This document shows positions 1-64,000 of a stretch of DNA of 64,000 nucleotides, in pieces. Position numbers and translations under genes: made by a program. The stretch spans positions 124,001 through 188,000 of the forward strand of contig CAIPYE010000004.1 of NCBI GenBank assembly GCA_903869265.1, read 5' to 3'. The notes beneath the pieces are model-generated. The model searched no databases. It saw only the letters and a program-made list of their open reading frames with translations, and had not been told where the DNA came from. The stretch's first letter is position 1; each line of letters opens with the position of its first letter. Source of the DNA: an uncultured delta proteobacterium (GTDB lineage Bacteria > Desulfobacterota > Desulfobulbia > Desulfobulbales > Desulfurivibrionaceae).

Positions 1-1
1 C

Positions 2-361
2 GCGGCCCTTAAGGCGAGCGGCGTGACAGTGCCGCTCATCTATTTTGCCAACAACGGCGCCACCTTGCTCTCCCAGTCCCTTGAAAGCGGGGCCGACGTG
101 CTGGGCCTTGACTGGCGCCTGCCCCTGGACGAGGCGGTGAAGGTGGTCGGCCAGAAGGTGTCCCTCCAGGGCAACATGGACCCCATCGCCCTGCTGCTGC
201 CGCCGGCGAAGATGGAAAGGCTGATCCAGGATATCCTCGATCAGGCCAAGGGTGCGCGGGGCCATATCTTCAACCTGGGCCATGGCATCGTCCCGGAGAT
301 CCCGCCGGAGCAGGCGAAGTTCTTTGTTGAGGCGGTGCACCGGCTCAGCAAAAAAGGCTAA
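2..361 (+). CDS. hemE: Uroporphyrinogen decarboxylase, C-terminal part (5' truncated by window edge)
   Basis: The reading frame is open from the window edge, so only the last 119 residues are present. HemE decarboxylates uroporphyrinogen III to coproporphyrinogen III in cytosolic haem synthesis. The family's C-terminal signatures are visible: an LQGNMDP segment and GHIFNLGHGI near the end. The frame ends TAA at 359-361, and the next gene starts four bases later. hemH follows two genes downstream, so this is a haem synthesis cluster. Function is clear from motifs; the N-terminal substrate-binding part lies outside the window. Confidence 0.93.
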   Translation, partial: AALKASGVTVPLIYFANNGATLLSQSLESGADVLGLDWRLPLDEAVKVVGQKVSLQGNMDPIALLLPPAKMERLIQDILDQAKGARGHIFNLGHGIVPEIPPEQAKFFVEAVHRLSKKG

Positions 362-365
362 TCGG

Positions 366-938
366 GTGATTCCCTCCATTGCCCAGTGTTTCCGGCTCAT
401 GGAGCAGTATGCGATGCTGCCCAATATCCGGGAGCATTCCGTGATGGTCGGCCGGGTGGCCAGGCTCATCGGGCAGGGGTTGGCGCGGGCTGGCCGGAAT
501 CTTTCCCAAGAGCTTATTGTGACCGGCGCACTGCTGCACGATATCGCCAAGACCGCCAGCCTTGATACGGAACTGCGCCACGACGAGTTGGGCCGGGAAA
601 TCTGCCTGCGGCATGGGTTTGACGAGCTGGCCGAAATCGTGGCCGAGCATGTTGTCCTGAAAAACGGGTTGCCGGATCGTTGCATGGAAAAAGAAATCGT
701 CTACTACGCGGACAAACGGGTGCTCCACGATGAGATCGTCACCCTTGAGGAGCGGCTCGACTACATCATCCACCGCTACGGTAACGGGGACGAGGGACTC
801 CACGCCAGAATCCGCAAAAACTTCGCCCAGGCCCATGCCATTGAAGAGCTGCTTTTTGGCGAGCTTGATTTTTCCCCGGAGGAGCTTGGGGAACGGTTGA
901 ACAGGGATGGGTTTCTGTTGGAGGCCTTTGGGGCATGA
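366..938 (+). CDS. HD-domain phosphohydrolase-like protein between hemE and hemH
   Basis: A 190-residue cytosolic protein with an HD metal-binding signature: an early His in REHSVMVGRVA, then LLHDIAKT, and a later AEHVVLK histidine. HD proteins usually hydrolyse phosphomonoesters or phosphodiesters; the substrate cannot be read from the sequence. I place the start at GTG 366, four bases after the hemE stop, because the frame upstream of it lies inside hemE and gives a non-family arginine-rich peptide. The stop overlaps the hemH start (ATGA at 935-938), indicating translational coupling with haem synthesis. A role in haem control is only a guess from context. Confidence 0.8.
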   Translation: MIPSIAQCFRLMEQYAMLPNIREHSVMVGRVARLIGQGLARAGRNLSQELIVTGALLHDIAKTASLDTELRHDELGREICLRHGFDELAEIVAEHVVLKNGLPDRCMEKEIVYYADKRVLHDEIVTLEERLDYIIHRYGNGDEGLHARIRKNFAQAHAIEELLFGELDFSPEELGERLNRDGFLLEAFGA

Positions 939-1903
939 GCGAAACCGTGGGCGTCATTCTTCTCAATCTCGGCGGGCCTGAAACCCTTGCCGATGTTGAA
1001 CCCTTTCTGGTCAATCTCTTTTCCGACCGCGAGATCATTCGGCTTTCCCCCTTCCCATTTCTGCAAAAATTCATTGCCAAAAGGATCGCGGCCAAGCGGT
1101 CGCCGAAAAGCCGGGAGGCCTATCGCCTCATAGGCGGTGGTTCGCCTCTGGCGCGGATCACCGGGGAGCAGGCGAAAGCGCTGCAAGCGGCCTTGCTCGT
1201 TGAGGGGTGCTTCGTGGTGCGGATGGCCATGCGCTACTGGCACCCTGGCGCGGAAGAAGCCCTGGCGGAATTTGCCCAGGCCGGGATTCGCCGGATTGTG
1301 GCCCTGACCCTTTACCCCCATTATTCCCGCGCCACCACCGGTTCATCCCTGGATGAGCTTCGTAAGGCTATCGCCGCATCGGGGCATGGTTTCGAGCTTG
1401 CCGAGGTCCGGGAATGGCCGGAGCAGCCGGAATATGTCGCCTGTTTGGCGCAGAATATTCGGGAAGGGATGGCGAGATTTAGTGGCGAACCGGTGCAGCT
1501 GGTTTACAGTGCACACAGCCTGCCGATTTCTTTTATCAAGGAAGGCGATCCCTATCTGGATCAGATCAAGCAGACCATCGCTGCCGTGGAAAAGATTACC
1601 GGTATGGCCGGGGAATTGTGCTTCCAGAGTCGCAGCGGTCCGGTGGAGTGGCTTTCCCCTTCCACCCCGGAGATGCTGGAGCGGCTGGCAGCCGAGGGTT
1701 GCCGGAATATTCTCATGATGCCCATCAGCTTTGTCTCCGACCACGTGGAGACCTTGTATGAGATCGACATCCAATACCGGGAATTGGCGGCGTCCTTAGG
1801 GATACGACTTGAACGCACCGCGTCCCTTAACTCCGGCCTGGACTTCATCCGTGGGCTGCGTGCGCTTGTCTCTGATTCCTGTCGGCAAAGAGGTTGGCTG
1901 TAA
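935..1903 (+). CDS. hemH: Ferrochelatase
   Basis: 322 residues, normal for bacterial ferrochelatase, which inserts Fe2+ into a porphyrin as the last step of haem synthesis. Seen in the sequence: the N-terminal ILLNLGGPE motif (9-17), GGGSPL (67-72), catalytic His194 in YSAHSLP, and Glu272 in SDHVETLYEID. It starts at ATG 935 overlapping the stop of the HD gene. It ends 27 bp from the convergent rodA gene. Together with hemE it suggests a protoporphyrin or coproporphyrin route. Because many sulfate reducers make haem from sirohaem, the step order here depends on genes outside the window. Confidence 0.95.
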   Translation: MSETVGVILLNLGGPETLADVEPFLVNLFSDREIIRLSPFPFLQKFIAKRIAAKRSPKSREAYRLIGGGSPLARITGEQAKALQAALLVEGCFVVRMAMRYWHPGAEEALAEFAQAGIRRIVALTLYPHYSRATTGSSLDELRKAIAASGHGFELAEVREWPEQPEYVACLAQNIREGMARFSGEPVQLVYSAHSLPISFIKEGDPYLDQIKQTIAAVEKITGMAGELCFQSRSGPVEWLSPSTPEMLERLAAEGCRNILMMPISFVSDHVETLYEIDIQYRELAASLGIRLERTASLNSGLDFIRGLRALVSDSCRQRGWL

Positions 1904-1930
1904 TTGACTGTTCAGACGGGGCAGCAGTGA

Positions 1931-3043
1931 TCAGCTAGAGCCCATGTAACGGCGCATCCGGATGTTCATCAAGAGGCCGAGACCTGCCAGGTTGGTAAGC
2001 AGCGATGAGCCGCCATAGCTGATAAGGGGCAGGGGCACTCCCACCACCGGGAGCAAACCCATGACCATGGCCAGGTTGATGAATGCCTGCCAGAAGATGA
2101 GCGAGACCACGCCAAAGGCAAGCAGCACCCCGAATTTATCCCTGGCGGAGATGGCGATGTTCAACCCCCAGAGGATCATGAAAAAATAGCAGATCACCAG
2201 AAGGGCAGAGCCCATAAAGCCCCACTCCTCGGCCCAGACCGAAAAGGCGAAGTCGGTATGCCGTTCCGGCAGAAAATCGAGCTGGCCCTGGGTTCCTTTC
2301 ATGTATCCCTTGCCGAAGATCAAACCGCTGCCCACCGCAATTTTTGACTGAATGATGTGATAGCCCGTGCCCAGGGGGTCGTTTTCCGGATTGAGGAAGG
2401 TTTCAACCCGCTGGCGCTGGTAGGGTTTTAAGAAAAATTTCCAGGCGATGGGGATGACGGAAAGCCCGCCGCACAAAAGGGTTGCCAGGGTGGCCCAGCG
2501 GAGTTTGACAAACAGGGTCATGGAAATGAAGATGAAGCCCAATAAAAGACCGGTGCCGAGATCGGGCTGTTTGGCGATGAGAATGAAGGGCAGGCCGGTC
2601 AGCAGGGCAGGGACAGCCAGGTCGAGCAGGCCGAAGCCTTTCCCGGTTTCCTTGCGGTAATAATAGCTGGCCAGGGTAATGACCAAAATGAGCTTGGCCG
2701 GTTCCGAAGGCTGCAGGCGGAAAAAGCCGAGATTGATCCACCGCTGGGCGCCGCTAACGTTTCTGCCAAAAACAAGCGCGAAGAGCAGCAGGAGGATCAT
2801 TGCGACATATAACGGATAATTTAGGGTGAGCAGCACCCGGTAGTCGATGCTGACGATGAGCAGGAGGACGGCGGCGCCGAACAGGTAGTAGGTGAGTTCC
2901 TTGAGGTAGAGCGGGGCGCCCGTCTCTTTGTAGAGATGGGTTGAGCTGTAAATGTTGGCCAGGCCGATGAGGGCGACAACAAGCACGGCCCCAATCAGGA
3001 CCCAATCGACATTAAGCAGCAGGCGGCGGTCAAAGCGTAGCAT
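1931..3043 (-). CDS. rodA: Rod-shape SEDS peptidoglycan polymerase RodA
   Basis: A 370-residue polytopic membrane protein with about ten hydrophobic segments, belonging to the SEDS family (RodA/FtsW) that polymerises lipid II glycan strands during elongation. Family features include GAQRWINLG, QPSEPAKL, and the C-terminal PLPLISYGGSS loop. The frame is open further upstream into mrdA, but I choose ATG at 3043: it begins MLRFDRR, has GGAAG-like Shine-Dalgarno sequence just before it, and follows the mrdA stop by one base. It is the last gene of mreC-mreD-mrdA-rodA and should work with the adjacent PBP2. Confidence 0.95.
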   Translation of the reverse strand: MLRFDRRLLLNVDWVLIGAVLVVALIGLANIYSSTHLYKETGAPLYLKELTYYLFGAAVLLLIVSIDYRVLLTLNYPLYVAMILLLLFALVFGRNVSGAQRWINLGFFRLQPSEPAKLILVITLASYYYRKETGKGFGLLDLAVPALLTGLPFILIAKQPDLGTGLLLGFIFISMTLFVKLRWATLATLLCGGLSVIPIAWKFFLKPYQRQRVETFLNPENDPLGTGYHIIQSKIAVGSGLIFGKGYMKGTQGQLDFLPERHTDFAFSVWAEEWGFMGSALLVICYFFMILWGLNIAISARDKFGVLLAFGVVSLIFWQAFINLAMVMGLLPVVGVPLPLISYGGSSLLTNLAGLGLLMNIRMRRYMGSS

Positions 3044-3044
3044 C

Positions 3045-4952
3045 TTATTCTTCCTTTTCATCCTTGGGCAGGGATGGTGCCGGTTCTGCGGTGGTTTCCC
3101 CCTGTTTGCCGGCCTTAAGCTCAAAATAGCGCTTGTATACGGCCCTGGCGACAGGGCCAGCGGCGGAGCCACCGTGCTGGCCATGCTCCACCAGTACGGT
3201 TACGGCGATCTCCGGTTTTTCCGCGGGGGCAAACGAGGTAAACCAGGCATGGTCCCGGTATTTGTAGGGGATGTTGTTCCCGCTCAAACCTTCGTTCTGG
3301 GTGAGACGCACCACCTGGGCGGTGCCGGTTTTGCCGCCGATGAGCACATCCGGGAGTTTTACCACCTTGGCGGTGCCGTTTGCTGAGTTTACCACTCCGA
3401 CCAGGGCGTCCTGGATGAGTGCGAGGGAGTGGGCGGAGCCAAGAATCTTGCCATCGCTGATCGGGGCAAAGGTTTTCAGGATTCTGCCGTCCGGAGCGGT
3501 GACGCTTTGCACCATCTGGGGCCGGTAGAGGGTGCCGCCATTGACCACCGCCGCGGTCATCCGGCAGAGCTGCAAGGGGGTGGTCAGCACATAGCCCTGG
3601 CCGATGGCGACAGAGAGGGTTTCCCCCTCCTGCCATTTTTCCTTGTAGCGTTGCTGTTTCCACGCTGTGGAAGGAATCATCCCGCCTTTTTCATGTTCGA
3701 GCTCTATGCCGGTTTTCTTGCCCAGGCCCATGCTGTTGGCGTACTTGGCAATATTGTCGACCCCCAGCCGCATTCCCACCGAATAAAAATAGACATCGCA
3801 TGATTCGACCAGAGCCCGGTGGAAGTCCACGGTGCCGTGGCCGCCTTTCTTCCAGCAGCCGTACTTTCGATTGCCGAAATTCAGGGAACCCCCGCAGAAG
3901 TAAGTGGCGTCAGGGGTGATAACCCCTTCGGAAATGGCGGCCAGGGCGGTGACGATCTTGAAGGTGGAGCCGGGTGGATATTGCCCCTGAATGGTTTTGT
4001 CGAGCAAGGGATTGAGCGGGTCGTTGAGCAGTTTGTTCCAGGCGGTTGTTGAAATGCCGCCGACAAATTCCTGGAGATGAAGCTGGGGGGTGCTGCACAT
4101 GACAAGCAGATTGCCGGTGTTCACCTCCATGACTACCACGGCCCCGGCCTTGTCGCCCATGGCTTCTTCTGCTGCGCGTTGCAGCTCGATATCAAGGGTC
4201 AGGTGCAGATCGTTGCCGGGAAAAGGTTCCTGCAACTGCATCTGACGCTGTTCAAAGCCATGGACGTCAACCTCCAGATAGTTGCGACCCTTTTCCCCTT
4301 TGAGGTACTCTTCGAAAATCTTTTCCACTCCCTGTTTTCCGACCTGATCGCCGCTCTGGTACTTGGCGTACCGCTTTTCAGCCAGCTCTGCCGGACTGAT
4401 TTCGGCAAGGTAGCCGACAAGATGGGAGGCAAAGTCTCCGTAGAGATAGTCGCGGGAAGGGACGACCTCGATGCGGACTCCGGGGAGCGACAGATGCTTG
4501 TTCTCGATGGTGACCAGGGTTTCCCAGTCGATATCTTCCTTGAGCCTGGTTGGCATGTAGCGGGGATTTTCGGTGGCGGCCCGGATTCTGTCCAGGAGTA
4601 CGGAAATATCTTCGTGGAGGATTTTGGCGAGATCTTTGATGACCGCATCGGGGTTGGGCGCGTCTTCTCGGCTCCAAACCACATTGAAACGGGGGCGGTT
4701 GGTGATAATCGGCTGGCCGGTCCGGTCCAGGATATTGCCGCGGGGGGCAGCGATTTGCTGGATGCGGATGCGGTTGATTTCTGAAAGTTTTGCAAAATCA
4801 TCGCCATGGTATATCTGGAGATACCAGAGTCTGGTCAGGAGCAGGGCGGCGAAGAAGATAATCACGGCCATGGCGATATCAATCCGCTTTTTGAGCATCT
4901 TGAGCTCGGCCGGATCAATCTTGTTTATTTTGGCAAGGGGACGTGGCGACAT
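3045..4952 (-). CDS. mrdA: Penicillin-binding protein 2 (elongation transpeptidase)
   Basis: 635 residues: a short cytoplasmic N-terminus, one membrane anchor at about 27-47, a PBP dimerisation domain, and a C-terminal transpeptidase domain. Active-site motifs are present: Ser329-x-x-Lys332 (STFK in PPGSTFKIV), SCD in the second motif, and KTGTAQ in the third. PBP2 cross-links peptidoglycan in the periplasm as the partner of RodA, whose gene follows with one base between them. The C-terminus has an acidic tail (KDEKEE). The start MSPRPLAK lies 20 bp after the mreD stop. Confidence 0.96.
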   Translation of the reverse strand: MSPRPLAKINKIDPAELKMLKKRIDIAMAVIIFFAALLLTRLWYLQIYHGDDFAKLSEINRIRIQQIAAPRGNILDRTGQPIITNRPRFNVVWSREDAPNPDAVIKDLAKILHEDISVLLDRIRAATENPRYMPTRLKEDIDWETLVTIENKHLSLPGVRIEVVPSRDYLYGDFASHLVGYLAEISPAELAEKRYAKYQSGDQVGKQGVEKIFEEYLKGEKGRNYLEVDVHGFEQRQMQLQEPFPGNDLHLTLDIELQRAAEEAMGDKAGAVVVMEVNTGNLLVMCSTPQLHLQEFVGGISTTAWNKLLNDPLNPLLDKTIQGQYPPGSTFKIVTALAAISEGVITPDATYFCGGSLNFGNRKYGCWKKGGHGTVDFHRALVESCDVYFYSVGMRLGVDNIAKYANSMGLGKKTGIELEHEKGGMIPSTAWKQQRYKEKWQEGETLSVAIGQGYVLTTPLQLCRMTAAVVNGGTLYRPQMVQSVTAPDGRILKTFAPISDGKILGSAHSLALIQDALVGVVNSANGTAKVVKLPDVLIGGKTGTAQVVRLTQNEGLSGNNIPYKYRDHAWFTSFAPAEKPEIAVTVLVEHGQHGGSAAGPVARAVYKRYFELKAGKQGETTAEPAPSLPKDEKEE

Positions 4953-4972
4953 GGTTTTTTAGGGGGCCTTTA

Positions 4973-5509
4973 CTACATCCGGTAGCGGTTTCCTGTTTTG
5001 TGACGGCGGAATGGATTGTTCGCATTTTTGCTGTCAAAAGCCGTGATGAGCCAAAGGAAGAAATTGAAAAAAGGGATACAGATAACTGAAAGAATAAGGA
5101 CTTGCAGGATTTCATTTCCCCAGGCCCAGTAGAGTCGGCTCTCCGGCGTCAGGATCGAGGTGAAGATAAAAATGCTGCTGGCGGTGAAAAGATAGCTCAA
5201 GGCCACCAACGGGATTTGGTGAATCGACTCATTGATGGCCAGGTGCCTGGAAATGGCTTGGAGGGCGAAAAAGAGTACGAGGTAGATTACCGGGTGGAGA
5301 CCAAGAAAAACACCGGAGAAGATATCCATGATCAGGCCAAACAGCAGGGCCAGCATCGCGCCTTTATAGAGATCGAGATATGTGCCGAGAAAAACAATAA
5401 ACAAAAATAAAAGGTTGGGGCGCCCAAACCATTCGGGCAAGGAATGGAGCAGAGTGGTCTGCAGGATGAGGAGAATGGTCCCTGAGAGAAAAAGAAAACT
5501 TAGAACCAT
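4973..5509 (-). CDS. mreD: Rod-shape determining protein MreD
   Basis: A 178-residue very hydrophobic protein with five or six transmembrane segments, the size and position of MreD, a membrane component of the Rod elongation complex. It lies between mreC (130 bp upstream) and mrdA (20 bp downstream) on the same strand. It has no catalytic motif, as expected. I see no good Shine-Dalgarno sequence before ATG 5509. Identity rests on topology, length and gene order. Confidence 0.88.
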   Translation of the reverse strand: MVLSFLFLSGTILLILQTTLLHSLPEWFGRPNLLFLFIVFLGTYLDLYKGAMLALLFGLIMDIFSGVFLGLHPVIYLVLFFALQAISRHLAINESIHQIPLVALSYLFTASSIFIFTSILTPESRLYWAWGNEILQVLILSVICIPFFNFFLWLITAFDSKNANNPFRRHKTGNRYRM

Positions 5510-5639
5510 TGGGCACAGGTCTGGGCTGGGATTTTAGGAGGCAATGGCCTGGGCGGCGCCTGGGGCAGAGCCGAGGTCTCTGTGGATCGTCGCACTGCAT
5601 TGTGACCGGAGCCTATCTTCTTTGGGTGGGTGCGCATCA

Positions 5640-6476
5640 TTATTTTGCCAACGGATCCTTTTTCATGACAATAATCAGATATTCAAGCTGGGAGAAATCT
5701 GCAGCGGGTTCTATCTCAATTTCCTGAAACATTCCTCGGCCTGATCTTTCGACCTTTGACACCGTGCCGATGGGCACGCCTTTTGGGAAAATTCCGCCGA
5801 TACCGGAGGTGACGATTTTGTCGCCTTTCGCTACTTCGCAGTTTTTCAGCACGTACTCCATGTGGAAGCCGGCACCGCCTCCCTTGATGATCCCCTGAAC
5901 CCTGGTTTCCTGGACGAGACCGTCAAGGGCGCTGTTGGGGTCGGTTGCCAGCAAGATTTTGGCAAAATGGGGGGAGGTGTTTGTGACTTGCCCCACGACG
6001 CCTTCCACCGTCACCGCAGGCATACCGGCTTGGACTCCATCGCTGCTGCCCCGGTCAATGATGATGGTCTTGAACCACTGGGAAGGGTCCACCCCGATGA
6101 TTTCCGCAGTAAGGGTGGGGGCGGGAATGGATTCTTTCATCTCGAGAAGTTTTGCCAGCCGGACGTTGGTAGCCACAGCTTCCCGGTATTCGTTGTTGAC
6201 CGCCTTGTGTTTTTGCAACTCTTCCCGCAAGCGGGCGTTTTCTTCCCGGACGTTGATCAGCGCGGAATAGTTATGCCAGCCATTTTTAAAACTCCCGGTT
6301 AACCGGGTCATGCCATATTGGGCTGTGCCGATGACTTCGAGGGCTAATTTGTGTGGGGCGTTGAATTCCTGGCGGCCCACTGTGGAGACAATCAGAATAA
6401 TGAACAGGGTCAGAAGAATGCCGAAAAAAAGAAAGAGTCTGATCTGTTTGGCGCGTTTGTTTTTTTTCCTCATCAC
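5640..6476 (-). CDS. mreC: Rod-shape determining protein MreC
   Basis: 278 residues: basic cytoplasmic N-terminus (MMRKKNKRAK), one membrane segment at about 12-32, a periplasmic coiled coil near 70-100 (ENARLREELQ region), then the MreC beta domains with the VVGQV and DRGSSDGV segments. MreC is the periplasmic scaffold that activates PBP2/RodA. It is separated from mreB by 185 bp carrying a terminator-like hairpin, so it may have its own promoter. It leads mreC-mreD-mrdA-rodA. Confidence 0.94.
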   Translation of the reverse strand: MMRKKNKRAKQIRLFLFFGILLTLFIILIVSTVGRQEFNAPHKLALEVIGTAQYGMTRLTGSFKNGWHNYSALINVREENARLREELQKHKAVNNEYREAVATNVRLAKLLEMKESIPAPTLTAEIIGVDPSQWFKTIIIDRGSSDGVQAGMPAVTVEGVVGQVTNTSPHFAKILLATDPNSALDGLVQETRVQGIIKGGGAGFHMEYVLKNCEVAKGDKIVTSGIGGIFPKGVPIGTVSKVERSGRGMFQEIEIEPAADFSQLEYLIIVMKKDPLAK

Positions 6477-6628
6477 AGACTCTGAAAATAGTTGTATGTC
6501 GGCAAGCGATTACAGTTGGGGACGCAGCGCTGGGTTTGGTTGCATACCCTGCGGTCAGTTACGTCTGTCGCCATGTTTTTCTCAAACCTAATAAAGAGGA
6601 AAGATGCGCCTGGAGCACTTGAATAATG

Positions 6629-6661
6629 AAAAAACCAAGGTGAGGGCGGGATTACTTCACC

Positions 6662-6663
<2 letters not shown>
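6629..6663 (-). terminator. Rho-independent terminator after mreB
   Basis: On the minus strand a perfect 7-bp stem (AAGGTGA / TCACCTT, plus-strand 6637-6643 with 6657-6663) is followed two bases later by six U residues. It overlaps the mreB stop codon by two bases. It should end or attenuate mreB transcripts ahead of mreC. The 13-base loop is long, so efficiency may be partial. Confidence 0.6.
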
Positions 6664-7771
<1,108 letters not shown>

Positions 7772-7837
7772 TCAAACTGTAACAGACTCACCGGGCCTTG
7801 GCAAGAAAAATGGCAGGGCTTTTGATGGAGAAAACGC

Positions 7838-7866
7838 TTGACATGGAATACGGCGGATGGTATTTG
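7838..7866 (+). promoter_or_regulatory. Predicted sigma-70 promoter of tRNA-Ala
   Basis: TTGACA at 7838-7843, a 17-bp spacer, and TATTTG at 7861-7866, ending 52 bp before the tRNA. It matches the pattern of three other predicted promoters in the window (nuoA, tRNA-Gly, rpsO), all with a perfect -35. Confidence 0.65.
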
Positions 7867-7918
7867 AACCAGCGTGTCTGGCGGGTTCTCGTTGCCCGGC
7901 ACACTTCTAAGACAATGT

Positions 7919-7994
<76 letters not shown>

Positions 7995-8047
7995 TTCTTT
8001 AAACGCACCTTTGGGGAGGGCTTAACCGGTTTTTCTCAACAGGTCAG

Positions 8048-8101
8048 CCTCTGCCAGCCTTAAGAATTGGCCTTCTTCGTGTATGGCAGAGGTTTTTTCT
8101 T
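8048..8101 (+). terminator. Terminator downstream of tRNA-Ala
   Basis: A perfect 9-bp outer stem CCTCTGCCA (8048-8056) / TGGCAGAGG (8084-8092) is followed by TTTTTTCTT. The 27-nt loop can itself form a small hairpin (AAGAA/TTCTT). It should end the tRNA transcript upstream of the 59-residue gene. Confidence 0.7.
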
Positions 8102-8134
8102 GCCTTCTCCTAGTGCTCCTTTCTCGAGAATTCT

Positions 8135-8314
8135 ATGGATCATTCTGCTAAAACGCCCGAGTCTGCTCTGAAACCTGTTTCCGAGGACGCCATTCTCAAG
8201 GTGTCCAAGGAGATCGTGGTGAAGTTCATTGAGGTGGGCCGACTCGCGCCGGCTAATTTTGACGAGATGTTCCGCGCCATCTATCGGTCGGTGCGCGATA
8301 CCGTCAGGTCCTGA
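8135..8314 (+). CDS. Small conserved-looking protein of unknown function upstream of mpl
   Basis: A 59-residue ORF, ATG 8135 to TGA 8312-8314, too short for most ORF filters. The product is soluble, begins MDHSAKTPES, and has a helical-looking second half (VSKEIVVKFIEVGR, then FDEMFRAIYRSVRDTV). No transmembrane segment, cysteine or known catalytic motif is visible. The mpl GTG start follows its stop by one base, so the two are likely co-translated. Coding is supported by the sensible amino-acid composition and tight junction; function is unknown. Confidence 0.6.
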   Translation: MDHSAKTPESALKPVSEDAILKVSKEIVVKFIEVGRLAPANFDEMFRAIYRSVRDTVRS

Positions 8315-8315
8315 C

Positions 8316-9788
8316 GTGTCCGTTTCTCCTGTGGGCCTTGATCCCGCTCTTAACCGCTTTCCTGAAAAAATCAGACACATCCACCTCATGGGCATCTGCG
8401 GCACCGGGGTGGGTGCCTTGGCTGGCATGCTGAAAAGCGCTGGCTTTACCGTGACCGGCTCGGATCAGCATGTCTATCCCCCCATGAGCGATTTTCTCGC
8501 CGGCCAGGGGATTGCCGTCCAGTCCGGTTACTCCCCGGACAACCTTGAGCCGCGACCGGATCTGGTGGTGGTCGGCAATGTCATCAGGCGGGAAAACCCG
8601 GAAGCATTGGCTCTGGCCGAACGCGCCATCCCCTATGTCTCTTTTCCCCAGGCCCTGAGTCATTTTTTTATCCGCGACAAGATCTCCCTGGTTGTTGCCG
8701 GAACCCATGGCAAAACCACCACTTCTTCGCTGCTGGCCAGCCTGCTCCGCGAGATCGGCGTGGAGCCGAGTTTCATGATCGGCGGCCTGGTGCAGGCCTT
8801 TGGCCGGAATTTCAATGTGGCGGAAGGGAAATATTTTGTCGCCGAAGGCGACGAGTACGACACGGCCTTTTTCGACAAGGGGCCGAAATTTCTCCATTAT
8901 CGGCCCCGGATCGCCATTCTGACCAGTATCGAGTTTGACCATGCCGATATCTATGCGGATCTTGCGGCTATCAAGGTTTCCTTTGCCAAGCTTGTGGCCA
9001 GTATGCCATCGGACGGGTTTCTGGTGGCATGCTGGGATGACCCCGTAGTACGGGAGATCTGTCAGGGTGCCAGCTGCACGGTGGTGGGCTACGGGTGTTC
9101 CGAAGACTGCGACTGGCGTGTCACTGATCTGCTGGTCCGTCCGGATTTCACCTCGTTTCAGGTGAACAGGCAAGGGGTAGCCTTCGGAGCCTACGAAAAT
9201 GTGCTGCCCGGTCGACACAATGCCTTGAATGCCTTGGCTGTGATCGTGGTCTTGGATATTCTGGGTTTTCCACGGCAGGACGTTGCTCTGGGTCTGCGAA
9301 AATTTCAAGGGGTGCGGCGGCGCCAGGAGGTGCGGGGCGTGGCGCGCGGGGTGACGGTAATCGACGATTTTGCCCATCACCCGACCGCAGTTCGGGAAAC
9401 CCTGACCGCTCTGGCGGCAGCCTATGCCGGGCATCGTCTGGTGGCTGTTTTTGAGCCCCGGACAAACTCCAGCAGACGCAAGGTTTTTCAGGAGGCCTAT
9501 GCCTCTGCCTTTGATGCCGCAGCAGAGGTTTTGGTGCGCGAGCCTGCCCCCCTGACCAATGTCCCGGTTGCCGACCAGTTTTCCTCCCACCAGTTGGTTG
9601 ACGATCTGGTAGGCCGCGGTCTGCGCGCCGGGTATTTTTCCACAACCGAAGAGGTTCTTTCCTATCTTGATGGCAGCGCTCGTGAGGGCGACGTGGTGGC
9701 CATCATGTCCAATGGCGGGTTCGACAACATCCATCAGCGGCTGCTCGAGTTGCTGGGGCATGCTGCCTCCGTTTCGATGCAAAAATAA
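8316..9788 (+). CDS. mpl: UDP-MurNAc tripeptide ligase Mpl (murein recycling)
   Basis: 490 residues. It is a Mur-ligase family protein: N-terminal Rossmann part with HLMGICGTGVGALA (23-36), ATP-binding GTHGKTTTSS (129-138), a central domain with SIEFDHADIY, and a C-terminal domain with FEPRTNSSRR. The GICGTGVG and FEPRTNSSR features fit Mpl, which joins recycled L-Ala-D-Glu-mDAP to UDP-MurNAc in the cytosol, rather than MurC. The start GTG 8316 follows the small upstream gene by one base; the frame further upstream overlaps that gene and lacks family similarity. Confidence 0.9.
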   Translation: MSVSPVGLDPALNRFPEKIRHIHLMGICGTGVGALAGMLKSAGFTVTGSDQHVYPPMSDFLAGQGIAVQSGYSPDNLEPRPDLVVVGNVIRRENPEALALAERAIPYVSFPQALSHFFIRDKISLVVAGTHGKTTTSSLLASLLREIGVEPSFMIGGLVQAFGRNFNVAEGKYFVAEGDEYDTAFFDKGPKFLHYRPRIAILTSIEFDHADIYADLAAIKVSFAKLVASMPSDGFLVACWDDPVVREICQGASCTVVGYGCSEDCDWRVTDLLVRPDFTSFQVNRQGVAFGAYENVLPGRHNALNALAVIVVLDILGFPRQDVALGLRKFQGVRRRQEVRGVARGVTVIDDFAHHPTAVRETLTALAAAYAGHRLVAVFEPRTNSSRRKVFQEAYASAFDAAAEVLVREPAPLTNVPVADQFSSHQLVDDLVGRGLRAGYFSTTEEVLSYLDGSAREGDVVAIMSNGGFDNIHQRLLELLGHAASVSMQK

Positions 9789-9897
9789 AAAAAACTATAA
9801 AAAAAGAGCGGCCTAGGTAGTTGCCGCCACGGTATTTTTACCGGGGATAACAGTTTGATTTTGTGGTATTTTTAAGGACTATGTTCTCGCTGGCCCG

Positions 9898-9934
9898 GAA
9901 GTTAAACCCAGAGCGAACATATTGGTTTAACTTC
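9898..9934. repeat. 11-bp perfect inverted repeat upstream of nuoA
   Basis: GAAGTTAAACC (9898-9908) and GGTTTAACTTC (9924-9934) form a perfect inverted repeat around a 15-base spacer. It is followed on the plus strand by an A-rich run, not a T-run, so it is not an ordinary terminator for mpl. It lies in the 305-bp mpl-nuoA gap, which contains no gene I can support. It may be a regulator site or an mRNA 3' hairpin. Confidence 0.55.
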
Positions 9935-9992
9935 TTGAAAAAAAAAGAAAAATTGGCTTTCTCCCCCTTGATTTTTGGGCGCCGCGTTTTTC

Positions 9993-10008
9993 CTGAATGC
10001 TCATTCAG
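9993..10008. promoter_or_regulatory. Palindromic operator candidate upstream of the nuo promoter
   Basis: A 16-bp near-perfect palindrome, CTGAATG-CT-CATTCAG, with 7-bp arms, ending 7 bp before the predicted nuo -35 box. Its shape (TGAATG...CATTCA) resembles sites of TetR-type fatty-acid regulators. No regulator gene is adjacent, so the binding protein is unknown. Confidence 0.5.
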
Positions 10009-10015
10009 TATTTGC

Positions 10016-10044
10016 TTGACATCGATTTTTGATAGGGCTATTTA
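10016..10044 (+). promoter_or_regulatory. Predicted sigma-70 promoter of the nuo operon
   Basis: TTGACA at 10016-10021, a 17-bp spacer, and TATTTA at 10039-10044, about 50 bp before nuoA. The AAGGAG ribosome-binding site of nuoA lies downstream. Confidence 0.7.
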
Positions 10045-10093
10045 AACCGGAAGCTATTCGCATAATGCGCTTCAACCTAAGGAGCATACAGTC

Positions 10094-10516
10094 GTGGAAC
10101 AGCAGGCAACTCTTGATATTCTCTATGTGGCAGCCTTTTTTCTTGGTGGCCTCGGCTTTGCGGTGGGGCCGTTTATTATCGCCCTTCTTCTGGCCCCCCG
10201 GTCCACCCGAAACACCCAGGAAAAAACAAAGCAACTCATTGAATGCGGCATGGAGCCCATCGGCGACGCCTGGATTCGTTTTGGGGTTGTCTACTACCTC
10301 TATGCTTTGATGTTTGTGGCTTTTGCCGTGGACATCCTCTTTTTGTTCCCAGTGGCGCTTATTTATAACAGGGCAGGGCAGGCCGGGATCAATGTCGGCG
10401 ACCTTCGCGCTTTTCTTGAGATCCTGATTTTTGTCGGAATCCTGTCCTTGATAATCATCTATGCTTGGAAAAAGGGAGTGTTCAAGTGGGAACGCAAAAT
10501 ATACAACCCGCGATAG
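10094..10516 (+). CDS. nuoA: Complex I subunit NuoA
   Basis: 140 residues with three transmembrane helices, the standard NuoA topology. The conserved cytosolic loop region [30 protein letters not shown] carries the Cys and acidic residues of the family. NuoA helps frame the quinone channel at the hydrophilic-membrane interface of complex I. Start GTG 10094 has AAGGAG nine bases upstream. It opens a run of thirteen complex I genes and overlaps nuoB. Confidence 0.95.
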
Positions 10517-10983
10517 TTCAGTTTGCCCAGCTTGACAAACTGCTTGCCTTGGGACGCGCCAATTCTCTCTGGCCCATGACCTTTGGCCTTGCCTGCTGCG
10601 CCATTGAGATGATGGCCACCGGTGCCTCCCGCTTCGATCTGGCCCGGTTCGGCGCCGAGGTGTTCCGGCCCTCCCCTCGCCAGTGCGATGTGATGATTGT
10701 CGCTGGCACCATCAGCAAGAAGATGGCTCCTGCCGTGGAAACCCTGTACGACCAGATGCCCGAACCCAAATGGGTCATCGCCATGGGCAACTGCGCCATC
10801 TCCGGCGGACCCTTTGTTTTCGAAGGCCAGTACGGCATTGTCGAAGGAGCGGATAAGTTGTTTCCGGTGGATGTGTTCATTCCTGGATGTCCGCCGCGCC
10901 CCGAGGCCTTGATTGAGGGGATTCTTGAGCTTGAAGAAAAGATAACGGGTTCCCGCAGATGGCCAAGAGTGGAGGTGGGTTGA
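10486..10983 (+). CDS. nuoB: Complex I subunit NuoB (cluster N2 carrier)
   Basis: 165 residues in the preferred start. The N2 4Fe-4S ligands are visible: tandem Cys in [10 protein letters not shown], Cys in MGNCAISGG, and Cys in PGCPPRPEA. NuoB passes electrons to quinone together with NuoD. I choose GTG 10486 because GGGAG lies eight bases upstream; a TTG at 10465 is also in frame. It overlaps the end of nuoA by 31 bp. The canonical GSCA motif reads GNCA here, a conservative change that keeps the cysteine. Confidence 0.95.
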
Positions 10984-10985
10984 TC

Positions 10986-11558
10986 ATGAATTGTGCCGCG
11001 ATCAAACAGAAACTGGCCGCCAGTGGGGCTGAGTCGGTAATCGAAACGGAATACGCCCGCAAAGGCTTTGCCTTGGACGTGCAGGTTGCCCCGGAACATT
11101 TAGTTGCCGCAGTCTCGGTGCTGGATGCGGAAGGATTTTTCATCGAGGCTGTCACCGGGGTGGACTGGCTGGGCGAGCAGGCGGCCCTGCGCAAGGAAAC
11201 GGAGGCAAAAGCTGCCGCCGAAGCCAAGGTCAAGGCTGAGGCCGCCGCGGCTGCGGGAGAAGAAGCCCCCGCCGTTGCGGTGCATGCGGAGCAGGGCGAG
11301 CTTCCTGAGGACGTCTTGGAGGCGGTGTACGACTTCAATCATTATGAATATCTGTGTCGGGTGACGATCAGAACCAGGATGGTGCGCAGCAAGCCGGAGG
11401 TTCCCACCATTTCGCAGATTTATCCCGGGGCCAACTGGCATGAGCGGGAAACCCATGATTTTTTCGGGATCATCTTTGTCGGGCACCCCTATCTGGTGCC
11501 GTTGTTGTTGCCGGAAGATGCTGATTATCATCCCCTGCTGAAGGATTTTCGCCCATGA
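10986..11558 (+). CDS. nuoC: Complex I subunit NuoC with an internal Ala/Glu-rich insertion
   Basis: 190 residues. The 30-kDa-subunit signature is present late in the protein: [23 protein letters not shown] and [16 protein letters not shown] (quoted in parts). Between the N-terminal fold (to about residue 70) and the [16 protein letters not shown] strand lies an unusual low-complexity block of about 35 residues rich in Ala, Glu and Lys (roughly 72-107). Most NuoC proteins lack this. Start ATG 10986 has GGAGGTGGG just upstream. It overlaps nuoD (ATGA at 11555). NuoC is the peripheral-arm subunit that binds NuoB/NuoD. Confidence 0.92.
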
Positions 11559-12673
11559 GCGCCTTTGCTGAAAGTGAAGCCAAAGAAACATTCGTCTTAA
11601 ACCTTGGCCCGCAGCATCCTGCCACCCATGGGGTTCTGCGTGTCAAGCTGACCATGGACGGAGAGTACATCGTCGAAGCGGAGCCGGTTTTGGGCTACAT
11701 CCACCGCATGCATGAGAAGATGGGGGAGAACCGGACTTGGGCCCAGTTCCTGCCCAACACCGGCCGGATGGACTATCTCCATGCCCTTGCTTTTAATCAT
11801 GGTTATGTCTCGGTGGTGGAACGGGCCGCGGGCATTGAGGTGCCGGAGCGGGCCGAATACCTGCGGGTGATCACCTCCGAGCTGAACAGGGTTTCCAGTC
11901 ATCTCCTCTGGTTTGGCGCTTTTATCCTGGACTTGGGTGGGTTTTCTCCGTTGCTTTATGCCTTTGACGACAGGGAGCATATCCTTGATCTGTTGGAATC
12001 GGTAACCGGTTCCCGTCTCACCTATTGTTATTTCCGCTTTGGCGGGGTGTACAACGACATCGATGGTGATTTTGTTGTCGGCGCTCGGGCCTTTATCAAG
12101 CGGTTGCGCGGACGGATGCCCATGTACCACAACCTGGTTACCAAGAACATTATCTTGATGAAGCGACTTCGGGAAGTCGGGCCGATTTCCGCAGAGATGT
12201 GCCGGAAGTACGGGGCAACCGGCCCTGTGTGCCGGGGCTCCGGTATCAATTTTGACGTGCGCAAACACGAGCCGTATTCCATCTACCCCGAAATGGACTT
12301 TGAGGTGCCGGTGTACGAGCAGTGCGATTCCATGGCCCGCTATATGGTGCGGATGGACGAAATAGAACAGAGTCTGCGCATTGTTGAACAGGCCCTGGAT
12401 AAACTGCCCGAAGGCCCGGTCATGGCGGACAAGGTTCCCAAGATCATCAAACCCCCCAAGGGCGATTATTACCATGCCGTGGAGACGGCGCGCGGCTCGT
12501 TTGGCGTGCGGGTGGTCAGCGACGGGAGCAACACCCCGTATCGGCTGAAACTCCGTTCCCCAACCTATTCCAATTTGAGCCTCTATGGTGAGGCTTGTCA
12601 GGGCATGTTGCTGCCTGACGCCCTCGCCCTGATGGGAAGCCTGGATTTGGTCATCCCCGAGATAGACAGGTAA
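11555..12673 (+). CDS. nuoD: Complex I subunit NuoD (49-kDa, quinone site)
   Basis: 372 residues, slightly short for the family. It has the LGPQHPATHGVLR loop near residue 12-24 that carries the quinone-site His, then GYIHRMHEKM, and a conserved C-terminal SLDLVIPEIDR. NuoD and NuoB form the quinone-reduction site, homologous to the large subunit of NiFe hydrogenases. As expected for a true NuoD, the hydrogenase nickel-binding CxxC pairs are absent. Translationally coupled to nuoC. A GSFGVRVVSDG segment replaces the commoner GELGxYxVSDG. Confidence 0.96.
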   Translation: MSAFAESEAKETFVLNLGPQHPATHGVLRVKLTMDGEYIVEAEPVLGYIHRMHEKMGENRTWAQFLPNTGRMDYLHALAFNHGYVSVVERAAGIEVPERAEYLRVITSELNRVSSHLLWFGAFILDLGGFSPLLYAFDDREHILDLLESVTGSRLTYCYFRFGGVYNDIDGDFVVGARAFIKRLRGRMPMYHNLVTKNIILMKRLREVGPISAEMCRKYGATGPVCRGSGINFDVRKHEPYSIYPEMDFEVPVYEQCDSMARYMVRMDEIEQSLRIVEQALDKLPEGPVMADKVPKIIKPPKGDYYHAVETARGSFGVRVVSDGSNTPYRLKLRSPTYSNLSLYGEACQGMLLPDALALMGSLDLVIPEIDR

Positions 12674-12684
12674 GGAGCTTCGTT

Positions 12685-13677
12685 ATGTATGTGGATCCTG
12701 AAATAATACGGCTGCTGGCATTCCTGATCGGAGTGATCGCCTTTGCCGCCCTGAACGCCGCCTATCTGGTCTGGCTGGAACGGAAAGAGGCTGCGCACAT
12801 CCAGCGGAGGATCGGACCCAAGGAGGTTGGCCCCTTTGGCCTGTTCCAGCCTCTGGTCGACGGCATCAAGCTGATGACCAAGCAGCTCATTGTTCCGGCC
12901 GGAGTTGATCCTGTCCTGTTCAAGATTGCTCCGATTCTGGTCATGGTCCCAGCGATCATGAGCTTTGTCACCATTCCCTTCAGCGACACGCTGGTGGCGA
13001 GAAATCTGGACATCGGCTTGTTGGCCATCTTTGCCTTTGCCTCGGTGAACGTTCTCGGGCTTCTCCTGGGCGCCTGGGGCTCGCGCAATAAATATGCGGT
13101 CATCTCTGCGGCCCGTGTGGTTTCCCAGAACGTGGCCTACGAGATTCCCATGCTGGTCACGGTGGTGACCCTGGTTATGATCAGCGGCACCATGAACCTT
13201 TCCAAGATCGTCGGCCTGCAGATGGGCGGCTTCTGGCATTGGAACATCTTTAATTTTTCGGCCAGCCCCCTGATGCCCGTGGCCTTCCTGATCTTTTTTG
13301 TCTGCATGCTGGCGGAGACCAACCGGGCTCCCTTTGACATGGCCGAGGCGGAGAGCGAGCTGGTTGCCGGCGCATTCACCGAGTACTCGGGCATGGGCTT
13401 CGGCGTCTTTTTCATGGGCGAGTATGCCAATATCGTCATCGGCGCCAGTGTGGCCACCATCCTTTTCCTGGGTGGTTGGGATTGCCCTTTCGGGCTTTTT
13501 CCGGGTGTGCACTGGTTCCTGATCAAGATGTACTTTTTGATCTTCACTGTCATCTGGATCCGCTGGACCTATCCGCGCACAACCTTTTACGGGCTGCTCA
13601 ATCTTTCCTGGAAGATTTTGATCCCGATTTCCTTTGTTAACCTGATTCTTACCAGTGCCATGTTGAAGGTGTTTTAA
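12685..13677 (+). CDS. nuoH: Complex I subunit NuoH
   Basis: 330 residues with about eight transmembrane helices. Family signatures: WLERKEAAHIQRRIGP near residue 30-45 and ETNRAPFDMAEAESELVAGAFTEYSG (quoted for its key residues; about 212-237), whose acidic residues line the E-channel. NuoH joins the quinone site to the membrane proton channels. It follows nuoD by 11 bp with AAGGAG as ribosome-binding site. nuoE, nuoF and nuoG, which commonly lie between nuoD and nuoH, are absent. Confidence 0.97.
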   Translation: MYVDPEIIRLLAFLIGVIAFAALNAAYLVWLERKEAAHIQRRIGPKEVGPFGLFQPLVDGIKLMTKQLIVPAGVDPVLFKIAPILVMVPAIMSFVTIPFSDTLVARNLDIGLLAIFAFASVNVLGLLLGAWGSRNKYAVISAARVVSQNVAYEIPMLVTVVTLVMISGTMNLSKIVGLQMGGFWHWNIFNFSASPLMPVAFLIFFVCMLAETNRAPFDMAEAESELVAGAFTEYSGMGFGVFFMGEYANIVIGASVATILFLGGWDCPFGLFPGVHWFLIKMYFLIFTVIWIRWTYPRTTFYGLLNLSWKILIPISFVNLILTSAMLKVF

Positions 13678-13679
13678 CC

Positions 13680-14120
13680 ATGATCGACTATCTCAGAGAG
13701 ATTATCAGCGGGACCTGGAGCCTGTTTGTCGGCCTGGGGATTACCATCAGGTATTTTTTTCAGCCGGTGGTGACGGTGCAGTATCCCCACGAGACCTTGC
13801 CCATGACCCCACGGTTCCGGGGGCATATTGAGCTGGTAAAGGACGAAGAAACCGGCGAACCCAAGTGCATCGTTTGCGGCATGTGCCAGAAGGCCTGCCC
13901 CTCCAACTGCATCACGGTGAATGGCGAGAAGCGTGAAGGGGTGAAGGGGAAGGTATTGACCGAGTACACCCTGGATTTTACCAAATGCAGTCTGTGCGGG
14001 CTCTGTGTCGAAAGCTGTACGCCCAAGGCAATCACCTTTTCTAAGGATTACAATCTCGCTGGCGTCAGAAAGGAAGCATACATCTTTGATCTCAAAAAAC
14101 GCTTGGAGGCAAAGAACTGA
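13680..14120 (+). CDS. nuoI: Complex I ferredoxin-like subunit NuoI
   Basis: 146 residues with two 4Fe-4S motifs: Cys63, 66, 69, 73 and Cys103, 106, 109, 113. These correspond to clusters N6a and N6b, the wire leading to N2. In a complex lacking NuoEFG, this subunit is the probable entry point for electrons from a soluble donor such as ferredoxin; that is inference. It begins two bases after the nuoH stop, and its last base pair overlaps the nuoJ start. Confidence 0.95.
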   Translation: MIDYLREIISGTWSLFVGLGITIRYFFQPVVTVQYPHETLPMTPRFRGHIELVKDEETGEPKCIVCGMCQKACPSNCITVNGEKREGVKGKVLTEYTLDFTKCSLCGLCVESCTPKAITFSKDYNLAGVRKEAYIFDLKKRLEAKN

Positions 14121-14644
14121 TGGTGTCCCTGTTTACGGTTGAAGGCCTGTCCGGCCTCTTGTTTTTCGGTTTCATGGGGTTGACGCTGGCCGGGGCGATT
14201 GTTGCCACCAACGCCCGCAGTCTGATCCGCAGCGTGGCCGGGTTGGCCCTTTGTTTTCTTGGCGTGGCCGGGCTCTACTACTATCTCAACAGCCCCTTTG
14301 TCGCCCTGATGCAGATTCTTATCTACGTGGGTGCGGTTTGCGTCACCATCATCTTTGCCGTGATGCTGGCCGAATCTTCGGAGCTCAAGCAGATCACCAG
14401 CCGTAACGGGCTGGTCGGGCCCCTGGCTTTTCTGGCCAGCGGTATTCTGATTTTTGCCTTGGCTGGGCTGGCTTTGAGAACCCAATGGCGTCCAGCCCCC
14501 TGCCTGGTGAATCGCGGCACGGTTGAAAATCTTGGCCAGTCTTTGCTCACCACATACAGCATGAGCTTTGAACTGATTTCCGTGGTCTTGCTGGTGGCGG
14601 TGGTCGGCTCGTTGGTTCTGGCCCGGGCCGGGAGGGATAAGTAA
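14120..14644 (+). CDS. nuoJ: Complex I subunit NuoJ
   Basis: 174 residues with five predicted transmembrane helices. The family pattern is seen in RSLIRSVAGLALCFLGVAGLYY and LMQILIYVGAVCVTIIFAVML (key residues; about 34-77). NuoJ includes the flexible helix at the E-channel. Start ATG 14120 overlaps the nuoI stop by one base, and its stop touches nuoK in the same way, so nuoI, nuoJ and nuoK are tightly coupled. Confidence 0.93.
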   Translation: MVSLFTVEGLSGLLFFGFMGLTLAGAIVATNARSLIRSVAGLALCFLGVAGLYYYLNSPFVALMQILIYVGAVCVTIIFAVMLAESSELKQITSRNGLVGPLAFLASGILIFALAGLALRTQWRPAPCLVNRGTVENLGQSLLTTYSMSFELISVVLLVAVVGSLVLARAGRDK

Positions 14645-14970
14645 TGTACATTCTTGTGCTCAGCAACAACTTGCAGACCTATCTGGTGATCGGCGCCCTG
14701 CTCTTCGGTATTGGTATCTACGGTATGGTGCAGCGTCAGACTTTCATCGGCATGTTGATTTCCGCGGAACTGATCCTGAGTGGGGCTTCCCTCAACTTCA
14801 TGGCCTTTAACCGCTTTCTGGCGCCCGATCCCACGGTTGGCCAGGTCTTCACCCTGTTCATCATGGCCATTGCCGCTGCCGAGGCAGCCATTGCCCTGAG
14901 CATAATCATCGCCGTTTATCGGAACTACAAATCCATCGACACCGAAGATGTCGTGGATCTGCAAGGTTAG
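14644..14970 (+). CDS. nuoK: Complex I subunit NuoK
   Basis: 108 residues with three transmembrane helices, as expected. Membrane glutamates are present in the usual places: one in GMLISAELILSGASLN and one in AAAEAAIALSII. NuoK is a small antiporter-like subunit (MrpC type) forming part of the proton path. The start overlaps the nuoJ stop by one base; the next gene starts 20 bp after its stop. Confidence 0.95.
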   Translation: MYILVLSNNLQTYLVIGALLFGIGIYGMVQRQTFIGMLISAELILSGASLNFMAFNRFLAPDPTVGQVFTLFIMAIAAAEAAIALSIIIAVYRNYKSIDTEDVVDLQG

Positions 14971-14990
14971 AGAGGAAAGGAATAAGGGAC

Positions 14991-16496
14991 ATGGATACAA
15001 TTGTTTCCGTAAAACCGCTGCTCGCCATACTGACGGCCCTGGCCGGTGCCGTCCTCGTGATGATGTCCGGTCGCAAGCCCAATATCAGGGAGTCGTGGTC
15101 TTTTATCGCGGCGGTGACGATGTTTGGCATCATCGCTTCGATGATCACCACCGTTGCCCCGGCACCCATGGGCGAGGGCAAAACCATTGTCTATCAGTTG
15201 TTTAAGATCTTGCCCGGTGTCTCCGTCACGCTGCGGGTCGACGCCTTTTCCATGATCTTTGCCGTGGTCGCCTCCTTCCTCTGGATGCTGGCGGTGTTTT
15301 ATTCCCTTGGCTACATGCGGGGGCTGCACGAACATGCGCAGACCCGGTTCAATGCCTGTTTCGCCCTGGCCCTGTTTGGCGCCATCGGCGTGGCCTTCTC
15401 CGACAATCTGTTTACCCTCTATCTTTTCTACGAGATCGTCAGCATCTGCACCTACCCGCTGGTTGCCCATCACCAGGATGAAGAGGGGTACGAGGGGGCC
15501 AAGAAGTATATTATTTATTTGACCACCACGGCCAAGGGGTTGGTGCTGCCGGCCATGATCCTTATCTATGTGCTCACCGGCTCTCTTGATTTTGCCGATA
15601 ATATTCGCACCGGCATTTTTTCCAGTGGCACCGTTAACGCCCATGGCGCTTTGGTGACAATGCTCTACGTCTTCTGCCTCCTGGGTTTTGCCAAGAACGG
15701 CATCATGCCCTTCCACAACTGGCTCCCTGGCGCCATGGTGGCCCCGACCCCGGTTTCCGCTTTGCTCCATGCCGTGGCCGTGGTCAAGGTCGGTGTGTTC
15801 TGCACAACCAGGGTCATGCTCTATGTGTTTGGCACCGACCTGATGCATGGCTTAAATCTTGGTATCCCCACTGCTTATTTTGTATCCTTCACCATTTTGG
15901 TGGCTTCGATCATCGCCCTGTCCAAGGATAATCTCAAGGCGCGCCTCGCCTATTCAACGGTGAGTCAGCTTTCTTACATCATCCTCGGCGTGGCCCTCCT
16001 CACTCCCGATGGCATTCAGGGCGGGCTGATCCACATCGCCAACCATGCCTTCGCCAAGATCACCCTCTTCTTCTGCGCCGGCGCCATCTATGTGGCGACC
16101 CATAAGAAATCCATCTCCGAGATGAGCGGCCTGGGACGGTCCATGCCCTTCACCTTTGGCGCCTTCGCCATAGCCTCTCTCAGCATGATCGGGGCACCGC
16201 CGGTTGCCGGTTTTGTCACCAAGTGGAAGCTTCTGGTGGGAACCATGGAAATGGAGTCCCATTATATCGGCATTTTGCTGGTGCTGCTTTGCAGCACCTT
16301 GCTGAATGTGGCCTATTTTGCGCCAGTGACCTATCGGGCATTTTTTGGCAAACGCCCGGAGGGGGAGGCCTATGCAGGGATCAAGGAGGCTCCTCTGACC
16401 ATGGTGGTGCCCATCATGATTGCCGCGATTATTTCGGTGGTCATCGGCATCTACCCTGATTTTATGATGAACTTTGTCAAGGCGGTGACGGGATGA
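14991..16496 (+). CDS. NuoL/MrpD-like antiporter subunit, first copy
   Basis: 501 residues, about 14 transmembrane helices. Typical antiporter-like features: Glu in TM5 (LFYEIVSICTYPLVA), a Lys in FAKNGIMPFHNWLPGA, PTPVSALLHAVAVVKVG, and LKARLAYSTVSQLSY. It occupies the NuoL slot but is too short to carry the long lateral helix of canonical NuoL (about 610 residues). In length and motifs it resembles MrpD or NuoM-type proteins. Its stop overlaps the start of the small membrane gene (ATGA at 16493). It should pump protons or sodium as part of the membrane arm. Confidence 0.85.
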   Translation: MDTIVSVKPLLAILTALAGAVLVMMSGRKPNIRESWSFIAAVTMFGIIASMITTVAPAPMGEGKTIVYQLFKILPGVSVTLRVDAFSMIFAVVASFLWMLAVFYSLGYMRGLHEHAQTRFNACFALALFGAIGVAFSDNLFTLYLFYEIVSICTYPLVAHHQDEEGYEGAKKYIIYLTTTAKGLVLPAMILIYVLTGSLDFADNIRTGIFSSGTVNAHGALVTMLYVFCLLGFAKNGIMPFHNWLPGAMVAPTPVSALLHAVAVVKVGVFCTTRVMLYVFGTDLMHGLNLGIPTAYFVSFTILVASIIALSKDNLKARLAYSTVSQLSYIILGVALLTPDGIQGGLIHIANHAFAKITLFFCAGAIYVATHKKSISEMSGLGRSMPFTFGAFAIASLSMIGAPPVAGFVTKWKLLVGTMEMESHYIGILLVLLCSTLLNVAYFAPVTYRAFFGKRPEGEAYAGIKEAPLTMVVPIMIAAIISVVIGIYPDFMMNFVKAVTG

Positions 16497-16744
16497 TAGT
16501 GAAACTGATTGATTTTCTGCGTGACCGGTTGCAGCTGGTCATCCGTCTGTCCTATGTCGGGCTGGCGCTTCTGGTGGCCTGGGACGTCCTTTTTGTCTCC
16601 AAAGAACATGCCCATACCGCAGTGGAGCATATCCCGGGTTTCTGGGCGGTCTTCGGCTTTGTCGCCTGTGTGGTGATCATCATTGTTTCCAAGTGGTACG
16701 GCCACCTGGGAATCATGACCCGTGAGGATTACTATGATAACTGA
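16493..16744 (+). CDS. Small two-helix membrane protein within the nuo operon
   Basis: 83 residues with two hydrophobic segments (about 17-34 and 50-66) joined by a polar loop containing KEHAHTAVEH, and a charged C-terminus (REDYYDN). It does not match a canonical Nuo subunit. It is locked in place: its start overlaps the preceding antiporter stop, and its end overlaps the next antiporter start (ATG 16734) by 11 bp. The likely role is an accessory subunit that fits between the two antiporter-like proteins. Unknown family to me. Confidence 0.75.
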   Translation: MIVKLIDFLRDRLQLVIRLSYVGLALLVAWDVLFVSKEHAHTAVEHIPGFWAVFGFVACVVIIIVSKWYGHLGIMTREDYYDN

Positions 16745-18536
16745 TTTTTGGTTGCATCCATCCCTGATACTCATTGTTGGCGCACTTATTCTGCCGTTTT
16801 TGCCGAAATGGCTGAAGCGGCCCTATCTGGTCATTGTCCCGACTCTGGCCTTTCTGGATGTGCTGTCCATGCAGGGGCAGTACGGCACCTTTGGGGTGGT
16901 TCATTTCCTTGACTGGTTCCTCACCTTTGGCCGGGTGGACGCACTGACCATGGTTTTTGCCTACATCATGACCCTGATGTGCATTATTGGCACCATCTAC
17001 GGGCTGCATGTGGAAGACGATTTCCAGCATGTCGCGGCCTGGCTCTATGTGGCCGGTTCGCTGGGGGTAATTTTCTGCGGTGATTATCTGGTGCTCTTTC
17101 TCTTCTGGGAGCTGATGGCCTTTGCCTCGGTTTTTCTGGTCTGGTTCCGCAGGCGGCCTGAATCCCTGGGGGTCGGCTACCGGTATTTGCTGGTGCATAC
17201 CGCCGGCGGCCTTGCCCTGTTGGCCGGGCTTGTTCTCCGCTACCAGGCCACCGGCGGCGATCTCTCTTTCGGTCCCATCGGCGTGGGCAATCCGAGCATC
17301 TCCACCTATCTGATCATGATCGGCTTTCTCTTAAATGCTGCGGTGCCGCCTTTCCATGCCTGGTTGCCCGACGCCTACGGGGAAGCCACCGTGACCGGCG
17401 CCGTCTTCATGTGCGCCTTCACCACGAAAACTGCGATTTACGCCCTGGCCCGCGCCTTTGCTGGAATGGAGATCCTGGTGCCGCTGGGTGTCTGCATGGC
17501 TCTCTACGGTGTTGTTTACGCAGTGCTTGAAAACGATGCCCGTCGGTTGCTTGCCTACCATATTATCAGCCAGGTTGGTTACATGGTGGCCGGGGTGGGC
17601 ATCGGCACCGAGCTTGCCATCAATGGTGCCTGCGCCCATGCCTTTGCCCACATCCTCTATAAAGGGCTGTTGTTCATGGGTTGTGGCTCCGTGCTGCACA
17701 TGACCGGCAAAAGCAAATTCACCGATTTGGGCGGTCTCTATAAGAAGATGCCAAAGACCTTTGTATTCACCTTGATCGGTGGGCTTTCGATCTCGGCCTT
17801 CCCGCTCTTTTCCGGGTTTGTCAGCAAGTCGATGATCGTCGCCGCGGGATTCGAAGAGCATATTTATTGGGCCGCTTTTCTGTTGACCCTGGCCTCTGCC
17901 GGTACCTTCCTGCACACCGGCCTTAAGGTGCCGTATTTTATCTGGTTCGGCAAGAACAACTGCAGCCAGGAGACCTGGGACAAAGCGGCTGATCCGCCTT
18001 GGAACATGCAGCTAGCCATGGGCGTCGCTGCCTTCCTCTGTATCTTCATCGGCTGCTATACGCCTTACCTCTACAATATGTTGCCGTACCAGGAGGAGGC
18101 GCGCCATTACGCTCAACTGGTTTACGGTCGCTACCATGTCTCCGAGAGCTTGCAGATTCTGCTCTTTACTGCGGTGGGCTTCTTCTTGCTCATCAAAAAG
18201 CTTGCCCCGGAGCCGAAGATCAGTATCGACCTTGATTGGTTCTATCGCATGGGTGGCCGCGGCTTTTTCTGGCTTGCCAGAAAGCCCATCCAGTGGGCGG
18301 ATAATTGTGTCAGTGAAGGGTATCGCTACGTTGGCCTGATTCCGCTCATGACCACGGCCAACTTTTGGTCCTGGTTTGACTGGCATGCCATTGACGGCGT
18401 GGTTGACGGTCTGGCGAAAACAGTGCGCGGCGTCGGTGGTTTGGTGCGACGAACGCAGAGCGGCCAGTTGCAGTACAACATTTTTTATGCGGTATCCTTT
18501 GTCGCGGTTGCGCTCGTTTTATACGTATTTGCCTAA
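16734..18536 (+). CDS. NuoL/MrpD-like antiporter subunit, second copy, with long C-terminal extension
   Basis: 600 residues. The core has TM5 Glu (LFLFWELMAFASVFLVW) and the motif PPFHAWLPDAYGEATVTGAVF, followed by TTKTAIYALA and ARRLLAYHIISQVGYM. Where most members have Lys before PPFH/PLH, this one reads LLNAAVPPFH, so that lysine is replaced by Asn; related proteins labelled Na+/H+ antiporter subunit D seem to share this. The C-terminal 130 residues include an amphipathic, Trp-rich stretch and a final TM after RRTQSGQLQY, which recalls the NuoL tail and lateral helix. ATG 16734 has GAGG six bases upstream. Confidence 0.85.
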   Translation: MITDFWLHPSLILIVGALILPFLPKWLKRPYLVIVPTLAFLDVLSMQGQYGTFGVVHFLDWFLTFGRVDALTMVFAYIMTLMCIIGTIYGLHVEDDFQHVAAWLYVAGSLGVIFCGDYLVLFLFWELMAFASVFLVWFRRRPESLGVGYRYLLVHTAGGLALLAGLVLRYQATGGDLSFGPIGVGNPSISTYLIMIGFLLNAAVPPFHAWLPDAYGEATVTGAVFMCAFTTKTAIYALARAFAGMEILVPLGVCMALYGVVYAVLENDARRLLAYHIISQVGYMVAGVGIGTELAINGACAHAFAHILYKGLLFMGCGSVLHMTGKSKFTDLGGLYKKMPKTFVFTLIGGLSISAFPLFSGFVSKSMIVAAGFEEHIYWAAFLLTLASAGTFLHTGLKVPYFIWFGKNNCSQETWDKAADPPWNMQLAMGVAAFLCIFIGCYTPYLYNMLPYQEEARHYAQLVYGRYHVSESLQILLFTAVGFFLLIKKLAPEPKISIDLDWFYRMGGRGFFWLARKPIQWADNCVSEGYRYVGLIPLMTTANFWSWFDWHAIDGVVDGLAKTVRGVGGLVRRTQSGQLQYNIFYAVSFVAVALVLYVFA

Positions 18537-18563
18537 TTTTTATTATTACCGAGGATAGTGGGA

Positions 18564-20087
18564 ATGGACTTTTTGATAATGAATACGATGGGGTTTCCCA
18601 TCCTGAGCGCCCTGATTTTTCTGCCTTTGGTCGGGGCCCTGATTTTGTTATGTATTCCCGGGGATACTGCGGCCAAGAACTGGACGATGCTGGTGACCGT
18701 GGTTACGGCGCTGGTTTCCCTGCCCCTCTACTGGAATTTTGATGCGACCACCGCCAAATATCAGTTCGGCGAACATGCTTCCTGGATTTCGGCCCTGAAT
18801 ATCAACTATACCTTGGGCGTCGATGGTATCTCCCTGCTGTTGATTTTGCTGACGACCATGATCATGCCCCTGTGCGTCCTTGGTTCCTGGCGGTATATCG
18901 ACAAACGGGTCAAGGAATTCATGATCTGCCTGTTGCTCATGGAAACCTCCATGCTCGGCGTGTTCATGGCCCTGGATTTCATCCTGTTTTACCTATTGTG
19001 GGAAGCGATGCTCATTCCCATGTACCTGTTGATCGCGGTCTGGGGCGGCCCTCGCAAGGTGTATGCTTCGACCAAGTTTTTCCTCTACACTCTGGCAGGC
19101 TCGGTCATGTTGCTTGTTGCCATCATCGGCCTCTACCTTGACCAAGGAACCTTCAGCATTCCCGCCTTGATGGGGCAGGATTATTCCACGACCTTCCAGG
19201 TTGTGGTCTTCCTGGCCTTTTTCCTGGCCTTTGCCATCAAAGTGCCGATGTTTCCCTTCCATACCTGGCTGCCCGCCGCCCATGTCGAGGCGCCCACCGC
19301 CGGTAGCGTTATCCTGGCCTCGATTCTGCTGAAGATGGGAACCTATGGGTTTTTACGCTTTTGCCTGCCCATAACCCCGGAAGCCACCATGATCTTCGTG
19401 CCCTATATCCTGTGGCTTTCGGTGGTTGGTATTCTGTACGGGGGCTTCACCGCCCTGGCCCAGCAGGACATGAAAAAACTGATTGCCTACTCCAGCGTCG
19501 GGCACATGGGTTTTGTCACCCTTGGTATTTTTGTCCTGAACCAACAGGGACTTGAGGGGGCGCTCCTGCAGATGATCAATCACGGCATCACCACCGGCGC
19601 CCTCTTCTTCTGCGTGGGCATGATCTATGAGCGAACCCACAGCCGGGAGCTGGACGCAGCGGCAGGGCTTGGCAAATACATGCCGGTGTATGTCAGCTTT
19701 CTGGCCTTCTTTTCGCTTTCTTCCCTGGCCTTCCCCGGAACCAACAGTTTTGTCGGCGAGTTCATGATTCTGGTCGGTAGCTTTACCAATAATAAGATTG
19801 TCTCCGCCTTCGCCATTCCTGGAGCGATTTTGGCTGCCGCCTACATGTTCCGCATGCTCCAGCGGGTGGTGTGGGGCAGGCCTGTGAACCCGGATCACTC
19901 TGGCATCTCCGACTTGAATATCCGGGAGATGGTGACCCTGGCGCCCTTGCTTTTCTTTGTTTTTTGGATTGGCTTGTCTCCGGCGCCGTTTTTGAAGGTG
20001 ATGCATGTGAGCGTTACCCATCTCATTGAGCAGGTGGGGGTTGCTTCGGGCGGCGCTGTTTCTGTTGCAAAGCTGATGCTTCCGTAA
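18564..20087 (+). CDS. nuoM: Complex I subunit NuoM
   Basis: 507 residues, about 14 transmembrane helices. NuoM signatures: GVDGISLLLILLTT near residue 90, TM5 Glu in FYLLWEAMLIPMYLLI, and IKVPMFPFHTWLPAAHVEAPTAGS (key residues; about 225-248), followed by LLKMGTYGFLRF. It is a proton-pumping antiporter-like subunit. I prefer ATG 18564 over GTG 18558 because GAGG then lies nine bases upstream. It follows the second antiporter gene by 27 bp. Confidence 0.95.
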   Translation: MDFLIMNTMGFPILSALIFLPLVGALILLCIPGDTAAKNWTMLVTVVTALVSLPLYWNFDATTAKYQFGEHASWISALNINYTLGVDGISLLLILLTTMIMPLCVLGSWRYIDKRVKEFMICLLLMETSMLGVFMALDFILFYLLWEAMLIPMYLLIAVWGGPRKVYASTKFFLYTLAGSVMLLVAIIGLYLDQGTFSIPALMGQDYSTTFQVVVFLAFFLAFAIKVPMFPFHTWLPAAHVEAPTAGSVILASILLKMGTYGFLRFCLPITPEATMIFVPYILWLSVVGILYGGFTALAQQDMKKLIAYSSVGHMGFVTLGIFVLNQQGLEGALLQMINHGITTGALFFCVGMIYERTHSRELDAAAGLGKYMPVYVSFLAFFSLSSLAFPGTNSFVGEFMILVGSFTNNKIVSAFAIPGAILAAAYMFRMLQRVVWGRPVNPDHSGISDLNIREMVTLAPLLFFVFWIGLSPAPFLKVMHVSVTHLIEQVGVASGGAVSVAKLMLP

Positions 20088-20132
20088 CGGAACTTTCTCA
20101 AGGTTTTAAGGAACTTACGCAAAGGATACAAA

Positions 20133-21554
20133 ATGAAGCTCATGCTGTTTGCTCCAGAATTATTGCTTCTCTTGGGGAGTCTGGTCCTTTTCCTGGTCAG
20201 TACCGGCAAGGTTGGCGGCAAGAAGGCCCGCGCCGTGACATTGGGTCTGGCGCTGATCAATGTGCTGGTCTGTCTGGCCTGTGTGCGTCAGGAAGGCACT
20301 CTGTTTTACGAGGCGTACCGGATTGATTTCTTCTCGCAGCTCATCAAGCTTGTTATTGCCATGGGGTTTGCGGTTGTGCTGCTCTTCAGCACGGAGTTGA
20401 AAGGGATCGATGACGATATCCGCCCTGAGTATTACCTGTTTTTGACCTTGAGTACCCTGGGCCTTGTCATGCTGGTGAGCAGTGTCGAACTGCTCACCAT
20501 GTTCATTGCCTTGGAGCTTTCTTCCTACTCCCTTTATATTCTGGTGCCCATGCGTGATGACCGCACCGGCCTGCGGATGCAGATGGAGTCTGCGATCAAG
20601 TACATCCTTTTCGGGGTGGTCGCCACCGGGGTCATGCTGTTTGGCATGAGCTACTTGTTCGGCCTCACCGGCACCACCTATCTTGTCGCGCTTTTGCCAA
20701 AACTTCACCAGATGATGGGCAACCCTGCTGCCCTCATCGCCATCGTCATGGTTTTGGGCGGTTTCTTTTTCAAACTGGCGGTATTCCCCTTCCATTCCTG
20801 GGTGCCGGATGTCTATCAGGGCGCGTCCAACGAAACAACCGCGTTCATCGCCTCGGTTCCCAAGGTCGCTGCCGTGGCCATGCTCATCCGGCTCACCGCA
20901 ATGGCCACCCCGGAGGGCCAGGCCATTGTTACCTTACTCATCGTCCTGTCGGTCTGTTCGATGTTTTACGGCAATCTTGTTGCCTTGGTTCAGACGGACA
21001 TGAAAAGGATGCTCGGTTTCTCCGGCATAGCCCATGCCGGTTATGTCTTGTTGGGTCTTGTCACCATGCAAGAGGTTGGCTACGCCACCTCGCTGTATTA
21101 TATCGTCGGCTATCTGGTGATGAATCTTGCCGCTTTTCTGGTTATTTGCAAAGTGTCCGAGCACGGCGAGAACCTTGCTGTGGATGATTTGAGCGGATTG
21201 CACAAACGTGCTCCTCTCCTCGCCCTGACTCTGGCGGTCAGCATGTTTGCCATGGCCGGCATTCCCCCGTTTGTCGGGTTCATGGGTAAATTCATGCTGC
21301 TGACCGGCGCTTACAAGGCAGGGCATCTCCCCTTGGTCATTTTGGCGGCCATCAATACCGCCATCTCCATCTATTACTACCTCTCCGTGGTTCGGGTCAC
21401 CTATTCAGCCAGCCCGGAGGATCGTCCCGCCGTGGTTGTCGGTGGGGTGGCCAAGGCGGTAAGCGTTGCTCTGGTTATGATCATCATCGCCATGGGGCTT
21501 CTTCCTGACCAGTTTCTGCAACTGGCCACGGACGCTGTTCGCGCCATCCTCTAA
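20133..21554 (+). CDS. nuoN: Complex I subunit NuoN
   Basis: 473 residues, about 14 transmembrane helices. NuoN features: FIALELSSYSLYILV in TM5, FFFKLAVFPFHSWVPDVYQGA (key residues; about 208-228), and DMKRMLGFSGIAHAGYVLLG. It is the antiporter-like subunit nearest NuoJ/K. It ends the operon and is followed by a GTTTCCCCT/AGGGGAGAC hairpin. With the two NuoL-like proteins and NuoM, the operon encodes four large antiporter-type subunits rather than three. Confidence 0.95.
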   Translation: MKLMLFAPELLLLLGSLVLFLVSTGKVGGKKARAVTLGLALINVLVCLACVRQEGTLFYEAYRIDFFSQLIKLVIAMGFAVVLLFSTELKGIDDDIRPEYYLFLTLSTLGLVMLVSSVELLTMFIALELSSYSLYILVPMRDDRTGLRMQMESAIKYILFGVVATGVMLFGMSYLFGLTGTTYLVALLPKLHQMMGNPAALIAIVMVLGGFFFKLAVFPFHSWVPDVYQGASNETTAFIASVPKVAAVAMLIRLTAMATPEGQAIVTLLIVLSVCSMFYGNLVALVQTDMKRMLGFSGIAHAGYVLLGLVTMQEVGYATSLYYIVGYLVMNLAAFLVICKVSEHGENLAVDDLSGLHKRAPLLALTLAVSMFAMAGIPPFVGFMGKFMLLTGAYKAGHLPLVILAAINTAISIYYYLSVVRVTYSASPEDRPAVVVGGVAKAVSVALVMIIIAMGLLPDQFLQLATDAVRAIL

Positions 21555-21583
21555 AGCCGGTCCTGGGGCCTGTCATCCGTTGA

Positions 21584-21611
21584 GTTTCCCCTCAAAGCAG
21601 GGGAGACTCTT
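21584..21611 (+). terminator. Hairpin after nuoN (weak terminator)
   Basis: A 9-bp stem GTTTCCCCT (21584-21592) / AGGGGAGAC (21599-21607) with a six-base loop and one G-U pair. It is followed by only TCTT, so it may act as a 3' end hairpin with limited intrinsic termination. It ends just before the tRNA-Gly -35 box. Confidence 0.5.
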
Positions 21612-21637
21612 GACAAGTGGCAAAATAATTGTATAAT
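21610..21637 (+). promoter_or_regulatory. Consensus promoter of tRNA-Gly
   Basis: TTGACA at 21610-21615, a 16-bp spacer, and TATAAT at 21632-21637: both hexamers are perfect. The tRNA begins 20 bp downstream. This is the strongest promoter I can see in the window. Confidence 0.85.
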
Positions 21638-21657
21638 CTGCCAAATTATTCGGACCT

Positions 21658-21732
<75 letters not shown>

Positions 21733-21867
21733 GCATAGCTCGGGGTATTCTGGTTCCTGCTTGAAGGAAAACGCAATGTTTTCTCAGGGGGCAAGGGTGC
21801 TGTCCTGGCTAGTGAGCATTGTTTCGTATTGAAAGAACCGGTCATTCCGATTCGGTTATTTTAGAAA

Positions 21868-21890
21868 GTGGGCTCAGGCCCGCTTTTTTT
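21868..21890 (+). terminator. Terminator between tRNA-Gly and rimP
   Basis: Stem GTGGGC (21868-21873) / GCCCGC (21878-21883) with loop TCAG and one wobble pair, followed by seven T. It sits 16 bp before the rimP ATG, so rimP needs read-through or a promoter inside this short gap. Confidence 0.85.
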
Positions 21891-21892
21891 AT

Positions 21893-21901
21893 TGGTATAC
21901 T
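21893..21901 (+). promoter_or_regulatory. Extended -10 element directly before rimP
   Basis: TGGTATACT fits an extended -10 (TGn then TATACT at 21896-21901). Transcription from it would begin at about 21908, essentially at the rimP ATG (21907), giving a leaderless mRNA. No convincing -35 is present, which extended -10 promoters can tolerate. Confidence 0.4.
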
Positions 21902-21906
21902 GTGTC

Positions 21907-22380
21907 ATGGAAGAAGAGGCGATAGAGTCACCCTTGGTTCGGCGATTGATCCAGCTTGTCGGGCCGGTGGTCGAGGGTTTTGGCTGCGAGCTGGTCGAGC
22001 TACAGTTCCGACGTGAGGCTCCCGGGTGGGTACTTCGCCTGGTTATCGATAATGCAAATGGCATCGGCATCGATGATTGCGCCAGGATCAGTCGGGAGGT
22101 CGCCCATCTCCTTGAGGTGGAAGACCCCATTGAGCAGTCATACAGCCTTGAAGTTTCTTCGCCCGGCCTTGATCGGCCTTTGAAAAGTGAGAGGGATTTT
22201 TTGCGTTGCAAGGGGAAAAAAGCCAAAGTGGTTGTCAGGGAACCCATTGATGGGCAGAACCAGTGTATTGGCTTGATTGAGGATGTGACTGAGGAGTCGG
22301 TAACTCTGCGCACCGAACATGGTATAATGGATATTCCGTTTACCCGGATGAAAAAGGCCCGTCTGGTTATTGAGTTTTAA
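21907..22380 (+). CDS. rimP: Ribosome maturation factor RimP
   Basis: 157 residues, the normal size. Two-domain RimP pattern: acidic N-terminus, LVEPVV-like LVGPVVEGFGCELVELQF, IDDCARISREV, and SLEVSSPGLDRPLK. RimP assists 30S subunit maturation. The frame is open further upstream but that part is the terminator, so ATG 21907 is the first sensible start. There is no Shine-Dalgarno sequence before it, only TATACTGTGTC. It is the first gene of the rimP-nusA-ylxR-infB-rbfA-nrnA-truB operon. Confidence 0.93.
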   Translation: MEEEAIESPLVRRLIQLVGPVVEGFGCELVELQFRREAPGWVLRLVIDNANGIGIDDCARISREVAHLLEVEDPIEQSYSLEVSSPGLDRPLKSERDFLRCKGKKAKVVVREPIDGQNQCIGLIEDVTEESVTLRTEHGIMDIPFTRMKKARLVIEF

Positions 22381-22424
22381 GACTGTAAGGCCGGGGTTGA
22401 CCATAAGAGAGACAGGAGAGAACA

Positions 22425-23714
22425 ATGCTGTCAGATTTGAGACGAATTCTTGATCAGATAAGTCGTGACAAGGGAATTGACCGCCAGTTGCTGGTTGACG
22501 CCATTGAGGAAGCGGTGATGTCCGCGGCCAAGAAGAAATTTGGCCAGCGGAGGGAGCTTGAGGCCCGCTATAATGAGGAGATCGGCGAGGTTGAACTTTT
22601 CCAATTCCGCAATGTTGTTGAGGCGGTTGAGGATGAGCAGACGGAAATTTCTCTGACTGAGGCCTTGATTCTCGACCCGGAGGTGCAGCTCGGCGACGAG
22701 CTTGGCAGCAAGATGGACAGCGTCGCCGAGCTGGGCCGCATTGCAGCGCAGTCCGCCAAGCAGGTGATCATTCAGAAAATGAAGGATGCTGAATGCAATG
22801 TCATCTACGAAATGTACAAGGACCGCAAGGGTGAGGTTGTCAACGGCATTGTCCAGCGTTTCGAACGGGGCAATATCATTGTCAACCTCGGGCGGACCGA
22901 TGCCATTTTGCCGACCAAGGAGCAGATGCCCCGCAAGTCATACCGCCAGGGGGACCGAATTCGGGCCCTGCTCCTCGATGTGAGGCAAAGCAGCCGAGAC
23001 CCGCAACTGGTTTTGAGCCGGACCAATGATGAGTTCGTGACCAAGCTGTTTGCCATGGAGGTTCCGGAGATTGCCGAGGGGATTGTGAAAATCCTGGGGG
23101 TGAGCCGTGAGCCGGGCGCCCGCGCCAAGATTGCCGTGAGTTCGTCTGCAACGGATGTGGATCCGGTGGGTGCCTGTGTAGGGATGAAGGGATCCCGGGT
23201 GCAGAACGTGGTCCAGGAGCTGCAGGGGGAAAAGATTGACATTGTGCCCTGGAGTCCTGATCCGGCCCGTTACGTTTCCAATGCCTTGTCCCCAGCCCAA
23301 GTTTCGCTGGTGGTGGTGGATGAAGAGAAGAAAACCTTGGTGGTGGTTGTGCCTGACGATCAGCTTTCCCTGGCAATCGGCCGACAGGGGCAGAATGTGC
23401 GCTTGGCTGCAGCCCTGTTGGGGTGGCGTATTGATGTGAAGAGTGAGCAGAAGTATGCTAAATTTAGTGAAGAAGGCTTCCAGTCGTTACTCGATGTGCA
23501 GGGGATGGATGAAAAAACAGCGGAAGCCCTCTATGATGCGGGTTTTAATTCGGCTCAGGATCTGGCTGAAGCGGAGGTCGCAACTGTGGTTGCCGAGCTG
23601 GAATCCCTTGACGAGAACAAGGTTGCTCGCTTGATCGCCTCCGCACAAAAAGCCAACACGGTCCAAGGGCAAGACGATTCAGAACCAGTGTCAACCGAGA
23701 GCGGAGAGCAATAG
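22425..23714 (+). CDS. nusA: Transcription termination/antitermination factor NusA
   Basis: 429 residues. Domains in order: RNA-polymerase-binding N-terminal domain (about 1-125), S1 (GEVVNGIVQRFERGNIIVNLG onward, about 130-200), KH1 and KH2 (GACVGMKGSRVQNV near 247 and LAIGRQGQNVRLA near 318), and a C-terminal helix-hairpin-helix-like tail of about 70 residues. NusA modulates pausing and termination in the cytosol. It sits 44 bp after rimP in the usual gene order, with AGGAG before ATG 22425. Confidence 0.97.
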   Translation: MLSDLRRILDQISRDKGIDRQLLVDAIEEAVMSAAKKKFGQRRELEARYNEEIGEVELFQFRNVVEAVEDEQTEISLTEALILDPEVQLGDELGSKMDSVAELGRIAAQSAKQVIIQKMKDAECNVIYEMYKDRKGEVVNGIVQRFERGNIIVNLGRTDAILPTKEQMPRKSYRQGDRIRALLLDVRQSSRDPQLVLSRTNDEFVTKLFAMEVPEIAEGIVKILGVSREPGARAKIAVSSSATDVDPVGACVGMKGSRVQNVVQELQGEKIDIVPWSPDPARYVSNALSPAQVSLVVVDEEKKTLVVVVPDDQLSLAIGRQGQNVRLAAALLGWRIDVKSEQKYAKFSEEGFQSLLDVQGMDEKTAEALYDAGFNSAQDLAEAEVATVVAELESLDENKVARLIASAQKANTVQGQDDSEPVSTESGEQ

Positions 23715-23724
23715 GTCTTTTGGC

Positions 23725-24009
23725 ATGACCACCGTCTTTGGGGAAAAAGGCAGAGCACCGATCCGGACATGTCTGGGGTGCCGTCAAAAAAAAGTGCAGC
23801 AAGAGATGTGGCGGTTTGCCGTGGACAACAACGGTCGTGTAATGAAAGATTTCTGCGGGAAGCATGATGGACGTCATGCCTACTGTTGTCAGGATGACAG
23901 TTGCCTGCAGAAGTTTTTTAAAAACAAAAAAGGATTATCCAGAGCGTTTCGCCAACAGGTGCTGGGATTTGACGAAGGGTTGCAAAACCTCTTCGGGAGT
24001 GAGCAATGA
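23725..24009 (+). CDS. ylxR: YlxR/RnpM-family RNA-binding protein
   Basis: 94 residues, basic. Hallmarks are RTCLGCRQKK near residue 14-24 and GRHAYCC near 49-55, as in the YlxR (DUF448) family between nusA and infB. Family members have been linked to RNase P modulation. The product starts at ATG 23725, ten bases after the nusA stop, and overlaps infB by four bases (ATGA). Confidence 0.92.
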   Translation: MTTVFGEKGRAPIRTCLGCRQKKVQQEMWRFAVDNNGRVMKDFCGKHDGRHAYCCQDDSCLQKFFKNKKGLSRAFRQQVLGFDEGLQNLFGSEQ

Positions 24010-26738
24010 CAAAAATCAGGGTTTACGAGTTAGCTAAAGAAGCGGAAATGGAAAACAAGGATTTGGTGGCGGCCCTCATTGAGATGGGCTATGCCGTTAA
24101 ATCCCATAGTTCCTCTCTGGATGACGAAACAGCACAGGATATCCGCCAAAGGCTCGGGATAGGGCAGACCAGGACGGAAGAAAAAAGGATCCAAGGCGCC
24201 GGGCGGACGACCATTATTCGGAGAAGAACCAAGAATGTGCCGGTGGAGGTTCCGCCTGCGGGAGAAGCGCCTGCCAAGCCGAGGCGGCCTGTCGTTTCTC
24301 CGGCAGAGAGCGATGAGGCCGAGTCGACCAAGACGGAAATATCTGTGGAAAGCACCGGAGAAGTCGAGGGCGATGTTGCCGAATCGATGCTACCGGTAGA
24401 GTTGGAAGGCGATGAAGCGCCAGAGTTGTCTGCGCGGACAGAGGAAGAAGAAGCAGAAGCAGCCCCGGACGACGGCGCTGTTGAGGCAGCCGAGGGCGAA
24501 GAAGTCTCTGTGGCAGAGACGGTTGAGGACGAAGACGAATTGGAAGGACAGGCTCCCTTTGTGCAGGATAAGCATCGCCATGGATTTGCCAGGGTGATTA
24601 AAAGAGCGGCCATTGTCATTGCGCCCGCTGCTCCTCCCCGCCCGTTCACGCCCAGGCCGAAAAGGGTCGAAGCTGTTAAAGGAAAGCCCGTTGTTGCCGA
24701 GGCTCCCGCTGCCAAGGGAGTCGAGGAGGGTGACAAGGGCGAAGGGCTCAAGGGGAAGAAGGGTAAGCGGTTTGTTAAGTTTACCACTGAAACCGCCGAG
24801 CATGACCGGACCAAGAAAGCCCCGTTGCGCACTCAGCGGCAGGCCGATATAGACATCGAGGATGTTGACGATGCGCTTGGCGGAAAAATCCCCGCGGGCT
24901 TGCGTATAGCACGGAACTCACGGAGCGGTGGTAAGAAAGGCAAGCGTCAGGGCGTTTCCCTGCAGGCCGCGGAGCCCAAGGCGATCAAGAAGCGGATCAA
25001 GGTCCTTGAAACCATTACGGTTGGTGATCTTGCCCACCGGATGGGCCTCAAGGTCGGGGAGCTTATTGCTAAATTGCTGGGAATGGGGGTTATGGCCACC
25101 ATAAACCAGGCTCTTGATGTTGAGACCGCGACCCTGGTAGCCTCGGATTTCGGCTACGAAGTCGAGCAAGGGGTTACCGAGGAACAGACCATTATCAACC
25201 TGGAAGAACAGGAAGGCGGCGGAGAGATGCTTCCCCGACCGCCGGTGGTCACGGTCATGGGGCATGTCGACCATGGCAAGACCTCGGTGCTGGACGCCAT
25301 CAGAAAAACAGACGTGGCAGCCGGTGAGGCCGGTGGCATCACCCAGCATATCGGGGCGCATTATGTCCGTTCCCCGCAGGGGGATGTGGTTTTTCTTGAT
25401 ACCCCTGGTCATGCGGCTTTCACGGAAATGCGTTCCCGTGGCGCCCAGGTTACGGACCTTGTCGTCTTGGTTGTCGCCGCTGATGACGGGGTCATGGACC
25501 AGACCAAGGAGGCAGTGAATCATGCCAGGGCCGCCAAGGTTCCCATTTTAGTGTGTGTTAACAAGATGGACAAGCCCGATGCAGACCCCATGCGGGTAAA
25601 AAGGGAGCTGGCCGACTTGAATCTGGTCAGCGAGGAATGGGGCGGGGATACCATCTTCTGTGAAACCTCGGCTAAAACCGGAAAAGGCATAGCCGAACTG
25701 TTGGAAAGCATTCATCTTCAGGCTGAAATCCTTGAGCTGAAGGCCGATCCTAATCGGCGCGCCAAGGGGCATGTGATCGAGGCCCAGCTTCATAAGGGCC
25801 GCGGTCCAGTGGCCACGGTTTTGATCGAGCAGGGAACCCTGCGGGTTGGCGATGCTTGTGTTGCCGGGATATTTTACGGCAAGATACGCTCTCTGACCAA
25901 CGATCGCGGAGAAAGTGTCAAGGAAGCCGGTCCGGCCATTCCGGTCGAGGTTCAGGGGTTGAGCGGGGTGCCGCGGGCTGGGGATGAATTTGTCGTCCTG
26001 CCCGACGAAAAAAGGGCACGGAGCGTGAGCGCCGATAGACAGCTCAAAAGCAGAGAAGCCGAACTTGGCACTTACACCAAGATTTCCTTGGATAATCTGT
26101 TTGATAACTTGCAGGCAGGAAAGATCAAGGAGCTGCGGGTTGCCCTGCGGGCCGACGTACAGGGAACACTGGAGGCTTTCAGCAAGGCCATAGAGGACTT
26201 GGCAACCGATGAGGTCAAGGTTAAGATCCTCCATGCTGGCACCGGTACCATAACCGACTCGGATGTCTTGCTCTCCGCAGCTTCTGATGCCTTTATCATT
26301 GGGTTTAACGTCCGGCCCTCAGCCAAGGTGCAGGAACTCGCCAAGAATGAGAAGGTGGATATTCGCACCTATGACGTCATCTATCATGCCTTGGATGATA
26401 TCAAAAAGGCCATGGTCGGGTTGCTGGATGCCCGCTTCGAGGAAAATGTCATCGGCACTGCGGAGGTTCGGGAAACGTATCAGGTTCCCAAGATTGGCAC
26501 CATTGCCGGCTGCTATGTGACCGATGGCAAGATCGAACGCAACGCCAAGGTGCGTGTTGTGCGGGAAGGTGTGGTGACTTTTACCGGACAGCTTGCCTCC
26601 CTGCGGCGTTTCAAGGATGATGTCAAGGATGTGCAGAGCGGGTATGAGTGCGGAATCGGGGTTGCCAACTATAACGACCTCAAGGTGGGCGATGTGCTTG
26701 AAGCCTTTGTGCTGAAAGAGCTTGCAAGAGAGCTTTGA
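24006..26738 (+). CDS. infB: Translation initiation factor IF-2
   Basis: 910 residues, a long IF-2. An N-terminal IF2N domain (about 1-55) is followed by a low-complexity Glu/Ala/Pro/Lys linker of about 290 residues, a second IF2N-like segment, and the GTPase domain with GHVDHGKT at about 419-426, DTPGH, and NKMDKPD. The C-terminal domains bind initiator tRNA and the 50S subunit. It delivers fMet-tRNA to the ribosome. Start overlaps ylxR; the stop overlaps the rbfA ATG by one base (TGATG). Confidence 0.97.
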
Positions 26739-27151
26739 TGGCGGCCGGAAAAGCAAAATCGCGGTTCGGTCTGCCTGCCGGTCTCGCGCGCAGCCAACCG
26801 AAAAGGAGGCCGATTCGGGTGGCGGATGCCATCAAGGCCGAGATTGCTTCGTTGCTTGTGCGGAAAATCAATGATCCCCGCCTGTCCAATGTCATCATCA
26901 CCTCGGTGGAGGTGAGCGATGATCTTGGACAGGCCCGAGTTTTATACAGTATACTGGGAAATGAAGAGCCGAAAAACGTTGCCAAGGGATTGGAGAGCAG
27001 CAAGGGCTTCATGAGAAGCAACCTGGCCCGGGCCCTGGAGTTAAGGCATGTGCCGGTGCTCGATTTTCGGTTGGATCTCGCGGGCAAGAAGCAGGCTGAA
27101 ATGGAACAGTTACTCAGGGAGATAATAAAAGACGATGACTCATCCCCGTGA
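26738..27151 (+). CDS. rbfA: Ribosome-binding factor A
   Basis: 137 residues. It has the RbfA KH-type fold signature RRPIRVADAIKAEIASLL and DPRLSNVIITSVEVSDDLGQARV (key residues; about 20-70). RbfA helps mature the 30S subunit. The preferred start is ATG 26738 in TGATG with the infB stop; a TTG one codon earlier is also in frame. The last 17 bp overlap nrnA. Confidence 0.93.
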   Translation: MAAGKAKSRFGLPAGLARSQPKRRPIRVADAIKAEIASLLVRKINDPRLSNVIITSVEVSDDLGQARVLYSILGNEEPKNVAKGLESSKGFMRSNLARALELRHVPVLDFRLDLAGKKQAEMEQLLREIIKDDDSSP

Positions 27152-28109
27152 CGAGATTGTTCGGACCCTGAAATCGGCCAAAAATGTTTTGGTGGCAACC
27201 CATATTCACCCGGACGGTGATGCCCTTGGTTCACAGATCGCCATGGGCAACGTCTTGCGTTCCCTAGGCAAGAATGTTTTTTTGTACGGTGAGGATCAGG
27301 TTTCCCATCTGTACCGGTTTCTGCCGGGAAGCGCCCAGATCGAGTCCTTGCTCCCGGCCCTGAACGGCTTTGACTGTGCCGTTGCCCTTGACTGTGGTGA
27401 TAGCCACAGGCTGGGCGAGGCCATGGGCTCCCTGTTGACCGTGCATCCCTTTGTGGTTATAGATCACCATTCCGGCCACCAGGAGTTTGGTGATCTCAGG
27501 TGGCTTGCCCCGGATCGGGCCTCCACCGGCGAGATAGTCTATGATCTGGCCGAGGCCCTGGGCGCCGAGCTAAGCTATGAGTCCGCCTATTGCCTCTATG
27601 CGGCCATTGTTTCCGACACCGGCTCCTTTAAGTATTCCTCGACCAGCGCTGATACTTTCCGTATTGCCAGTGCGCTTCTTCGCAAAGGGGTGAAACCGGC
27701 GGAGGTTTCCGGCAAGCTGTTTGATAATTTTACGGTGAAACGCCTCAACCTCATGCGGATGGTGCTCGATTCCCTGCAATTGTATGCCGCTGACCAGCTG
27801 GCAATCATTGCGGCTCCACGGGAGGTTTTTGTTAAAACCGGCACCACCCAGGCGGACGCGGAAACCTTTATCAATTATCCGCGATCTCTGGATACCGTCA
27901 AGATTGCCGCTTTCTTAAAAGAAACGGAAAGGGGTTTGATTTCGGTGAGTCTGCGCTCCAAGGGCACTGATTATGATGTGGCCCAGGTTGCCGCAGCCTT
28001 TGGTGGAGGCGGCCATCGCAATGCGGCAGGGTTTAAGCTGCGGGATACAAGCATTGGCGAGGTCCAGGAAAAACTGCTGGCAAAATTGTTGCCCATGGTA
28101 ACGATTTAA
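27135..28109 (+). CDS. nrnA: DHH-family oligoribonuclease / pAp phosphatase NrnA
   Basis: 324 residues. DHH phosphoesterase motifs: ATHIHPDGDALGS (about 21-33), ALDCGDSHRLG, VVIDHHSGH (about 110-118), and the DHHA1 signature GGGGHRNAAG near 292-301. NrnA degrades very short RNAs and dephosphorylates 3'-phosphoadenosine 5'-phosphate in the cytosol. The position between rbfA and truB is common for the family. It overlaps the end of rbfA with AGGGAG as ribosome-binding site. Confidence 0.93.
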   Translation: MTHPRDEIVRTLKSAKNVLVATHIHPDGDALGSQIAMGNVLRSLGKNVFLYGEDQVSHLYRFLPGSAQIESLLPALNGFDCAVALDCGDSHRLGEAMGSLLTVHPFVVIDHHSGHQEFGDLRWLAPDRASTGEIVYDLAEALGAELSYESAYCLYAAIVSDTGSFKYSSTSADTFRIASALLRKGVKPAEVSGKLFDNFTVKRLNLMRMVLDSLQLYAADQLAIIAAPREVFVKTGTTQADAETFINYPRSLDTVKIAAFLKETERGLISVSLRSKGTDYDVAQVAAAFGGGGHRNAAGFKLRDTSIGEVQEKLLAKLLPMVTI

Positions 28110-28113
28110 GAGG

Positions 28114-28902
28114 ATGGAGCTTTTGCAGGAGATGCCCGCCGAGGCCTCGGTTGGGAAACACCCCCCTGCGGAACCGGCCCTTGAGGCCGGTATTTTTTTG
28201 GTGGACAAGCCGGTGGGGCCCAGTTCCTTCCGGATGGTGCAATTGGTGCGCCGGGCTCTCTCCATAAAGAAAGTGGGACATGCCGGCACCCTTGATCCTT
28301 TTGCCTCCGGCCTGCTGATCATCTGCGTTGGACGGCCGGCCACCCGCCTTATCTCGCAGTTCATGGACGGACACAAACGGTACGAGGCGGTGCTCAGGCT
28401 CGGCATCGAAACCACTACCCAGGATCTTGAGGGAGAGGTTACCGCCCAAAAAGAGGTTGGACCCTTTGCTCGGGAAGAACTGGAGCATTGCCTGGCTGGA
28501 TTTTTGGGCGAGCAGTTGCAGACGCCGCCGCAGTATTCGGCGCTCAAGCATCTGGGCAAACCCCTGTACCATTATGCACGGAAGGGAATTACCATTGAGA
28601 AGGCGCCGCGACAGATAACGATCTTCCTGTTGCAACTCCTGGAATCCGGGCCAGACACCCTGCGCATCATGGTGGAGTGCAGCAAGGGCACCTATATCCG
28701 GAGCCTGGCCGCAGATATTGGCCGCGCCCTTGGTTGCGGCGCCCATCTTGTTGCTTTGCGGCGCTTGCAGAGCGGGCCATTCAGCGTGGATGGCGCGGTG
28801 GATGGCAGCCTATTGCAGGATCAAGTTTCGGCGCGGCATGCGCTGTTGGCCAAGGTTCTGAGCGTGGATGAGGTTTTGGCGCTCTTGCCCGGGCAAGAAT
28901 GA
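28114..28902 (+). CDS. truB: tRNA pseudouridine-55 synthase
   Basis: 262 residues. TruB motifs: VDKPVGPSSF near residue 30, the catalytic Asp region GHAGTLDPFASGLLIICVG (about 55-73), HKRYEA, and KGTYIRSLAADIG. It forms pseudouridine 55 in the T-loop of tRNAs. I keep ATG 28114, but AAGAGG abuts it directly; internal starts at 28126 (TTG) or 28132 (ATG) are possible since the N-terminal 28 residues lie before the conserved domain. Last gene of the rimP operon. Confidence 0.92.
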   Translation: MELLQEMPAEASVGKHPPAEPALEAGIFLVDKPVGPSSFRMVQLVRRALSIKKVGHAGTLDPFASGLLIICVGRPATRLISQFMDGHKRYEAVLRLGIETTTQDLEGEVTAQKEVGPFAREELEHCLAGFLGEQLQTPPQYSALKHLGKPLYHYARKGITIEKAPRQITIFLLQLLESGPDTLRIMVECSKGTYIRSLAADIGRALGCGAHLVALRRLQSGPFSVDGAVDGSLLQDQVSARHALLAKVLSVDEVLALLPGQE

Positions 28903-28937
28903 TCGCCAACCGGAAAAAAGCACGCAATGACATTCAA

Positions 28938-28966
28938 TTGACATTGGCGCAGGGATCATTTATTAA
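28938..28966 (+). promoter_or_regulatory. Predicted promoter of rpsO
   Basis: TTGACA at 28938-28943, a 17-bp spacer, and TATTAA at 28961-28966. The transcript would have a leader of about 73 nt before the rpsO ATG, enough for S15 autoregulatory structure, although I did not identify one. Confidence 0.7.
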
Positions 28967-29045
28967 GAAGCGTACCCATTAGGAATCGATGGTTGAACAT
29001 TTCTGTCGATCTCCCGAATTATTAATTTTAGTGCACGAGGATGTT

Positions 29046-29315
29046 ATGACACTGCAAGCGGAACAGAAAAAAGACATTATCACCCAATACGCCCATCACG
29101 AGAAAGATACCGGTTCTCCAGAGGTGCAGATTGCCCTGCTGAGCTCTCGTATCACCTACCTGACCGAGCATTTCAAGGAACACAAAAAAGACCATCATTC
29201 CCGTCGCGGGCTGCTGAAGCTGGTTGGCCAGAGACGGCGTCTCCTGAATTATCTCAAGGGTAAAAACGTTGATCTGTACCGTGACCTGATTCAAAAACTT
29301 GGCATCAGAAAATAA
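29046..29315 (+). CDS. rpsO: 30S ribosomal protein S15
   Basis: 89 residues, exactly the family length, when started at ATG 29046 with GAGG a few bases upstream; the longer frame from 28989 adds 19 residues unlike S15. Family features: [38 protein letters not shown]15 is a primary 16S rRNA-binding protein. The order truB-rpsO-pnp is conserved widely in bacteria. Confidence 0.97.
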
Positions 29316-29326
29316 GATGCGATAAC

Positions 29327-29362
29327 AGCCACCGCCGGGTATCTGGCGGTGGCTCCATTTTT
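29327..29362 (+). terminator. Terminator between rpsO and pnp
   Basis: A perfect 10-bp stem AGCCACCGCC (29327-29336) / GGCGGTGGCT (29345-29354), 8-base loop, then CCATTTTT. It begins 11 bp after the rpsO stop. Read-through would feed pnp. Confidence 0.85.
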
Positions 29363-29423
29363 GCCCCTGTGCAATCTGACATCGCCGTTGTTGTGTGCGG
29401 TCGGGGCAGTGAAGACACCACCT

Positions 29424-29495
29424 TTCCATTGCTGTAATGATAATGCGTGTGCCCGGCTCTTGTCGCGGGCGACGTGGTTGCTGCCAGTAATGGAA
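29424..29495 (+). promoter_or_regulatory. Long hairpin in the pnp 5' leader
   Basis: TTCCATTGCTG (29424-29434) pairs with CAGTAATGGAA (29485-29495), 11 bp with one G-U. The enclosed 50 nt contain a second hairpin, GCCCG (29451-29455) / CGGGC (29466-29470). It ends 24 bp before the pnp ATG. In enterobacteria a leader hairpin cut by RNase III mediates PNPase autocontrol; a similar role here is inference. Confidence 0.5.
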
Positions 29496-29519
29496 GGGGC
29501 GGCTGTTAGAGGAGAGTAT

Positions 29520-31613
29520 ATGTTTAAAAAAGTAACGATTGATCTTGGTGGGCGGCCCCTCACCATTGAGACTGGACGCTTGGCAAAACAGGCAAACGGT
29601 ACGGCCCTGGTAACCTATGGGGAGACAGTGGTGCTGGTTACGGCCACCGCGGCCAAGGATCCCAAAGCGGAAATCGATTTTCTCCCCCTCACCGTGGAGT
29701 ATCAGGAACGATTCTATGCAGTGGGTCGTATTCCGGGCAGCTTTTTCCGGCGTGAAATTGGCCGGCCCAGCGACAAGGAAACCCTTTCCGCCCGTTTTAT
29801 CGACCGGCCTCTGCGGCCCCTGTTTGTCAAAGGCTATCAGCATGAGACCCAGGTGATCGCCACGGTTCTCTCGGCCGATCAGCAGAACGACCCCGACGTG
29901 CTGGCCATGATCGGCGCCTCCTGCGCCCTGATTGTTTCCGACATCCCTTTCAACGCGCCGGTGGCCGGGGTAAAGGTGGGCTATGTTGATGGTCAGTATG
30001 TGCTCAACCCCAGCCCGGAAGAGTGGGAAAAATCCCGGTTGAACCTCATCGTGGCCGGCACCAGAAATGCCGTGGTCATGGTGGAAGGCGGGGCGGACAG
30101 CTTATCTGAAGCCGAGGTTCTCGAGGGCATCTTTTTCGGTCACAAGGCGTTGCAGCCCATCCTGGATATGCAGGAAGAGATGCGTGCTGCAGTGGGCAGG
30201 GCCAAGATGGCGGTTGCGCCGCCGGTGGTCAACGAGACCTTGAAGGCCAAGGTGGCAGAGCTGGCCCGGGAAGGGATGCAGGCGGTCATTACCATGGCCG
30301 ATAAGCAGGAGCGCAGCAATTTGTATCATCAGCTTCAAAAAGATGTCATTGCCGCCCTTGGCGACGAGTATACCGATAGCCTCAAGGAAGCAAAGGAGCA
30401 TCTCCATTCGCTGAACAAAACCATGATGCGCGACCGGATCGTCAAGAACCAGTGCCGGATAGACGGCCGCCGTTTTGACGAGATTCGTCCGATCAGCTGT
30501 GAAGTCGCGGCGTTGCCGAAAGTCCATGGCTCCGCTCTCTTTACCCGGGGTGAGACCCAGGTCATGGTTTCCGCCACCTTGGGCAGCGGCGATGATGAGC
30601 AGCGGGTTGAATCCCTCACCGGCATGTCATTCAAGCGCTTCATGTTGCATTATAATTTCCCGCCCTATTGCGTTGGCGAGGTCCGTTTCATGCGCGGTCC
30701 CAGCCGTCGGGACATCGGGCATGGCGCCCTGGCCGAACGTGCTTTGTCCGCCGTGCTACCTAAAGGCGATGAGTTTGCCTACACGATCCGTATCGTGTCC
30801 GAGGTTTTGGAGTCAAACGGTTCCTCTTCCATGGCCACGGTATGTGGCGGCAGTCTTGCCTTGATGGACGCTGGCGTGCCGATCAAAAAACCGGTTTCCG
30901 GTGTGGCCATGGGTCTGATCAAGGATGGCGAGACCATCGTCATCCTCTCCGACATCCTGGGTGATGAAGATCATCTCGGCGACATGGATTTCAAGGTAAC
31001 CGGCACCGACGAGGGCATCACTGCCCTGCAGATGGATATCAAGATCGAAGGCGTCTCCAAGGAGATCATGACCAGCGCTCTGGCCCAGGCCAGGGGCGGC
31101 CGGCTCCATATTCTCGAGAAGATGAAGATGGCGATCGAGCAGCCCAGGGCGGATGTGCCTGAGCATGCGCCCAAGATCTTCAGCCTGCAGATCAACCCCG
31201 ACAAGATCCGCGATCTCATCGGCCCAGGCGGCAAGATGATCAAGTCGATCACCGCTGATTTCGGGATCAAGATGGATGTTGAGGATTCTGGCAAGGTGAC
31301 GATTTTCGCACCCAACGGTCTGGTTGCCCAGGCGGTTATCGCCAAGGTGAACGAAATCGCCGCCGATCCGGAAATCGGCAGGATTTACGATGGCGTTGTC
31401 CAGAAGATTCTCGATTTCGGGGCTTTCGTTCAGATCATGCCGGGGGTTGACGGCCTGGTGCACATCTCCGAGCTTGACACCAAACGAGTCGAGAAGGTCA
31501 CCGATGTTCTCAAGGAAGGCGACGAGGTCCGGGTCAAGGTTCTGGAGATCGACCAGCGGGGCAAGATCCGCCTGAGCCGCAAGGCTGTCCTTCTTGAGGA
31601 GGCAGGTTCCTGA
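29520..31613 (+). CDS. pnp: Polyribonucleotide nucleotidyltransferase (PNPase)
   Basis: 697 residues. Two RNase PH-like domains (about 1-210 and 305-540) with the catalytic-region segment DILGDEDHLGDMDFKVTGT (about 480-498), then KH (NPDKIRDLIGPGGKMIKSI) and S1 (GVVQKILDFGAFVQIMPG) domains at the C-terminus. PNPase degrades RNA 3'-5' by phosphorolysis and joins the degradosome. Start ATG 29520 has AGGAGAG just upstream; the frame runs further upstream through the leader hairpin, but that part is non-family sequence. Confidence 0.97.
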   Translation: MFKKVTIDLGGRPLTIETGRLAKQANGTALVTYGETVVLVTATAAKDPKAEIDFLPLTVEYQERFYAVGRIPGSFFRREIGRPSDKETLSARFIDRPLRPLFVKGYQHETQVIATVLSADQQNDPDVLAMIGASCALIVSDIPFNAPVAGVKVGYVDGQYVLNPSPEEWEKSRLNLIVAGTRNAVVMVEGGADSLSEAEVLEGIFFGHKALQPILDMQEEMRAAVGRAKMAVAPPVVNETLKAKVAELAREGMQAVITMADKQERSNLYHQLQKDVIAALGDEYTDSLKEAKEHLHSLNKTMMRDRIVKNQCRIDGRRFDEIRPISCEVAALPKVHGSALFTRGETQVMVSATLGSGDDEQRVESLTGMSFKRFMLHYNFPPYCVGEVRFMRGPSRRDIGHGALAERALSAVLPKGDEFAYTIRIVSEVLESNGSSSMATVCGGSLALMDAGVPIKKPVSGVAMGLIKDGETIVILSDILGDEDHLGDMDFKVTGTDEGITALQMDIKIEGVSKEIMTSALAQARGGRLHILEKMKMAIEQPRADVPEHAPKIFSLQINPDKIRDLIGPGGKMIKSITADFGIKMDVEDSGKVTIFAPNGLVAQAVIAKVNEIAADPEIGRIYDGVVQKILDFGAFVQIMPGVDGLVHISELDTKRVEKVTDVLKEGDEVRVKVLEIDQRGKIRLSRKAVLLEEAGS

Positions 31614-31642
31614 TCCATCGGTCTATGTATTTTTATTCTTCC

Positions 31643-31677
31643 AAGGGGAAGGGGGGCGTGGCCCTCTTTCCCCTTTT
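31643..31677 (+). terminator. Terminator after pnp
   Basis: A 15-bp stem (31643-31657 with 31661-31675) with two G-U pairs and a GTG loop, followed by TT; part of the T-run is in the stem. It separates pnp from the M16 peptidase gene. Confidence 0.75.
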
Positions 31678-31708
31678 CCGTATCGCATTGTAACCATTAG
31701 GGAAACAA

Positions 31709-32974
31709 GTGTCTAATCGCTACCAGAAAACCGTGTTCAACAACGGCATCCGGATCGTCACCGAAAAGATTTCTTCCCGCACGGTTTCGGCAGGGATCTG
31801 GGTGGACGTGGGCGCGCGCGATGAACAGCCCGACAACAACGGAAGCGCCCATTTTGTCGAGCACATGCTCTTTAAGGGCACCACCAGCCGGACGGCCCAG
31901 GAGATTGCCCAGGAGTTCGACACCTTGGGCGGCATGTCCAACGCCTTCACCTCCGGCGAGACCACCTCCTATTACGCCACGGTCCTTGATGACCAGGTGG
32001 AACGCCTCATCGGACTGATGGGGGATATCTTCCAGAATTCGCTTTTTGAGGAAGAAGAGGTGGTTCGGGAGCGGGAGGTGATACTCCAGGAAATATCCAT
32101 GGTGGAAGACACCCCGGACGATCGGATCCATGAGCTGTTCACCGGCGGCCTCTGGGGGGAGCATCCCTTGGGCTACACGGTTCTCGGACAACGGGAGGTG
32201 GTGGCAGCCATGGATTCCGCCAGCCTGCGGGAGTATATGCGCCAGCAGTACACGCCGGAGAAGATCGTCATCGCCGCCTCCGGCAATGTGGACCATGAGC
32301 AGTTCTGTCATCTCTGGCAGGAGCAAATGGGCAGCCTGATGGGGCCGAATGCCGGTACCCGTCGCCAACCGCCCACGGTTCTTGCCCCGGTACGCAAGCT
32401 CCACAAGAAGAACCTGGAGCAGGCCCATCTGGTGCTCGGCTCCTACGGCCTGCCCATCGTGGCCCCCGAGCGCTACATCCTCTATCTGTTGCACGTTCTT
32501 CTCGGCGGCAACATGAGTTCCCGGCTTTTTCAGGAAGTGCGCGAAAAGGCGGGGCTGGCCTACTCCATCTATTCCTACCTGTCCTCCTTTACGGACAGCG
32601 GCTATCTAGGGGTGTATCTCGGAGTTGACCCTGCGGTGGTGAACAAGGCCATGGCCCTGGTCGCCAGAGAAATCAAGGCTCTGCGCCAGAGTAGTGTTTC
32701 GAACGATTTGTTGTCCAGAGCCAAGGATTATGCCAAGGCCGGTATCTTCCTTTCCGCCGAGAACATGGAATCGCGGATGACCAGAATCGCCAGAAACGAA
32801 CTGACCTTTGGCCGCTATGTCTCCTTTGACGAGGTCGCCGAGGGTTTTGACCAGGTGCGGGCGGAGGATATTGGAGAGTTGGCTGCGCGGCTTTTCAGCA
32901 AACCGCTGTTCGCCACGGTTCTTGGTCCGCTCAAGGCAAAAGAGTTGGATTGGCGTTCCCTTGATCTGGAGTAA
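31709..32974 (+). CDS. M16-family zinc peptidase (processing-peptidase-like)
   Basis: 421 residues. The inverted zinc motif HxxEH is present as His48-Phe-Val-Glu51-His52, with the downstream acidic ligand region EREVILQEISMVEDTPDD near 114-131. A second M16 domain follows, with the LGGNMSSRLFQEVREKAGLAYSIYSY signature (key residues; about 265-290). It has no signal peptide. Such genes commonly follow pnp in bacteria. Substrate unknown. Start GTG 31709 has AGGGA upstream; dut follows after 6 bp. Confidence 0.9.
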   Translation: MSNRYQKTVFNNGIRIVTEKISSRTVSAGIWVDVGARDEQPDNNGSAHFVEHMLFKGTTSRTAQEIAQEFDTLGGMSNAFTSGETTSYYATVLDDQVERLIGLMGDIFQNSLFEEEEVVREREVILQEISMVEDTPDDRIHELFTGGLWGEHPLGYTVLGQREVVAAMDSASLREYMRQQYTPEKIVIAASGNVDHEQFCHLWQEQMGSLMGPNAGTRRQPPTVLAPVRKLHKKNLEQAHLVLGSYGLPIVAPERYILYLLHVLLGGNMSSRLFQEVREKAGLAYSIYSYLSSFTDSGYLGVYLGVDPAVVNKAMALVAREIKALRQSSVSNDLLSRAKDYAKAGIFLSAENMESRMTRIARNELTFGRYVSFDEVAEGFDQVRAEDIGELAARLFSKPLFATVLGPLKAKELDWRSLDLE

Positions 32975-32980
32975 AAAATT

Positions 32981-33451
32981 ATGAAAATACAGAGCGAACA
33001 AATGCACATTGTCCAATTGTCTTGGCTCGACCCGGCAGGTCATGCCGATCTGCCCCTGCCCGCCTACCATTCCGAACTGGCCGCTGGTATGGATGTGGCC
33101 GCAGCCGTGGTTGAGCCGGTGGTGATCGGGCCGGGGGAGATTCGGTTGCTGCCTTCCGGCTTTGCCGTGGCCCTGGCGCCGGGCTATGAGTTGCAAGTGC
33201 GGCCTCGGAGTGGACTGGCCATCAAGCACGGGATCACGGTGGTCAACAGCCCCGGCACCATTGATGCCGATTACCGGGGGGAAGTGAAGATTGGGCTGAT
33301 CAACCTGGGCCGCGAACCGTTCACCATCCGGCGGGGCGACCGGATTGCCCAGCTGGTGCTGGCCCCGGTTTGCCGGGCTACGGTAGTTGCGGTGGACAGG
33401 CTTGATGCGACCCAGCGTCAGGACGGCGGGTTTGGCCATACCGGCGTTTGA
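32981..33451 (+). CDS. dut: dUTP diphosphatase
   Basis: 156 residues, the trimeric dUTPase family. Motifs: AGMDVAA (motif 1), [11 protein letters not shown] (motif 2), [13 protein letters not shown] (motif 3, with the catalytic Asp and substrate Tyr), RGDRIAQLV (motif 4), and a C-terminal glycine-rich GGFGHTGV (motif 5). It cleaves dUTP to dUMP, protecting DNA from uracil. GGAG precedes ATG 32981. The next gene is preceded by a palindromic element (33519-33627). Confidence 0.95.
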
Positions 33452-33510
33452 AAGGTACAGATGCAAGGTGCAATGGCGAGAACCTTGACCGTGCCTTTTG
33501 GGGCAAATAA

Positions 33511-33635
33511 TGCGATTTACAAATGATCACAGGGTGCCGTAGATGCGCGAAAGAGGACTGCAAACTATAGCCCGCCTATGTGAGCAGGCCGATGACAAAG
33601 CAGATGCGGTGCCCTGTGATCATTTGCTGCGATTT
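33511..33635. other. 8-bp direct repeats flanking palindromic element copy A
   Basis: TGCGATTT occurs at 33511-33518 and again at 33628-33635, exactly bracketing the 109-bp palindromic element. This is what a target-site duplication would look like. Deleting the element and one repeat restores ATGCGATTTTGTGTTCTG, a perfect in-frame start for the downstream MBL-fold gene. Confidence 0.7.
33519..33627 (+). repeat. Palindromic intercistronic element, copy A
   Basis: Terminal arms 33520-33541 and 33605-33626 pair along their whole length in the plus-strand RNA: 14 perfect Watson-Crick pairs from 33521, then three wobbles among the inner pairs. The interior has a 69-nt stretch (33543-33611) aligning without gaps to copy C (52582-52650, minus strand) with 55 identities by hand count, including 21 identical bases at 33591-33611. 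It lies between dut and the MBL-fold gene and disrupts the latter's ancestral start. Confidence 0.75.
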
Positions 33636-34439
33636 TGTGTTCTGGGCAGCGGCAGCAAGGGAAACGCGACATTTGTCGAGGCCGGGGAAACCCGTTTGCT
33701 CATCGATGCTGGGTTTTCCGGCAAGGAGATCGAGCGGCGGCTGGCCGAGATCGGCGTTGAGCCGGAAACCCTGTCCGGCCTCCTCATCACCCACGAACAC
33801 GGCGACCATATCAAGGGCGCAGCGATTCTCTCCCGCCGCTTTCGCTTGCCGGTTTTTGTCAATGAAGCCACCCTGGCCGCCGCCGGGCCGGTTTTGGAGA
33901 ACCTCCCTCAATCCAAACCCTTTGTTACAGGCGAGACCTTCGTTTTTCAGGATTTCCAGATTCATCCCTTTGCTATCTCCCATGACGCAGCAGACCCGGT
34001 CGGTTTTCTGTTAAACAATGGCAGTCTGCTCATGGGGTATTGCACCGATACCGGCGTGGTCTCCCGTCTCATGCAGCACCGGCTGAGCAGTTGCCACGGC
34101 TTGGTGCTCGAATGCAACCACGACCCGGACCTGCTCCGCAACGGTCCCTATCCTCCCTCCCTGCAACAGCGAGTGCGGGGCAATACCGGGCATCTGGCCA
34201 ACGCCGATGCTGCCGGTTTCTTAAGCGATATCCTCCACGACGGCCTTGAACATGTGGTCTTGTCGCACATCAGCGAGACCAACAACCATCCAGATCTTGC
34301 CCAGGAAGCGATGGCCGCTGTTCTTCAAACCCTTCGCAGCCAGCGAGGCGATAATTGCCCGGTGCCCACGATCTCCCTTGCCCACCAGGATCGGGTGGGG
34401 GAGGTGGTTATCCTTGGGGGCAGGGGAGAAGAGCGATGA
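33543..34439 (+). CDS. Metallo-beta-lactamase-fold hydrolase, YycJ/WalJ-like
   Basis: The conserved domain starts at residue 30 (RFCVLGSGSKGNATFVE) and has the zinc motif THEHGDHIKG, then ECNHD and LSHISETNN. Relatives (YycJ/WalJ) are predicted nucleases or hydrolases, some tied to cell-wall or DNA metabolism. In this genome the first 28 residues come from palindromic element copy A. I keep ATG 33543, which directly follows the TAG of a 10-codon frame from ATG 33510, allowing reinitiation; GTG 33609 or TTG 33624 are alternatives. Its stop overlaps the cbiR start. Confidence 0.85.
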   Translation: MRERGLQTIARLCEQADDKADAVPCDHLLRFCVLGSGSKGNATFVEAGETRLLIDAGFSGKEIERRLAEIGVEPETLSGLLITHEHGDHIKGAAILSRRFRLPVFVNEATLAAAGPVLENLPQSKPFVTGETFVFQDFQIHPFAISHDAADPVGFLLNNGSLLMGYCTDTGVVSRLMQHRLSSCHGLVLECNHDPDLLRNGPYPPSLQQRVRGNTGHLANADAAGFLSDILHDGLEHVVLSHISETNNHPDLAQEAMAAVLQTLRSQRGDNCPVPTISLAHQDRVGEVVILGGRGEER

Positions 34440-35194
34440 TGCCTAATAACCGTCGCCTGTGGCGGCTGGGTGCAACCTCCTGCGTGCTGCCTGCGGATAT
34501 CATGACCAATGTCCGGGTGCTGGCGCCCTTGGTGGACGATGTTCAGCTGCTTTTTTTTGAGAGTGCTGCTAAAAGCCTTCTGCCCCAGTCTTTGGATGTG
34601 CAGGAGTTGCTGGATATTGCCGAGGAACATAATCTCACCTATACCGTGCATCTGCCCACCGATTTGGCCTTGGCTGCCGCGGCCAGCGTTGAGCGGCAGG
34701 AGGGGATTGCTGAGATTCGCCGGCTCATGGCCCAGCTGGCGCCTCTTGCTCCGCAGAGTTTTGACCTGCATCTGGTCCGGGAGCCGGACCTGCCCGAGGC
34801 GATCTGGCTTGATAATCTGGCCGCCAGCCTCCAGGAATTATCCGGCGCTTTGGGTGAAGAGAAAAGGCTGGTTGCGGTGGAAAATATCGAGTATCCATAC
34901 GGTCTCGTGGCCCCTCTGGTTGCGGAGTATGGCTTCAGCGTCTGCCTTGATCTCGGGCATCTTGTCCGGTACGGGCATGATTTGGAAGAAGGGTTGGCCC
35001 TGCTGCCTCGGATCCCCCATCTTCACTATCATGGAGTGCAGGATGGCAGGGATCATCAGGCCCTGATCGATGTGGAGCAAGCTCGGATGCTGAGTCGGAG
35101 GCTGGTCGAAGCCGGATATGACGGAGTGGTCACCTTAGAGATGTACAGCCTTGAAAACCTGAAGGCTTCGTTGGCGCTTCTCGATGAAGCGTAA
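34436..35194 (+). CDS. cbiR: Cobamide-remodelling phosphodiesterase-like protein (CbiR)
   Basis: 252 residues of TIM-barrel, AP-endonuclease-2-like type (xylose-isomerase superfamily): YTVHLPTDL, VAVENIEYPYGLV, VCLDLGHLVRYGH, LHYHGVQDGRDHQ, and VVTLEMYSLENL carry the His, Glu and Asp residues typical of the fold. CbiR hydrolyses the nucleotide loop of cobamides so that the lower ligand can be replaced. The assignment leans on the immediate cobT-cobS neighbourhood. ATG 34436 overlaps the upstream stop (ATGA); a second ATG is the next codon. Confidence 0.75.
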   Translation: MMPNNRRLWRLGATSCVLPADIMTNVRVLAPLVDDVQLLFFESAAKSLLPQSLDVQELLDIAEEHNLTYTVHLPTDLALAAAASVERQEGIAEIRRLMAQLAPLAPQSFDLHLVREPDLPEAIWLDNLAASLQELSGALGEEKRLVAVENIEYPYGLVAPLVAEYGFSVCLDLGHLVRYGHDLEEGLALLPRIPHLHYHGVQDGRDHQALIDVEQARMLSRRLVEAGYDGVVTLEMYSLENLKASLALLDEA

Positions 35195-35266
35195 CAACCT
35201 TTTATCGGAAAATAAAAATGGTCCTGCCGCCGCGATCGGCGTGTGAGGCAAGGAAGGAGAATAAAG

Positions 35267-36331
35267 ATGATACGGACAGCGGAAGAATTGCAGGCAGTAT
35301 GCGCAGCCATTGAACCGGCCAGTGCGGCGGTTATGGCCCAGGCCCAGGCCAGGCTTGATAACCTGACCAAACCCCTTGGCAGTCTCGGCAAGCTGGAGAT
35401 GCTGGCGGCCAGAACCTGTGCCATACGGAGAACCGTTGCCGCCAAGGTGGAGAAAAAGATCATCCTCACCTTTGCCGGGGACCACGGTGTGGTGGCCGAG
35501 GGGATCAGCGCCTTCCCCCAGGAGGTCACCCCGCAGATGGTTTTGAATTTCCTGGCCGGTGGCGCTGGGGTCAATGTGCTGGCCCGCCATGTGGGCGCCG
35601 AGGTGCGGGTGGTTGATGTGGGCGTGGCCGTGCCGATTGAGGCCGAGGGCTTGCGGCAATGCAAGGTTCGTCCTGGCACCGCCAATATGGCCAAGGGTCC
35701 GGCCATGTCCATCGACGAGGCCGTGGCTGCCATTGAGGTCGGCATGGCCATGGCCCGCGAGGCCATCGAGGATGGCGCCGAAATTCTGGGCACCGGCGAC
35801 ATGGGCATCGGCAACACCACCCCGTCTGCCGCGCTCTTTGCCGCCCTGCTGCCTGCCAAGGTGGCTGATGTGACTGGCCGGGGTACCGGCATCGACGATG
35901 CCATGCTGCAACACAAGATCGCGGTGATCGAGCAGTCTCTGGCCGTGAACAAGGAACAGTTGAATTCCCCCCTTGGGGCGCTGGCTGCGGTGGGTGGGTT
36001 GGAGATCGCTGCCATCTGCGGTTGTATTCTTGAGGCGGCTAAAAGCAAAATTCCGGTGGTGGTGGACGGTTTTATTTCCAGCGCCGGGGCCTTGGTTGCT
36101 CTGCGGCTGGCCCCCAATGTGCTGGATTACTGTTTCTTCAGCCATATGTCGGCGGAGCAGGGTCACCGTATCTTCTTTGAAAAGATGGGATTGAGCCCGC
36201 TGCTGCATCTTGACCTGCGGCTGGGCGAGGGAACCGGCGCGGCCCTGACCATGAATCTGGTGGAGGCTGGGCTCAAGATTATGAACGAGATGGCCACTTT
36301 CGGCGAGGCCGGAGTGAGCGAGGCTGGTTGA
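35267..36331 (+). CDS. cobT: Nicotinate-nucleotide:dimethylbenzimidazole phosphoribosyltransferase
   Basis: 354 residues, standard length. Family features: [15 protein letters not shown] near 35-50, FAGDHGV near 79, and [10 protein letters not shown] near 322-331 with the catalytic Glu region. CobT activates the lower ligand base of cobamides as its alpha-ribotide. Start ATG 35267 has GGAAGGAG nine bases upstream; the frame upstream adds eight non-family residues. It follows cbiR by 72 bp and its stop overlaps the alternative TTG start of cobS. Confidence 0.95.
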
Positions 36332-36336
36332 AAACC

Positions 36337-37095
36337 ATGTTGCTGACCGCCAAGATTGCCATCGCCTTTCTCACCATTCTGCCCGTGCGGTTGCCTGCGG
36401 AACTGTCTGCTGACGGGCTTAGGCGGAGCGCTGGTTTTTTTCCTCTGGCAGGTTGGCTGATCGGCGGGTTTCTGGCCGGGGGAGCCTGGGTTTTTGTTTG
36501 GGCTGATCTCCCTCCGCTGGTGAGTGCGGTGTTGCTGGTGGCCCTTGGTGCATGGCTGACCAGGGGGTTGCACCTCGATGGTCTGGCTGATCTGCTGGAT
36601 GGCCTTGGCGGTGGGCAGACCCCGGATCGACGTCTGGCGATCATGAAGGATTCGGCCACAGGAGCCTTTGGGGTGATCGGGTTGGTGCTGCTGCTTGTTT
36701 TGAAGATTGCCTGTCTTGCCGCCCTTGTTGCCCAAGGCGGGCAAGCCCTGTTCTTTGCCTTGTTTGCTGCCTCGGTTGCGGCCCGTTGGGCCATGGCCAC
36801 CCTGGCCTGCGGCGCTCAATACCCGCGCGCCGCAGGCACCGGCCACGCCTTTGTCGGCAAGGTCGGCCTGGGAGAGCTGGCGGTTGCCACCCTCCTGCTG
36901 ACGCCGCTCATCTGGTGGCATTGGACTGCGGCCCTGATTATCCTCTGCGCCGCACTGTTGCCCACCGTCTGGCTCCGCTTCAAGGCGACCAAAGCCCTTG
37001 GCGGCGTCACCGGCGATGTGCTTGGGGCATCGTGCGAACTGGGCGAGGCCTGCGGCTGGCTCGCCGCAGTTGTTTTCTGTTCACTGGGAGTCTAA
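36337..37095 (+). CDS. cobS: Adenosylcobinamide-GDP ribazoletransferase (cobalamin synthase)
   Basis: 252 residues, integral membrane with six or seven hydrophobic segments. Family hallmarks: FLTILPV near the N-terminus, RGLHLDGLADLLDG (about 80-93) with the metal-binding Asp residues, RRLAIMKDSATGAFG (about 99-113), and LGGVTGDVLGA near the C-terminus. CobS joins adenosylcobinamide-GDP to the ribazole made by CobT. ATG 36337 follows the cobT stop by five bases; a TTG at 36328 is also possible. Confidence 0.95.
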   Translation: MLLTAKIAIAFLTILPVRLPAELSADGLRRSAGFFPLAGWLIGGFLAGGAWVFVWADLPPLVSAVLLVALGAWLTRGLHLDGLADLLDGLGGGQTPDRRLAIMKDSATGAFGVIGLVLLLVLKIACLAALVAQGGQALFFALFAASVAARWAMATLACGAQYPRAAGTGHAFVGKVGLGELAVATLLLTPLIWWHWTAALIILCAALLPTVWLRFKATKALGGVTGDVLGASCELGEACGWLAAVVFCSLGV

Positions 37096-37369
37096 TCTGA
37101 TTTTAGTCTTTTTAAGAATCCATCACTGTCTGCGATCATACTCTCTCCTTCATTAGCGTTGTATCCCCCACCATTGATTTGGTCTATTCTTTGCGTCCTT
37201 TGTAGGGTGTTCACGTTTTACGATTGACAATGACCAGCAAATTGTCGGATGCTTAACTAGTGGAACTGTTGTGAAAAAATTAGCATCGGTCATGTATTCC
37301 AGTTATCGCCGACTTTATTTAGCAGTATTGAAACAGTAGCCAGGAGCCGTAAAAAACGTATTTCTGTTT

Positions 37370-39916
37370 ATGGTAAAGCAGAACATGAAGGATACAATTT
37401 ACAAATACTTTCCTATTGTAACGGTAGCGATAGGCTATTTTGTCGCAGCCAGGTTGGGGTTGTTGTTGGCTTATCCAGGAACGAACGCGACCCCCTTATG
37501 GCTTCCTACGGGCATAGCCATGTCAGCGCTGCTTCTGCTGGGGAATCGTATGTGGCCTGGAATTGCGCTGGGCGCATTTATCGCCAATTACCAACAGTTG
37601 GCAGGCCTTGGTCTTTCAATTCCAGCATCCTTTGCGGCATCGTTGAGCACCGCTACCGGCAACACCCTTGAGGCGCTCATCGGCGTTTTTCTTATCCGGC
37701 GTTTTACTGGCATGCGCAACCCTTTTGAGCGAAGCTCAGATGTTATCACCTTCATAACGTTTGGCGCATTGATCAGCACGACAGTAAGCGCGACAATTGG
37801 AACGGCGACATTCTGCCTGGCTGTCTCTGCATGGGCAAGTTTTGCCTCTACCTGGCTGACCTGGTGGCTGGGCGACGCAGCAGGCGCCATGATCTTGGTC
37901 CCTCTGGCGATGACGGTTAAAGGGTTCAATGTTGCCGGATGGAAAATCCGGATCGTGGCCCGCAACCTTCTGATTTGGACATTCATAGGCGTAATTTGTT
38001 ATGGCATATCCTCCCGGAGCATTCAACTCAGCTTCATGCTGTTTCCGGTCATCATCATCGCAGCTTTCCGTCTGGGGCAATGCGGATCAGCCATGGTGGT
38101 CGGCATCATATCCATCGTATCCACCTATGTCACGGTCAACGGGGCAGGACCGTTTACTGCCAAAACCCTGACCGAGGCGCTTCTGCTACAGCAGGGATTT
38201 ATCGGTAGCCTTGCGATTACCTCTATGGTATTGGCGGCAATTGTCTCTGAACAGGTACAATCAAAGAAGATAATTGCTGAAAGCGAGGAGCGCTTCCGTA
38301 CACTCATAGAACAAGCCCCTATTGGCATACTATTTTCCCGTGATGGCGTTATCTTGGATGCGAACAAGGTCTATCTGGGCATGTGCGGATTTGCGGACAT
38401 TCAGGAATTGCGTGGAACGCCTCTCAGCGAACAGATTGCACCACAGGAAAGGGCCGAGATGCTTGAGCGTATAAGCAGGCTCTCTCAGGAAAAAACGATA
38501 GGGACAGCTTGTGAAACGATGGGACAGCGTGAAGACGGCTCCCAATTTCCTCTTTATGTTTCGGTAGGCAGAATTGTTTTGGCAGACGGATCATTGACTG
38601 TCGGTTTCTATATCGATATCACCGAGCGCAAGCGGGTTGAAGAGGCACTACAGGACAGCGAGCGGAAATATCGAGAACTGGTCATGAATGCTAACAGCAT
38701 CATCCTGCGCTGGAACAGCGAAGGAAAAATCACCTTCATGAATGAATACGGGCTGAAATTCTTCGGGTACACCGAAGCGGAGCTTGTCGGACGCCATGTG
38801 ATCGGCACGCTTGTCACGGAAACGGAAAGTTCTGGAAGGGATCTGAGATCGCTGATGGATCAAATCTGCGCCGATCCGAGAGCCTTTGAACACAATATCA
38901 ATGAGAATATCCGACACAACGGCGAGCGGGCATGGATCACTTGGACGAACAAGGTTGTAGTGGATGAGCGGGGCCAGGTAAAGGAAATTTTGAGCATCGG
39001 ATCGAACATCACCGAAATCAAACAGGCCGAAGCGGAACTCAAGCAACATCGTGAACATCTCGAACAGCTAGTATCAACGAGAACCGCTGATCTTCAGAAA
39101 AGCCAGCTGACCTTGATGGGGATGGTGGAAGACCTGAATAGCAAGAAAAAAGAACTGGTGGCTGCCAACCAGAAGCTCAAAGAGCTTGACCAACTCAAAT
39201 CCATGTTCATCGCCTCCATGTCCCATGAATTGCGGACGCCTTTGAACTCCATTATCGGTTTCACCGGCATTACACTGCAAGGTTTGTCCGGCGAATTAAA
39301 CGAGGAACAACGAGACAATCTTTCTCGCGCCTACCATTCGGGCAAGCATCTGCTTTCCCTGATCACTGACGTTATCGACATTTCAAAAATTGAGGCAGGA
39401 AGGGTTGATGCCTTTTTGGAGACCATTTCCCTGAAGAAAATTATTGATGAGGCCATTGATACCATAGCGCCCCAACTGAAAGAGAAAAACCTGGGGCTTA
39501 CGGTGGAAATCGCTTCGGATATTGTGCTGCATACCGATCACAAAAGGCTGCTGCAATGTCTGATCAATCTTTTGAGCAACGCCATGAAATTCACGGAACA
39601 GGGCGGCATAACTGTTACCGTTAGCGAGCAGGATGCCACGGTTGACATTGCGGTCAGCGACACGGGAATCGGCATTGCCGAACAGGATTTACCCAAGCTT
39701 TTTGAGGCATTTGAACGGCTGGAGACGCACCTACGGATCAAGGCCGGCGGCACTGGACTTGGCTTGTATCTAACGAAGAAGCTAGTCACCGATATCCTGC
39801 GCGGCTCGATCTCGGTGCGGAGCATGGAAGGTGAAGGAAGCATCTTCAGCCTGACTATTCCGAAAACCATTCTGCCAATTGATCCGGCGGTGGAACCTGG
39901 AGGCAGTGCGCAATGA
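37370..39916 (+). CDS. MASE1-PAS-PAS sensor histidine kinase
   Basis: 848 residues. N-terminal MASE1 membrane sensor of about eight helices (roughly 10-290; ATPLWLPTGIA and LTWWLGDAAGAM are typical), a PAS domain (about 300-420), a second PAS/PAC (about 430-560), a coiled coil, a HisKA domain with phospho-acceptor His619 in SHELRTPLN, and a C-terminal HATPase with NLLSNAMKF, DTGIGI and GTGLGLYL. It has no receiver of its own. Base composition looks more AT-rich than neighbours. Its stop overlaps the receiver gene (ATGA), so the two probably work together. The stimulus is unknown. Confidence 0.93.
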   Translation: MVKQNMKDTIYKYFPIVTVAIGYFVAARLGLLLAYPGTNATPLWLPTGIAMSALLLLGNRMWPGIALGAFIANYQQLAGLGLSIPASFAASLSTATGNTLEALIGVFLIRRFTGMRNPFERSSDVITFITFGALISTTVSATIGTATFCLAVSAWASFASTWLTWWLGDAAGAMILVPLAMTVKGFNVAGWKIRIVARNLLIWTFIGVICYGISSRSIQLSFMLFPVIIIAAFRLGQCGSAMVVGIISIVSTYVTVNGAGPFTAKTLTEALLLQQGFIGSLAITSMVLAAIVSEQVQSKKIIAESEERFRTLIEQAPIGILFSRDGVILDANKVYLGMCGFADIQELRGTPLSEQIAPQERAEMLERISRLSQEKTIGTACETMGQREDGSQFPLYVSVGRIVLADGSLTVGFYIDITERKRVEEALQDSERKYRELVMNANSIILRWNSEGKITFMNEYGLKFFGYTEAELVGRHVIGTLVTETESSGRDLRSLMDQICADPRAFEHNINENIRHNGERAWITWTNKVVVDERGQVKEILSIGSNITEIKQAEAELKQHREHLEQLVSTRTADLQKSQLTLMGMVEDLNSKKKELVAANQKLKELDQLKSMFIASMSHELRTPLNSIIGFTGITLQGLSGELNEEQRDNLSRAYHSGKHLLSLITDVIDISKIEAGRVDAFLETISLKKIIDEAIDTIAPQLKEKNLGLTVEIASDIVLHTDHKRLLQCLINLLSNAMKFTEQGGITVTVSEQDATVDIAVSDTGIGIAEQDLPKLFEAFERLETHLRIKAGGTGLGLYLTKKLVTDILRGSISVRSMEGEGSIFSLTIPKTILPIDPAVEPGGSAQ

Positions 39917-40284
39917 AAAGGGTGTTGATCATCGAAGATAATTCGGATAACCGGGTGCTGATCACGAGGATTTTGGAGAAGGCAGGCTATCAGATCAGCC
40001 CTGCGGAAACAGGTTTGGAGGGGTTTGCCACAGCCCTCCGCATACGGCCTGATTTCATCCTGCTCGACATCCAGTTGCCGGACATCGAAGGAACCGAGGT
40101 GTTGCGTAGAATCCGGGCATCGGAGATCGGCAACAGCATTCCCATTATTGCCGTTACCTCCTATGCTATGGCTGGAGATCGGGAACGGTTGTTGGCCGCA
40201 GGCTGTAATGGCTATATCGAAAAGCCCATCGACCCGCTCCGATTCATCGCGCAAATCGAACAGTGCGTAGGGGATCTGTCATGA
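39913..40284 (+). CDS. Single-domain response regulator
   Basis: 123 residues, receiver only. Phospho-acceptor Asp52 lies in LLDIQLPD; the acidic pocket is Glu8-Asp9; the conserved Lys is in IEKPID. It has no output domain, so it probably works as a phosphate shuttle (DivK-like) or by protein contact. It is coupled by ATGA overlaps to the MASE1 kinase upstream and the hybrid kinase downstream. Confidence 0.92.
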   Translation: MKRVLIIEDNSDNRVLITRILEKAGYQISPAETGLEGFATALRIRPDFILLDIQLPDIEGTEVLRRIRASEIGNSIPIIAVTSYAMAGDRERLLAAGCNGYIEKPIDPLRFIAQIEQCVGDLS

Positions 40285-42317
40285 AAATTTTGATCGTTGA
40301 GGATGATGCAAACTCACGGGTTGTTCTGGTCCGGGCTTTGTTGAGTCAGGGCTATGCCATTGAGAGCGCAGGCAACGGCACCGCTGCCTTGCAAATAATC
40401 CAGGAAACCCCCATCGACCTCATTATTTCCGACATCCTGATGCCGGAGATGGACGGCTACGCCCTGTGTCGGGCGTTGCAAGCCGACGAACAGCTCAAAA
40501 AGATCCCGCTTATTATCTACACCGCCACCTATACCGATGCAGATAGCGAAAAACTGGCCATGGCCATGGGTGCCCGTCGTTTTCTCTTAAAGCCCATGGA
40601 TTTGCCAGAGCTTTTTGCGGTGATCAAAGAGGTCTTGGCCGAAGGGCCGCAACAGGGGGGGAAGGAGAAACACGGCCACGATCAGCTTGATCTGGACAAG
40701 GAGCATTTGGCCGCCCTCACCCGCAAGCTTGATAAAAAAGTGCGGGAACTTGAGGAAGAGAGGCAGCGGCTTGAACACAGCGAACAGAAATATCGGCGAC
40801 TGGTTGAGGCGCTTCGGGAGCATTATTTTTTTTATGCCCATGATGCGCAAGGCATTGGGGTCTATGTCAGCCCTTCGATCAGTAATGTCCTTGGCTATTT
40901 GCCCGAGGAAATGATGGGCCATTATTCAGAGTATCTTACCGACAGCCCAATCAACAAGGAGGTTGTTCGCCTCACAGAATGTGCCATCAAGGGTGATAAG
41001 CAGCCGCCCTATGAGGTGGAGATCTTTCATAAGGATGGGACGATCCGCCGTCTGGAGGTAACCGAAGAGCCTGTTTTTGATGACCAGGGACAGGTTGTCG
41101 CCGTTGAGGGGATCGCCCATGATATAACCAGGCGCATCCAGACCGAGGCGGAACTCCTGAAGGCTCAGCAAGACCTTCTTCAGGCCCAGAAAATGGAGGC
41201 TATTGGCACCCTGGCCGGTGGGATTGCCCATGATTTTAATAACATCCTTTCTGCCATCCTGGGATTTACCGACCTTGCCTTGATGCGAATCAAGGATGAC
41301 GCTGCCCTGCATGATGACTTGATGCAGGTTCGTAAGGCCGGAGATCGGGCAACCGATCTGGTCCGTCAGATTCTGACCTTCAGCCGAAAGCAACCGCAGG
41401 AAAACAATCCGTTACAGATTTCTTCGATTATCAAGGAGGCCTTGAAGCTTTTGCGTTCGTCCATCCCCTCCACTATCGAGATCCGGCAGGATATTAACTC
41501 CCAGGCCATGGTGCTGGCCGATCCCACCCAAATTCACCAGATGATTATGAACCTTTGCACCAATGCCTCTCATGCCATGCTGGAGCGTGGGGGAGTGATG
41601 GGGGTTACCTTGCAGGAGATGGATATTGACGCAGATGGCATGATCGGCAAAAGGGATTTGTCGCCTGGTCGTTATGTGGTATTGACGGTCAGCGATAGCG
41701 GTTGCGGTATGAACAAAGAGGTCATGGCGAAGATTTTTGAACCCTATTTTACCACCAAGGAAAAGGGCAAAGGAACTGGCTTGGGGCTGGCCGTGGTCCA
41801 TGGCATCGTGAAAGACCATCACGGTCAGATTGCCGTGTACAGCGAGCCTGGGAAAGGCACCGTCTTTAATGTCTATTTGCCCATGATCGTCCAGGCGATC
41901 GAAGTGGATGTGGTCGAGGAAGTCCCTCCTCCCATGGCAAATGGACACCAGCGGATCATAGTCGTGGATGATGAAAGCGCCATTCGAGAGCTGGCCACTC
42001 GGATATTGACTGCGGCAGGCTACCGGGTGGAAGCATTTGTCAATGGAATTGATGCTTGGCAGGCCTTCTCTCAGGCTCCAGACGCCTGGGATCTCCTCCT
42101 TACTGATCAAACAATGCCGGGCATGACGGGGAAACAGTTGATTGCCAAGGCTTTGGCAATCAAACCGAGCCTGCCCATCATTCTCTGCTCGGGGTACAGT
42201 GAAATTATGAATAGAAATCAAACTCAGACAACAGGGGGATACATCTACCTGCAAAAGCCTGTGGCGATAAGAGACCTGCTTACCAAGGTTGCCAATGCGC
42301 TCAACAAGACTGAGTGA
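40281..42317 (+). CDS. Hybrid sensor kinase: REC-PAS-HisKA-HATPase-REC
   Basis: 678 residues. N-terminal receiver (Asp51 in ISDILMPEMDG), a coiled coil near 140-170, a PAS/PAC domain (about 170-285), HisKA with His317 in GGIAHDFNN, HATPase (DSGCGM, GKGTGLGLAVVHG), and a second receiver from about 558 with Asp609 in LLTDQTMPG. It has no membrane segment, so it is cytosolic. The two receivers and ATGA overlap with the upstream genes suggest a three-protein phosphorelay. ATG 40281 is chosen at the overlap; the frame upstream adds six residues from the neighbour. Confidence 0.92.
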   Translation: MKILIVEDDANSRVVLVRALLSQGYAIESAGNGTAALQIIQETPIDLIISDILMPEMDGYALCRALQADEQLKKIPLIIYTATYTDADSEKLAMAMGARRFLLKPMDLPELFAVIKEVLAEGPQQGGKEKHGHDQLDLDKEHLAALTRKLDKKVRELEEERQRLEHSEQKYRRLVEALREHYFFYAHDAQGIGVYVSPSISNVLGYLPEEMMGHYSEYLTDSPINKEVVRLTECAIKGDKQPPYEVEIFHKDGTIRRLEVTEEPVFDDQGQVVAVEGIAHDITRRIQTEAELLKAQQDLLQAQKMEAIGTLAGGIAHDFNNILSAILGFTDLALMRIKDDAALHDDLMQVRKAGDRATDLVRQILTFSRKQPQENNPLQISSIIKEALKLLRSSIPSTIEIRQDINSQAMVLADPTQIHQMIMNLCTNASHAMLERGGVMGVTLQEMDIDADGMIGKRDLSPGRYVVLTVSDSGCGMNKEVMAKIFEPYFTTKEKGKGTGLGLAVVHGIVKDHHGQIAVYSEPGKGTVFNVYLPMIVQAIEVDVVEEVPPPMANGHQRIIVVDDESAIRELATRILTAAGYRVEAFVNGIDAWQAFSQAPDAWDLLLTDQTMPGMTGKQLIAKALAIKPSLPIILCSGYSEIMNRNQTQTTGGYIYLQKPVAIRDLLTKVANALNKTE

Positions 42318-42365
42318 TGATGTTGAGGTTTTCTAACTGTCCTAGTTCTGGATATGGAGCACAAT

Positions 42366-42399
42366 AAAAAGAGGGGAGTCAATTGGCTCCCCTCTTTTT
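42366..42399. terminator. Bidirectional terminator between the signalling operon and glnN
   Basis: A 15-bp stem, 42366-42380 with 42385-42399, with an AATT loop and a single G-U pair. It is bounded by AAAAA on one side and TTTTT on the other, so it can end both the plus-strand signalling operon and the minus-strand nitrogen operon. Confidence 0.92.
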
Positions 42400-42453
42400 A
42401 TATAAAGCATCTGCACAGTGGCGTGAGATCAGGACACTTGCCGTTGCCTTATA

Positions 42454-44589
42454 CTACAGATTAAACAGCAAATCGCTATAGACCGGCACCGGCCAGAGAT
42501 CAGCCGGCAGGATGGCCTCAAGCGCGTCGATGTCGGTACGCAGATCAACCATGGCGGGGAATACCTTGTCGCGGTATGCGGCACCTTGCTTGTCCACTGC
42601 GCTGATGGCCTGGGCCTTCAAGGTTTCTGCCTCCAGCTTGGCCACCTTCTTGCCTGCTGATTCAAGATGCTTGCCAACCTCTTCCAGCAACCCCTTCTGC
42701 ACCGAGCCGTACTTGCCGGCTGCGGCCAGGGAGGCGCCGAGTTCGGCGACAAACTGGATGGCTGCCGGGATGAACTGCCGCTTGGTCATCTGGATGGCGG
42801 TCAGGGCCTCGATGTTGATGTGCTTGGCATACTGCTCCACATAGATATCGTAGCGGGAATGCAGCTCATCCTTGGAAAGCACGTTGTACTTGCCGAACAG
42901 CTTGATCGCCTTGGGGGTGACAAAGGCCTTGAGCGCATCCACGGTGTTGCGGGTGTTTGGCAGGCCGCGCTTTGCGGCTTCCTTAGCCCACTCGGCAGAG
43001 TAGTTGTTGCCGTTGAAGATGATCCGGCCATGTTTGGTCATGGCTTCCTTGAGGATGGCTTGGATCTCTTTGTTTACGTCCTTGGCCTTTTCCAGGCGGA
43101 CGGCGATCTCTTCCAGCGCCTCGGCGGCAATGGTGTTCAGAGCCACGTTGGGGCCGGAGATGGACTGGGCGGAGCCGACCATGCGGAACTCGAACTTGTT
43201 GCCGGTGAAGGCAAAGGGCGAGGTCCGGTTCCGGTCGGTGTTGTCCTTGGGCAGTTCGGGCAGGGAATCAACTCCGATTTTCAGGGTCTGGGCAGTGCCC
43301 TTCTTGGTGATCTTCTCGCCCTTGGCCAGCTTTTCCAGAACGTCGGAGAGCTCCTGGCCCAGGAAGATGGAGATGATCGCGGGCGGAGCCTCGTTGGCGC
43401 CCAACCGGTGGTCGTTGCCGGAGCTGCCGCAGGTGGCGCGCAGGATGTCGGCATGGGTGTCAACCGCCTTGATCAAGGCCGAGATAAAGACCAGGAACTG
43501 GGCGTTGTCCTCGGGGGTCTGGCCCGGATCAAGCAGGTTGATGCCGTCGTCGGTGGAGAGCGACCAGTTGTTGTGCTTGCCGGAGCCGTTTATTCCGGCG
43601 TAGGGCTTCTCGTGCAGCAGGCAGACCATGCCGTGGCGCAGGGCCACTTTCTGCATGGTTTCCATGACCAGCTGGTTGTGGTCGGTGGCCATGTTGGTGG
43701 TGGTGAAAACCGGGGCCATTTCAAACTGGGCCGGGGCCACCTCGTTGTGCTTGGTCTTGGAGGAGATGCCCATCTTCCACAGCTCAATGTCCAGATCCTT
43801 CATGTAGGCGGAGACCCGGTCCTTGATGGCGCCGAAGTACTGGTCTTCCAGCTCCTGGCCTTTGGGGGCAGGAGCGCCGAACAGGCTGCGGCCGCAGGTC
43901 ATCAGGTCGAGACGTTGCAGGTAGTATTCTTTTTCCACCAGGAAGTATTCCTGCTCCGCGCCCACCGTGGAGGTAACGGTGCTGGAGGTGGTGTTGCCCA
44001 TGGCCTTGAGCACCCGCAACGCCTGCTTGGAAACGACGTTCATCGAGCGGAGCAGGGGGGTTTTCTTGTCCAGAGCCTCGCCCTTGTAGGAGCAGAAGGC
44101 GGTGGGGATGCAGAGGGTCACATCGCCGGATTCGTCTTCCTTGAGGAAGGCAGGGGAGGTGCAGTCCCAGGCGGTGTAGCCGCGGGCCTCGAAGGTGACG
44201 CGCAACCCGCCGCTGGGGAAGGAAGAAGCATCCGGCTCGCCTTGGATCAGCTGCTTGCCGGAGAACTCCATGATCACCCCGCCGTCGTCGGTGGGGGAGA
44301 TGAAGGAGTCGTGCTTCTCGGCGGTGATGCCGGTAAGGGGCTGGAACCAGTGGGTGTAATGGCTGGCGCCCTTTTCGATGGCCCAGTCCTTCATGGCATT
44401 GGCGACAACGGAGGCGACATCCGGAGGCAGGGTTGAACCGGTGTTGATGGTTTTCTGCAGAGCCTTGTAGGTTTCCTTGGGCAGCCTTTCCTTCATGGTT
44501 TTGTTGTTGAACACGTTGGTGCCGAAAAGCTCTGGCACGGTCATCATGGTCTGGTCGTAGTCGTTGCCGCAGTTGCAATTGTCACTCAT
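42454..44589 (-). CDS. glnN: Type III glutamine synthetase
   Basis: 711 residues, the size of GSIII dodecamers rather than the roughly 470 of GSI. Catalytic signatures: [44 protein letters not shown], and [19 protein letters not shown] (key residues). It makes glutamine from glutamate and ammonium with ATP. The frame upstream is open, but ATG 44589 (MSDNCNCG) has AGGAG upstream and fits the family. A GSIII lacks the adenylylation Tyr-type control of GSI. It is the last gene after amtB-glnB-glnD, 127 bp from glnD. Confidence 0.95.
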
Positions 44590-44637
44590 TGTGTTGCTCC
44601 TTATTTTTTGGGTGCTGAAGGGTAAGGTTGAAAACCT

Positions 44638-44696
44638 CCCACGCCCGATGCAGAAGGGGGTGGGCATCCGTTAAAGCCAACCGCTGGCGGGTTGGC
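44638..44696 (-). promoter_or_regulatory. Two hairpins in the glnD-glnN gap
   Basis: On the minus strand a perfect 7-bp hairpin (GCCAACC / GGTTGGC; plus 44676-44682 with 44690-44696) is followed by a second one (plus 44638-44646 with 44656-44664; 5 bp plus 3 bp around a mismatch), then GGTTTTC. They may attenuate or punctuate transcripts ahead of glnN. Confidence 0.45.
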
Positions 44697-44716
44697 GTTG
44701 TTCCCGTGCCATGGTT

Positions 44717-47278
44717 TTACCATTGCAGTCTTGCGCCCGTCCAGGTCTCGTTTCCCGCGACATGGAGAAGGGCCTTGGAGATCTCTTCCTGGAAAGAAGG
44801 GTTGTTGATCTTGGCGGCAAAGGAGTCCAGGGTATAAAAAACATCCACCACCTGATCGCCATCCGAGCTGATTCTGGCGCGGTGGATGTTGAGTTCAAAA
44901 TCGGCCAGGGTCCGGGTGATGTCGTAGAGCAGTCCTGGCCGGTCATTGGCGAAAACTTCGATGATTGTAAACTGCTCCGAGGCCATATTGTCTATAACAA
45001 CCCGCGGGGCGGCCTGCACGTTTTTTTGACCGGTTCCGCGGAAGGCGGTGCGGAATTTTTCGACCAGACGGTGGCTGAGGCCCAGCCGGTTTTTCAGGGC
45101 CAGATTGAGATCCTCGCCAAGCGCCCGCCAGTCCTGCTCCGCATAGGTTTGCTCCGCTGCGGGGCGGACATTGAGGACATCCACCACCGTGCCGTCATCC
45201 CAGGTGAAAATTTGGGCGCTCACCACATTGAGGCCATGCAGGGCCAGGGTTCCGCAGATTTTTGCCAACAGGCCGGTGGAGTCGTGGGCCATCACCAGGA
45301 CCGACCAGAACAGGGTATGATCGGTGGGTTCGGTGATGGCCTGTTTTTCGTTTTTTAGCTCAGCGCGCAGTTTGAGGTGGTGGACCACCTCTTCCGGGGG
45401 AAAGCTCAGCAGGTATTCTTCCGGCAGGATTTTGCAATCGCTCGGGGCCGCTTTTCCCATCAGCGCACGAACCTGCTCAAGCATCCAGTCGGCCCCCTGA
45501 CTTTTGTCGGGAAGAACCGTATCCTTGCGTTCCAGCAGGTGGACGATTTTGAGGGAGATCTCCAGGAGCAGGGCTCCCTTCCATTCGCTCCAGGCCGTGG
45601 GGCCGGTGGCCTTGGCATCGGCGATGGAGAGCAGATAGAGCATGGTCAACCGTTCCGGGCTCTGGATCTGCTCGGCGCATTGGCGGAGAAAGGCATCATC
45701 CTCAAGGTCGCGGCGTAGGGCGGTTACGGTGAGGAAGAGATGGTTTTCCACAAGAAAGCTGAGACAGGCTGTCTCAGCCTCGGTCAGTCCCAACCGTTTG
45801 CCCACCCCGGCGGCAAGTTTGCTGCCCCGCTGGGCGTGATCTTCATGGTGGCCCTTGCCAATATCGTGCAGGAGCGCGGCCAGAGCGAGGACATGGGGAG
45901 ATTCGACGCCAGCAAAAGGGGTTGTGTTCAGGGTAAGCTTTTTCAGCTCAGCCACGGTTTGCAGGAGGTGGCGGTCAACCGTGAAAACGTGGTAGACATC
46001 GTGCTGGGCCAGGGCGCGGATCTGCTCGAATTCGGGGAGGTAGGCGGTGAGGAGCCCGGTGTCCAGCATGACCGAAAGGACACCCAGCACATCTTTCGCG
46101 TTTTCCAGGACATCGAGAAAGGATTTGGCCATGCGTTTTGAGTGGCGAAGCTTGTCGTCCACCAGATGCAGGTTGGCGGTAACGATTTTCCTGCTGCGAT
46201 GGTGAATTTCGAGGCCCGTTTTTCCGGCGTGGGAAAAGAGGCGCATCAGCAGGTAGGGCCGCTTCTCGATCAACGCCTGGTCGGTGAGGTGGAGACGGTC
46301 TTGACGCACCGTGATTCCCGGCTCGATGGTCTGTTCGACCGGGTTGGGGCGCTGCGAGCCCAGGGTTTCATCGACATGTTCAAAAAACAGGTCGGTGGTG
46401 GTGGCTATGGTTTGCAGGTGTCGGTAGATATCCTGCATGAAGCGTTCAACCCCCAGGGTGCCTTGGGTGTCGGAATATTTGAAGGCCTTGGCCATCTCCA
46501 CCTGATATTCGAAGAACAACTGATCATTTTTCCTGCCGCTGAGGTAATGGAGCTGGTTGCGGACCTTGATCAGGGAATCCCAGGCCTGGGAAAAGGCGGC
46601 TCTTTCCTGGGAGGAGATCAGGCCTGCCTCTTCGATGCCGTGCAGCTCCTGCAGGCCGAAGAGGGCGTGGCTTGTCCAGATCATGGCCTGGATATCGCGG
46701 AAGCCGCCGCGGCTCTCTTTGATGTGCGGTTCCAGCTGGTAACTGTGCATACCATACCGTTGTTGGCGTTCGTTGCGGTGCTGCATCATGTTTTGCAAAA
46801 AAATCTGTCGGTGTCCTGCGATTAATTCCCGGTGGAAGGTCTCCCGCAGGGAGGTAAAAAGCGGCGCCGAGCCTGCCAGATGGCGGGCGTCCAGCAGGGC
46901 CACCTGAAAAAAGAAGTCCTGCCTGGCGTCAGCCAGGCAGGCATCCAATGTTCTCACCCCGTGCCCAACCTCGAGACCTGCATCCCACAGAGGATAAAAC
47001 AGGGCCTCGCTCACCGCCTCGAGGCGATTCTCGGACTCGGGCGTATGGAGCAGGAGCAGGTCGATGTCCGAATAGGGAAACAGCTCTCTGCGGCCATAGC
47101 CGCCAAGGGCGACAAGGCTCATTCCCTCTGCTGCTTCCTGGCAGTTGGCGAAGCAGGAAATGAGGTAGTCGTCGATGAGCTGCGAGTTCTTGTGGAGAAG
47201 GGCCTGGCCGCTCAACCCCTGACGCCAGAGATATTCCAGAGCATCCCGCTTTGCCCGCAGCTCAACATCCACAACCAC
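44717..47278 (-). CDS. glnD: [Protein-PII] uridylyltransferase / uridylyl-removing enzyme
   Basis: 853 residues. Nucleotidyltransferase motif GGYGRRELFPYSDIDLLLL at 59-77, a GlnD linker domain, HD domain (LALAALLHDIGKGHHEDH near 440-460), and two C-terminal ACT domains (LFWSVLVMAHDSTGLLAKI and EVFANDRPGLLYDIT). It uridylylates PII when glutamine is low and removes UMP when glutamine is high. Start GTG 47278 follows the glnB TAG directly; GTG 47272 is a possible alternative. It sits directly after its substrate gene glnB. Confidence 0.95.
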   Translation of the reverse strand: MVVDVELRAKRDALEYLWRQGLSGQALLHKNSQLIDDYLISCFANCQEAAEGMSLVALGGYGRRELFPYSDIDLLLLHTPESENRLEAVSEALFYPLWDAGLEVGHGVRTLDACLADARQDFFFQVALLDARHLAGSAPLFTSLRETFHRELIAGHRQIFLQNMMQHRNERQQRYGMHSYQLEPHIKESRGGFRDIQAMIWTSHALFGLQELHGIEEAGLISSQERAAFSQAWDSLIKVRNQLHYLSGRKNDQLFFEYQVEMAKAFKYSDTQGTLGVERFMQDIYRHLQTIATTTDLFFEHVDETLGSQRPNPVEQTIEPGITVRQDRLHLTDQALIEKRPYLLMRLFSHAGKTGLEIHHRSRKIVTANLHLVDDKLRHSKRMAKSFLDVLENAKDVLGVLSVMLDTGLLTAYLPEFEQIRALAQHDVYHVFTVDRHLLQTVAELKKLTLNTTPFAGVESPHVLALAALLHDIGKGHHEDHAQRGSKLAAGVGKRLGLTEAETACLSFLVENHLFLTVTALRRDLEDDAFLRQCAEQIQSPERLTMLYLLSIADAKATGPTAWSEWKGALLLEISLKIVHLLERKDTVLPDKSQGADWMLEQVRALMGKAAPSDCKILPEEYLLSFPPEEVVHHLKLRAELKNEKQAITEPTDHTLFWSVLVMAHDSTGLLAKICGTLALHGLNVVSAQIFTWDDGTVVDVLNVRPAAEQTYAEQDWRALGEDLNLALKNRLGLSHRLVEKFRTAFRGTGQKNVQAAPRVVIDNMASEQFTIIEVFANDRPGLLYDITRTLADFELNIHRARISSDGDQVVDVFYTLDSFAAKINNPSFQEEISKALLHVAGNETWTGARLQW

Positions 47279-47795
<517 letters not shown>

Positions 47796-47863
47796 GTTTT
47801 GTGGTTTTTCTCGTTTTTCGGCTCCAAGCTGGATAGTTGCCTTTTTGTCTCTGTGGCAGCGTG

Positions 47864-47900
47864 CAGCGGCGGGGATGGTGCGTCTGTCCCCGCACCGCTG
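47864..47900 (-). terminator. Strong hairpin just downstream of amtB
   Basis: CAGCGGCGGGGA (47864-47875) pairs with TCCCCG (47887-47892) and CCGCTG (47895-47900) around a two-base bulge: 12 bp in all. It starts seven bases after the amtB stop on the minus strand and has no U-run, so it may be an mRNA 3' stabiliser or attenuator rather than a terminator. Confidence 0.5.
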
Positions 47901-47906
47901 ATGCTG

Positions 47907-49121
47907 TTAGAGTGAGTACCCGATTTCGCTGTGCTGGGTCAAGTCCAGCCCCTGTTCTTCTTCTTCCTTGCTTACCCGGAGACCGATCACCAAGTCAACA
48001 AACTTGAGGATGATGAATGTTACCACAACCGAGTAGGCAATGGTTGTAAAGGCATCCATGGCCTGGATTCCCAGGAGCTGTGGGTTCCCGAAAAAGAGGC
48101 CGTCCTTCCCTGCGGCATTAACGGCGGTGGTGGCGAACAGGCCGGTGGCCAGAGCGCCCCAGAGACCGCCCACGCCATGAACCCCGACCACGTCAAGGGC
48201 ATCGTCGTAACCGAGGCGGCTCTTGGCGAGAACCGCGAAGTAGCAGAGGGCGCCAGCCACCAGGCCAATAATTATGGCCGAGGTGGAGCCGACAAACCCG
48301 GCCCCGGGGGTAATGGCGACCAGGCCGGCGATGGCGCCGGAGGCGGCGCCCAGAGTGGTGGGTTTGCCCTGTACCAGCCATTCCGCGATAAGCCAGGAAA
48401 GCAGGGCCGCACCGGTGGCGACCTGGGTGGTGAAAAAGGCGTTGACCGCGACGCCGTTTGCCGCCAGGGCGCTGCCTGCATTGAAGCCAAACCAGCCGAA
48501 CCAGAGAATGCCCGCGCCCAACATGGTCATGGTCAAGTTGTGTGGATGAAAAGACTCCTTGCCCCAACCCTTGCGTTTGCCAAACACCAGGGCAGCAACA
48601 AGAGCGGCCGCACCGGAGTTGATGTGGATGACGGTGCCGCCCGCGAAATCAAGGCCGCCGTGGCCGCTGACCCAGCCCCCGCCCCAGACCCAGTGGCAGA
48701 TGGGCAGATAGACCAGGGTGGACCAGAGAACGGTGAACAGAAGGAAAGCGGGGAATTTGATCCGTTCTGCAAAGCTGCCGGTGATCAGGGCCGGGGTAAT
48801 GACGGCGAACATCAACTGAAACGCGCAGAACAGCAAGTGGGGGATGGTTGCCGAGTACTTGCCGGGCTCAAGGCCGACCCCTGCGAGTCCTGCCCAATCC
48901 AGGTTGCCGATCAGGCCGTTAACGTCAGGGCCAAAGGCCAGGGAATAGCCGAAGACCACCCAGAGAATGGAGACGATGCCAAGGCAGACAAAACTTTGCA
49001 GAACCGTGCTGAGAACATTTTTTGAGCGAACCATGCCGCCATAAAAAAGTGCCAGCCCTGGGGTCATCAGCATGACCAAGGCAGTGGCAATCAGCATGAA
49101 TGCGGTATCACCTGTGTCCAT
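47907..49121 (-). CDS. amtB: Ammonium transporter
   Basis: 404 residues, about eleven transmembrane helices. The conserved pore twin histidines are in GTVIHINSG and VVGVHGVGG. The ALFYGGMVRSKNVLS segment near the N-terminus and the DDALDVVGVHG motif fit the Amt family. It conducts ammonium inward and is usually gated by a PII trimer; the glnB gene follows it. No clear signal peptide. A sigma-54 promoter lies about 90 bp upstream. Confidence 0.96.
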   Translation of the reverse strand: MDTGDTAFMLIATALVMLMTPGLALFYGGMVRSKNVLSTVLQSFVCLGIVSILWVVFGYSLAFGPDVNGLIGNLDWAGLAGVGLEPGKYSATIPHLLFCAFQLMFAVITPALITGSFAERIKFPAFLLFTVLWSTLVYLPICHWVWGGGWVSGHGGLDFAGGTVIHINSGAAALVAALVFGKRKGWGKESFHPHNLTMTMLGAGILWFGWFGFNAGSALAANGVAVNAFFTTQVATGAALLSWLIAEWLVQGKPTTLGAASGAIAGLVAITPGAGFVGSTSAIIIGLVAGALCYFAVLAKSRLGYDDALDVVGVHGVGGLWGALATGLFATTAVNAAGKDGLFFGNPQLLGIQAMDAFTTIAYSVVVTFIILKFVDLVIGLRVSKEEEEQGLDLTQHSEIGYSL

Positions 49122-49208
49122 AACTATATCCTCTCTCTAGTGCTCATTGTATTGTTTGGAGTTGTTCATTTGCCAATGGGTAGCTATGCATGCTGGGGGA
49201 AGATAAAA

Positions 49209-49223
49209 GCAAATGTCGTGCCA
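49209..49223 (-). promoter_or_regulatory. Sigma-54 promoter of amtB-glnB-glnD-glnN
   Basis: On the minus strand TGGCACGACATTTGC is an exact -24/-12 match (TGGCAC-N5-TTGC). Transcription should start near 49197, 75 bp before the amtB ATG. This implies RpoN and an enhancer-binding protein such as NtrC, consistent with nitrogen control. The remaining 120 bp up to the next gene are AT-rich with no site I can name. Confidence 0.88.
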
Positions 49224-49370
49224 ATGAATGGTTCTCGCGTAACATGCCGAAATTGCTTTGATTTAATGTTTGTTTCTGGCGTGGGCCGAGAATAATAAAA
49301 TAACAAAAAAGTGGAAACTTTTTAAATTGACCACAAATTTGTCATTTTTCCGATCTTTGGGAGGGTGGGG

Positions 49371-50243
49371 TCAGGAGAGATGGTACTGGTTAAAGATGAT
49401 TGATTCGATGGGAGCCTCGGGCCACTGTTTCATGAGCCAAGCCCGCAGTTCCTTGTTCATCTCGCCACGGGCCAAGGAAAATCGGCGCAACTCATCAAGA
49501 GGCTTGTTTTGGAAAAATTGATAGATGATGTCGCGGACAAAGATCTTTTTTGCGGCAGGGGGATCTTCTTGCTCATCCAGGGAGGCGATAAGGGTGATGT
49601 CAACGAGGACAAAGGTCACGGGCTGATCACTGGCCGGGTTGTTCACCGGAATAATGAAAGCGGGGAAGGCCCATTTTTTTCTGATTTTCCCAGGATGAAG
49701 CTGGCTGGCTTGGCTAAATTCCTGGGAACCGCCTGCGCTTGTGGTTTTGTCAGGAGAAATACCCGTGGCGCCTGGATGCTGGGTTGTCTGGAGAAGGGTT
49801 GGGGGGGGCTTTGAGGTGCCGCTCAAGGCAAACACGATGCCGATTACAAGAAAGGGGAGGGCATACAGGGGGATACGGATAAAAATGGGAAAAGACTGGA
49901 GACGGGTGAACTGTTTTTGCGCGGCTATCTTGACGGAGAGAAGGAGGGCAGTGAGTGCTCCGGCACCGAGAAGGGATTTTGCTGGGGCGATGCCTTGATC
50001 CGGTATGCCGGAAAGAACATCTTTCAGAGAGGAGTCAAGGTCTTGCCCAGCCACTCCGGCAGTGACTGTCGGCTCGTTTTCCTCAAGGAAGAAATTCTCT
50101 TCCTCTTTTTCGTCGGAGAAAAACGAATCATCCTCGGCCTGGAAGGCGGATTCCCAGTCCTCGCCCCAGTTTGTTTCGTCTTGCCCAGCAGGAGTTTCCG
50201 TGCTGGCGAATTGGTCAACAGACTGGGGACGGTCGTCAGCCAT
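49371..50243 (-). CDS. FliL-like single-span membrane protein
   Basis: 290 residues. An acidic cytoplasmic region (1-60; EDDSFFSDEKEEENFFLEENE), a linker, a basic stretch, one membrane helix at about 125-142 (YALPFLVIGIVFAL), a Thr/Ser/Pro-rich spacer, and a C-terminal domain of about 100 residues. This last part follows the FliL pattern: FIIPVNN...FVLVDITLIASL, VRDIIYQFF, then RGEMNKELRAWLMKQWPEAPIESIIFNQYHL. It resembles the fliL product in this window only in pattern. Last gene after cheY; probably motor-related. Confidence 0.65.
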   Translation of the reverse strand: MADDRPQSVDQFASTETPAGQDETNWGEDWESAFQAEDDSFFSDEKEEENFFLEENEPTVTAGVAGQDLDSSLKDVLSGIPDQGIAPAKSLLGAGALTALLLSVKIAAQKQFTRLQSFPIFIRIPLYALPFLVIGIVFALSGTSKPPPTLLQTTQHPGATGISPDKTTSAGGSQEFSQASQLHPGKIRKKWAFPAFIIPVNNPASDQPVTFVLVDITLIASLDEQEDPPAAKKIFVRDIIYQFFQNKPLDELRRFSLARGEMNKELRAWLMKQWPEAPIESIIFNQYHLS

Positions 50244-50251
50244 GTTTTATG

Positions 50252-50629
50252 TCAGAATATTTTGTTGAGTTTTTCGGACAGGGTTTCGGCGGTGAATGGT
50301 TTAACAATGTACTGGCTGACCTTGGCCTTGACCGCCAAGATGATATTGTCCTGCTGTGCTTCCGCCGTCACCATGATAAAAGGCGTATTGGCCAGGCTGG
50401 CGTCAGCCCGGACCGCTTTCAGCAGGTCCAGGCCGGTCATCTTGGGCATGTTCCAGTCCGAGACGATAAGACCGATTTTTTCCGATTTCAGGACATCCAG
50501 AGCGGTTGTGCCGTCGTCCGCTTCAATGATGTTTTTGAAGCCAAGCTGGGTGAGGATGTTTTTTATTATGCGCCGCATGGTGGCAAAATCATCAACCACG
50601 AGAATCTTCATATTAGGATCAGCAGCCAT
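50252..50629 (-). CDS. cheY: Chemotaxis response regulator CheY
   Basis: 125 residues, receiver only. Phospho-acceptor Asp58 lies in VSDWNMPKMTG, the acidic pair is Asp13-Asp14, Thr is in MVTAEA, and Lys in VKPFT. The MKILVVDDFATMRRIIKN start is CheY-like. It carries the chemotaxis signal to the motor protein FliM, whose gene here has the CheY-binding N-terminal motif. It lies between fliA (195 bp upstream) and the FliL-like gene (8 bp downstream). Confidence 0.93.
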   Translation of the reverse strand: MAADPNMKILVVDDFATMRRIIKNILTQLGFKNIIEADDGTTALDVLKSEKIGLIVSDWNMPKMTGLDLLKAVRADASLANTPFIMVTAEAQQDNIILAVKAKVSQYIVKPFTAETLSEKLNKIF

Positions 50630-50824
50630 ATTTCCTCCCTAACAGCTTTATGGTACGAGTGACTTGGTATGTTCGCAGTGTGGGTAATCAACCGCATCTT
50701 TGTTATTGTAACTGTAACATTTGGTTTTGGAAATAAAAAAAGAGGATTGCGGAGAGTCGGCGCATACTTCTGGTTTTTCCTCCCCGGGCTGTGCATAAGA
50801 AAACGGCTGTATTTTATGCATGGA

Positions 50825-51607
50825 TCAACTTGCCAGGGTTTTTTTCAGCTTGGCGCGGAGGCGGAACATGGCCTTGCTGTGCATCTGGGAAATGCGCGAC
50901 TCCGTATAGCCCAACACCTCGCCGATTTCCTTCATCGTGAGTTCGTCTTGATAATAGAGCGAAACGGTCAGTTTTTCCTTGTCCGGCAGATCGGAGATGG
51001 CGTTGGCGATGAGCTCCCTGATCTGGGATAGATTGATGGCCGTGAAGGGGTCGCGGTCGTCCATGGCAAAAGTCTCGGCCAGGGTGGGATCGTTCGCCTC
51101 CGTTGTTTTTTGCCGGAGAAACTCAATATCCATGAAGGTGACGGATTTGGTTTCATCGAGCAGTTTGTAGAAATCATCAAGGGCAAGGCCCATGGTCTGG
51201 GCTACTTCCTCATCCGTGGCTGGTCTGCCCACCTGTTTTTCGATGTCGGCATAGGCTTTTTCCAGGTCGGTTGTTTTTCGCCGGATGGAGCGCGGAACCC
51301 AATCCAGCGCGCGAAGTTCGTCCAGCATCGCCCCCTTGACCCGGAATTCAGCATAGGTTTTGAACTGGACGTTTTTGGAAATATCAAATTTGTTGATGGC
51401 ATCGATGAGGCCGATGATCCCGCAACTGATCAAATCATCGAGCGACACCTGCGCGGGGAGGCGTGCCGCCAGGCGTGTTGCGATATACTTGATCAGCGGG
51501 GTGTAGGTCAGAATCAGCTCGTTGCGTTTTTCGGCGCTGAGCGGTTCTACCTGGCTGAAAAAGGTATTCGTATAGTCTTTGAATTTCGGTGACGGCTGTT
51601 TGTTCAT
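50825..51607 (-). CDS. fliA: Flagellar sigma factor FliA (sigma-28)
   Basis: 260 residues, sigma-28 family. Region 2 is DLISCGIIGLIDAINKFDISKNVQFKTYAEFRVKGAMLDELRALDWVPRS (key residues; about 55-105), region 3 follows, and region 4 has LSLYYQDELTMKEIGEVLGYTESRISQMHSKA (key residues). It directs RNA polymerase to late flagellar and chemotaxis promoters. It starts 57 bp after flhG. No anti-sigma FlgM gene is in the window. Confidence 0.95.
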   Translation of the reverse strand: MNKQPSPKFKDYTNTFFSQVEPLSAEKRNELILTYTPLIKYIATRLAARLPAQVSLDDLISCGIIGLIDAINKFDISKNVQFKTYAEFRVKGAMLDELRALDWVPRSIRRKTTDLEKAYADIEKQVGRPATDEEVAQTMGLALDDFYKLLDETKSVTFMDIEFLRQKTTEANDPTLAETFAMDDRDPFTAINLSQIRELIANAISDLPDKEKLTVSLYYQDELTMKEIGEVLGYTESRISQMHSKAMFRLRAKLKKTLAS

Positions 51608-51664
51608 ACCGGGTCGGCCCGCAGGGGCAAAGGAGATTGATGGCCTGCAATATGAAAAAGTATA

Positions 51665-52555
51665 TTACAGATCAACAAGTCCCTGCCAGAAAAATTTAAT
51701 GTTCCCGTCGGCTTTCATTTCGGGCTCTTCCTGAAAAATATTTCCGGCCAGTTTGCTGAACATCTTGCTGGATGGGGCATCCGGGAAGATGTCCGAGACC
51801 AGACGCTGTTCACGAACCGCAGTGGGCAGCTTGCTGTCATAGGGGATATATCCGAGATAATCCAAGGAAAGAGAATCAAGAAACCGGTCTGCCACAATGG
51901 ACAATTTCCGAAAAACAGACAGGGCCTCTTTTTCGGAACGGGCGAGATTGACCAGGATGCGGAATTTTTTCACGTCATGCCGGCTGGAGAGAACCTTGAC
52001 CAGCGCGTAGGCGTCGGTCAGGGAGGTCGGCTCCGGGGTCAGGATGATGATACGTTCCCGGGCCGCGAGATTGAAGTAGATCACATTATTGTTGATGCCT
52101 GCGGCTGTGTCGATCAGCATGATGTCGATTTTTTGGGCCAGGGCGGACATCTCCGCCAGAAAGTACAACCGTTGCTGTTCTGTGAGGTCCGCCAGTTCCA
52201 TGATCCCGGAGCTGGCCGGCAGGATGAGCAACCCTTCCGGGCCTTGCACCAGAACCTCGGCAAGCGTTTTTTCGCCCATGAAGACGTGGTGGAGGTTGTA
52301 GCGCGGGGTCAACCCCAGCAGGATATCGACATTGGCCAGATTCAAGTCCGCATCAAGAATCAGCACCTTCTTGCCGGCCTTTGCCAAGGCATAGCCAAGG
52401 TTGGTGACGATGTTCGTTTTGCCGACTCCGCCCTTGCCGCTGGTCACGCAAATAACCCGCGGCTGGGGTTCGGTGCTGTTGCGGGGCGCCGCCATTCTTT
52501 CTTTCTGGGGTTGTGAGCGGGTCATAATTCTTTCCAGTGTTTCTGCCTGATTCAT
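51665..52555 (-). CDS. flhG: Flagellar number regulator FlhG (MinD-like ATPase)
   Basis: 296 residues. ParA/MinD-type deviant Walker A GKGGVGKT at 40-47. The N-terminal NQAETLERIM matches the FlhG activator helix (DQAxxLR-type) that stimulates FlhF GTPase. It sets flagellar number and position. The ATG at 52555 overlaps the TGA of a small frame running out of palindromic element copy C (ATGA), and the element edge is 11 bp upstream. flhF lies on the other side of the element. Confidence 0.93.
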   Translation of the reverse strand: MNQAETLERIMTRSQPQKERMAAPRNSTEPQPRVICVTSGKGGVGKTNIVTNLGYALAKAGKKVLILDADLNLANVDILLGLTPRYNLHHVFMGEKTLAEVLVQGPEGLLILPASSGIMELADLTEQQRLYFLAEMSALAQKIDIMLIDTAAGINNNVIYFNLAARERIIILTPEPTSLTDAYALVKVLSSRHDVKKFRILVNLARSEKEALSVFRKLSIVADRFLDSLSLDYLGYIPYDSKLPTAVREQRLVSDIFPDAPSSKMFSKLAGNIFQEEPEMKADGNIKFFWQGLVDL

Positions 52556-52566
52556 GAGAGTTCCCC

Positions 52567-52688
52567 GTAAATGTCCAGCAACACCGCATCTGCTTTGTCA
52601 TCAGCCTGTTTGCATAGGCTGACTATAGCGCACAGGCCTATTCCTCGCATCTGCAGCAGCAGCTGAAGCGGCGCTGCTGAACGTTTAC
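52567..52688 (-). repeat. Palindromic intercistronic element, copy C
   Basis: 122 bp between flhF and flhG. Arms 52567-52587 and 52668-52688 pair at 20 of 21 positions in the minus-strand (sense) RNA; three pairs are G-U. The interior includes a perfect 6-bp hairpin CAGCCT/AGGCTG with an 8-base loop. A 32-residue frame starts at ATG 52650 (minus), shares MR..GL..I..LC.QADDKADAV with copy A, and ends in a TGA overlapping the flhG ATG. Confidence 0.75.
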
Positions 52689-52751
52689 ACTTCAGAGATT
52701 GAGCCATGTTTTCCCGTTCCTGTTGAACGATTACGAGTTCCCCGGCTTTGA

Positions 52752-54005
52752 TCATTGGGTCCATGTGCATTGGGCCTCGGTGGCTAACTCGCCTGCGGCT
52801 GCCTGCCATCCCTGTCCGAACAGGGTCTGCAGAAATTCCCGGGAGGCAAGCAGGAAATCCTCCGGCACCCTCTGGCCGGTGCACAGGCAGGAAATGGGCA
52901 GCGCAGTCCCGGCCAACAACTGGCACAGGGTGGCGTAGGCTCTGGTTTCATCGAGCTTGGAGAGAATAAGCCCTTTGATCTTTAGGGGCTCGTAGGTGGT
53001 GAGGATCTGTTGCAGATCCTCCTTTTTGCAGGTGGCGCTGAGGATAAGATACGGCTCTATCCCGCTTTTCAGGGAAAACCATTCGCCCAGCTCCCGGATG
53101 TGGTTTGGGTCATAGGGGCTCTTGCCTGCGGTGTCTATGATGATCAGATCTTTGTCCTGGTGGCGAAGCAGCGCCGTCTGCAGATCCTTTTTGCGCAGGG
53201 CGATTTCGCAGGGCAACCGCATGATCTTGGCATAGGTCCGCAACTGGTCCGTGGCGCCGATCCGGTAACAGTCCATGGAGAGAAGCGCCACCTTCATTCC
53301 TTCATGGATGCTGTACCAGGCGGCGATTTTTGCGGCGGTCGTTGTCTTGCCCACTCCGGTGGGGCCGATCAGGGCCACCACGGTGGGCGCTTTGCTGATG
53401 CCGATGGACAGAGGGGTTATCTGCAACTGGTCGATGATCTTGTCCCGCCACTTGGCAACCTGTTTCGGGTCGGGCCGTCCATTTTTCTGGGCGGTTTTTC
53501 CGGTCGAGGTGGCGCGGCCATCAAGCTCTTCCTTGGCGCAGTATTGACGCCGTAGAAAATTGGCAAAGCGCAGCCTCAGGTCGTTGGCCTCAAAATGGAC
53601 CTGGGCGGCTTTGGCTGCCTTGCCGGCCTTCTCGGCGGGCAGGGTGCGGGCGGAAAGCTCGGCGGAAAGTCTGCTGTCAAAGCCGGGCTGCTCCATGGCC
53701 GGTTTCGCTGCTGCCTGGCGTGGAGCACCTTTTGGCGGCGTCTGACGCACGGACTGATATCCGTATCCCACTGTCTTTGGCCGTCTCCCTTCCGTGCCAG
53801 TGGCTTCCGGGGGCGGCAGGGTAATCTCCGGTTCCGGGTCGTATTCCATGGCCGCCACGACCTCAATCCTCGGTCCGCCTCTGGATGAGCCGCTTTTTCC
53901 GGGAAGGTTGCGGGTCGAAAGGATAACCGCATCCTCCCCAAGTTCTTCCTTGACCATGGCCATGGCGCTGTAAGTATCCGAGGCTTCAAAACGTTTGATT
54001 CGCAT
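52752..54005 (-). CDS. flhF: Flagellar SRP-like GTPase FlhF
   Basis: 417 residues. N-terminal basic region (MRIKRFEASDTYSAMAMVKEELG), a Pro/Ala-rich linker, an N-domain, and a G-domain with P-loop GPTGVGKTTT, then DTAGKSPYD and ILSKLDETRAYATL. It is an SRP-type GTPase that places the flagellum at the pole together with FlhG. It starts 15 bp after flhA. flhF and flhG are separated by 196 bp containing element copy C, unusual for this pair. Confidence 0.94.
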   Translation of the reverse strand: MRIKRFEASDTYSAMAMVKEELGEDAVILSTRNLPGKSGSSRGGPRIEVVAAMEYDPEPEITLPPPEATGTEGRRPKTVGYGYQSVRQTPPKGAPRQAAAKPAMEQPGFDSRLSAELSARTLPAEKAGKAAKAAQVHFEANDLRLRFANFLRRQYCAKEELDGRATSTGKTAQKNGRPDPKQVAKWRDKIIDQLQITPLSIGISKAPTVVALIGPTGVGKTTTAAKIAAWYSIHEGMKVALLSMDCYRIGATDQLRTYAKIMRLPCEIALRKKDLQTALLRHQDKDLIIIDTAGKSPYDPNHIRELGEWFSLKSGIEPYLILSATCKKEDLQQILTTYEPLKIKGLILSKLDETRAYATLCQLLAGTALPISCLCTGQRVPEDFLLASREFLQTLFGQGWQAAAGELATEAQCTWTQ

Positions 54006-54020
54006 CGCTGCTCCTCACTC

Positions 54021-56135
54021 CTATTTCTTGGGGTTGAGTTCGATTGTCCCCAGGGATTGCAGTTGGGTCTGCGCGGTCAACTCGTTATGGGAAAGGACCA
54101 TGACGTGGGGCATGAACCGTTCCAAAAGCCGCCGGAAATGGCGGCGAATAATCGGGGAGCAGATAATGATGGGCTGATAGCCGTCCAGCGATACTTTTTC
54201 CACCATGGTCTTTGCCGAGGCAAGCAACCGTTGGGCCAGATTCGGTTCCAGATTGAGAAACACGCCCTGGTCGCTTTTCTGGAGCGATTCGCGGACCATA
54301 TCTTCAACCTGGGTGGATAGGGTGAGGACCGTAAGCGTTCCCTGATCATCGGTGAAGGAGCTGATAATGGAGCGGGCGAGTTTCTGGCGCACATATTCGG
54401 TGAGGATGTCCGGATCCTTGCCCAGGGGAGCAAAATCGGCCAGAGTCTCGCAGATGGTCAGCAGGTCGCGCAGCGACACCCGCTCCCGCAGGAGATTCTG
54501 GAGCACCTTTTGGACAAGGCCCAATGGCAGCAGTCCGGGCACCAGCTCTTCCACCACCTTGGGCTGGGTTTTGGCCAGATTGTCCAGGAGTTTCTGGGTG
54601 TCCTGCCGGCCCAGCAGTTCGTCGGCGTGGGTGCGCAGCACCTCGGTGAGGTGGGTGGCGATGACCGTGGAGGGATCAACCACGGTGTAGCCAGCCACCT
54701 GGGCCTCGTCTTTTTTCTCCTGGTCTATCCAGAGGGCGGGCAGCTGGAAGGCGGGTTCCATGGTGGGAATCCCTTCGATCTTCCGTTTGGCCATGCCGGA
54801 GTCCATGGCCAGCAAATGGCCCATCATGATCTCGCCCTTGGCAACCTCCACCCCTTTGAGGAGCAGGACATACTGGTCGGGTTTGAGTTGGAGATTATCT
54901 CGCACATGCAAGGGTGGAATGATCATGCCCATGTCCATGGCGAATTGTCGGCGGATGGCCCGAATCCGTTCCAGCAGATCGCCCTCCTGGGTCTCGTCAA
55001 CCAACGGAATAAGCCCGTAACCCACTTCGAGCTGCAACACGTCAAGGGGCAACAGGCTTTCCACCGTTTCCGGCGCGCCGGGCAGCGGGGTGGCCGCCTT
55101 TTTTTCTTTTTCCGCTTCGACCTTCTGCTCTTCCTTGTCAGCCGCGGTTTTATTGAAGGCCATCAGAGAGATGGCGCCCATGGCTATGCCCAGGATGATA
55201 AAGGGGAGATGCGGCAACCCCGGCACCAGTCCGAACAGGATGATGATCCCGGAGGAAACCGCCAGGGCTTGGGGCTGGTGCCCGAATTGCTTCATGAATT
55301 CTTTGCCCATGCTCACATCGGAGGCGGCCCGGCTGACAATGATACCTGCGGAGGTGGAAATGACCAGGGCCGGGATCTGGGAGACCAGTCCGTCGCCGAT
55401 GGTGAGCAGGGTGTAGGTTTCCGCCGCCTGGGCAGCGCGCATGTTCTGCATGATCGCCCCGATGAAAAACCCGCCGATGATATTGATGACCATGATCACC
55501 AAACTGGCCACCGCCTCGCCGCGCACGAACTTGCTGGCGCCGTCCATGGCCCCGTAGAATTCCGATTGGCGGCCCACTTCCGACCGGCGGCGTTTTGCCT
55601 CCGCTTCGTTGATCAGCCCGGCGTTGAGATCCGCGTCGATGGCCATCTGCTTGCCGGGCATGGCGTCCAGGGTGAAGCGGGCCGCAACCTCGGCAATACG
55701 ACCGGAGCCCTTGGTGATAACGATGAAGTTGATGAGCACCATGATCAGAAAGATGATGATGCCCACGGCGAAGTTGCCACCCACCACAAAATTGCCGAAG
55801 GACTGGATGACGTGCCCCACCGCGCCAGGGCCTTCGTGGCCGTGCAGCAGGATAATCCGGGTCGAGGCGATGTTCAGCGCCAGCCTGAACAGGGTGGTGA
55901 TCAGGAGCAGCGAGGGAAAGGAGGAAAAATCCAGCGGATTGGTATTGTACATGCTCATCAGCAGAATGAGCAACCCGATGGTGATATTGAAGGAAAGCAG
56001 CATGTCGAGCAGAAAGGGCGGCAGCGGTACGATCATGACCATGAGAATGGCCACGACTCCGAGCGCCACAAAGAGGCCCGACATCTCGAAATTGACTGCC
56101 TTCAGTCCTGTTGCGGCGCCGGTGTTATCTGCCAT
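54021..56135 (-). CDS. flhA: Flagellar export protein FlhA
   Basis: 704 residues. The N-terminal half has about eight membrane helices with LDMLLSFNITIGLLIL and the FHIPEP-type cytosolic loop (FTLDAMPGKQMAIDADLNAGLI; key residues near 155-175). The C-terminal half is the cytosolic ring domain that docks export chaperone-substrate complexes. It is a core component of the flagellar type III export gate. It follows flhB by 75 bp and precedes flhF. Confidence 0.97.
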   Translation of the reverse strand: MADNTGAATGLKAVNFEMSGLFVALGVVAILMVMIVPLPPFLLDMLLSFNITIGLLILLMSMYNTNPLDFSSFPSLLLITTLFRLALNIASTRIILLHGHEGPGAVGHVIQSFGNFVVGGNFAVGIIIFLIMVLINFIVITKGSGRIAEVAARFTLDAMPGKQMAIDADLNAGLINEAEAKRRRSEVGRQSEFYGAMDGASKFVRGEAVASLVIMVINIIGGFFIGAIMQNMRAAQAAETYTLLTIGDGLVSQIPALVISTSAGIIVSRAASDVSMGKEFMKQFGHQPQALAVSSGIIILFGLVPGLPHLPFIILGIAMGAISLMAFNKTAADKEEQKVEAEKEKKAATPLPGAPETVESLLPLDVLQLEVGYGLIPLVDETQEGDLLERIRAIRRQFAMDMGMIIPPLHVRDNLQLKPDQYVLLLKGVEVAKGEIMMGHLLAMDSGMAKRKIEGIPTMEPAFQLPALWIDQEKKDEAQVAGYTVVDPSTVIATHLTEVLRTHADELLGRQDTQKLLDNLAKTQPKVVEELVPGLLPLGLVQKVLQNLLRERVSLRDLLTICETLADFAPLGKDPDILTEYVRQKLARSIISSFTDDQGTLTVLTLSTQVEDMVRESLQKSDQGVFLNLEPNLAQRLLASAKTMVEKVSLDGYQPIIICSPIIRRHFRRLLERFMPHVMVLSHNELTAQTQLQSLGTIELNPKK

Positions 56136-56210
56136 GGTTGCGCTGCTCGACAGTGATGGTTGCCCAGGCTGATTTGCAAAGCATCTGTAATGGTGCTGTA
56201 TTCATTGCCA

Positions 56211-57281
56211 TCAACCCCTCTTCCGTTTGACGCTGTACACATAGGCCAAAACCTCGGCCACGGTCTGGAACAGATTTGCCGGGATGGTCTCACCCAACCC
56301 CACGCTTTTGTAGAGGGCCTGGGCCAGGGGCTTGTCCTCGACCAAGGGGATGCCATGTTCCTCGGCGATTTCCCGAATCTTTTGGGCGATGACTCCTGCG
56401 CCCTTGGCCAGCACCGTGGGCGCTGCCATGGCAAGGGCATCGTAGCGCAGGGCCACGGCCAAGCGGGTGGGGTTGGTGATCACCACGTCGGCCTTGGGCA
56501 CCTCGGACATCATGCGTTGCCGAGCCATCTGCATCTGGATGGAACGGATGCGTCCCTTGACGTGGGGGTCGCCTTCGGTCTGTTTGGCTTCGTCCTTGAT
56601 CTCCTGCTTGGTCATCTTCATTTTTTCCATGAATTGCCAACGCTGGAAAGCATAGTCCATTGCTGCGAGGATTGCGATGATCAACGCCGATTTCAGAAAT
56701 ATCCAGAAGGCGACCCTGCTCATGAAGGCAAGAATGGGCATGGGTTCTTGGTCCATGAGCGGCAGGATGCCAGGCAGCGCCTTGATCACCTCCGTGTAGG
56801 AAACGTAGCCGATGATGAGCAGTTTGCCCACGGACTTGACCACATTGGCCAGGGCCTGTTTGGAAAAGAGGCGGGCAAAACCCTGGACCGGGTCGATCTT
56901 GTCGAATTTCGGCGCCAGCTTTTCCGTGGTGAACAGAACGCCGACCTGGGCATAGTTGGAGACCAGGGCGGTGATAAAGATGGCCCCCATGACCGGAGCG
57001 ACGAGCATCCCGGTCTGGGCCATGGTTTCCCGGGTAAGCATGGTCATGTTGTTCGGGGTTATCGCAATGGTGTGCAGGTTGCCAAGGTAATACCTGAGCA
57101 GGAGGAAGAATTGCCCCAGCATGAAATCGCTTGAATAATACAAGGTGAGCAGGCCGACGAGCAGGACGGCGGCGGAAGGCACTTCCATGCTCTTGGCCAC
57201 ATCCCCCTTCTTTCTGGCCTCCTGGATGCGGCGGGAGGTGGGGGCCTCGCTTTTTTCCTGGCCGGAGGATTCGTCTGCCAT
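56211..57281 (-). CDS. flhB: Flagellar export gate protein FlhB
   Basis: 356 residues. N-terminal SQEKSEAPTSRRIQEARKKGDVAKS motif (key residues), four membrane helices, and a cytosolic C-terminal domain with the autocleavage site NPTR (Asn-Pro-Thr-His/Arg class; VVITNPTRLAVAL). It controls export substrate switching. The autocleavage motif reads NPTR rather than NPTH, where the residue after Thr varies among species. It starts three bases after the fliR stop. Confidence 0.95.
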   Translation of the reverse strand: MADESSGQEKSEAPTSRRIQEARKKGDVAKSMEVPSAAVLLVGLLTLYYSSDFMLGQFFLLLRYYLGNLHTIAITPNNMTMLTRETMAQTGMLVAPVMGAIFITALVSNYAQVGVLFTTEKLAPKFDKIDPVQGFARLFSKQALANVVKSVGKLLIIGYVSYTEVIKALPGILPLMDQEPMPILAFMSRVAFWIFLKSALIIAILAAMDYAFQRWQFMEKMKMTKQEIKDEAKQTEGDPHVKGRIRSIQMQMARQRMMSEVPKADVVITNPTRLAVALRYDALAMAAPTVLAKGAGVIAQKIREIAEEHGIPLVEDKPLAQALYKSVGLGETIPANLFQTVAEVLAYVYSVKRKRG

Positions 57282-57284
57282 GTG

Positions 57285-58076
57285 TCAGTTTCCCATGCCC
57301 ATGGCCAGCCTGGGCAGAAGCCGGGCCAGCATTTCAAAATTCGTGATCATCAACGGCATCAGATACGCCAGGGACAATCCGGTAAAAATCAGGCCAACGG
57401 CAAGGGTGATCGGTAGGCCGACAATCATGATCGGAATCTGGGGAACGGTTTTGGCGACGATGCCCATGGCTACATGGGTAAAAAACAGGGCGGCTCCCGC
57501 AGGGGCCATGATTTTGACGGACAGGACGAACATGTGGGAAGCCCCCTGCATCAACCCCTCGAAAGTGGCTTTGGTAATGGTGGCAGCGCCGGGTTTAATC
57601 CATTCAAAGCTTTCCACCAGGGTGGAAAAAAACATGTGATGGCCGTTGATCCCTAGAAAAATCAGGATGGCGGTGAGGTTCCAGAGCATGCCAATCAGCG
57701 AGACCTGGGTGCCGAACTGGGGGTCCATGACGCCGGCCATGCCCATGCCCATCTGGACGCCAACCATCTGGCCGGCAATCTCCGTGGCGGCAAAGATGCA
57801 CCGGGCAAAAACGGCCAGGATCGCGCCCAGCATGACCTCGGTGAGGACAAGCACGACAAAACCAAGGGGCGCGCCGGTTATCAGGCGCGGGTTCACCCGA
57901 ACCACGGGCAGCAGGACCAGGGCGGTCATCAGGGCCAGGAGGATTTTGACCTGGGCCGGAACGGCTGTCGAGCCAATGACCGGCATGAAAAATAACAGCG
58001 GCGCCACCCTGGTCAGGATTATGACCAGGGACAGGATTTGGGTCAGAGTCCAGTTGAGCAGCGCGGCTTCGGGCAT
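57285..58076 (-). CDS. fliR: Flagellar export gate protein FliR
   Basis: 263 residues, about six membrane helices, FliR family. Features are RVAPLLFFMPVIGS near the N-terminus and VTEVMLGAIL-type VLTEVMLGAILAVFARCIFAATEIAGQMVG (key residues). FliP, FliQ and FliR form the export gate complex. It lies between fliQ (16 bp) and flhB (3 bp). Confidence 0.94.
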   Translation of the reverse strand: MPEAALLNWTLTQILSLVIILTRVAPLLFFMPVIGSTAVPAQVKILLALMTALVLLPVVRVNPRLITGAPLGFVVLVLTEVMLGAILAVFARCIFAATEIAGQMVGVQMGMGMAGVMDPQFGTQVSLIGMLWNLTAILIFLGINGHHMFFSTLVESFEWIKPGAATITKATFEGLMQGASHMFVLSVKIMAPAGAALFFTHVAMGIVAKTVPQIPIMIVGLPITLAVGLIFTGLSLAYLMPLMITNFEMLARLLPRLAMGMGN

Positions 58077-58092
58077 CGGTGCAGGTTCTCCG

Positions 58093-58362
58093 TCAACGGA
58101 TGATGGTCGGCAGGTTCACGATCAGTTCATGGGTGTAATCCACCAGCTTGTTGATCATCCAAGAGGAAAGAAACAGCAGGGTGGCCATGACAGCCACGAT
58201 CTTGGGGACAAAGGTCAGGGTCATTTCCTGGATCTGGGTGACCGCCTGAAAAAGAGAGATCAGCAGGCCGACCACCATGGCCACCAGCAGCACCGGCGCG
58301 GAAAGCAGCAGGGTCAGGGTAATGGCATTCTGGGTCAGGGTGATGGCTTCGGAGGGAGTCAT
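58093..58362 (-). CDS. fliQ: Flagellar export gate protein FliQ
   Basis: 89 residues with two membrane helices, normal for FliQ. Seen: ITLTLLLSAPVLLVAMVVGLLISLFQAVTQIQEMTLTFVPKI (key residues; about 15-57). Part of the FliPQR gate. Only 3 bp separate it from fliP and 16 bp from fliR. Confidence 0.94.
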   Translation of the reverse strand: MTPSEAITLTQNAITLTLLLSAPVLLVAMVVGLLISLFQAVTQIQEMTLTFVPKIVAVMATLLFLSSWMINKLVDYTHELIVNLPTIIR

Positions 58363-58365
58363 GTT

Positions 58366-59130
58366 TTACACCACAAAACTTTTTACCAGGGAGCCCACAA
58401 TCAGGTACCAGCCGTCCACCAGCACAAAAAGCAGGAGCTTGAAGGGCAGGGAGACCATGACCGGGGGCAGCATCATCATTCCCATGGACAGCAGGATGCT
58501 GGCCACCACCATATCGATGATCAGGAAGGGCAGGAAGAGAACAAAGCCGATGGTGAAAGCGGTTTTGAGCTCGCTGATCATGAAGGACGGGATGAGAACG
58601 GCGGTGGACACTTCGTCCTTGTTTTTCGGCTTGGGGGTCTTGGCCAGGGAAAGGAAGAGTTCGAGGTCTTTTTCCCTGGTCTGTTTGAACATGAAGGCGC
58701 GTACCGGTTTCGCAGCCTCCTCAAGGGCCTGTTCCGCGTTGATCTGCTCGGCCATGTAGGGTTTGATGGCGGTGGCGTTGACCTGGTTGAAAACCGGAGT
58801 CATGATGAACATGGTCAGGAAGAGAGCCAGACCAACCAAAACCTGGGTCGGCGGGACCTGCTGGGTGCCGAGGGCTTGGCGCAGAAAGGAAAAAGCGATC
58901 ACCAGCCGGGTGAAGGAGGTCATCATCAGCAGGATGGCCGGGGCCATGGAGAGCACCGTGAAGAGCAGGAGGATTTCGACGAGGACGGAAACCTGCTTGG
59001 GATTTTGGGCCTCGCCCAGGCCGATCTGTAGGGTGGGCAAGGTCACGGCGTTGCTTTTGTCGGGCCAGAGGAGGATGATTGCTAAGAGCAGGCCGATGAG
59101 AATGGGACAGGATGGCACTTTATTCCGCAT
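58366..59130 (-). CDS. fliP: Flagellar export gate protein FliP
   Basis: 254 residues. An N-terminal signal-like segment (about 8-28, ILIGLLLAIILLWPDKSNA) precedes the core with TSFTRLVIAFSFLRQALGTQQVPPTQVLVGLALFLT (key residues). The periplasmic loop and C-terminal helices with FIIDMVVASILLSMGMMMLPP-type sequence fit FliP. It overlaps the end of fliO by 11 bp. Confidence 0.95.
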   Translation of the reverse strand: MRNKVPSCPILIGLLLAIILLWPDKSNAVTLPTLQIGLGEAQNPKQVSVLVEILLLFTVLSMAPAILLMMTSFTRLVIAFSFLRQALGTQQVPPTQVLVGLALFLTMFIMTPVFNQVNATAIKPYMAEQINAEQALEEAAKPVRAFMFKQTREKDLELFLSLAKTPKPKNKDEVSTAVLIPSFMISELKTAFTIGFVLFLPFLIIDMVVASILLSMGMMMLPPVMVSLPFKLLLFVLVDGWYLIVGSLVKSFVV

Positions 59131-59704
59131 GGGCAGACCTTTCCTTTTTTTGCTTCAGTCCGGATATGCCCTGGGCAGCCTTGTTGAGCATGGAGGCAAA
59201 GGAAGCTGGCAAGGGGGGAATAGTTTTTCGGGAATGCGCGGCCTCTTTGAGGCGGTCGTTGGCATCAAGGGTGGCAAGCAGGGTGATCTTCTGCTCGGTG
59301 AGGCCGATCACCAGATAAGTGCCTGCCACTTCGAGAACGCTCACCTGTTTTTTGGGGGCAAGCATCTGGCTGTCGAGAACGCTGATAAGACCTTCCTGTC
59401 TGGAGCCGACCCGGACCAACCCCATTTTTCTGATCCAGAACAGCAAAAGGAGCATGATCCCCACCACGATGATGAGCGAACCAAGGGTTTTGAAGATGGT
59501 CGTGGTCAGGGAAAGGGTTTCCTGGTTGCCGGTGAGGGTGGTGGGGATCGCAGCGGAGGCGCCTTCACCGGTTCTGTCGCCGAGCTGTTCCGCGGCAAGG
59601 AGCATCAACGGACAGGAGAGGTGATACAGCAGGCTTGCTCCCAGGGCGGTCAACGCTTTTCTCCAGGCCGGTCCTGATGTGGATGATGGTTGCCAGATCT
59701 TCAT
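59120..59704 (-). CDS. fliO: Flagellar biosynthesis protein FliO
   Basis: 194 residues. A first hydrophobic segment (about 19-38) is probably a signal sequence; a second (about 75-92, LGSLIIVVGIMLLLLFWI) anchors the protein. The cytosolic domain contains LAPKKQVSVLEVAGTYLVIGLTEQKITLLATL, the FliO signature (key residues). It assists FliP assembly. Placed between fliN (52 bp) and fliP (overlap), the canonical order. Confidence 0.88.
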   Translation of the reverse strand: MKIWQPSSTSGPAWRKALTALGASLLYHLSCPLMLLAAEQLGDRTGEGASAAIPTTLTGNQETLSLTTTIFKTLGSLIIVVGIMLLLLFWIRKMGLVRVGSRQEGLISVLDSQMLAPKKQVSVLEVAGTYLVIGLTEQKITLLATLDANDRLKEAAHSRKTIPPLPASFASMLNKAAQGISGLKQKKERSAHAE

Positions 59705-59756
59705 AATGGTTCTCTCACAGCCTGGCCGACACCTGTCGGCCAGAGGTTTCCCCTGC

Positions 59757-60176
59757 TTAGCCGATGTTCTTGATCCGGTCCGCCTGGCTGATGATCTCGG
59801 TGATCCGTACGCCGAACCGCTCGTTGACCACGATCACTTCGCCTTTTCCCAGCAACTTGTCGTTGACAAAGATCTCCACCGGTTCGCCGGCTGCTTTGTC
59901 GAGCTCGACCACCGACCCTTGCGTCAGTTGCAGCATCTTGTTGATGATCATGCTGGTCCGGCCAAGCTCTACGGTGACGTCCAGAGGGATATCCAGCAGA
60001 AAGTCAAGGTTCTGGCTGCCAGACGGGGCTGTTGTTCCGACATTGCCCAGTTCGGCAAAGGCCGGGGCTTGAGCCCCTCCAGCCCCTTCATGTTCGCCCA
60101 AGGCGGCAGCCCAGTCATCTCCGGCTCCCTCTGTTTCGGCCTTCGTGTCGGCGGCGTCCAACGGGTCGTCAGCCAT
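59757..60176 (-). CDS. fliN: Flagellar motor switch protein FliN
   Basis: 139 residues. An acidic Ala/Gly/Glu-rich N-terminus (1-60) is followed by the SpoA domain: FLLDIPLDVTVELGRTSMII, LTQGSVVELDKAAGEPVEIFVN, and GKGEVIVVNERFGVRITEI (key residues). FliN forms the lower C-ring with FliM. It follows fliM by 74 bp. Confidence 0.95.
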   Translation of the reverse strand: MADDPLDAADTKAETEGAGDDWAAALGEHEGAGGAQAPAFAELGNVGTTAPSGSQNLDFLLDIPLDVTVELGRTSMIINKMLQLTQGSVVELDKAAGEPVEIFVNDKLLGKGEVIVVNERFGVRITEIISQADRIKNIG

Positions 60177-60250
60177 GGTGTTTCTCCTTTCTCAGGTGAT
60201 CTTCTCTAGCACAGGCGCTGTGGGGTATTTGCGAAAAAAGCGCGTGCTGC

Positions 60251-61240
60251 CTACTCCCTGTTCGGGTCAAGAACCTTCTTTTTGATGAGCAACGCATTAT
60301 TGCCGCGATGCACGCCAGGGGTTCCCATGTATTTTCTTTCTCCGGCCACAAAGGCTGGAAGGAGGTCGTCGGTGCGGCGTTCCAGTTGGATGATGTCGCC
60401 CACCACCAGTTCCATGACATCGCCGGCGGAAATGGTGGCGCTACCCAGCTCCACCACAAAGTTCACCGGGATGTTTTTGATGTTTTCGGAGAGGACACGT
60501 TTGATGCTGATATCCTCGTCGCTCTGCTCCCGCTGGAAGGTGGTCAGCAATTTGCCCTTGACCGATTCCAGGTTGCTCATGGGAATGCAGACCGTGATGC
60601 TGCCCACGGCCCGGTCCATGTCCACATCGTAGCGGCTGATGATCACCACGTCCTCGGGCTGGCAGATCTTGGCGAACTGTGGGTTGATTTCGCTTCTGAT
60701 GTACTGGACCTTAAGGGGTTGCAGGGAATACCAGGCTTTTTCCAGGTCGCTGAGCAGGAGATTCACCACCCGTCGGATGAGCCGCTGTTCGATGGCCGTG
60801 AAATCGCGGCCCTCAATGCGGATGTTTCTGGTGCCGGTGCCGCCCAGAAAGTTTTCCACCAGGGTGAAGACCAACTTGGGCTCGAGGACGATGAGAGCGT
60901 TGCCCCGAAAGGGCGCCATCCGGAAGATTTGCAGGCTGCTCGGCACGGGCAGGGTGCGGACAAAGGCTCCGAAACGCTCAAGCTCGAGGGGGGCGGAGGT
61001 CAGGTCGATGATCCGGCGCAGGGTGGTGGAAAGCGAGGTGCGAACCGCTCGCATGAAGGCATCGGAAATTGCCTCCATGGCCGGCATCTTGACCTGGACA
61101 ATCCTTTCCTGCCGGGTAAAATCATAGGCCTGATAGCCCAGGGCTTCAGCGTCTAAGGGCTCTTCCGGCTCTTCGATCTCGCCGCCGGAAATACCCTTGA
61201 GTAGCGCGTCAACCTCGTCCTGGCTGAGAATCTGTTCCAT
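60251..61240 (-). CDS. fliM: Flagellar motor switch protein FliM
   Basis: 329 residues. N-terminal CheY-binding peptide ILSQDEVDALLKG at 4-16, a middle CheC-like domain, and a C-terminal SpoA domain (PVNFVVELGSATISAGDVMEL). FliM links CheY-P binding to rotation switching. It lies between fliL (59 bp) and fliN. Confidence 0.96.
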   Translation of the reverse strand: MEQILSQDEVDALLKGISGGEIEEPEEPLDAEALGYQAYDFTRQERIVQVKMPAMEAISDAFMRAVRTSLSTTLRRIIDLTSAPLELERFGAFVRTLPVPSSLQIFRMAPFRGNALIVLEPKLVFTLVENFLGGTGTRNIRIEGRDFTAIEQRLIRRVVNLLLSDLEKAWYSLQPLKVQYIRSEINPQFAKICQPEDVVIISRYDVDMDRAVGSITVCIPMSNLESVKGKLLTTFQREQSDEDISIKRVLSENIKNIPVNFVVELGSATISAGDVMELVVGDIIQLERRTDDLLPAFVAGERKYMGTPGVHRGNNALLIKKKVLDPNRE

Positions 61241-61299
61241 GGCGTTTTGCTGGGTGTCGTGGGCTGTTTTTTTTGCGTTAGCGTGCGGGAGCCAAAAGG

Positions 61300-61800
61300 C
61301 TACTGCACGACAAATTCCGTAAAATAAATATTCTTGATATGGTCAGGCCGCATGATTTCGTTGAAACGCTCCAGCAGCTCATCGCGCACCCGAATCTTGC
61401 CCTCCGGGGTCATAATTTCTTCAAAGCCAAGGCTGGTGAGCATCATAATCACCATATCGCGCAGCTTGGGCGACACCTTGGTAGCCTTGTCCACGGCCTC
61501 CTTGCTTTCAAGCTCAAGCTCGAGCTTGACTTTGAGGTAGCGTTTGCCTTTCGGATCTGCCAAATTGACGACAAAAGGTTCCATGACCAGCATTTCCCCG
61601 ATCACCGGCGCTGCGTCTTTTTTTGCTTCCTGGCTGGCAACCTCTTCAATCGCTGGTTTGTGGGCGAGGAATTTGGTATAGGCGAAAAAACCTCCGCCAC
61701 CGAGGATGAGGATGCCCACGCCAAGAATGACGAAGAACCCCATCTTGGATTTTTTGTTAGGAACCTGCTCTGCTGCCGGTTGGTCTTTTTCCGCCGCCAT
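61300..61800 (-). CDS. fliL: Flagellar basal-body protein FliL
   Basis: 166 residues. One membrane helix (about 23-43, FFVILGVGILILGGGGFFAY) and a periplasmic stomatin-like FliL domain with FVVNLADPKGKRYLKVKLELELES and VRDELLERFNEIM (key residues). It stabilises stator association. Start ATG 61800 has GGGAG upstream; the frame upstream adds 24 residues across the leader. First gene of the flagellar run, 69 bp after a sigma-54 promoter. Confidence 0.93.
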   Translation of the reverse strand: MAAEKDQPAAEQVPNKKSKMGFFVILGVGILILGGGGFFAYTKFLAHKPAIEEVASQEAKKDAAPVIGEMLVMEPFVVNLADPKGKRYLKVKLELELESKEAVDKATKVSPKLRDMVIMMLTSLGFEEIMTPEGKIRVRDELLERFNEIMRPDHIKNIYFTEFVVQ

Positions 61801-62151
61801 GGTTGTGTCTCCCGAGGAAAAAGGAGGGTCGGAAAAGTCCGGAGCCCTCTCTTGAGTTTGGTTGTAAAGCAAGCATTGTGCCGCGAGGCTTTTACTGTGT
61901 ATAACAGTATATGTAAATTATCGGTAATTCAATGTATTTCTGGAAAATGGCCAGGAAGGACGGACTTTTTTTGGTGCAGATGGCCGTGCGGCTTTCGTCA
62001 TAAATTTGACCTCAACCCGGCTAAGCGTCAAAAAAATATCGAGGCATGGAAAAAATGCATGGTGGATGCGGGATAACGCGGTGTGGCCAGCTCAAGATAC
62101 GATGGTTGTGCCAACGCCTTGCGATAATGTGGAATTCTGGCAGGAGGGGGT
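61801..62151. other. Divergent intergenic region fliL / DUF362
   Basis: 351 bp without a gene I can support. It holds the sigma-54 promoter at 61869-61883, and AT-rich sequence with small inverted repeats near 61900-61935 (ACTGT/ACAGT; AATTA/TAATT). I found no plus-strand promoter for DUF362 with a good match. Confidence 0.5.
61869..61883 (-). promoter_or_regulatory. Sigma-54 promoter of the fliL flagellar run
   Basis: On the minus strand CGGCACAATGCTTGC has GG at -24 and GC at -12 with correct spacing (one mismatch to TGGCAC-N5-TTGC). Start near 61857, 57 bp before fliL. Sigma-54 control of the fliL-to-flhA genes is known in several Gram-negative flagellar hierarchies. Confidence 0.8.
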
Positions 62152-63078
62152 ATGGAACTCAGCGCAGGTGAGGTTGGCCTGGTGACCTGCGGCCAGTATG
62201 ACCGCCAGTTGCTGAAAGGGCGGGTGGAGGCGCTGTGCACGGCCTTGAATTTTAGAGTTTCCCGAGGCAGCAGGGTGCTGCTTAAGCCCAATCTGGTCAC
62301 TGCGGTGCGGAACAAGGGGTTGGCCTGCACCCACCCGCAGGTTGTCGCTGCAGTGGCGGAGTGGTTTCTCGACCAGGGGGCCGCAGTGCGGGTTGGCGAT
62401 TCTCCGGCTTTTGGCACCGCCCTGGGCGTCATGAAGGCCTGCGGGATTAGCGCGGCTCTTAAGGGGCTGCCGGTGACCATGATCAATTTTGAGGCCCCGC
62501 AACCGGTCCGCCTCGCCTCCGGGTTGTCTGTCGGCGTGGCGCGGGCAGTGGGTGAGTGCGACCTGTTGGTCAACCTGCCGAAGATCAAGGCCCATGGCCA
62601 GCTGTATCTGAGTCTAGCGGTGAAGAACTATTTCGGGGCGGTGGTCGGGTTCCGCAAATCCTGGCTCCATGCCCGGCATGGCGATATCGACAACCGGTTT
62701 GAGGGTATGCTGGTCGATCTGCTCGGTGTGTTGCCTGGGGGGATTACCCTGGCGGACGGGGTGGTGGCCATGCACGAGGACGGGCCGGTAGGAGGTAAGC
62801 CCTTTCCCCTGTATCTCCTGGCGGGAGGCTTGAACCCCGTGGCCCTGGATACGGCCCTCATTGGTGTGCTCGGCCTTCCCTTGGAGGCGAGCCCTGTCTG
62901 GCGGGAATGCCATCGCCGCAATCTTGCCGGGAGCACACTTGCGGAGCTGTCTTTCCCGCTGGCCAGTCCGGAAGAAGTCGCGGCCCAAGGATTTCAACCC
63001 CCTGCTCGTCTGAGATCGGTGAGTTTTCATCCCTGGCGTCTCTTGCGAGGCGCCGTGAAAAGGGCCATGGCCAGGTAA
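62152..63078 (+). CDS. DUF362-domain protein
   Basis: 308 residues. DUF362 features: VLLKPNLVTA near 43-52, VRVGDSPAFG near 79-88, CDLLVNLPKIKAHGQLYLSLAVKNYFG (key residues; about 136-162), and LNPVALDTALIGVLG. Unlike many relatives it has no C-terminal ferredoxin motif. Family members are common in anaerobes, but their reaction is unknown. Start ATG 62152 has GGAGGGGG just before it. Probably single gene; a hairpin follows at 63106-63130. Confidence 0.85.
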   Translation: MELSAGEVGLVTCGQYDRQLLKGRVEALCTALNFRVSRGSRVLLKPNLVTAVRNKGLACTHPQVVAAVAEWFLDQGAAVRVGDSPAFGTALGVMKACGISAALKGLPVTMINFEAPQPVRLASGLSVGVARAVGECDLLVNLPKIKAHGQLYLSLAVKNYFGAVVGFRKSWLHARHGDIDNRFEGMLVDLLGVLPGGITLADGVVAMHEDGPVGGKPFPLYLLAGGLNPVALDTALIGVLGLPLEASPVWRECHRRNLAGSTLAELSFPLASPEEVAAQGFQPPARLRSVSFHPWRLLRGAVKRAMAR

Positions 63079-63105
63079 GACGCCGAGCGCAGGACACCGA
63101 GAGCG

Positions 63106-63130
63106 CGGGAAAGTCTTCTTTACTTTCCCG
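63106..63130 (+). terminator. Hairpin after DUF362 gene
   Basis: A perfect 9-bp stem CGGGAAAGT (63106-63114) / ACTTTCCCG (63122-63130) with loop CTTCTTT. The T-run is weak and shifted (TCTGAAAATTTT), so termination may be partial. Confidence 0.55.
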
Positions 63131-63210
63131 TCTGAAAATTTTATCGTGGCCAGCACGTTGATACACACAAACCTTTTACCGGGACAGCCATAGAGAGAGG
63201 AGTAGTGTTT

Positions 63211-63963
63211 ATGTACAATCTACGCGGGAAAGTGGGCTTGGTAACCGGCAGTTCGCGGGGGATCGGCAAGGCAATCGCTGTGCGGCTTGCGGAAAACGGG
63301 GTTGATCTGGTGGTGAACTATGTGCGCCACCGGCAGGATGCGGAAGCCACCGCCCGTCTTGTCGAGGAGAAAGGGGCGCGGTGCCTGGTGGTCAAGGCGA
63401 ACGTGGCCAACGACGAGGATCTCCAGGCCATGTTCGCCTTGATTAAAAGCGAATTCGGCCATCTTGATTTTCTCATCAGCAATGCCGCCTCCGGTGTTTT
63501 GAAGCCAGCGCTTGAGCTGAGCAGCCGCCACTGGAACTGGGCCATGGAGATCAACGCCCGGGCTCTGCTCTCACTCACCCAGCAGGCCGTGCCGCTCATG
63601 GGCAAGGGCGCCAGGATCATGGCGGTTTCCAGCATGGGTGCGGTGCGAGCCGTGGAAAATTACGCGGCAGTGGGCGCTTCCAAGGCAGCCCTTGAGTCGC
63701 TGGTCCGCCATCTGGCCGTGGAGCTTGGACCCATGGGGATCAATGTCAACACCATCAGCGCTGGGGCCGTGGATACCGAGGCCCTGAAAAAATTTCCCAA
63801 CCGGGAACAGATTCTCGACGGCGCCCTGCAACGGACCCCCATGGGGCGGCTGACCACCCCCGAGGATGTGGCGGATGTCGCCCTGTTTTTATGCAGTGAA
63901 CTGGCCGCCATGATCCAGGGGCAGACCATCGTCGTGGACGGTGGTTATTCCATCCGAGCCTGA
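63211..63963 (+). CDS. fabL: Enoyl-ACP reductase III, FabL-like (SDR family)
   Basis: 250 residues. Short-chain dehydrogenase with NADP-type TGSSRGIG (12-19), NAASGVL (91-97), catalytic Tyr151 and Lys158 (YAAVGASK). It has strong FabL hallmarks: HWNWAMEINARALL, SMGAVRAVENY, GAVDTEALKKFPNRE and GQTIVVDGG. These match my memory of Bacillus FabL more closely than FabG or FabI. It would reduce trans-2-enoyl-ACP in fatty-acid synthesis. ATG 63211 is chosen because AGGAG lies eight bases upstream; GTG 63205 is too close. Confidence 0.88.
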   Translation: MYNLRGKVGLVTGSSRGIGKAIAVRLAENGVDLVVNYVRHRQDAEATARLVEEKGARCLVVKANVANDEDLQAMFALIKSEFGHLDFLISNAASGVLKPALELSSRHWNWAMEINARALLSLTQQAVPLMGKGARIMAVSSMGAVRAVENYAAVGASKAALESLVRHLAVELGPMGINVNTISAGAVDTEALKKFPNREQILDGALQRTPMGRLTTPEDVADVALFLCSELAAMIQGQTIVVDGGYSIRA

Positions 63964-63972
63964 TTCTGATTT

Positions 63973-64000
63973 ATGGAAGCATTTCGGATACAGGAGCGAC
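63973..64000 (+). CDS. Possible start of a downstream gene (cut by window edge)
   Basis: ATG at 63973 opens a frame (MEAFRIQER) running off the end of the window, ten bases after the fabL stop. No Shine-Dalgarno sequence is visible. Too short to identify. Confidence 0.25.

What the first reader, a model, noticed from the sequence alone, without database searches (positions are those of the whole stretch)
16493..18536. Second antiporter subunit lacks a canonical pump lysine and overlaps a novel small subunit
In the 600-residue protein, the position before PPFHAWLP that is usually Lys in NuoL/M/N reads Asn (LLNAAVPPFH). Its C-terminal 130 residues hold a Trp-rich amphipathic stretch and a final helix, resembling the NuoL arm. 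The 83-residue gene overlaps both antiporter genes and is likely an obligate partner.
Basis: partly seen in the sequence, partly recalled or inferred. Interest (0 to 1): 0.55.

Follow-up and report, generated by a model that had tools for sequence, protein, structure and literature searches.

The report
Complex I with split end subunit
In this bacterium the end of a respiratory proton pump is built from two antiporter-like proteins and a small unnamed membrane protein; the outermost one belongs to a whole family that naturally lacks a lysine thought indispensable for pumping.

Summary
The 600-aa protein (16734-18536, 'D2') has Asn201 exactly where E. coli NuoL/M/N have K229/K234/K217. This is not a local oddity: 97 of 98 D2 homologues carry Asn, from Desulfobacterota, Verrucomicrobia, rhizobia and haloarchaea. 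All comparison subunits keep Lys (one NuoN has Arg). No conserved Lys replaces it, but a D2-only His155 on helix 6 appeared (96 of 97). D2 carries a NuoL-type lateral helix, 24-29 residues longer than in 13 NuoLs. The 83-aa gene is real and was found before D2 in every bacterial locus not cut by a contig end (78 of 78; 148 of 148), but not in 4 haloarchaeal loci. It has no Pfam/NCBIfam match and is 'hypothetical protein' in rhizobia. The architecture (two MrpD-like subunits replacing NuoL) is already published as 'green complex I'; here it lacks nuoEFG. What I did not find in the papers I could search: the family-wide Lys-to-Asn change, its His partner, and the small subunit. Likely meaning: D1 keeps the NuoL-type pump residues, while D2 is an arm-bearing end cap that cannot pump in the canonical way, so counting one proton per antiporter subunit may overestimate this enzyme.

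The parts
10094..14970 (+). nuoA, B, C, D, H, I, J, K (10094-10516, 10465-10983, 10959-11558, 11555-12673, 12685-13677, 13680-14120, 14120-14644, 14644-14970); no nuoE/F/G
   Evidence: ORFs; family matches (some NCBIfam matches below their curated cut-offs); no NuoF domain PF10589 in the whole genome, control rings in 7 of 14 genomes
14991..16496 (+). D1 (MrpD1-like), 501 aa; keeps the NuoL/MrpA-type residue set, has no lateral-helix arm
   Evidence: NCBIfam NF006236 824.9 bits, cut-off 663; K235 in the column of NuoL K229, His in the column of NuoL H254 in 88 of 88 D1 rows with a letter there; groups with E. coli NuoL, support 0.911
16493..16744 (+). 83-aa two-helix membrane protein between D1 and D2 ('small'); conserved C-terminal [D/E/N]-[Y/F]-Y motif
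   Evidence: No Pfam match at E<=1 and no NCBIfam match; AlphaFold helices 2-11, 13-34, 50-74, pLDDT 87.5; dN/dS 0.02-0.30; co-occurrence
16734..18536 (+). D2 (MrpD2-like), 600 aa, terminal antiporter-like subunit with NuoL-type arm
   Evidence: NCBIfam NF009310 744.7 bits, cut-off 564 (run on 16737-18536, one codon short); AlphaFold pLDDT 88.5, structural match to NuoL/ND5 and MrpD chains, Z 41-44
17196..17198 (+). His155 codon (CAT), helix 6, D2-specific
   Evidence: His in 96 of 97 D2 rows with a letter; 0 of 217 in D1, NuoM, NuoN, MrpD and E. coli NuoL
17334..17336 (+). Asn201 codon (AAT) in place of the helix-7 lysine
   Evidence: Column shared with E. coli NuoL K229, NuoM K234, NuoN K217; Asn in 97 of 98 D2 rows
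18237..18455 (+). Lateral (transverse) helix HL of D2, residues 502-574
   Evidence: AlphaFold DSSP; motif span 77 residues against 48-53 in 13 NuoL
18468..18530 (+). Last transmembrane helix of D2, residues 579-599
   Evidence: AlphaFold DSSP
18558..20087 (+). nuoM
   Evidence: TIGR01972 628 bits; keeps Lys on helix 7
20133..21554 (+). nuoN
   Evidence: TIGR01770 352 bits; keeps Lys214 on helix 7

Best explanation
This is a nuoEFG-less complex I of the published 'green' type, in which NuoL is replaced by D1 + an 83-aa two-helix protein + D2, so the membrane arm carries four antiporter-like subunits. Shown by sequence: D1 keeps the NuoL/MrpA-type set of channel residues; D2 keeps the NuoL-type arm (longer by 24-29 residues) but its whole family lost the helix-7 lysine (Asn201) and three other NuoL-type residues (positions of H254, K305, T312), and gained His155 on helix 6. 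Inferred: the arm order is N-M-D1-D2; D1 is the last canonical pump unit (and the exit site in models with a NuoL-only exit); D2 is an end cap whose longer lateral helix straps D1, M and N together, and its Glu126/His155/Lys232 serve at most as a terminal charge relay; the small protein is a structural partner at the D1-D2 junction. Prediction: the same number of protons per two electrons as an ordinary complex I, not one more.
For: Identity and order of genes. Asn at the Lys column in 97 of 98 D2; Lys in 88 of 88 D1 with a letter there, 66 of 66 NuoM, 58 of 59 NuoN (one Arg), 4 of 4 MrpD and 13 of 13 NuoL. D2 is one clade (support 0.998), sister to D1 + E. coli NuoL (1.0); D1 pairs with NuoL (0.911). 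NuoL H254, K305, T312 columns: D1 has H 88, K 89, T 89 of 90; D2 has M/L 98, R 98, I 95 of 98. Arm span: 48-53 residues in 13 of 13 NuoL; 76-79 in 70 of the 78 D2 in which the motif was found. Module inside nuo clusters in 73 of 80 loci and inside mrp clusters in 4. Literature read as passages: PMC7419157 (helix-7 Lys 'absolutely conserved, essential'; [quoted passage not shown] transverse helix structural), PMC10212512 (NuoL-only exit model).
Against: D2 keeps the helix-5 Glu, helix-8 Lys, helix-11 His pair and helix-12 Lys under strong conservation, more than a pure spacer should need. His155 may stand in for the lysine. D2 with Asn also occurs in stand-alone Mrp-type clusters, where an ion-translocating role is expected. 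No structure of the assembled complex; no distances could be measured because the tool returns no coordinates. Subunit order and the place of the small protein are inferred.
Confidence: 0.55

Rival explanations
1. D2 does pump, by a rewired route: His155 on helix 6 (and Lys232 on helix 8) takes over the role of the helix-7 lysine and pairs with Glu126, so the complex moves one extra proton as proposed in print.
For: His155 and Asn201 are both fixed in D2 and absent elsewhere. In NuoL the neighbouring helix-6 residues R175 and D178 form ion pairs with E144 and K229 (PMC13144422, passages), so helix 6 faces this site. Output-side residues are kept. PMC9040806 proposes 5-6 protons for such complexes.
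Against: A histidine is a much weaker base than lysine; D2 also lost the NuoL-type His on helix 8 and swapped K305 for Arg. His155 sits in the column of NuoL T174, one residue off R175; no distance could be measured.
Confidence: 0.33
2. D1-small-D2 is a separate Na+/H+ antiporter whose genes merely sit in the nuo operon.
For: NCBIfam names both proteins Na+/H+ or monovalent cation/H+ antiporter subunit D; the same module occurs in mrp clusters, and D1-D2 in haloarchaeal mrp clusters.
Against: 73 of 80 loci are nuo clusters; the window's genome has no NuoL: best TIGR01974 score 209 bits, cut-off 407.5. Complex-I-type D2 arms keep the NuoL-like end. The published rhizobial case is treated as complex I.
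Confidence: 0.07
3. The small ORF is a chance overlapping frame, or a leader that only couples translation of D1 to D2.
For: It overlaps both genes; part of its conserved tail overlaps the D2 start.
Against: dN/dS 0.02-0.30 outside the overlaps; conserved in protein sequence across phyla; the tail motif persists in 15 of 16 loci where it does not overlap D2 by more than 4 nt; rhizobial and verrucomicrobial copies present.
Confidence: 0.03

Closest known systems
Green complex I of rhizobia (Degli Esposti and Martinez Romero 2016; not held, read only as described in PMC9040806)
   Same: Two MrpD-like subunits replace NuoL; the same J-K-D1-small-D2-M-N order on S. meliloti, Phyllobacterium and R. 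lentis plasmids; small gene present there as 'hypothetical protein'.
   Different: Rhizobial clusters carry nuoE, F, G (R. lentis nuoE seen); the window and its genome lack NuoF. D2 identity to rhizobial D2 about 52-54%.
Complex_I_3 of Candidatus Manganitrophaceae (PMC9040806)
   Same: Two MrpD-like subunits closest to green complex I; lengthened lateral helix in MrpD2.
   Different: Five antiporter-like subunits, a further 26-aa arm insertion that rhizobial green MrpD2 lacks. I did not inspect its helix-7 residue.
2M complex I of Nitrospira (Chadwick et al. 2018; not held, via PMC9040806)
   Same: Fourth antiporter-like subunit with an arm insertion of similar length (about 26 aa by PMC9040806; 24-29 here).
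   Different: The extra subunit is a second NuoM and NuoL is kept.
Mrp antiporter (MrpA/MrpD)
   Same: D1-small-D2 also sits in mrpEFGBCD clusters where MrpA's antiporter domain would be.
   Different: Classical MrpA is one long chain and MrpA/MrpD keep the helix-7 Lys (PMC7419157).
DabB2 of the DAB2 complex (PMC13144422)
   Same: A NuoL relative with a naturally broken Glu/Lys ion-pair site.
   Different: DabB2 lost the Glu and kept the Lys; D2 did the reverse.

Membership tests
Green complex I | nuo cluster with membrane and Q-module genes but no NuoL | tested here: met
   no NuoL over cut-off in the genome
Green complex I | Two MrpD-like subunits in place of NuoL | tested here: met
   NF006236 and NF009310 over their cut-offs; homologues in the same order in rhizobial clusters
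Green complex I | Assembly of both subunits into an active complex I | not testable with these tools
   Needs purification or cryo-EM
NuoL | Score over the NuoL family cut-off (TIGR01974, 407.5 bits) | tested here: not met
   D1 212.8, D2 155.2 bits
NuoL | Helix-5 Glu with helix-7 Lys pair | tested here: not met
   D2 has Glu126 and Asn201; D1 has Glu148 and Lys235 (met for D1)
NuoL | C-terminal lateral helix followed by a last TM helix | tested here: met
   D2 only: motif span; D1 has no such tail (sequence)
NF009310 Na(+)/H(+) antiporter subunit D | Curated score cut-off 564 | tested here: met
   744.7 bits
Any known family for the 83-aa protein | Match to Pfam, NCBIfam, a solved chain, or a Nuo/Mrp subunit profile | tested here: not met
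   PDB sequences best E 0.15; hhalign best probability 21% against MrpD, 2.4% or less against 14 other profiles
Any known fold for the 83-aa protein | Foldseek match in the PDB | tested here: inconclusive
   Best E 4.4; two-helix hairpins are too simple to judge

The most novel reading that the evidence does not exclude
D2 is a natural, clade-wide loss-of-lysine antiporter subunit that has become a non-pumping end cap, held by an undescribed obligate two-helix subunit, so green complex I keeps ordinary proton stoichiometry despite four antiporter-like subunits and its proton exit lies in D1, one subunit short of the tip.
Probability: 0.4. Interest if true: 0.68.

Novelty: new member of a known kind. 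Interest (0 to 1): 0.5.

Why it matters
The helix-7 lysine is described as absolutely conserved and essential in antiporter-like subunits (PMC7419157). A widespread family that lacks it, on the arm-bearing subunit, is a natural experiment on two open questions: does each antiporter-like subunit pump one proton, or do all protons leave at the tip? It also warns against counting extra antiporter genes as extra pumped protons, as done for organisms with such complexes (PMC9040806), and it names a conserved unstudied small subunit.

Tried and rejected
Fusion idea: haloarchaeal D1 is longer (582-654 aa), so I suspected that the small protein is fused to it; the profile gave 1.6 bits, and the extra length is an internal loop. 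Rejected. Remote homology of the small protein to Nuo/Mrp subunits: hhalign negative. Fold matching of the small protein: nothing usable. Tail motif as a by-product of the overlapping start codon: rejected by 15 of 16 loci with at most 4 nt overlap. Open frames of about 1200 aa printed for D1: not a D1-D2 fusion here, since D1 ends at TGA 16494-16496 followed in frame by TAG and TGA. Same-genus genomes without the small gene (G003, G009, G011): none has D2 over the cut-off either; G009 and G011 hold another nuo cluster with a NuoL-like gene. Papers: searches found no description of Asn at this site in D2 or of the small subunit (judged from listings and from the passages read); the two most relevant papers (Degli Esposti 2016, Chadwick 2018) are not held and were not read.
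Full report
WHAT IS THERE. The window carries nuoABCDHIJK (10094-14970), then D1 14991-16496, an 83-aa ORF 16493-16744, D2 16734-18536, nuoM 18558-20087 and nuoN 20133-21554, all on +. The 83-aa ORF overlaps D1 by 4 nt and D2 by 11 nt. NCBIfam files D1 under NF006236 (824.9 bits, cut-off 663) and D2 under NF009310 (744.7, cut-off 564); neither reaches the NuoL model TIGR01974 (212.8 and 155.2 bits, cut-off 407.5); the 83-aa protein matches nothing. The genome has seven Proton_antipo_M places: these four and three in a hydrogenase-4-like cluster. It has no NuoF domain and no NuoL over the cut-off.

THE LYSINE. A MAFFT alignment with E. coli NuoL, NuoM and NuoN puts D2 Asn201 in the column of K229, K234 and K217; helix-5 Glu126 aligns with E144/E144/E133 and helix-12 Lys365 with K399/E407/K395. 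Over all rows aligned, D2 has Asn in 97 of 98 (Ser in L078). D1 has Lys in 88 of 90 (2 gaps), NuoM 66 of 66, NuoN 58 of 59 (one Arg), MrpD 4 of 4. Twelve NuoLs of the order plus E. coli NuoL have Lys in 13 of 13. D2 forms one clade with support 0.998; D1 pairs with E. coli NuoL (0.911). So the change most likely happened once, at the base of D2.

COMPENSATION. The ionisable residues fixed in D2 (95% or more) and rare elsewhere are His155 (96 of 97; Leu/Thr/Gly elsewhere), Arg150 and Arg270 (Lys elsewhere), and Asp499 in the arm. In NuoL the same stretch of helix 6 holds R175 and D178, partners of E144 and K229 (PMC13144422, passages); D2 has mostly Thr/Val/Ile and Gly there. His155 is one residue off the R175 column. 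Whether it touches Glu126 could not be measured.

WHO KEEPS THE NuoL CHANNEL. In D1 the columns of NuoL H254, K305, T312, H334, H338, K342 and K399 are kept (88 of 90, 89 of 90, 89 of 90, 89 of 90, 90 of 90, 90 of 90, 90 of 90). D2 has lost H254, K305 (Arg) and T312 (Ile) besides K229, and keeps H334, H338, K342 and K399 almost fully. PMC13358369 (passages) describes H254, K229, K305 and K342 as the junction residues of NuoL.

THE ARM. AlphaFold (61 sequences, mean pLDDT 88.5, pTM 0.83) gives one helix 502-574 and a last helix 579-599; confidence along the arm falls to 61-85 in places. Structural matches are NuoL/ND5 and MrpD chains, Z 41-44, mostly covering the core. The span from the D-x-x-Y motif that starts the arm to the x-x-G motif before the last helix is 77 residues in the window and 76-79 in 70 of the 78 D2 in which the pattern was found (five gave 68; three gave 18, 25 and 45, early or broken matches). 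Of the 92 D2 rows not labelled Mrp by my script, 14 had no pattern, 4 of them haloarchaeal and Mrp-type in fact; of the 6 rows labelled Mrp, 4 had none and 2 gave an early match. NuoL gives 48-53 in 13 of 13. By alignment columns the difference is smaller (77 against 57-62), because part of the NuoL stretch before the motif is then counted. The extra 24-29 residues are close to the 26 aa reported for other four- and five-subunit complexes (PMC9040806, section 10) and fit a lateral helix that must pass one more subunit; that fit is inference.

THE SMALL PROTEIN. AlphaFold: helices 2-11, 13-34, 50-74, pLDDT 87.5. The topology (N and C termini inside, His-rich loop outside) is my reading of the charges. 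Found next to D2 in 78 of 80 genome-contig loci; the other two (L090, L091) begin inside D2. In 297 genomes of the phylum, 146 of the 150 listed D2 places over the cut-off have it directly upstream on the same strand; of the four misses, two start at a contig end and two have a divergent copy (E 1.9e-7, 1.7e-8). Of the four small hits without a listed D2, three were fetched and lie within about 720 nt of the downstream contig end, too short for a D2 gene, and the fourth starts at base 3 of its contig. In the first survey 16 of 19 order relatives had it; the three without it lack D2 over the cut-off too. In four of four haloarchaeal loci D1 and D2 adjoin, once fused, with no small gene, yet D2 still has Asn. 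So the Asn does not depend on the small gene. dN/dS against eight relatives is 0.02-0.30.

CONTEXT. Of the 80 loci, 73 are nuo clusters, 4 mrp clusters and 3 too short to tell. Two order relatives carry both kinds (L035/L040, L036/L039). The module is thus shared by complex I and Mrp-type antiporters.

LITERATURE. PMC9040806 (passages and section 10) describes rhizobial green complex I as having two MrpD-like subunits in place of NuoL, and suggests 5-6 protons for complexes with extra subunits. PMC7419157 (passages) calls the helix-7 and helix-12 lysines absolutely conserved and essential; [quoted passage not shown] PMC10212512 (passages) argues for exit through NuoL only. PMC12361115, PMC5419562, PMC13220270 and PMC3046159 were looked at as passages and added little. 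I found no text on Asn in D2 or on the small subunit in searches; Degli Esposti 2016 and Chadwick 2018 are not held, so priority is unsettled.

VERDICT. The architecture is known; the clade-wide loss of the lysine, its histidine partner, the longer arm on the same subunit, and the ever-present small protein (in bacteria) together make a testable case that the outermost subunit is an end cap rather than a fourth standard pump.

Noticed in passing
G000:C4:20226-28485 (outside the window; L041 5551-15250): A second antiporter-rich cluster in the same genome: two HyfB-like proteins (755 and 666 aa) and one HyfF-like protein (480 aa), with nuoB/D/H/I relatives nearby. It looks like a group-4 hydrogenase-type complex; the NCBIfam scores are below the curated cut-offs.
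   Followed up: partly
L039, L040, L069, L083, L094, L096: D1-small-D2 sits at the end of mrpEFGBCD clusters without nuo genes; these D2 arms are similar in length but have a different C-terminal sequence.
   Followed up: partly
L171, L175, L176, L177: Haloarchaeal plasmid Mrp clusters have D1 directly followed by D2 (fused into one 1096-aa ORF in Halobaculum marinum), with a long insert in D1 (His-rich in L171) in three of them and no small gene.
   Followed up: partly
L191 (G011:C3), L192 (G009:C69): Two same-genus genomes hold a divergent nuo cluster with a NuoL-like gene of 655-675 aa and no D1-small-D2; swap, extra complex or binning error not resolved.
   Followed up: partly
L056, L058: Gene order differs: nuoM lies before D1-small-D2 and nuoN after it.
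   Followed up: no
10094-14970: No nuoE, F, G beside the cluster and no NuoF domain in the genome, so the electron donor is probably not NADH (ferredoxin or another donor is a guess).
   Followed up: partly
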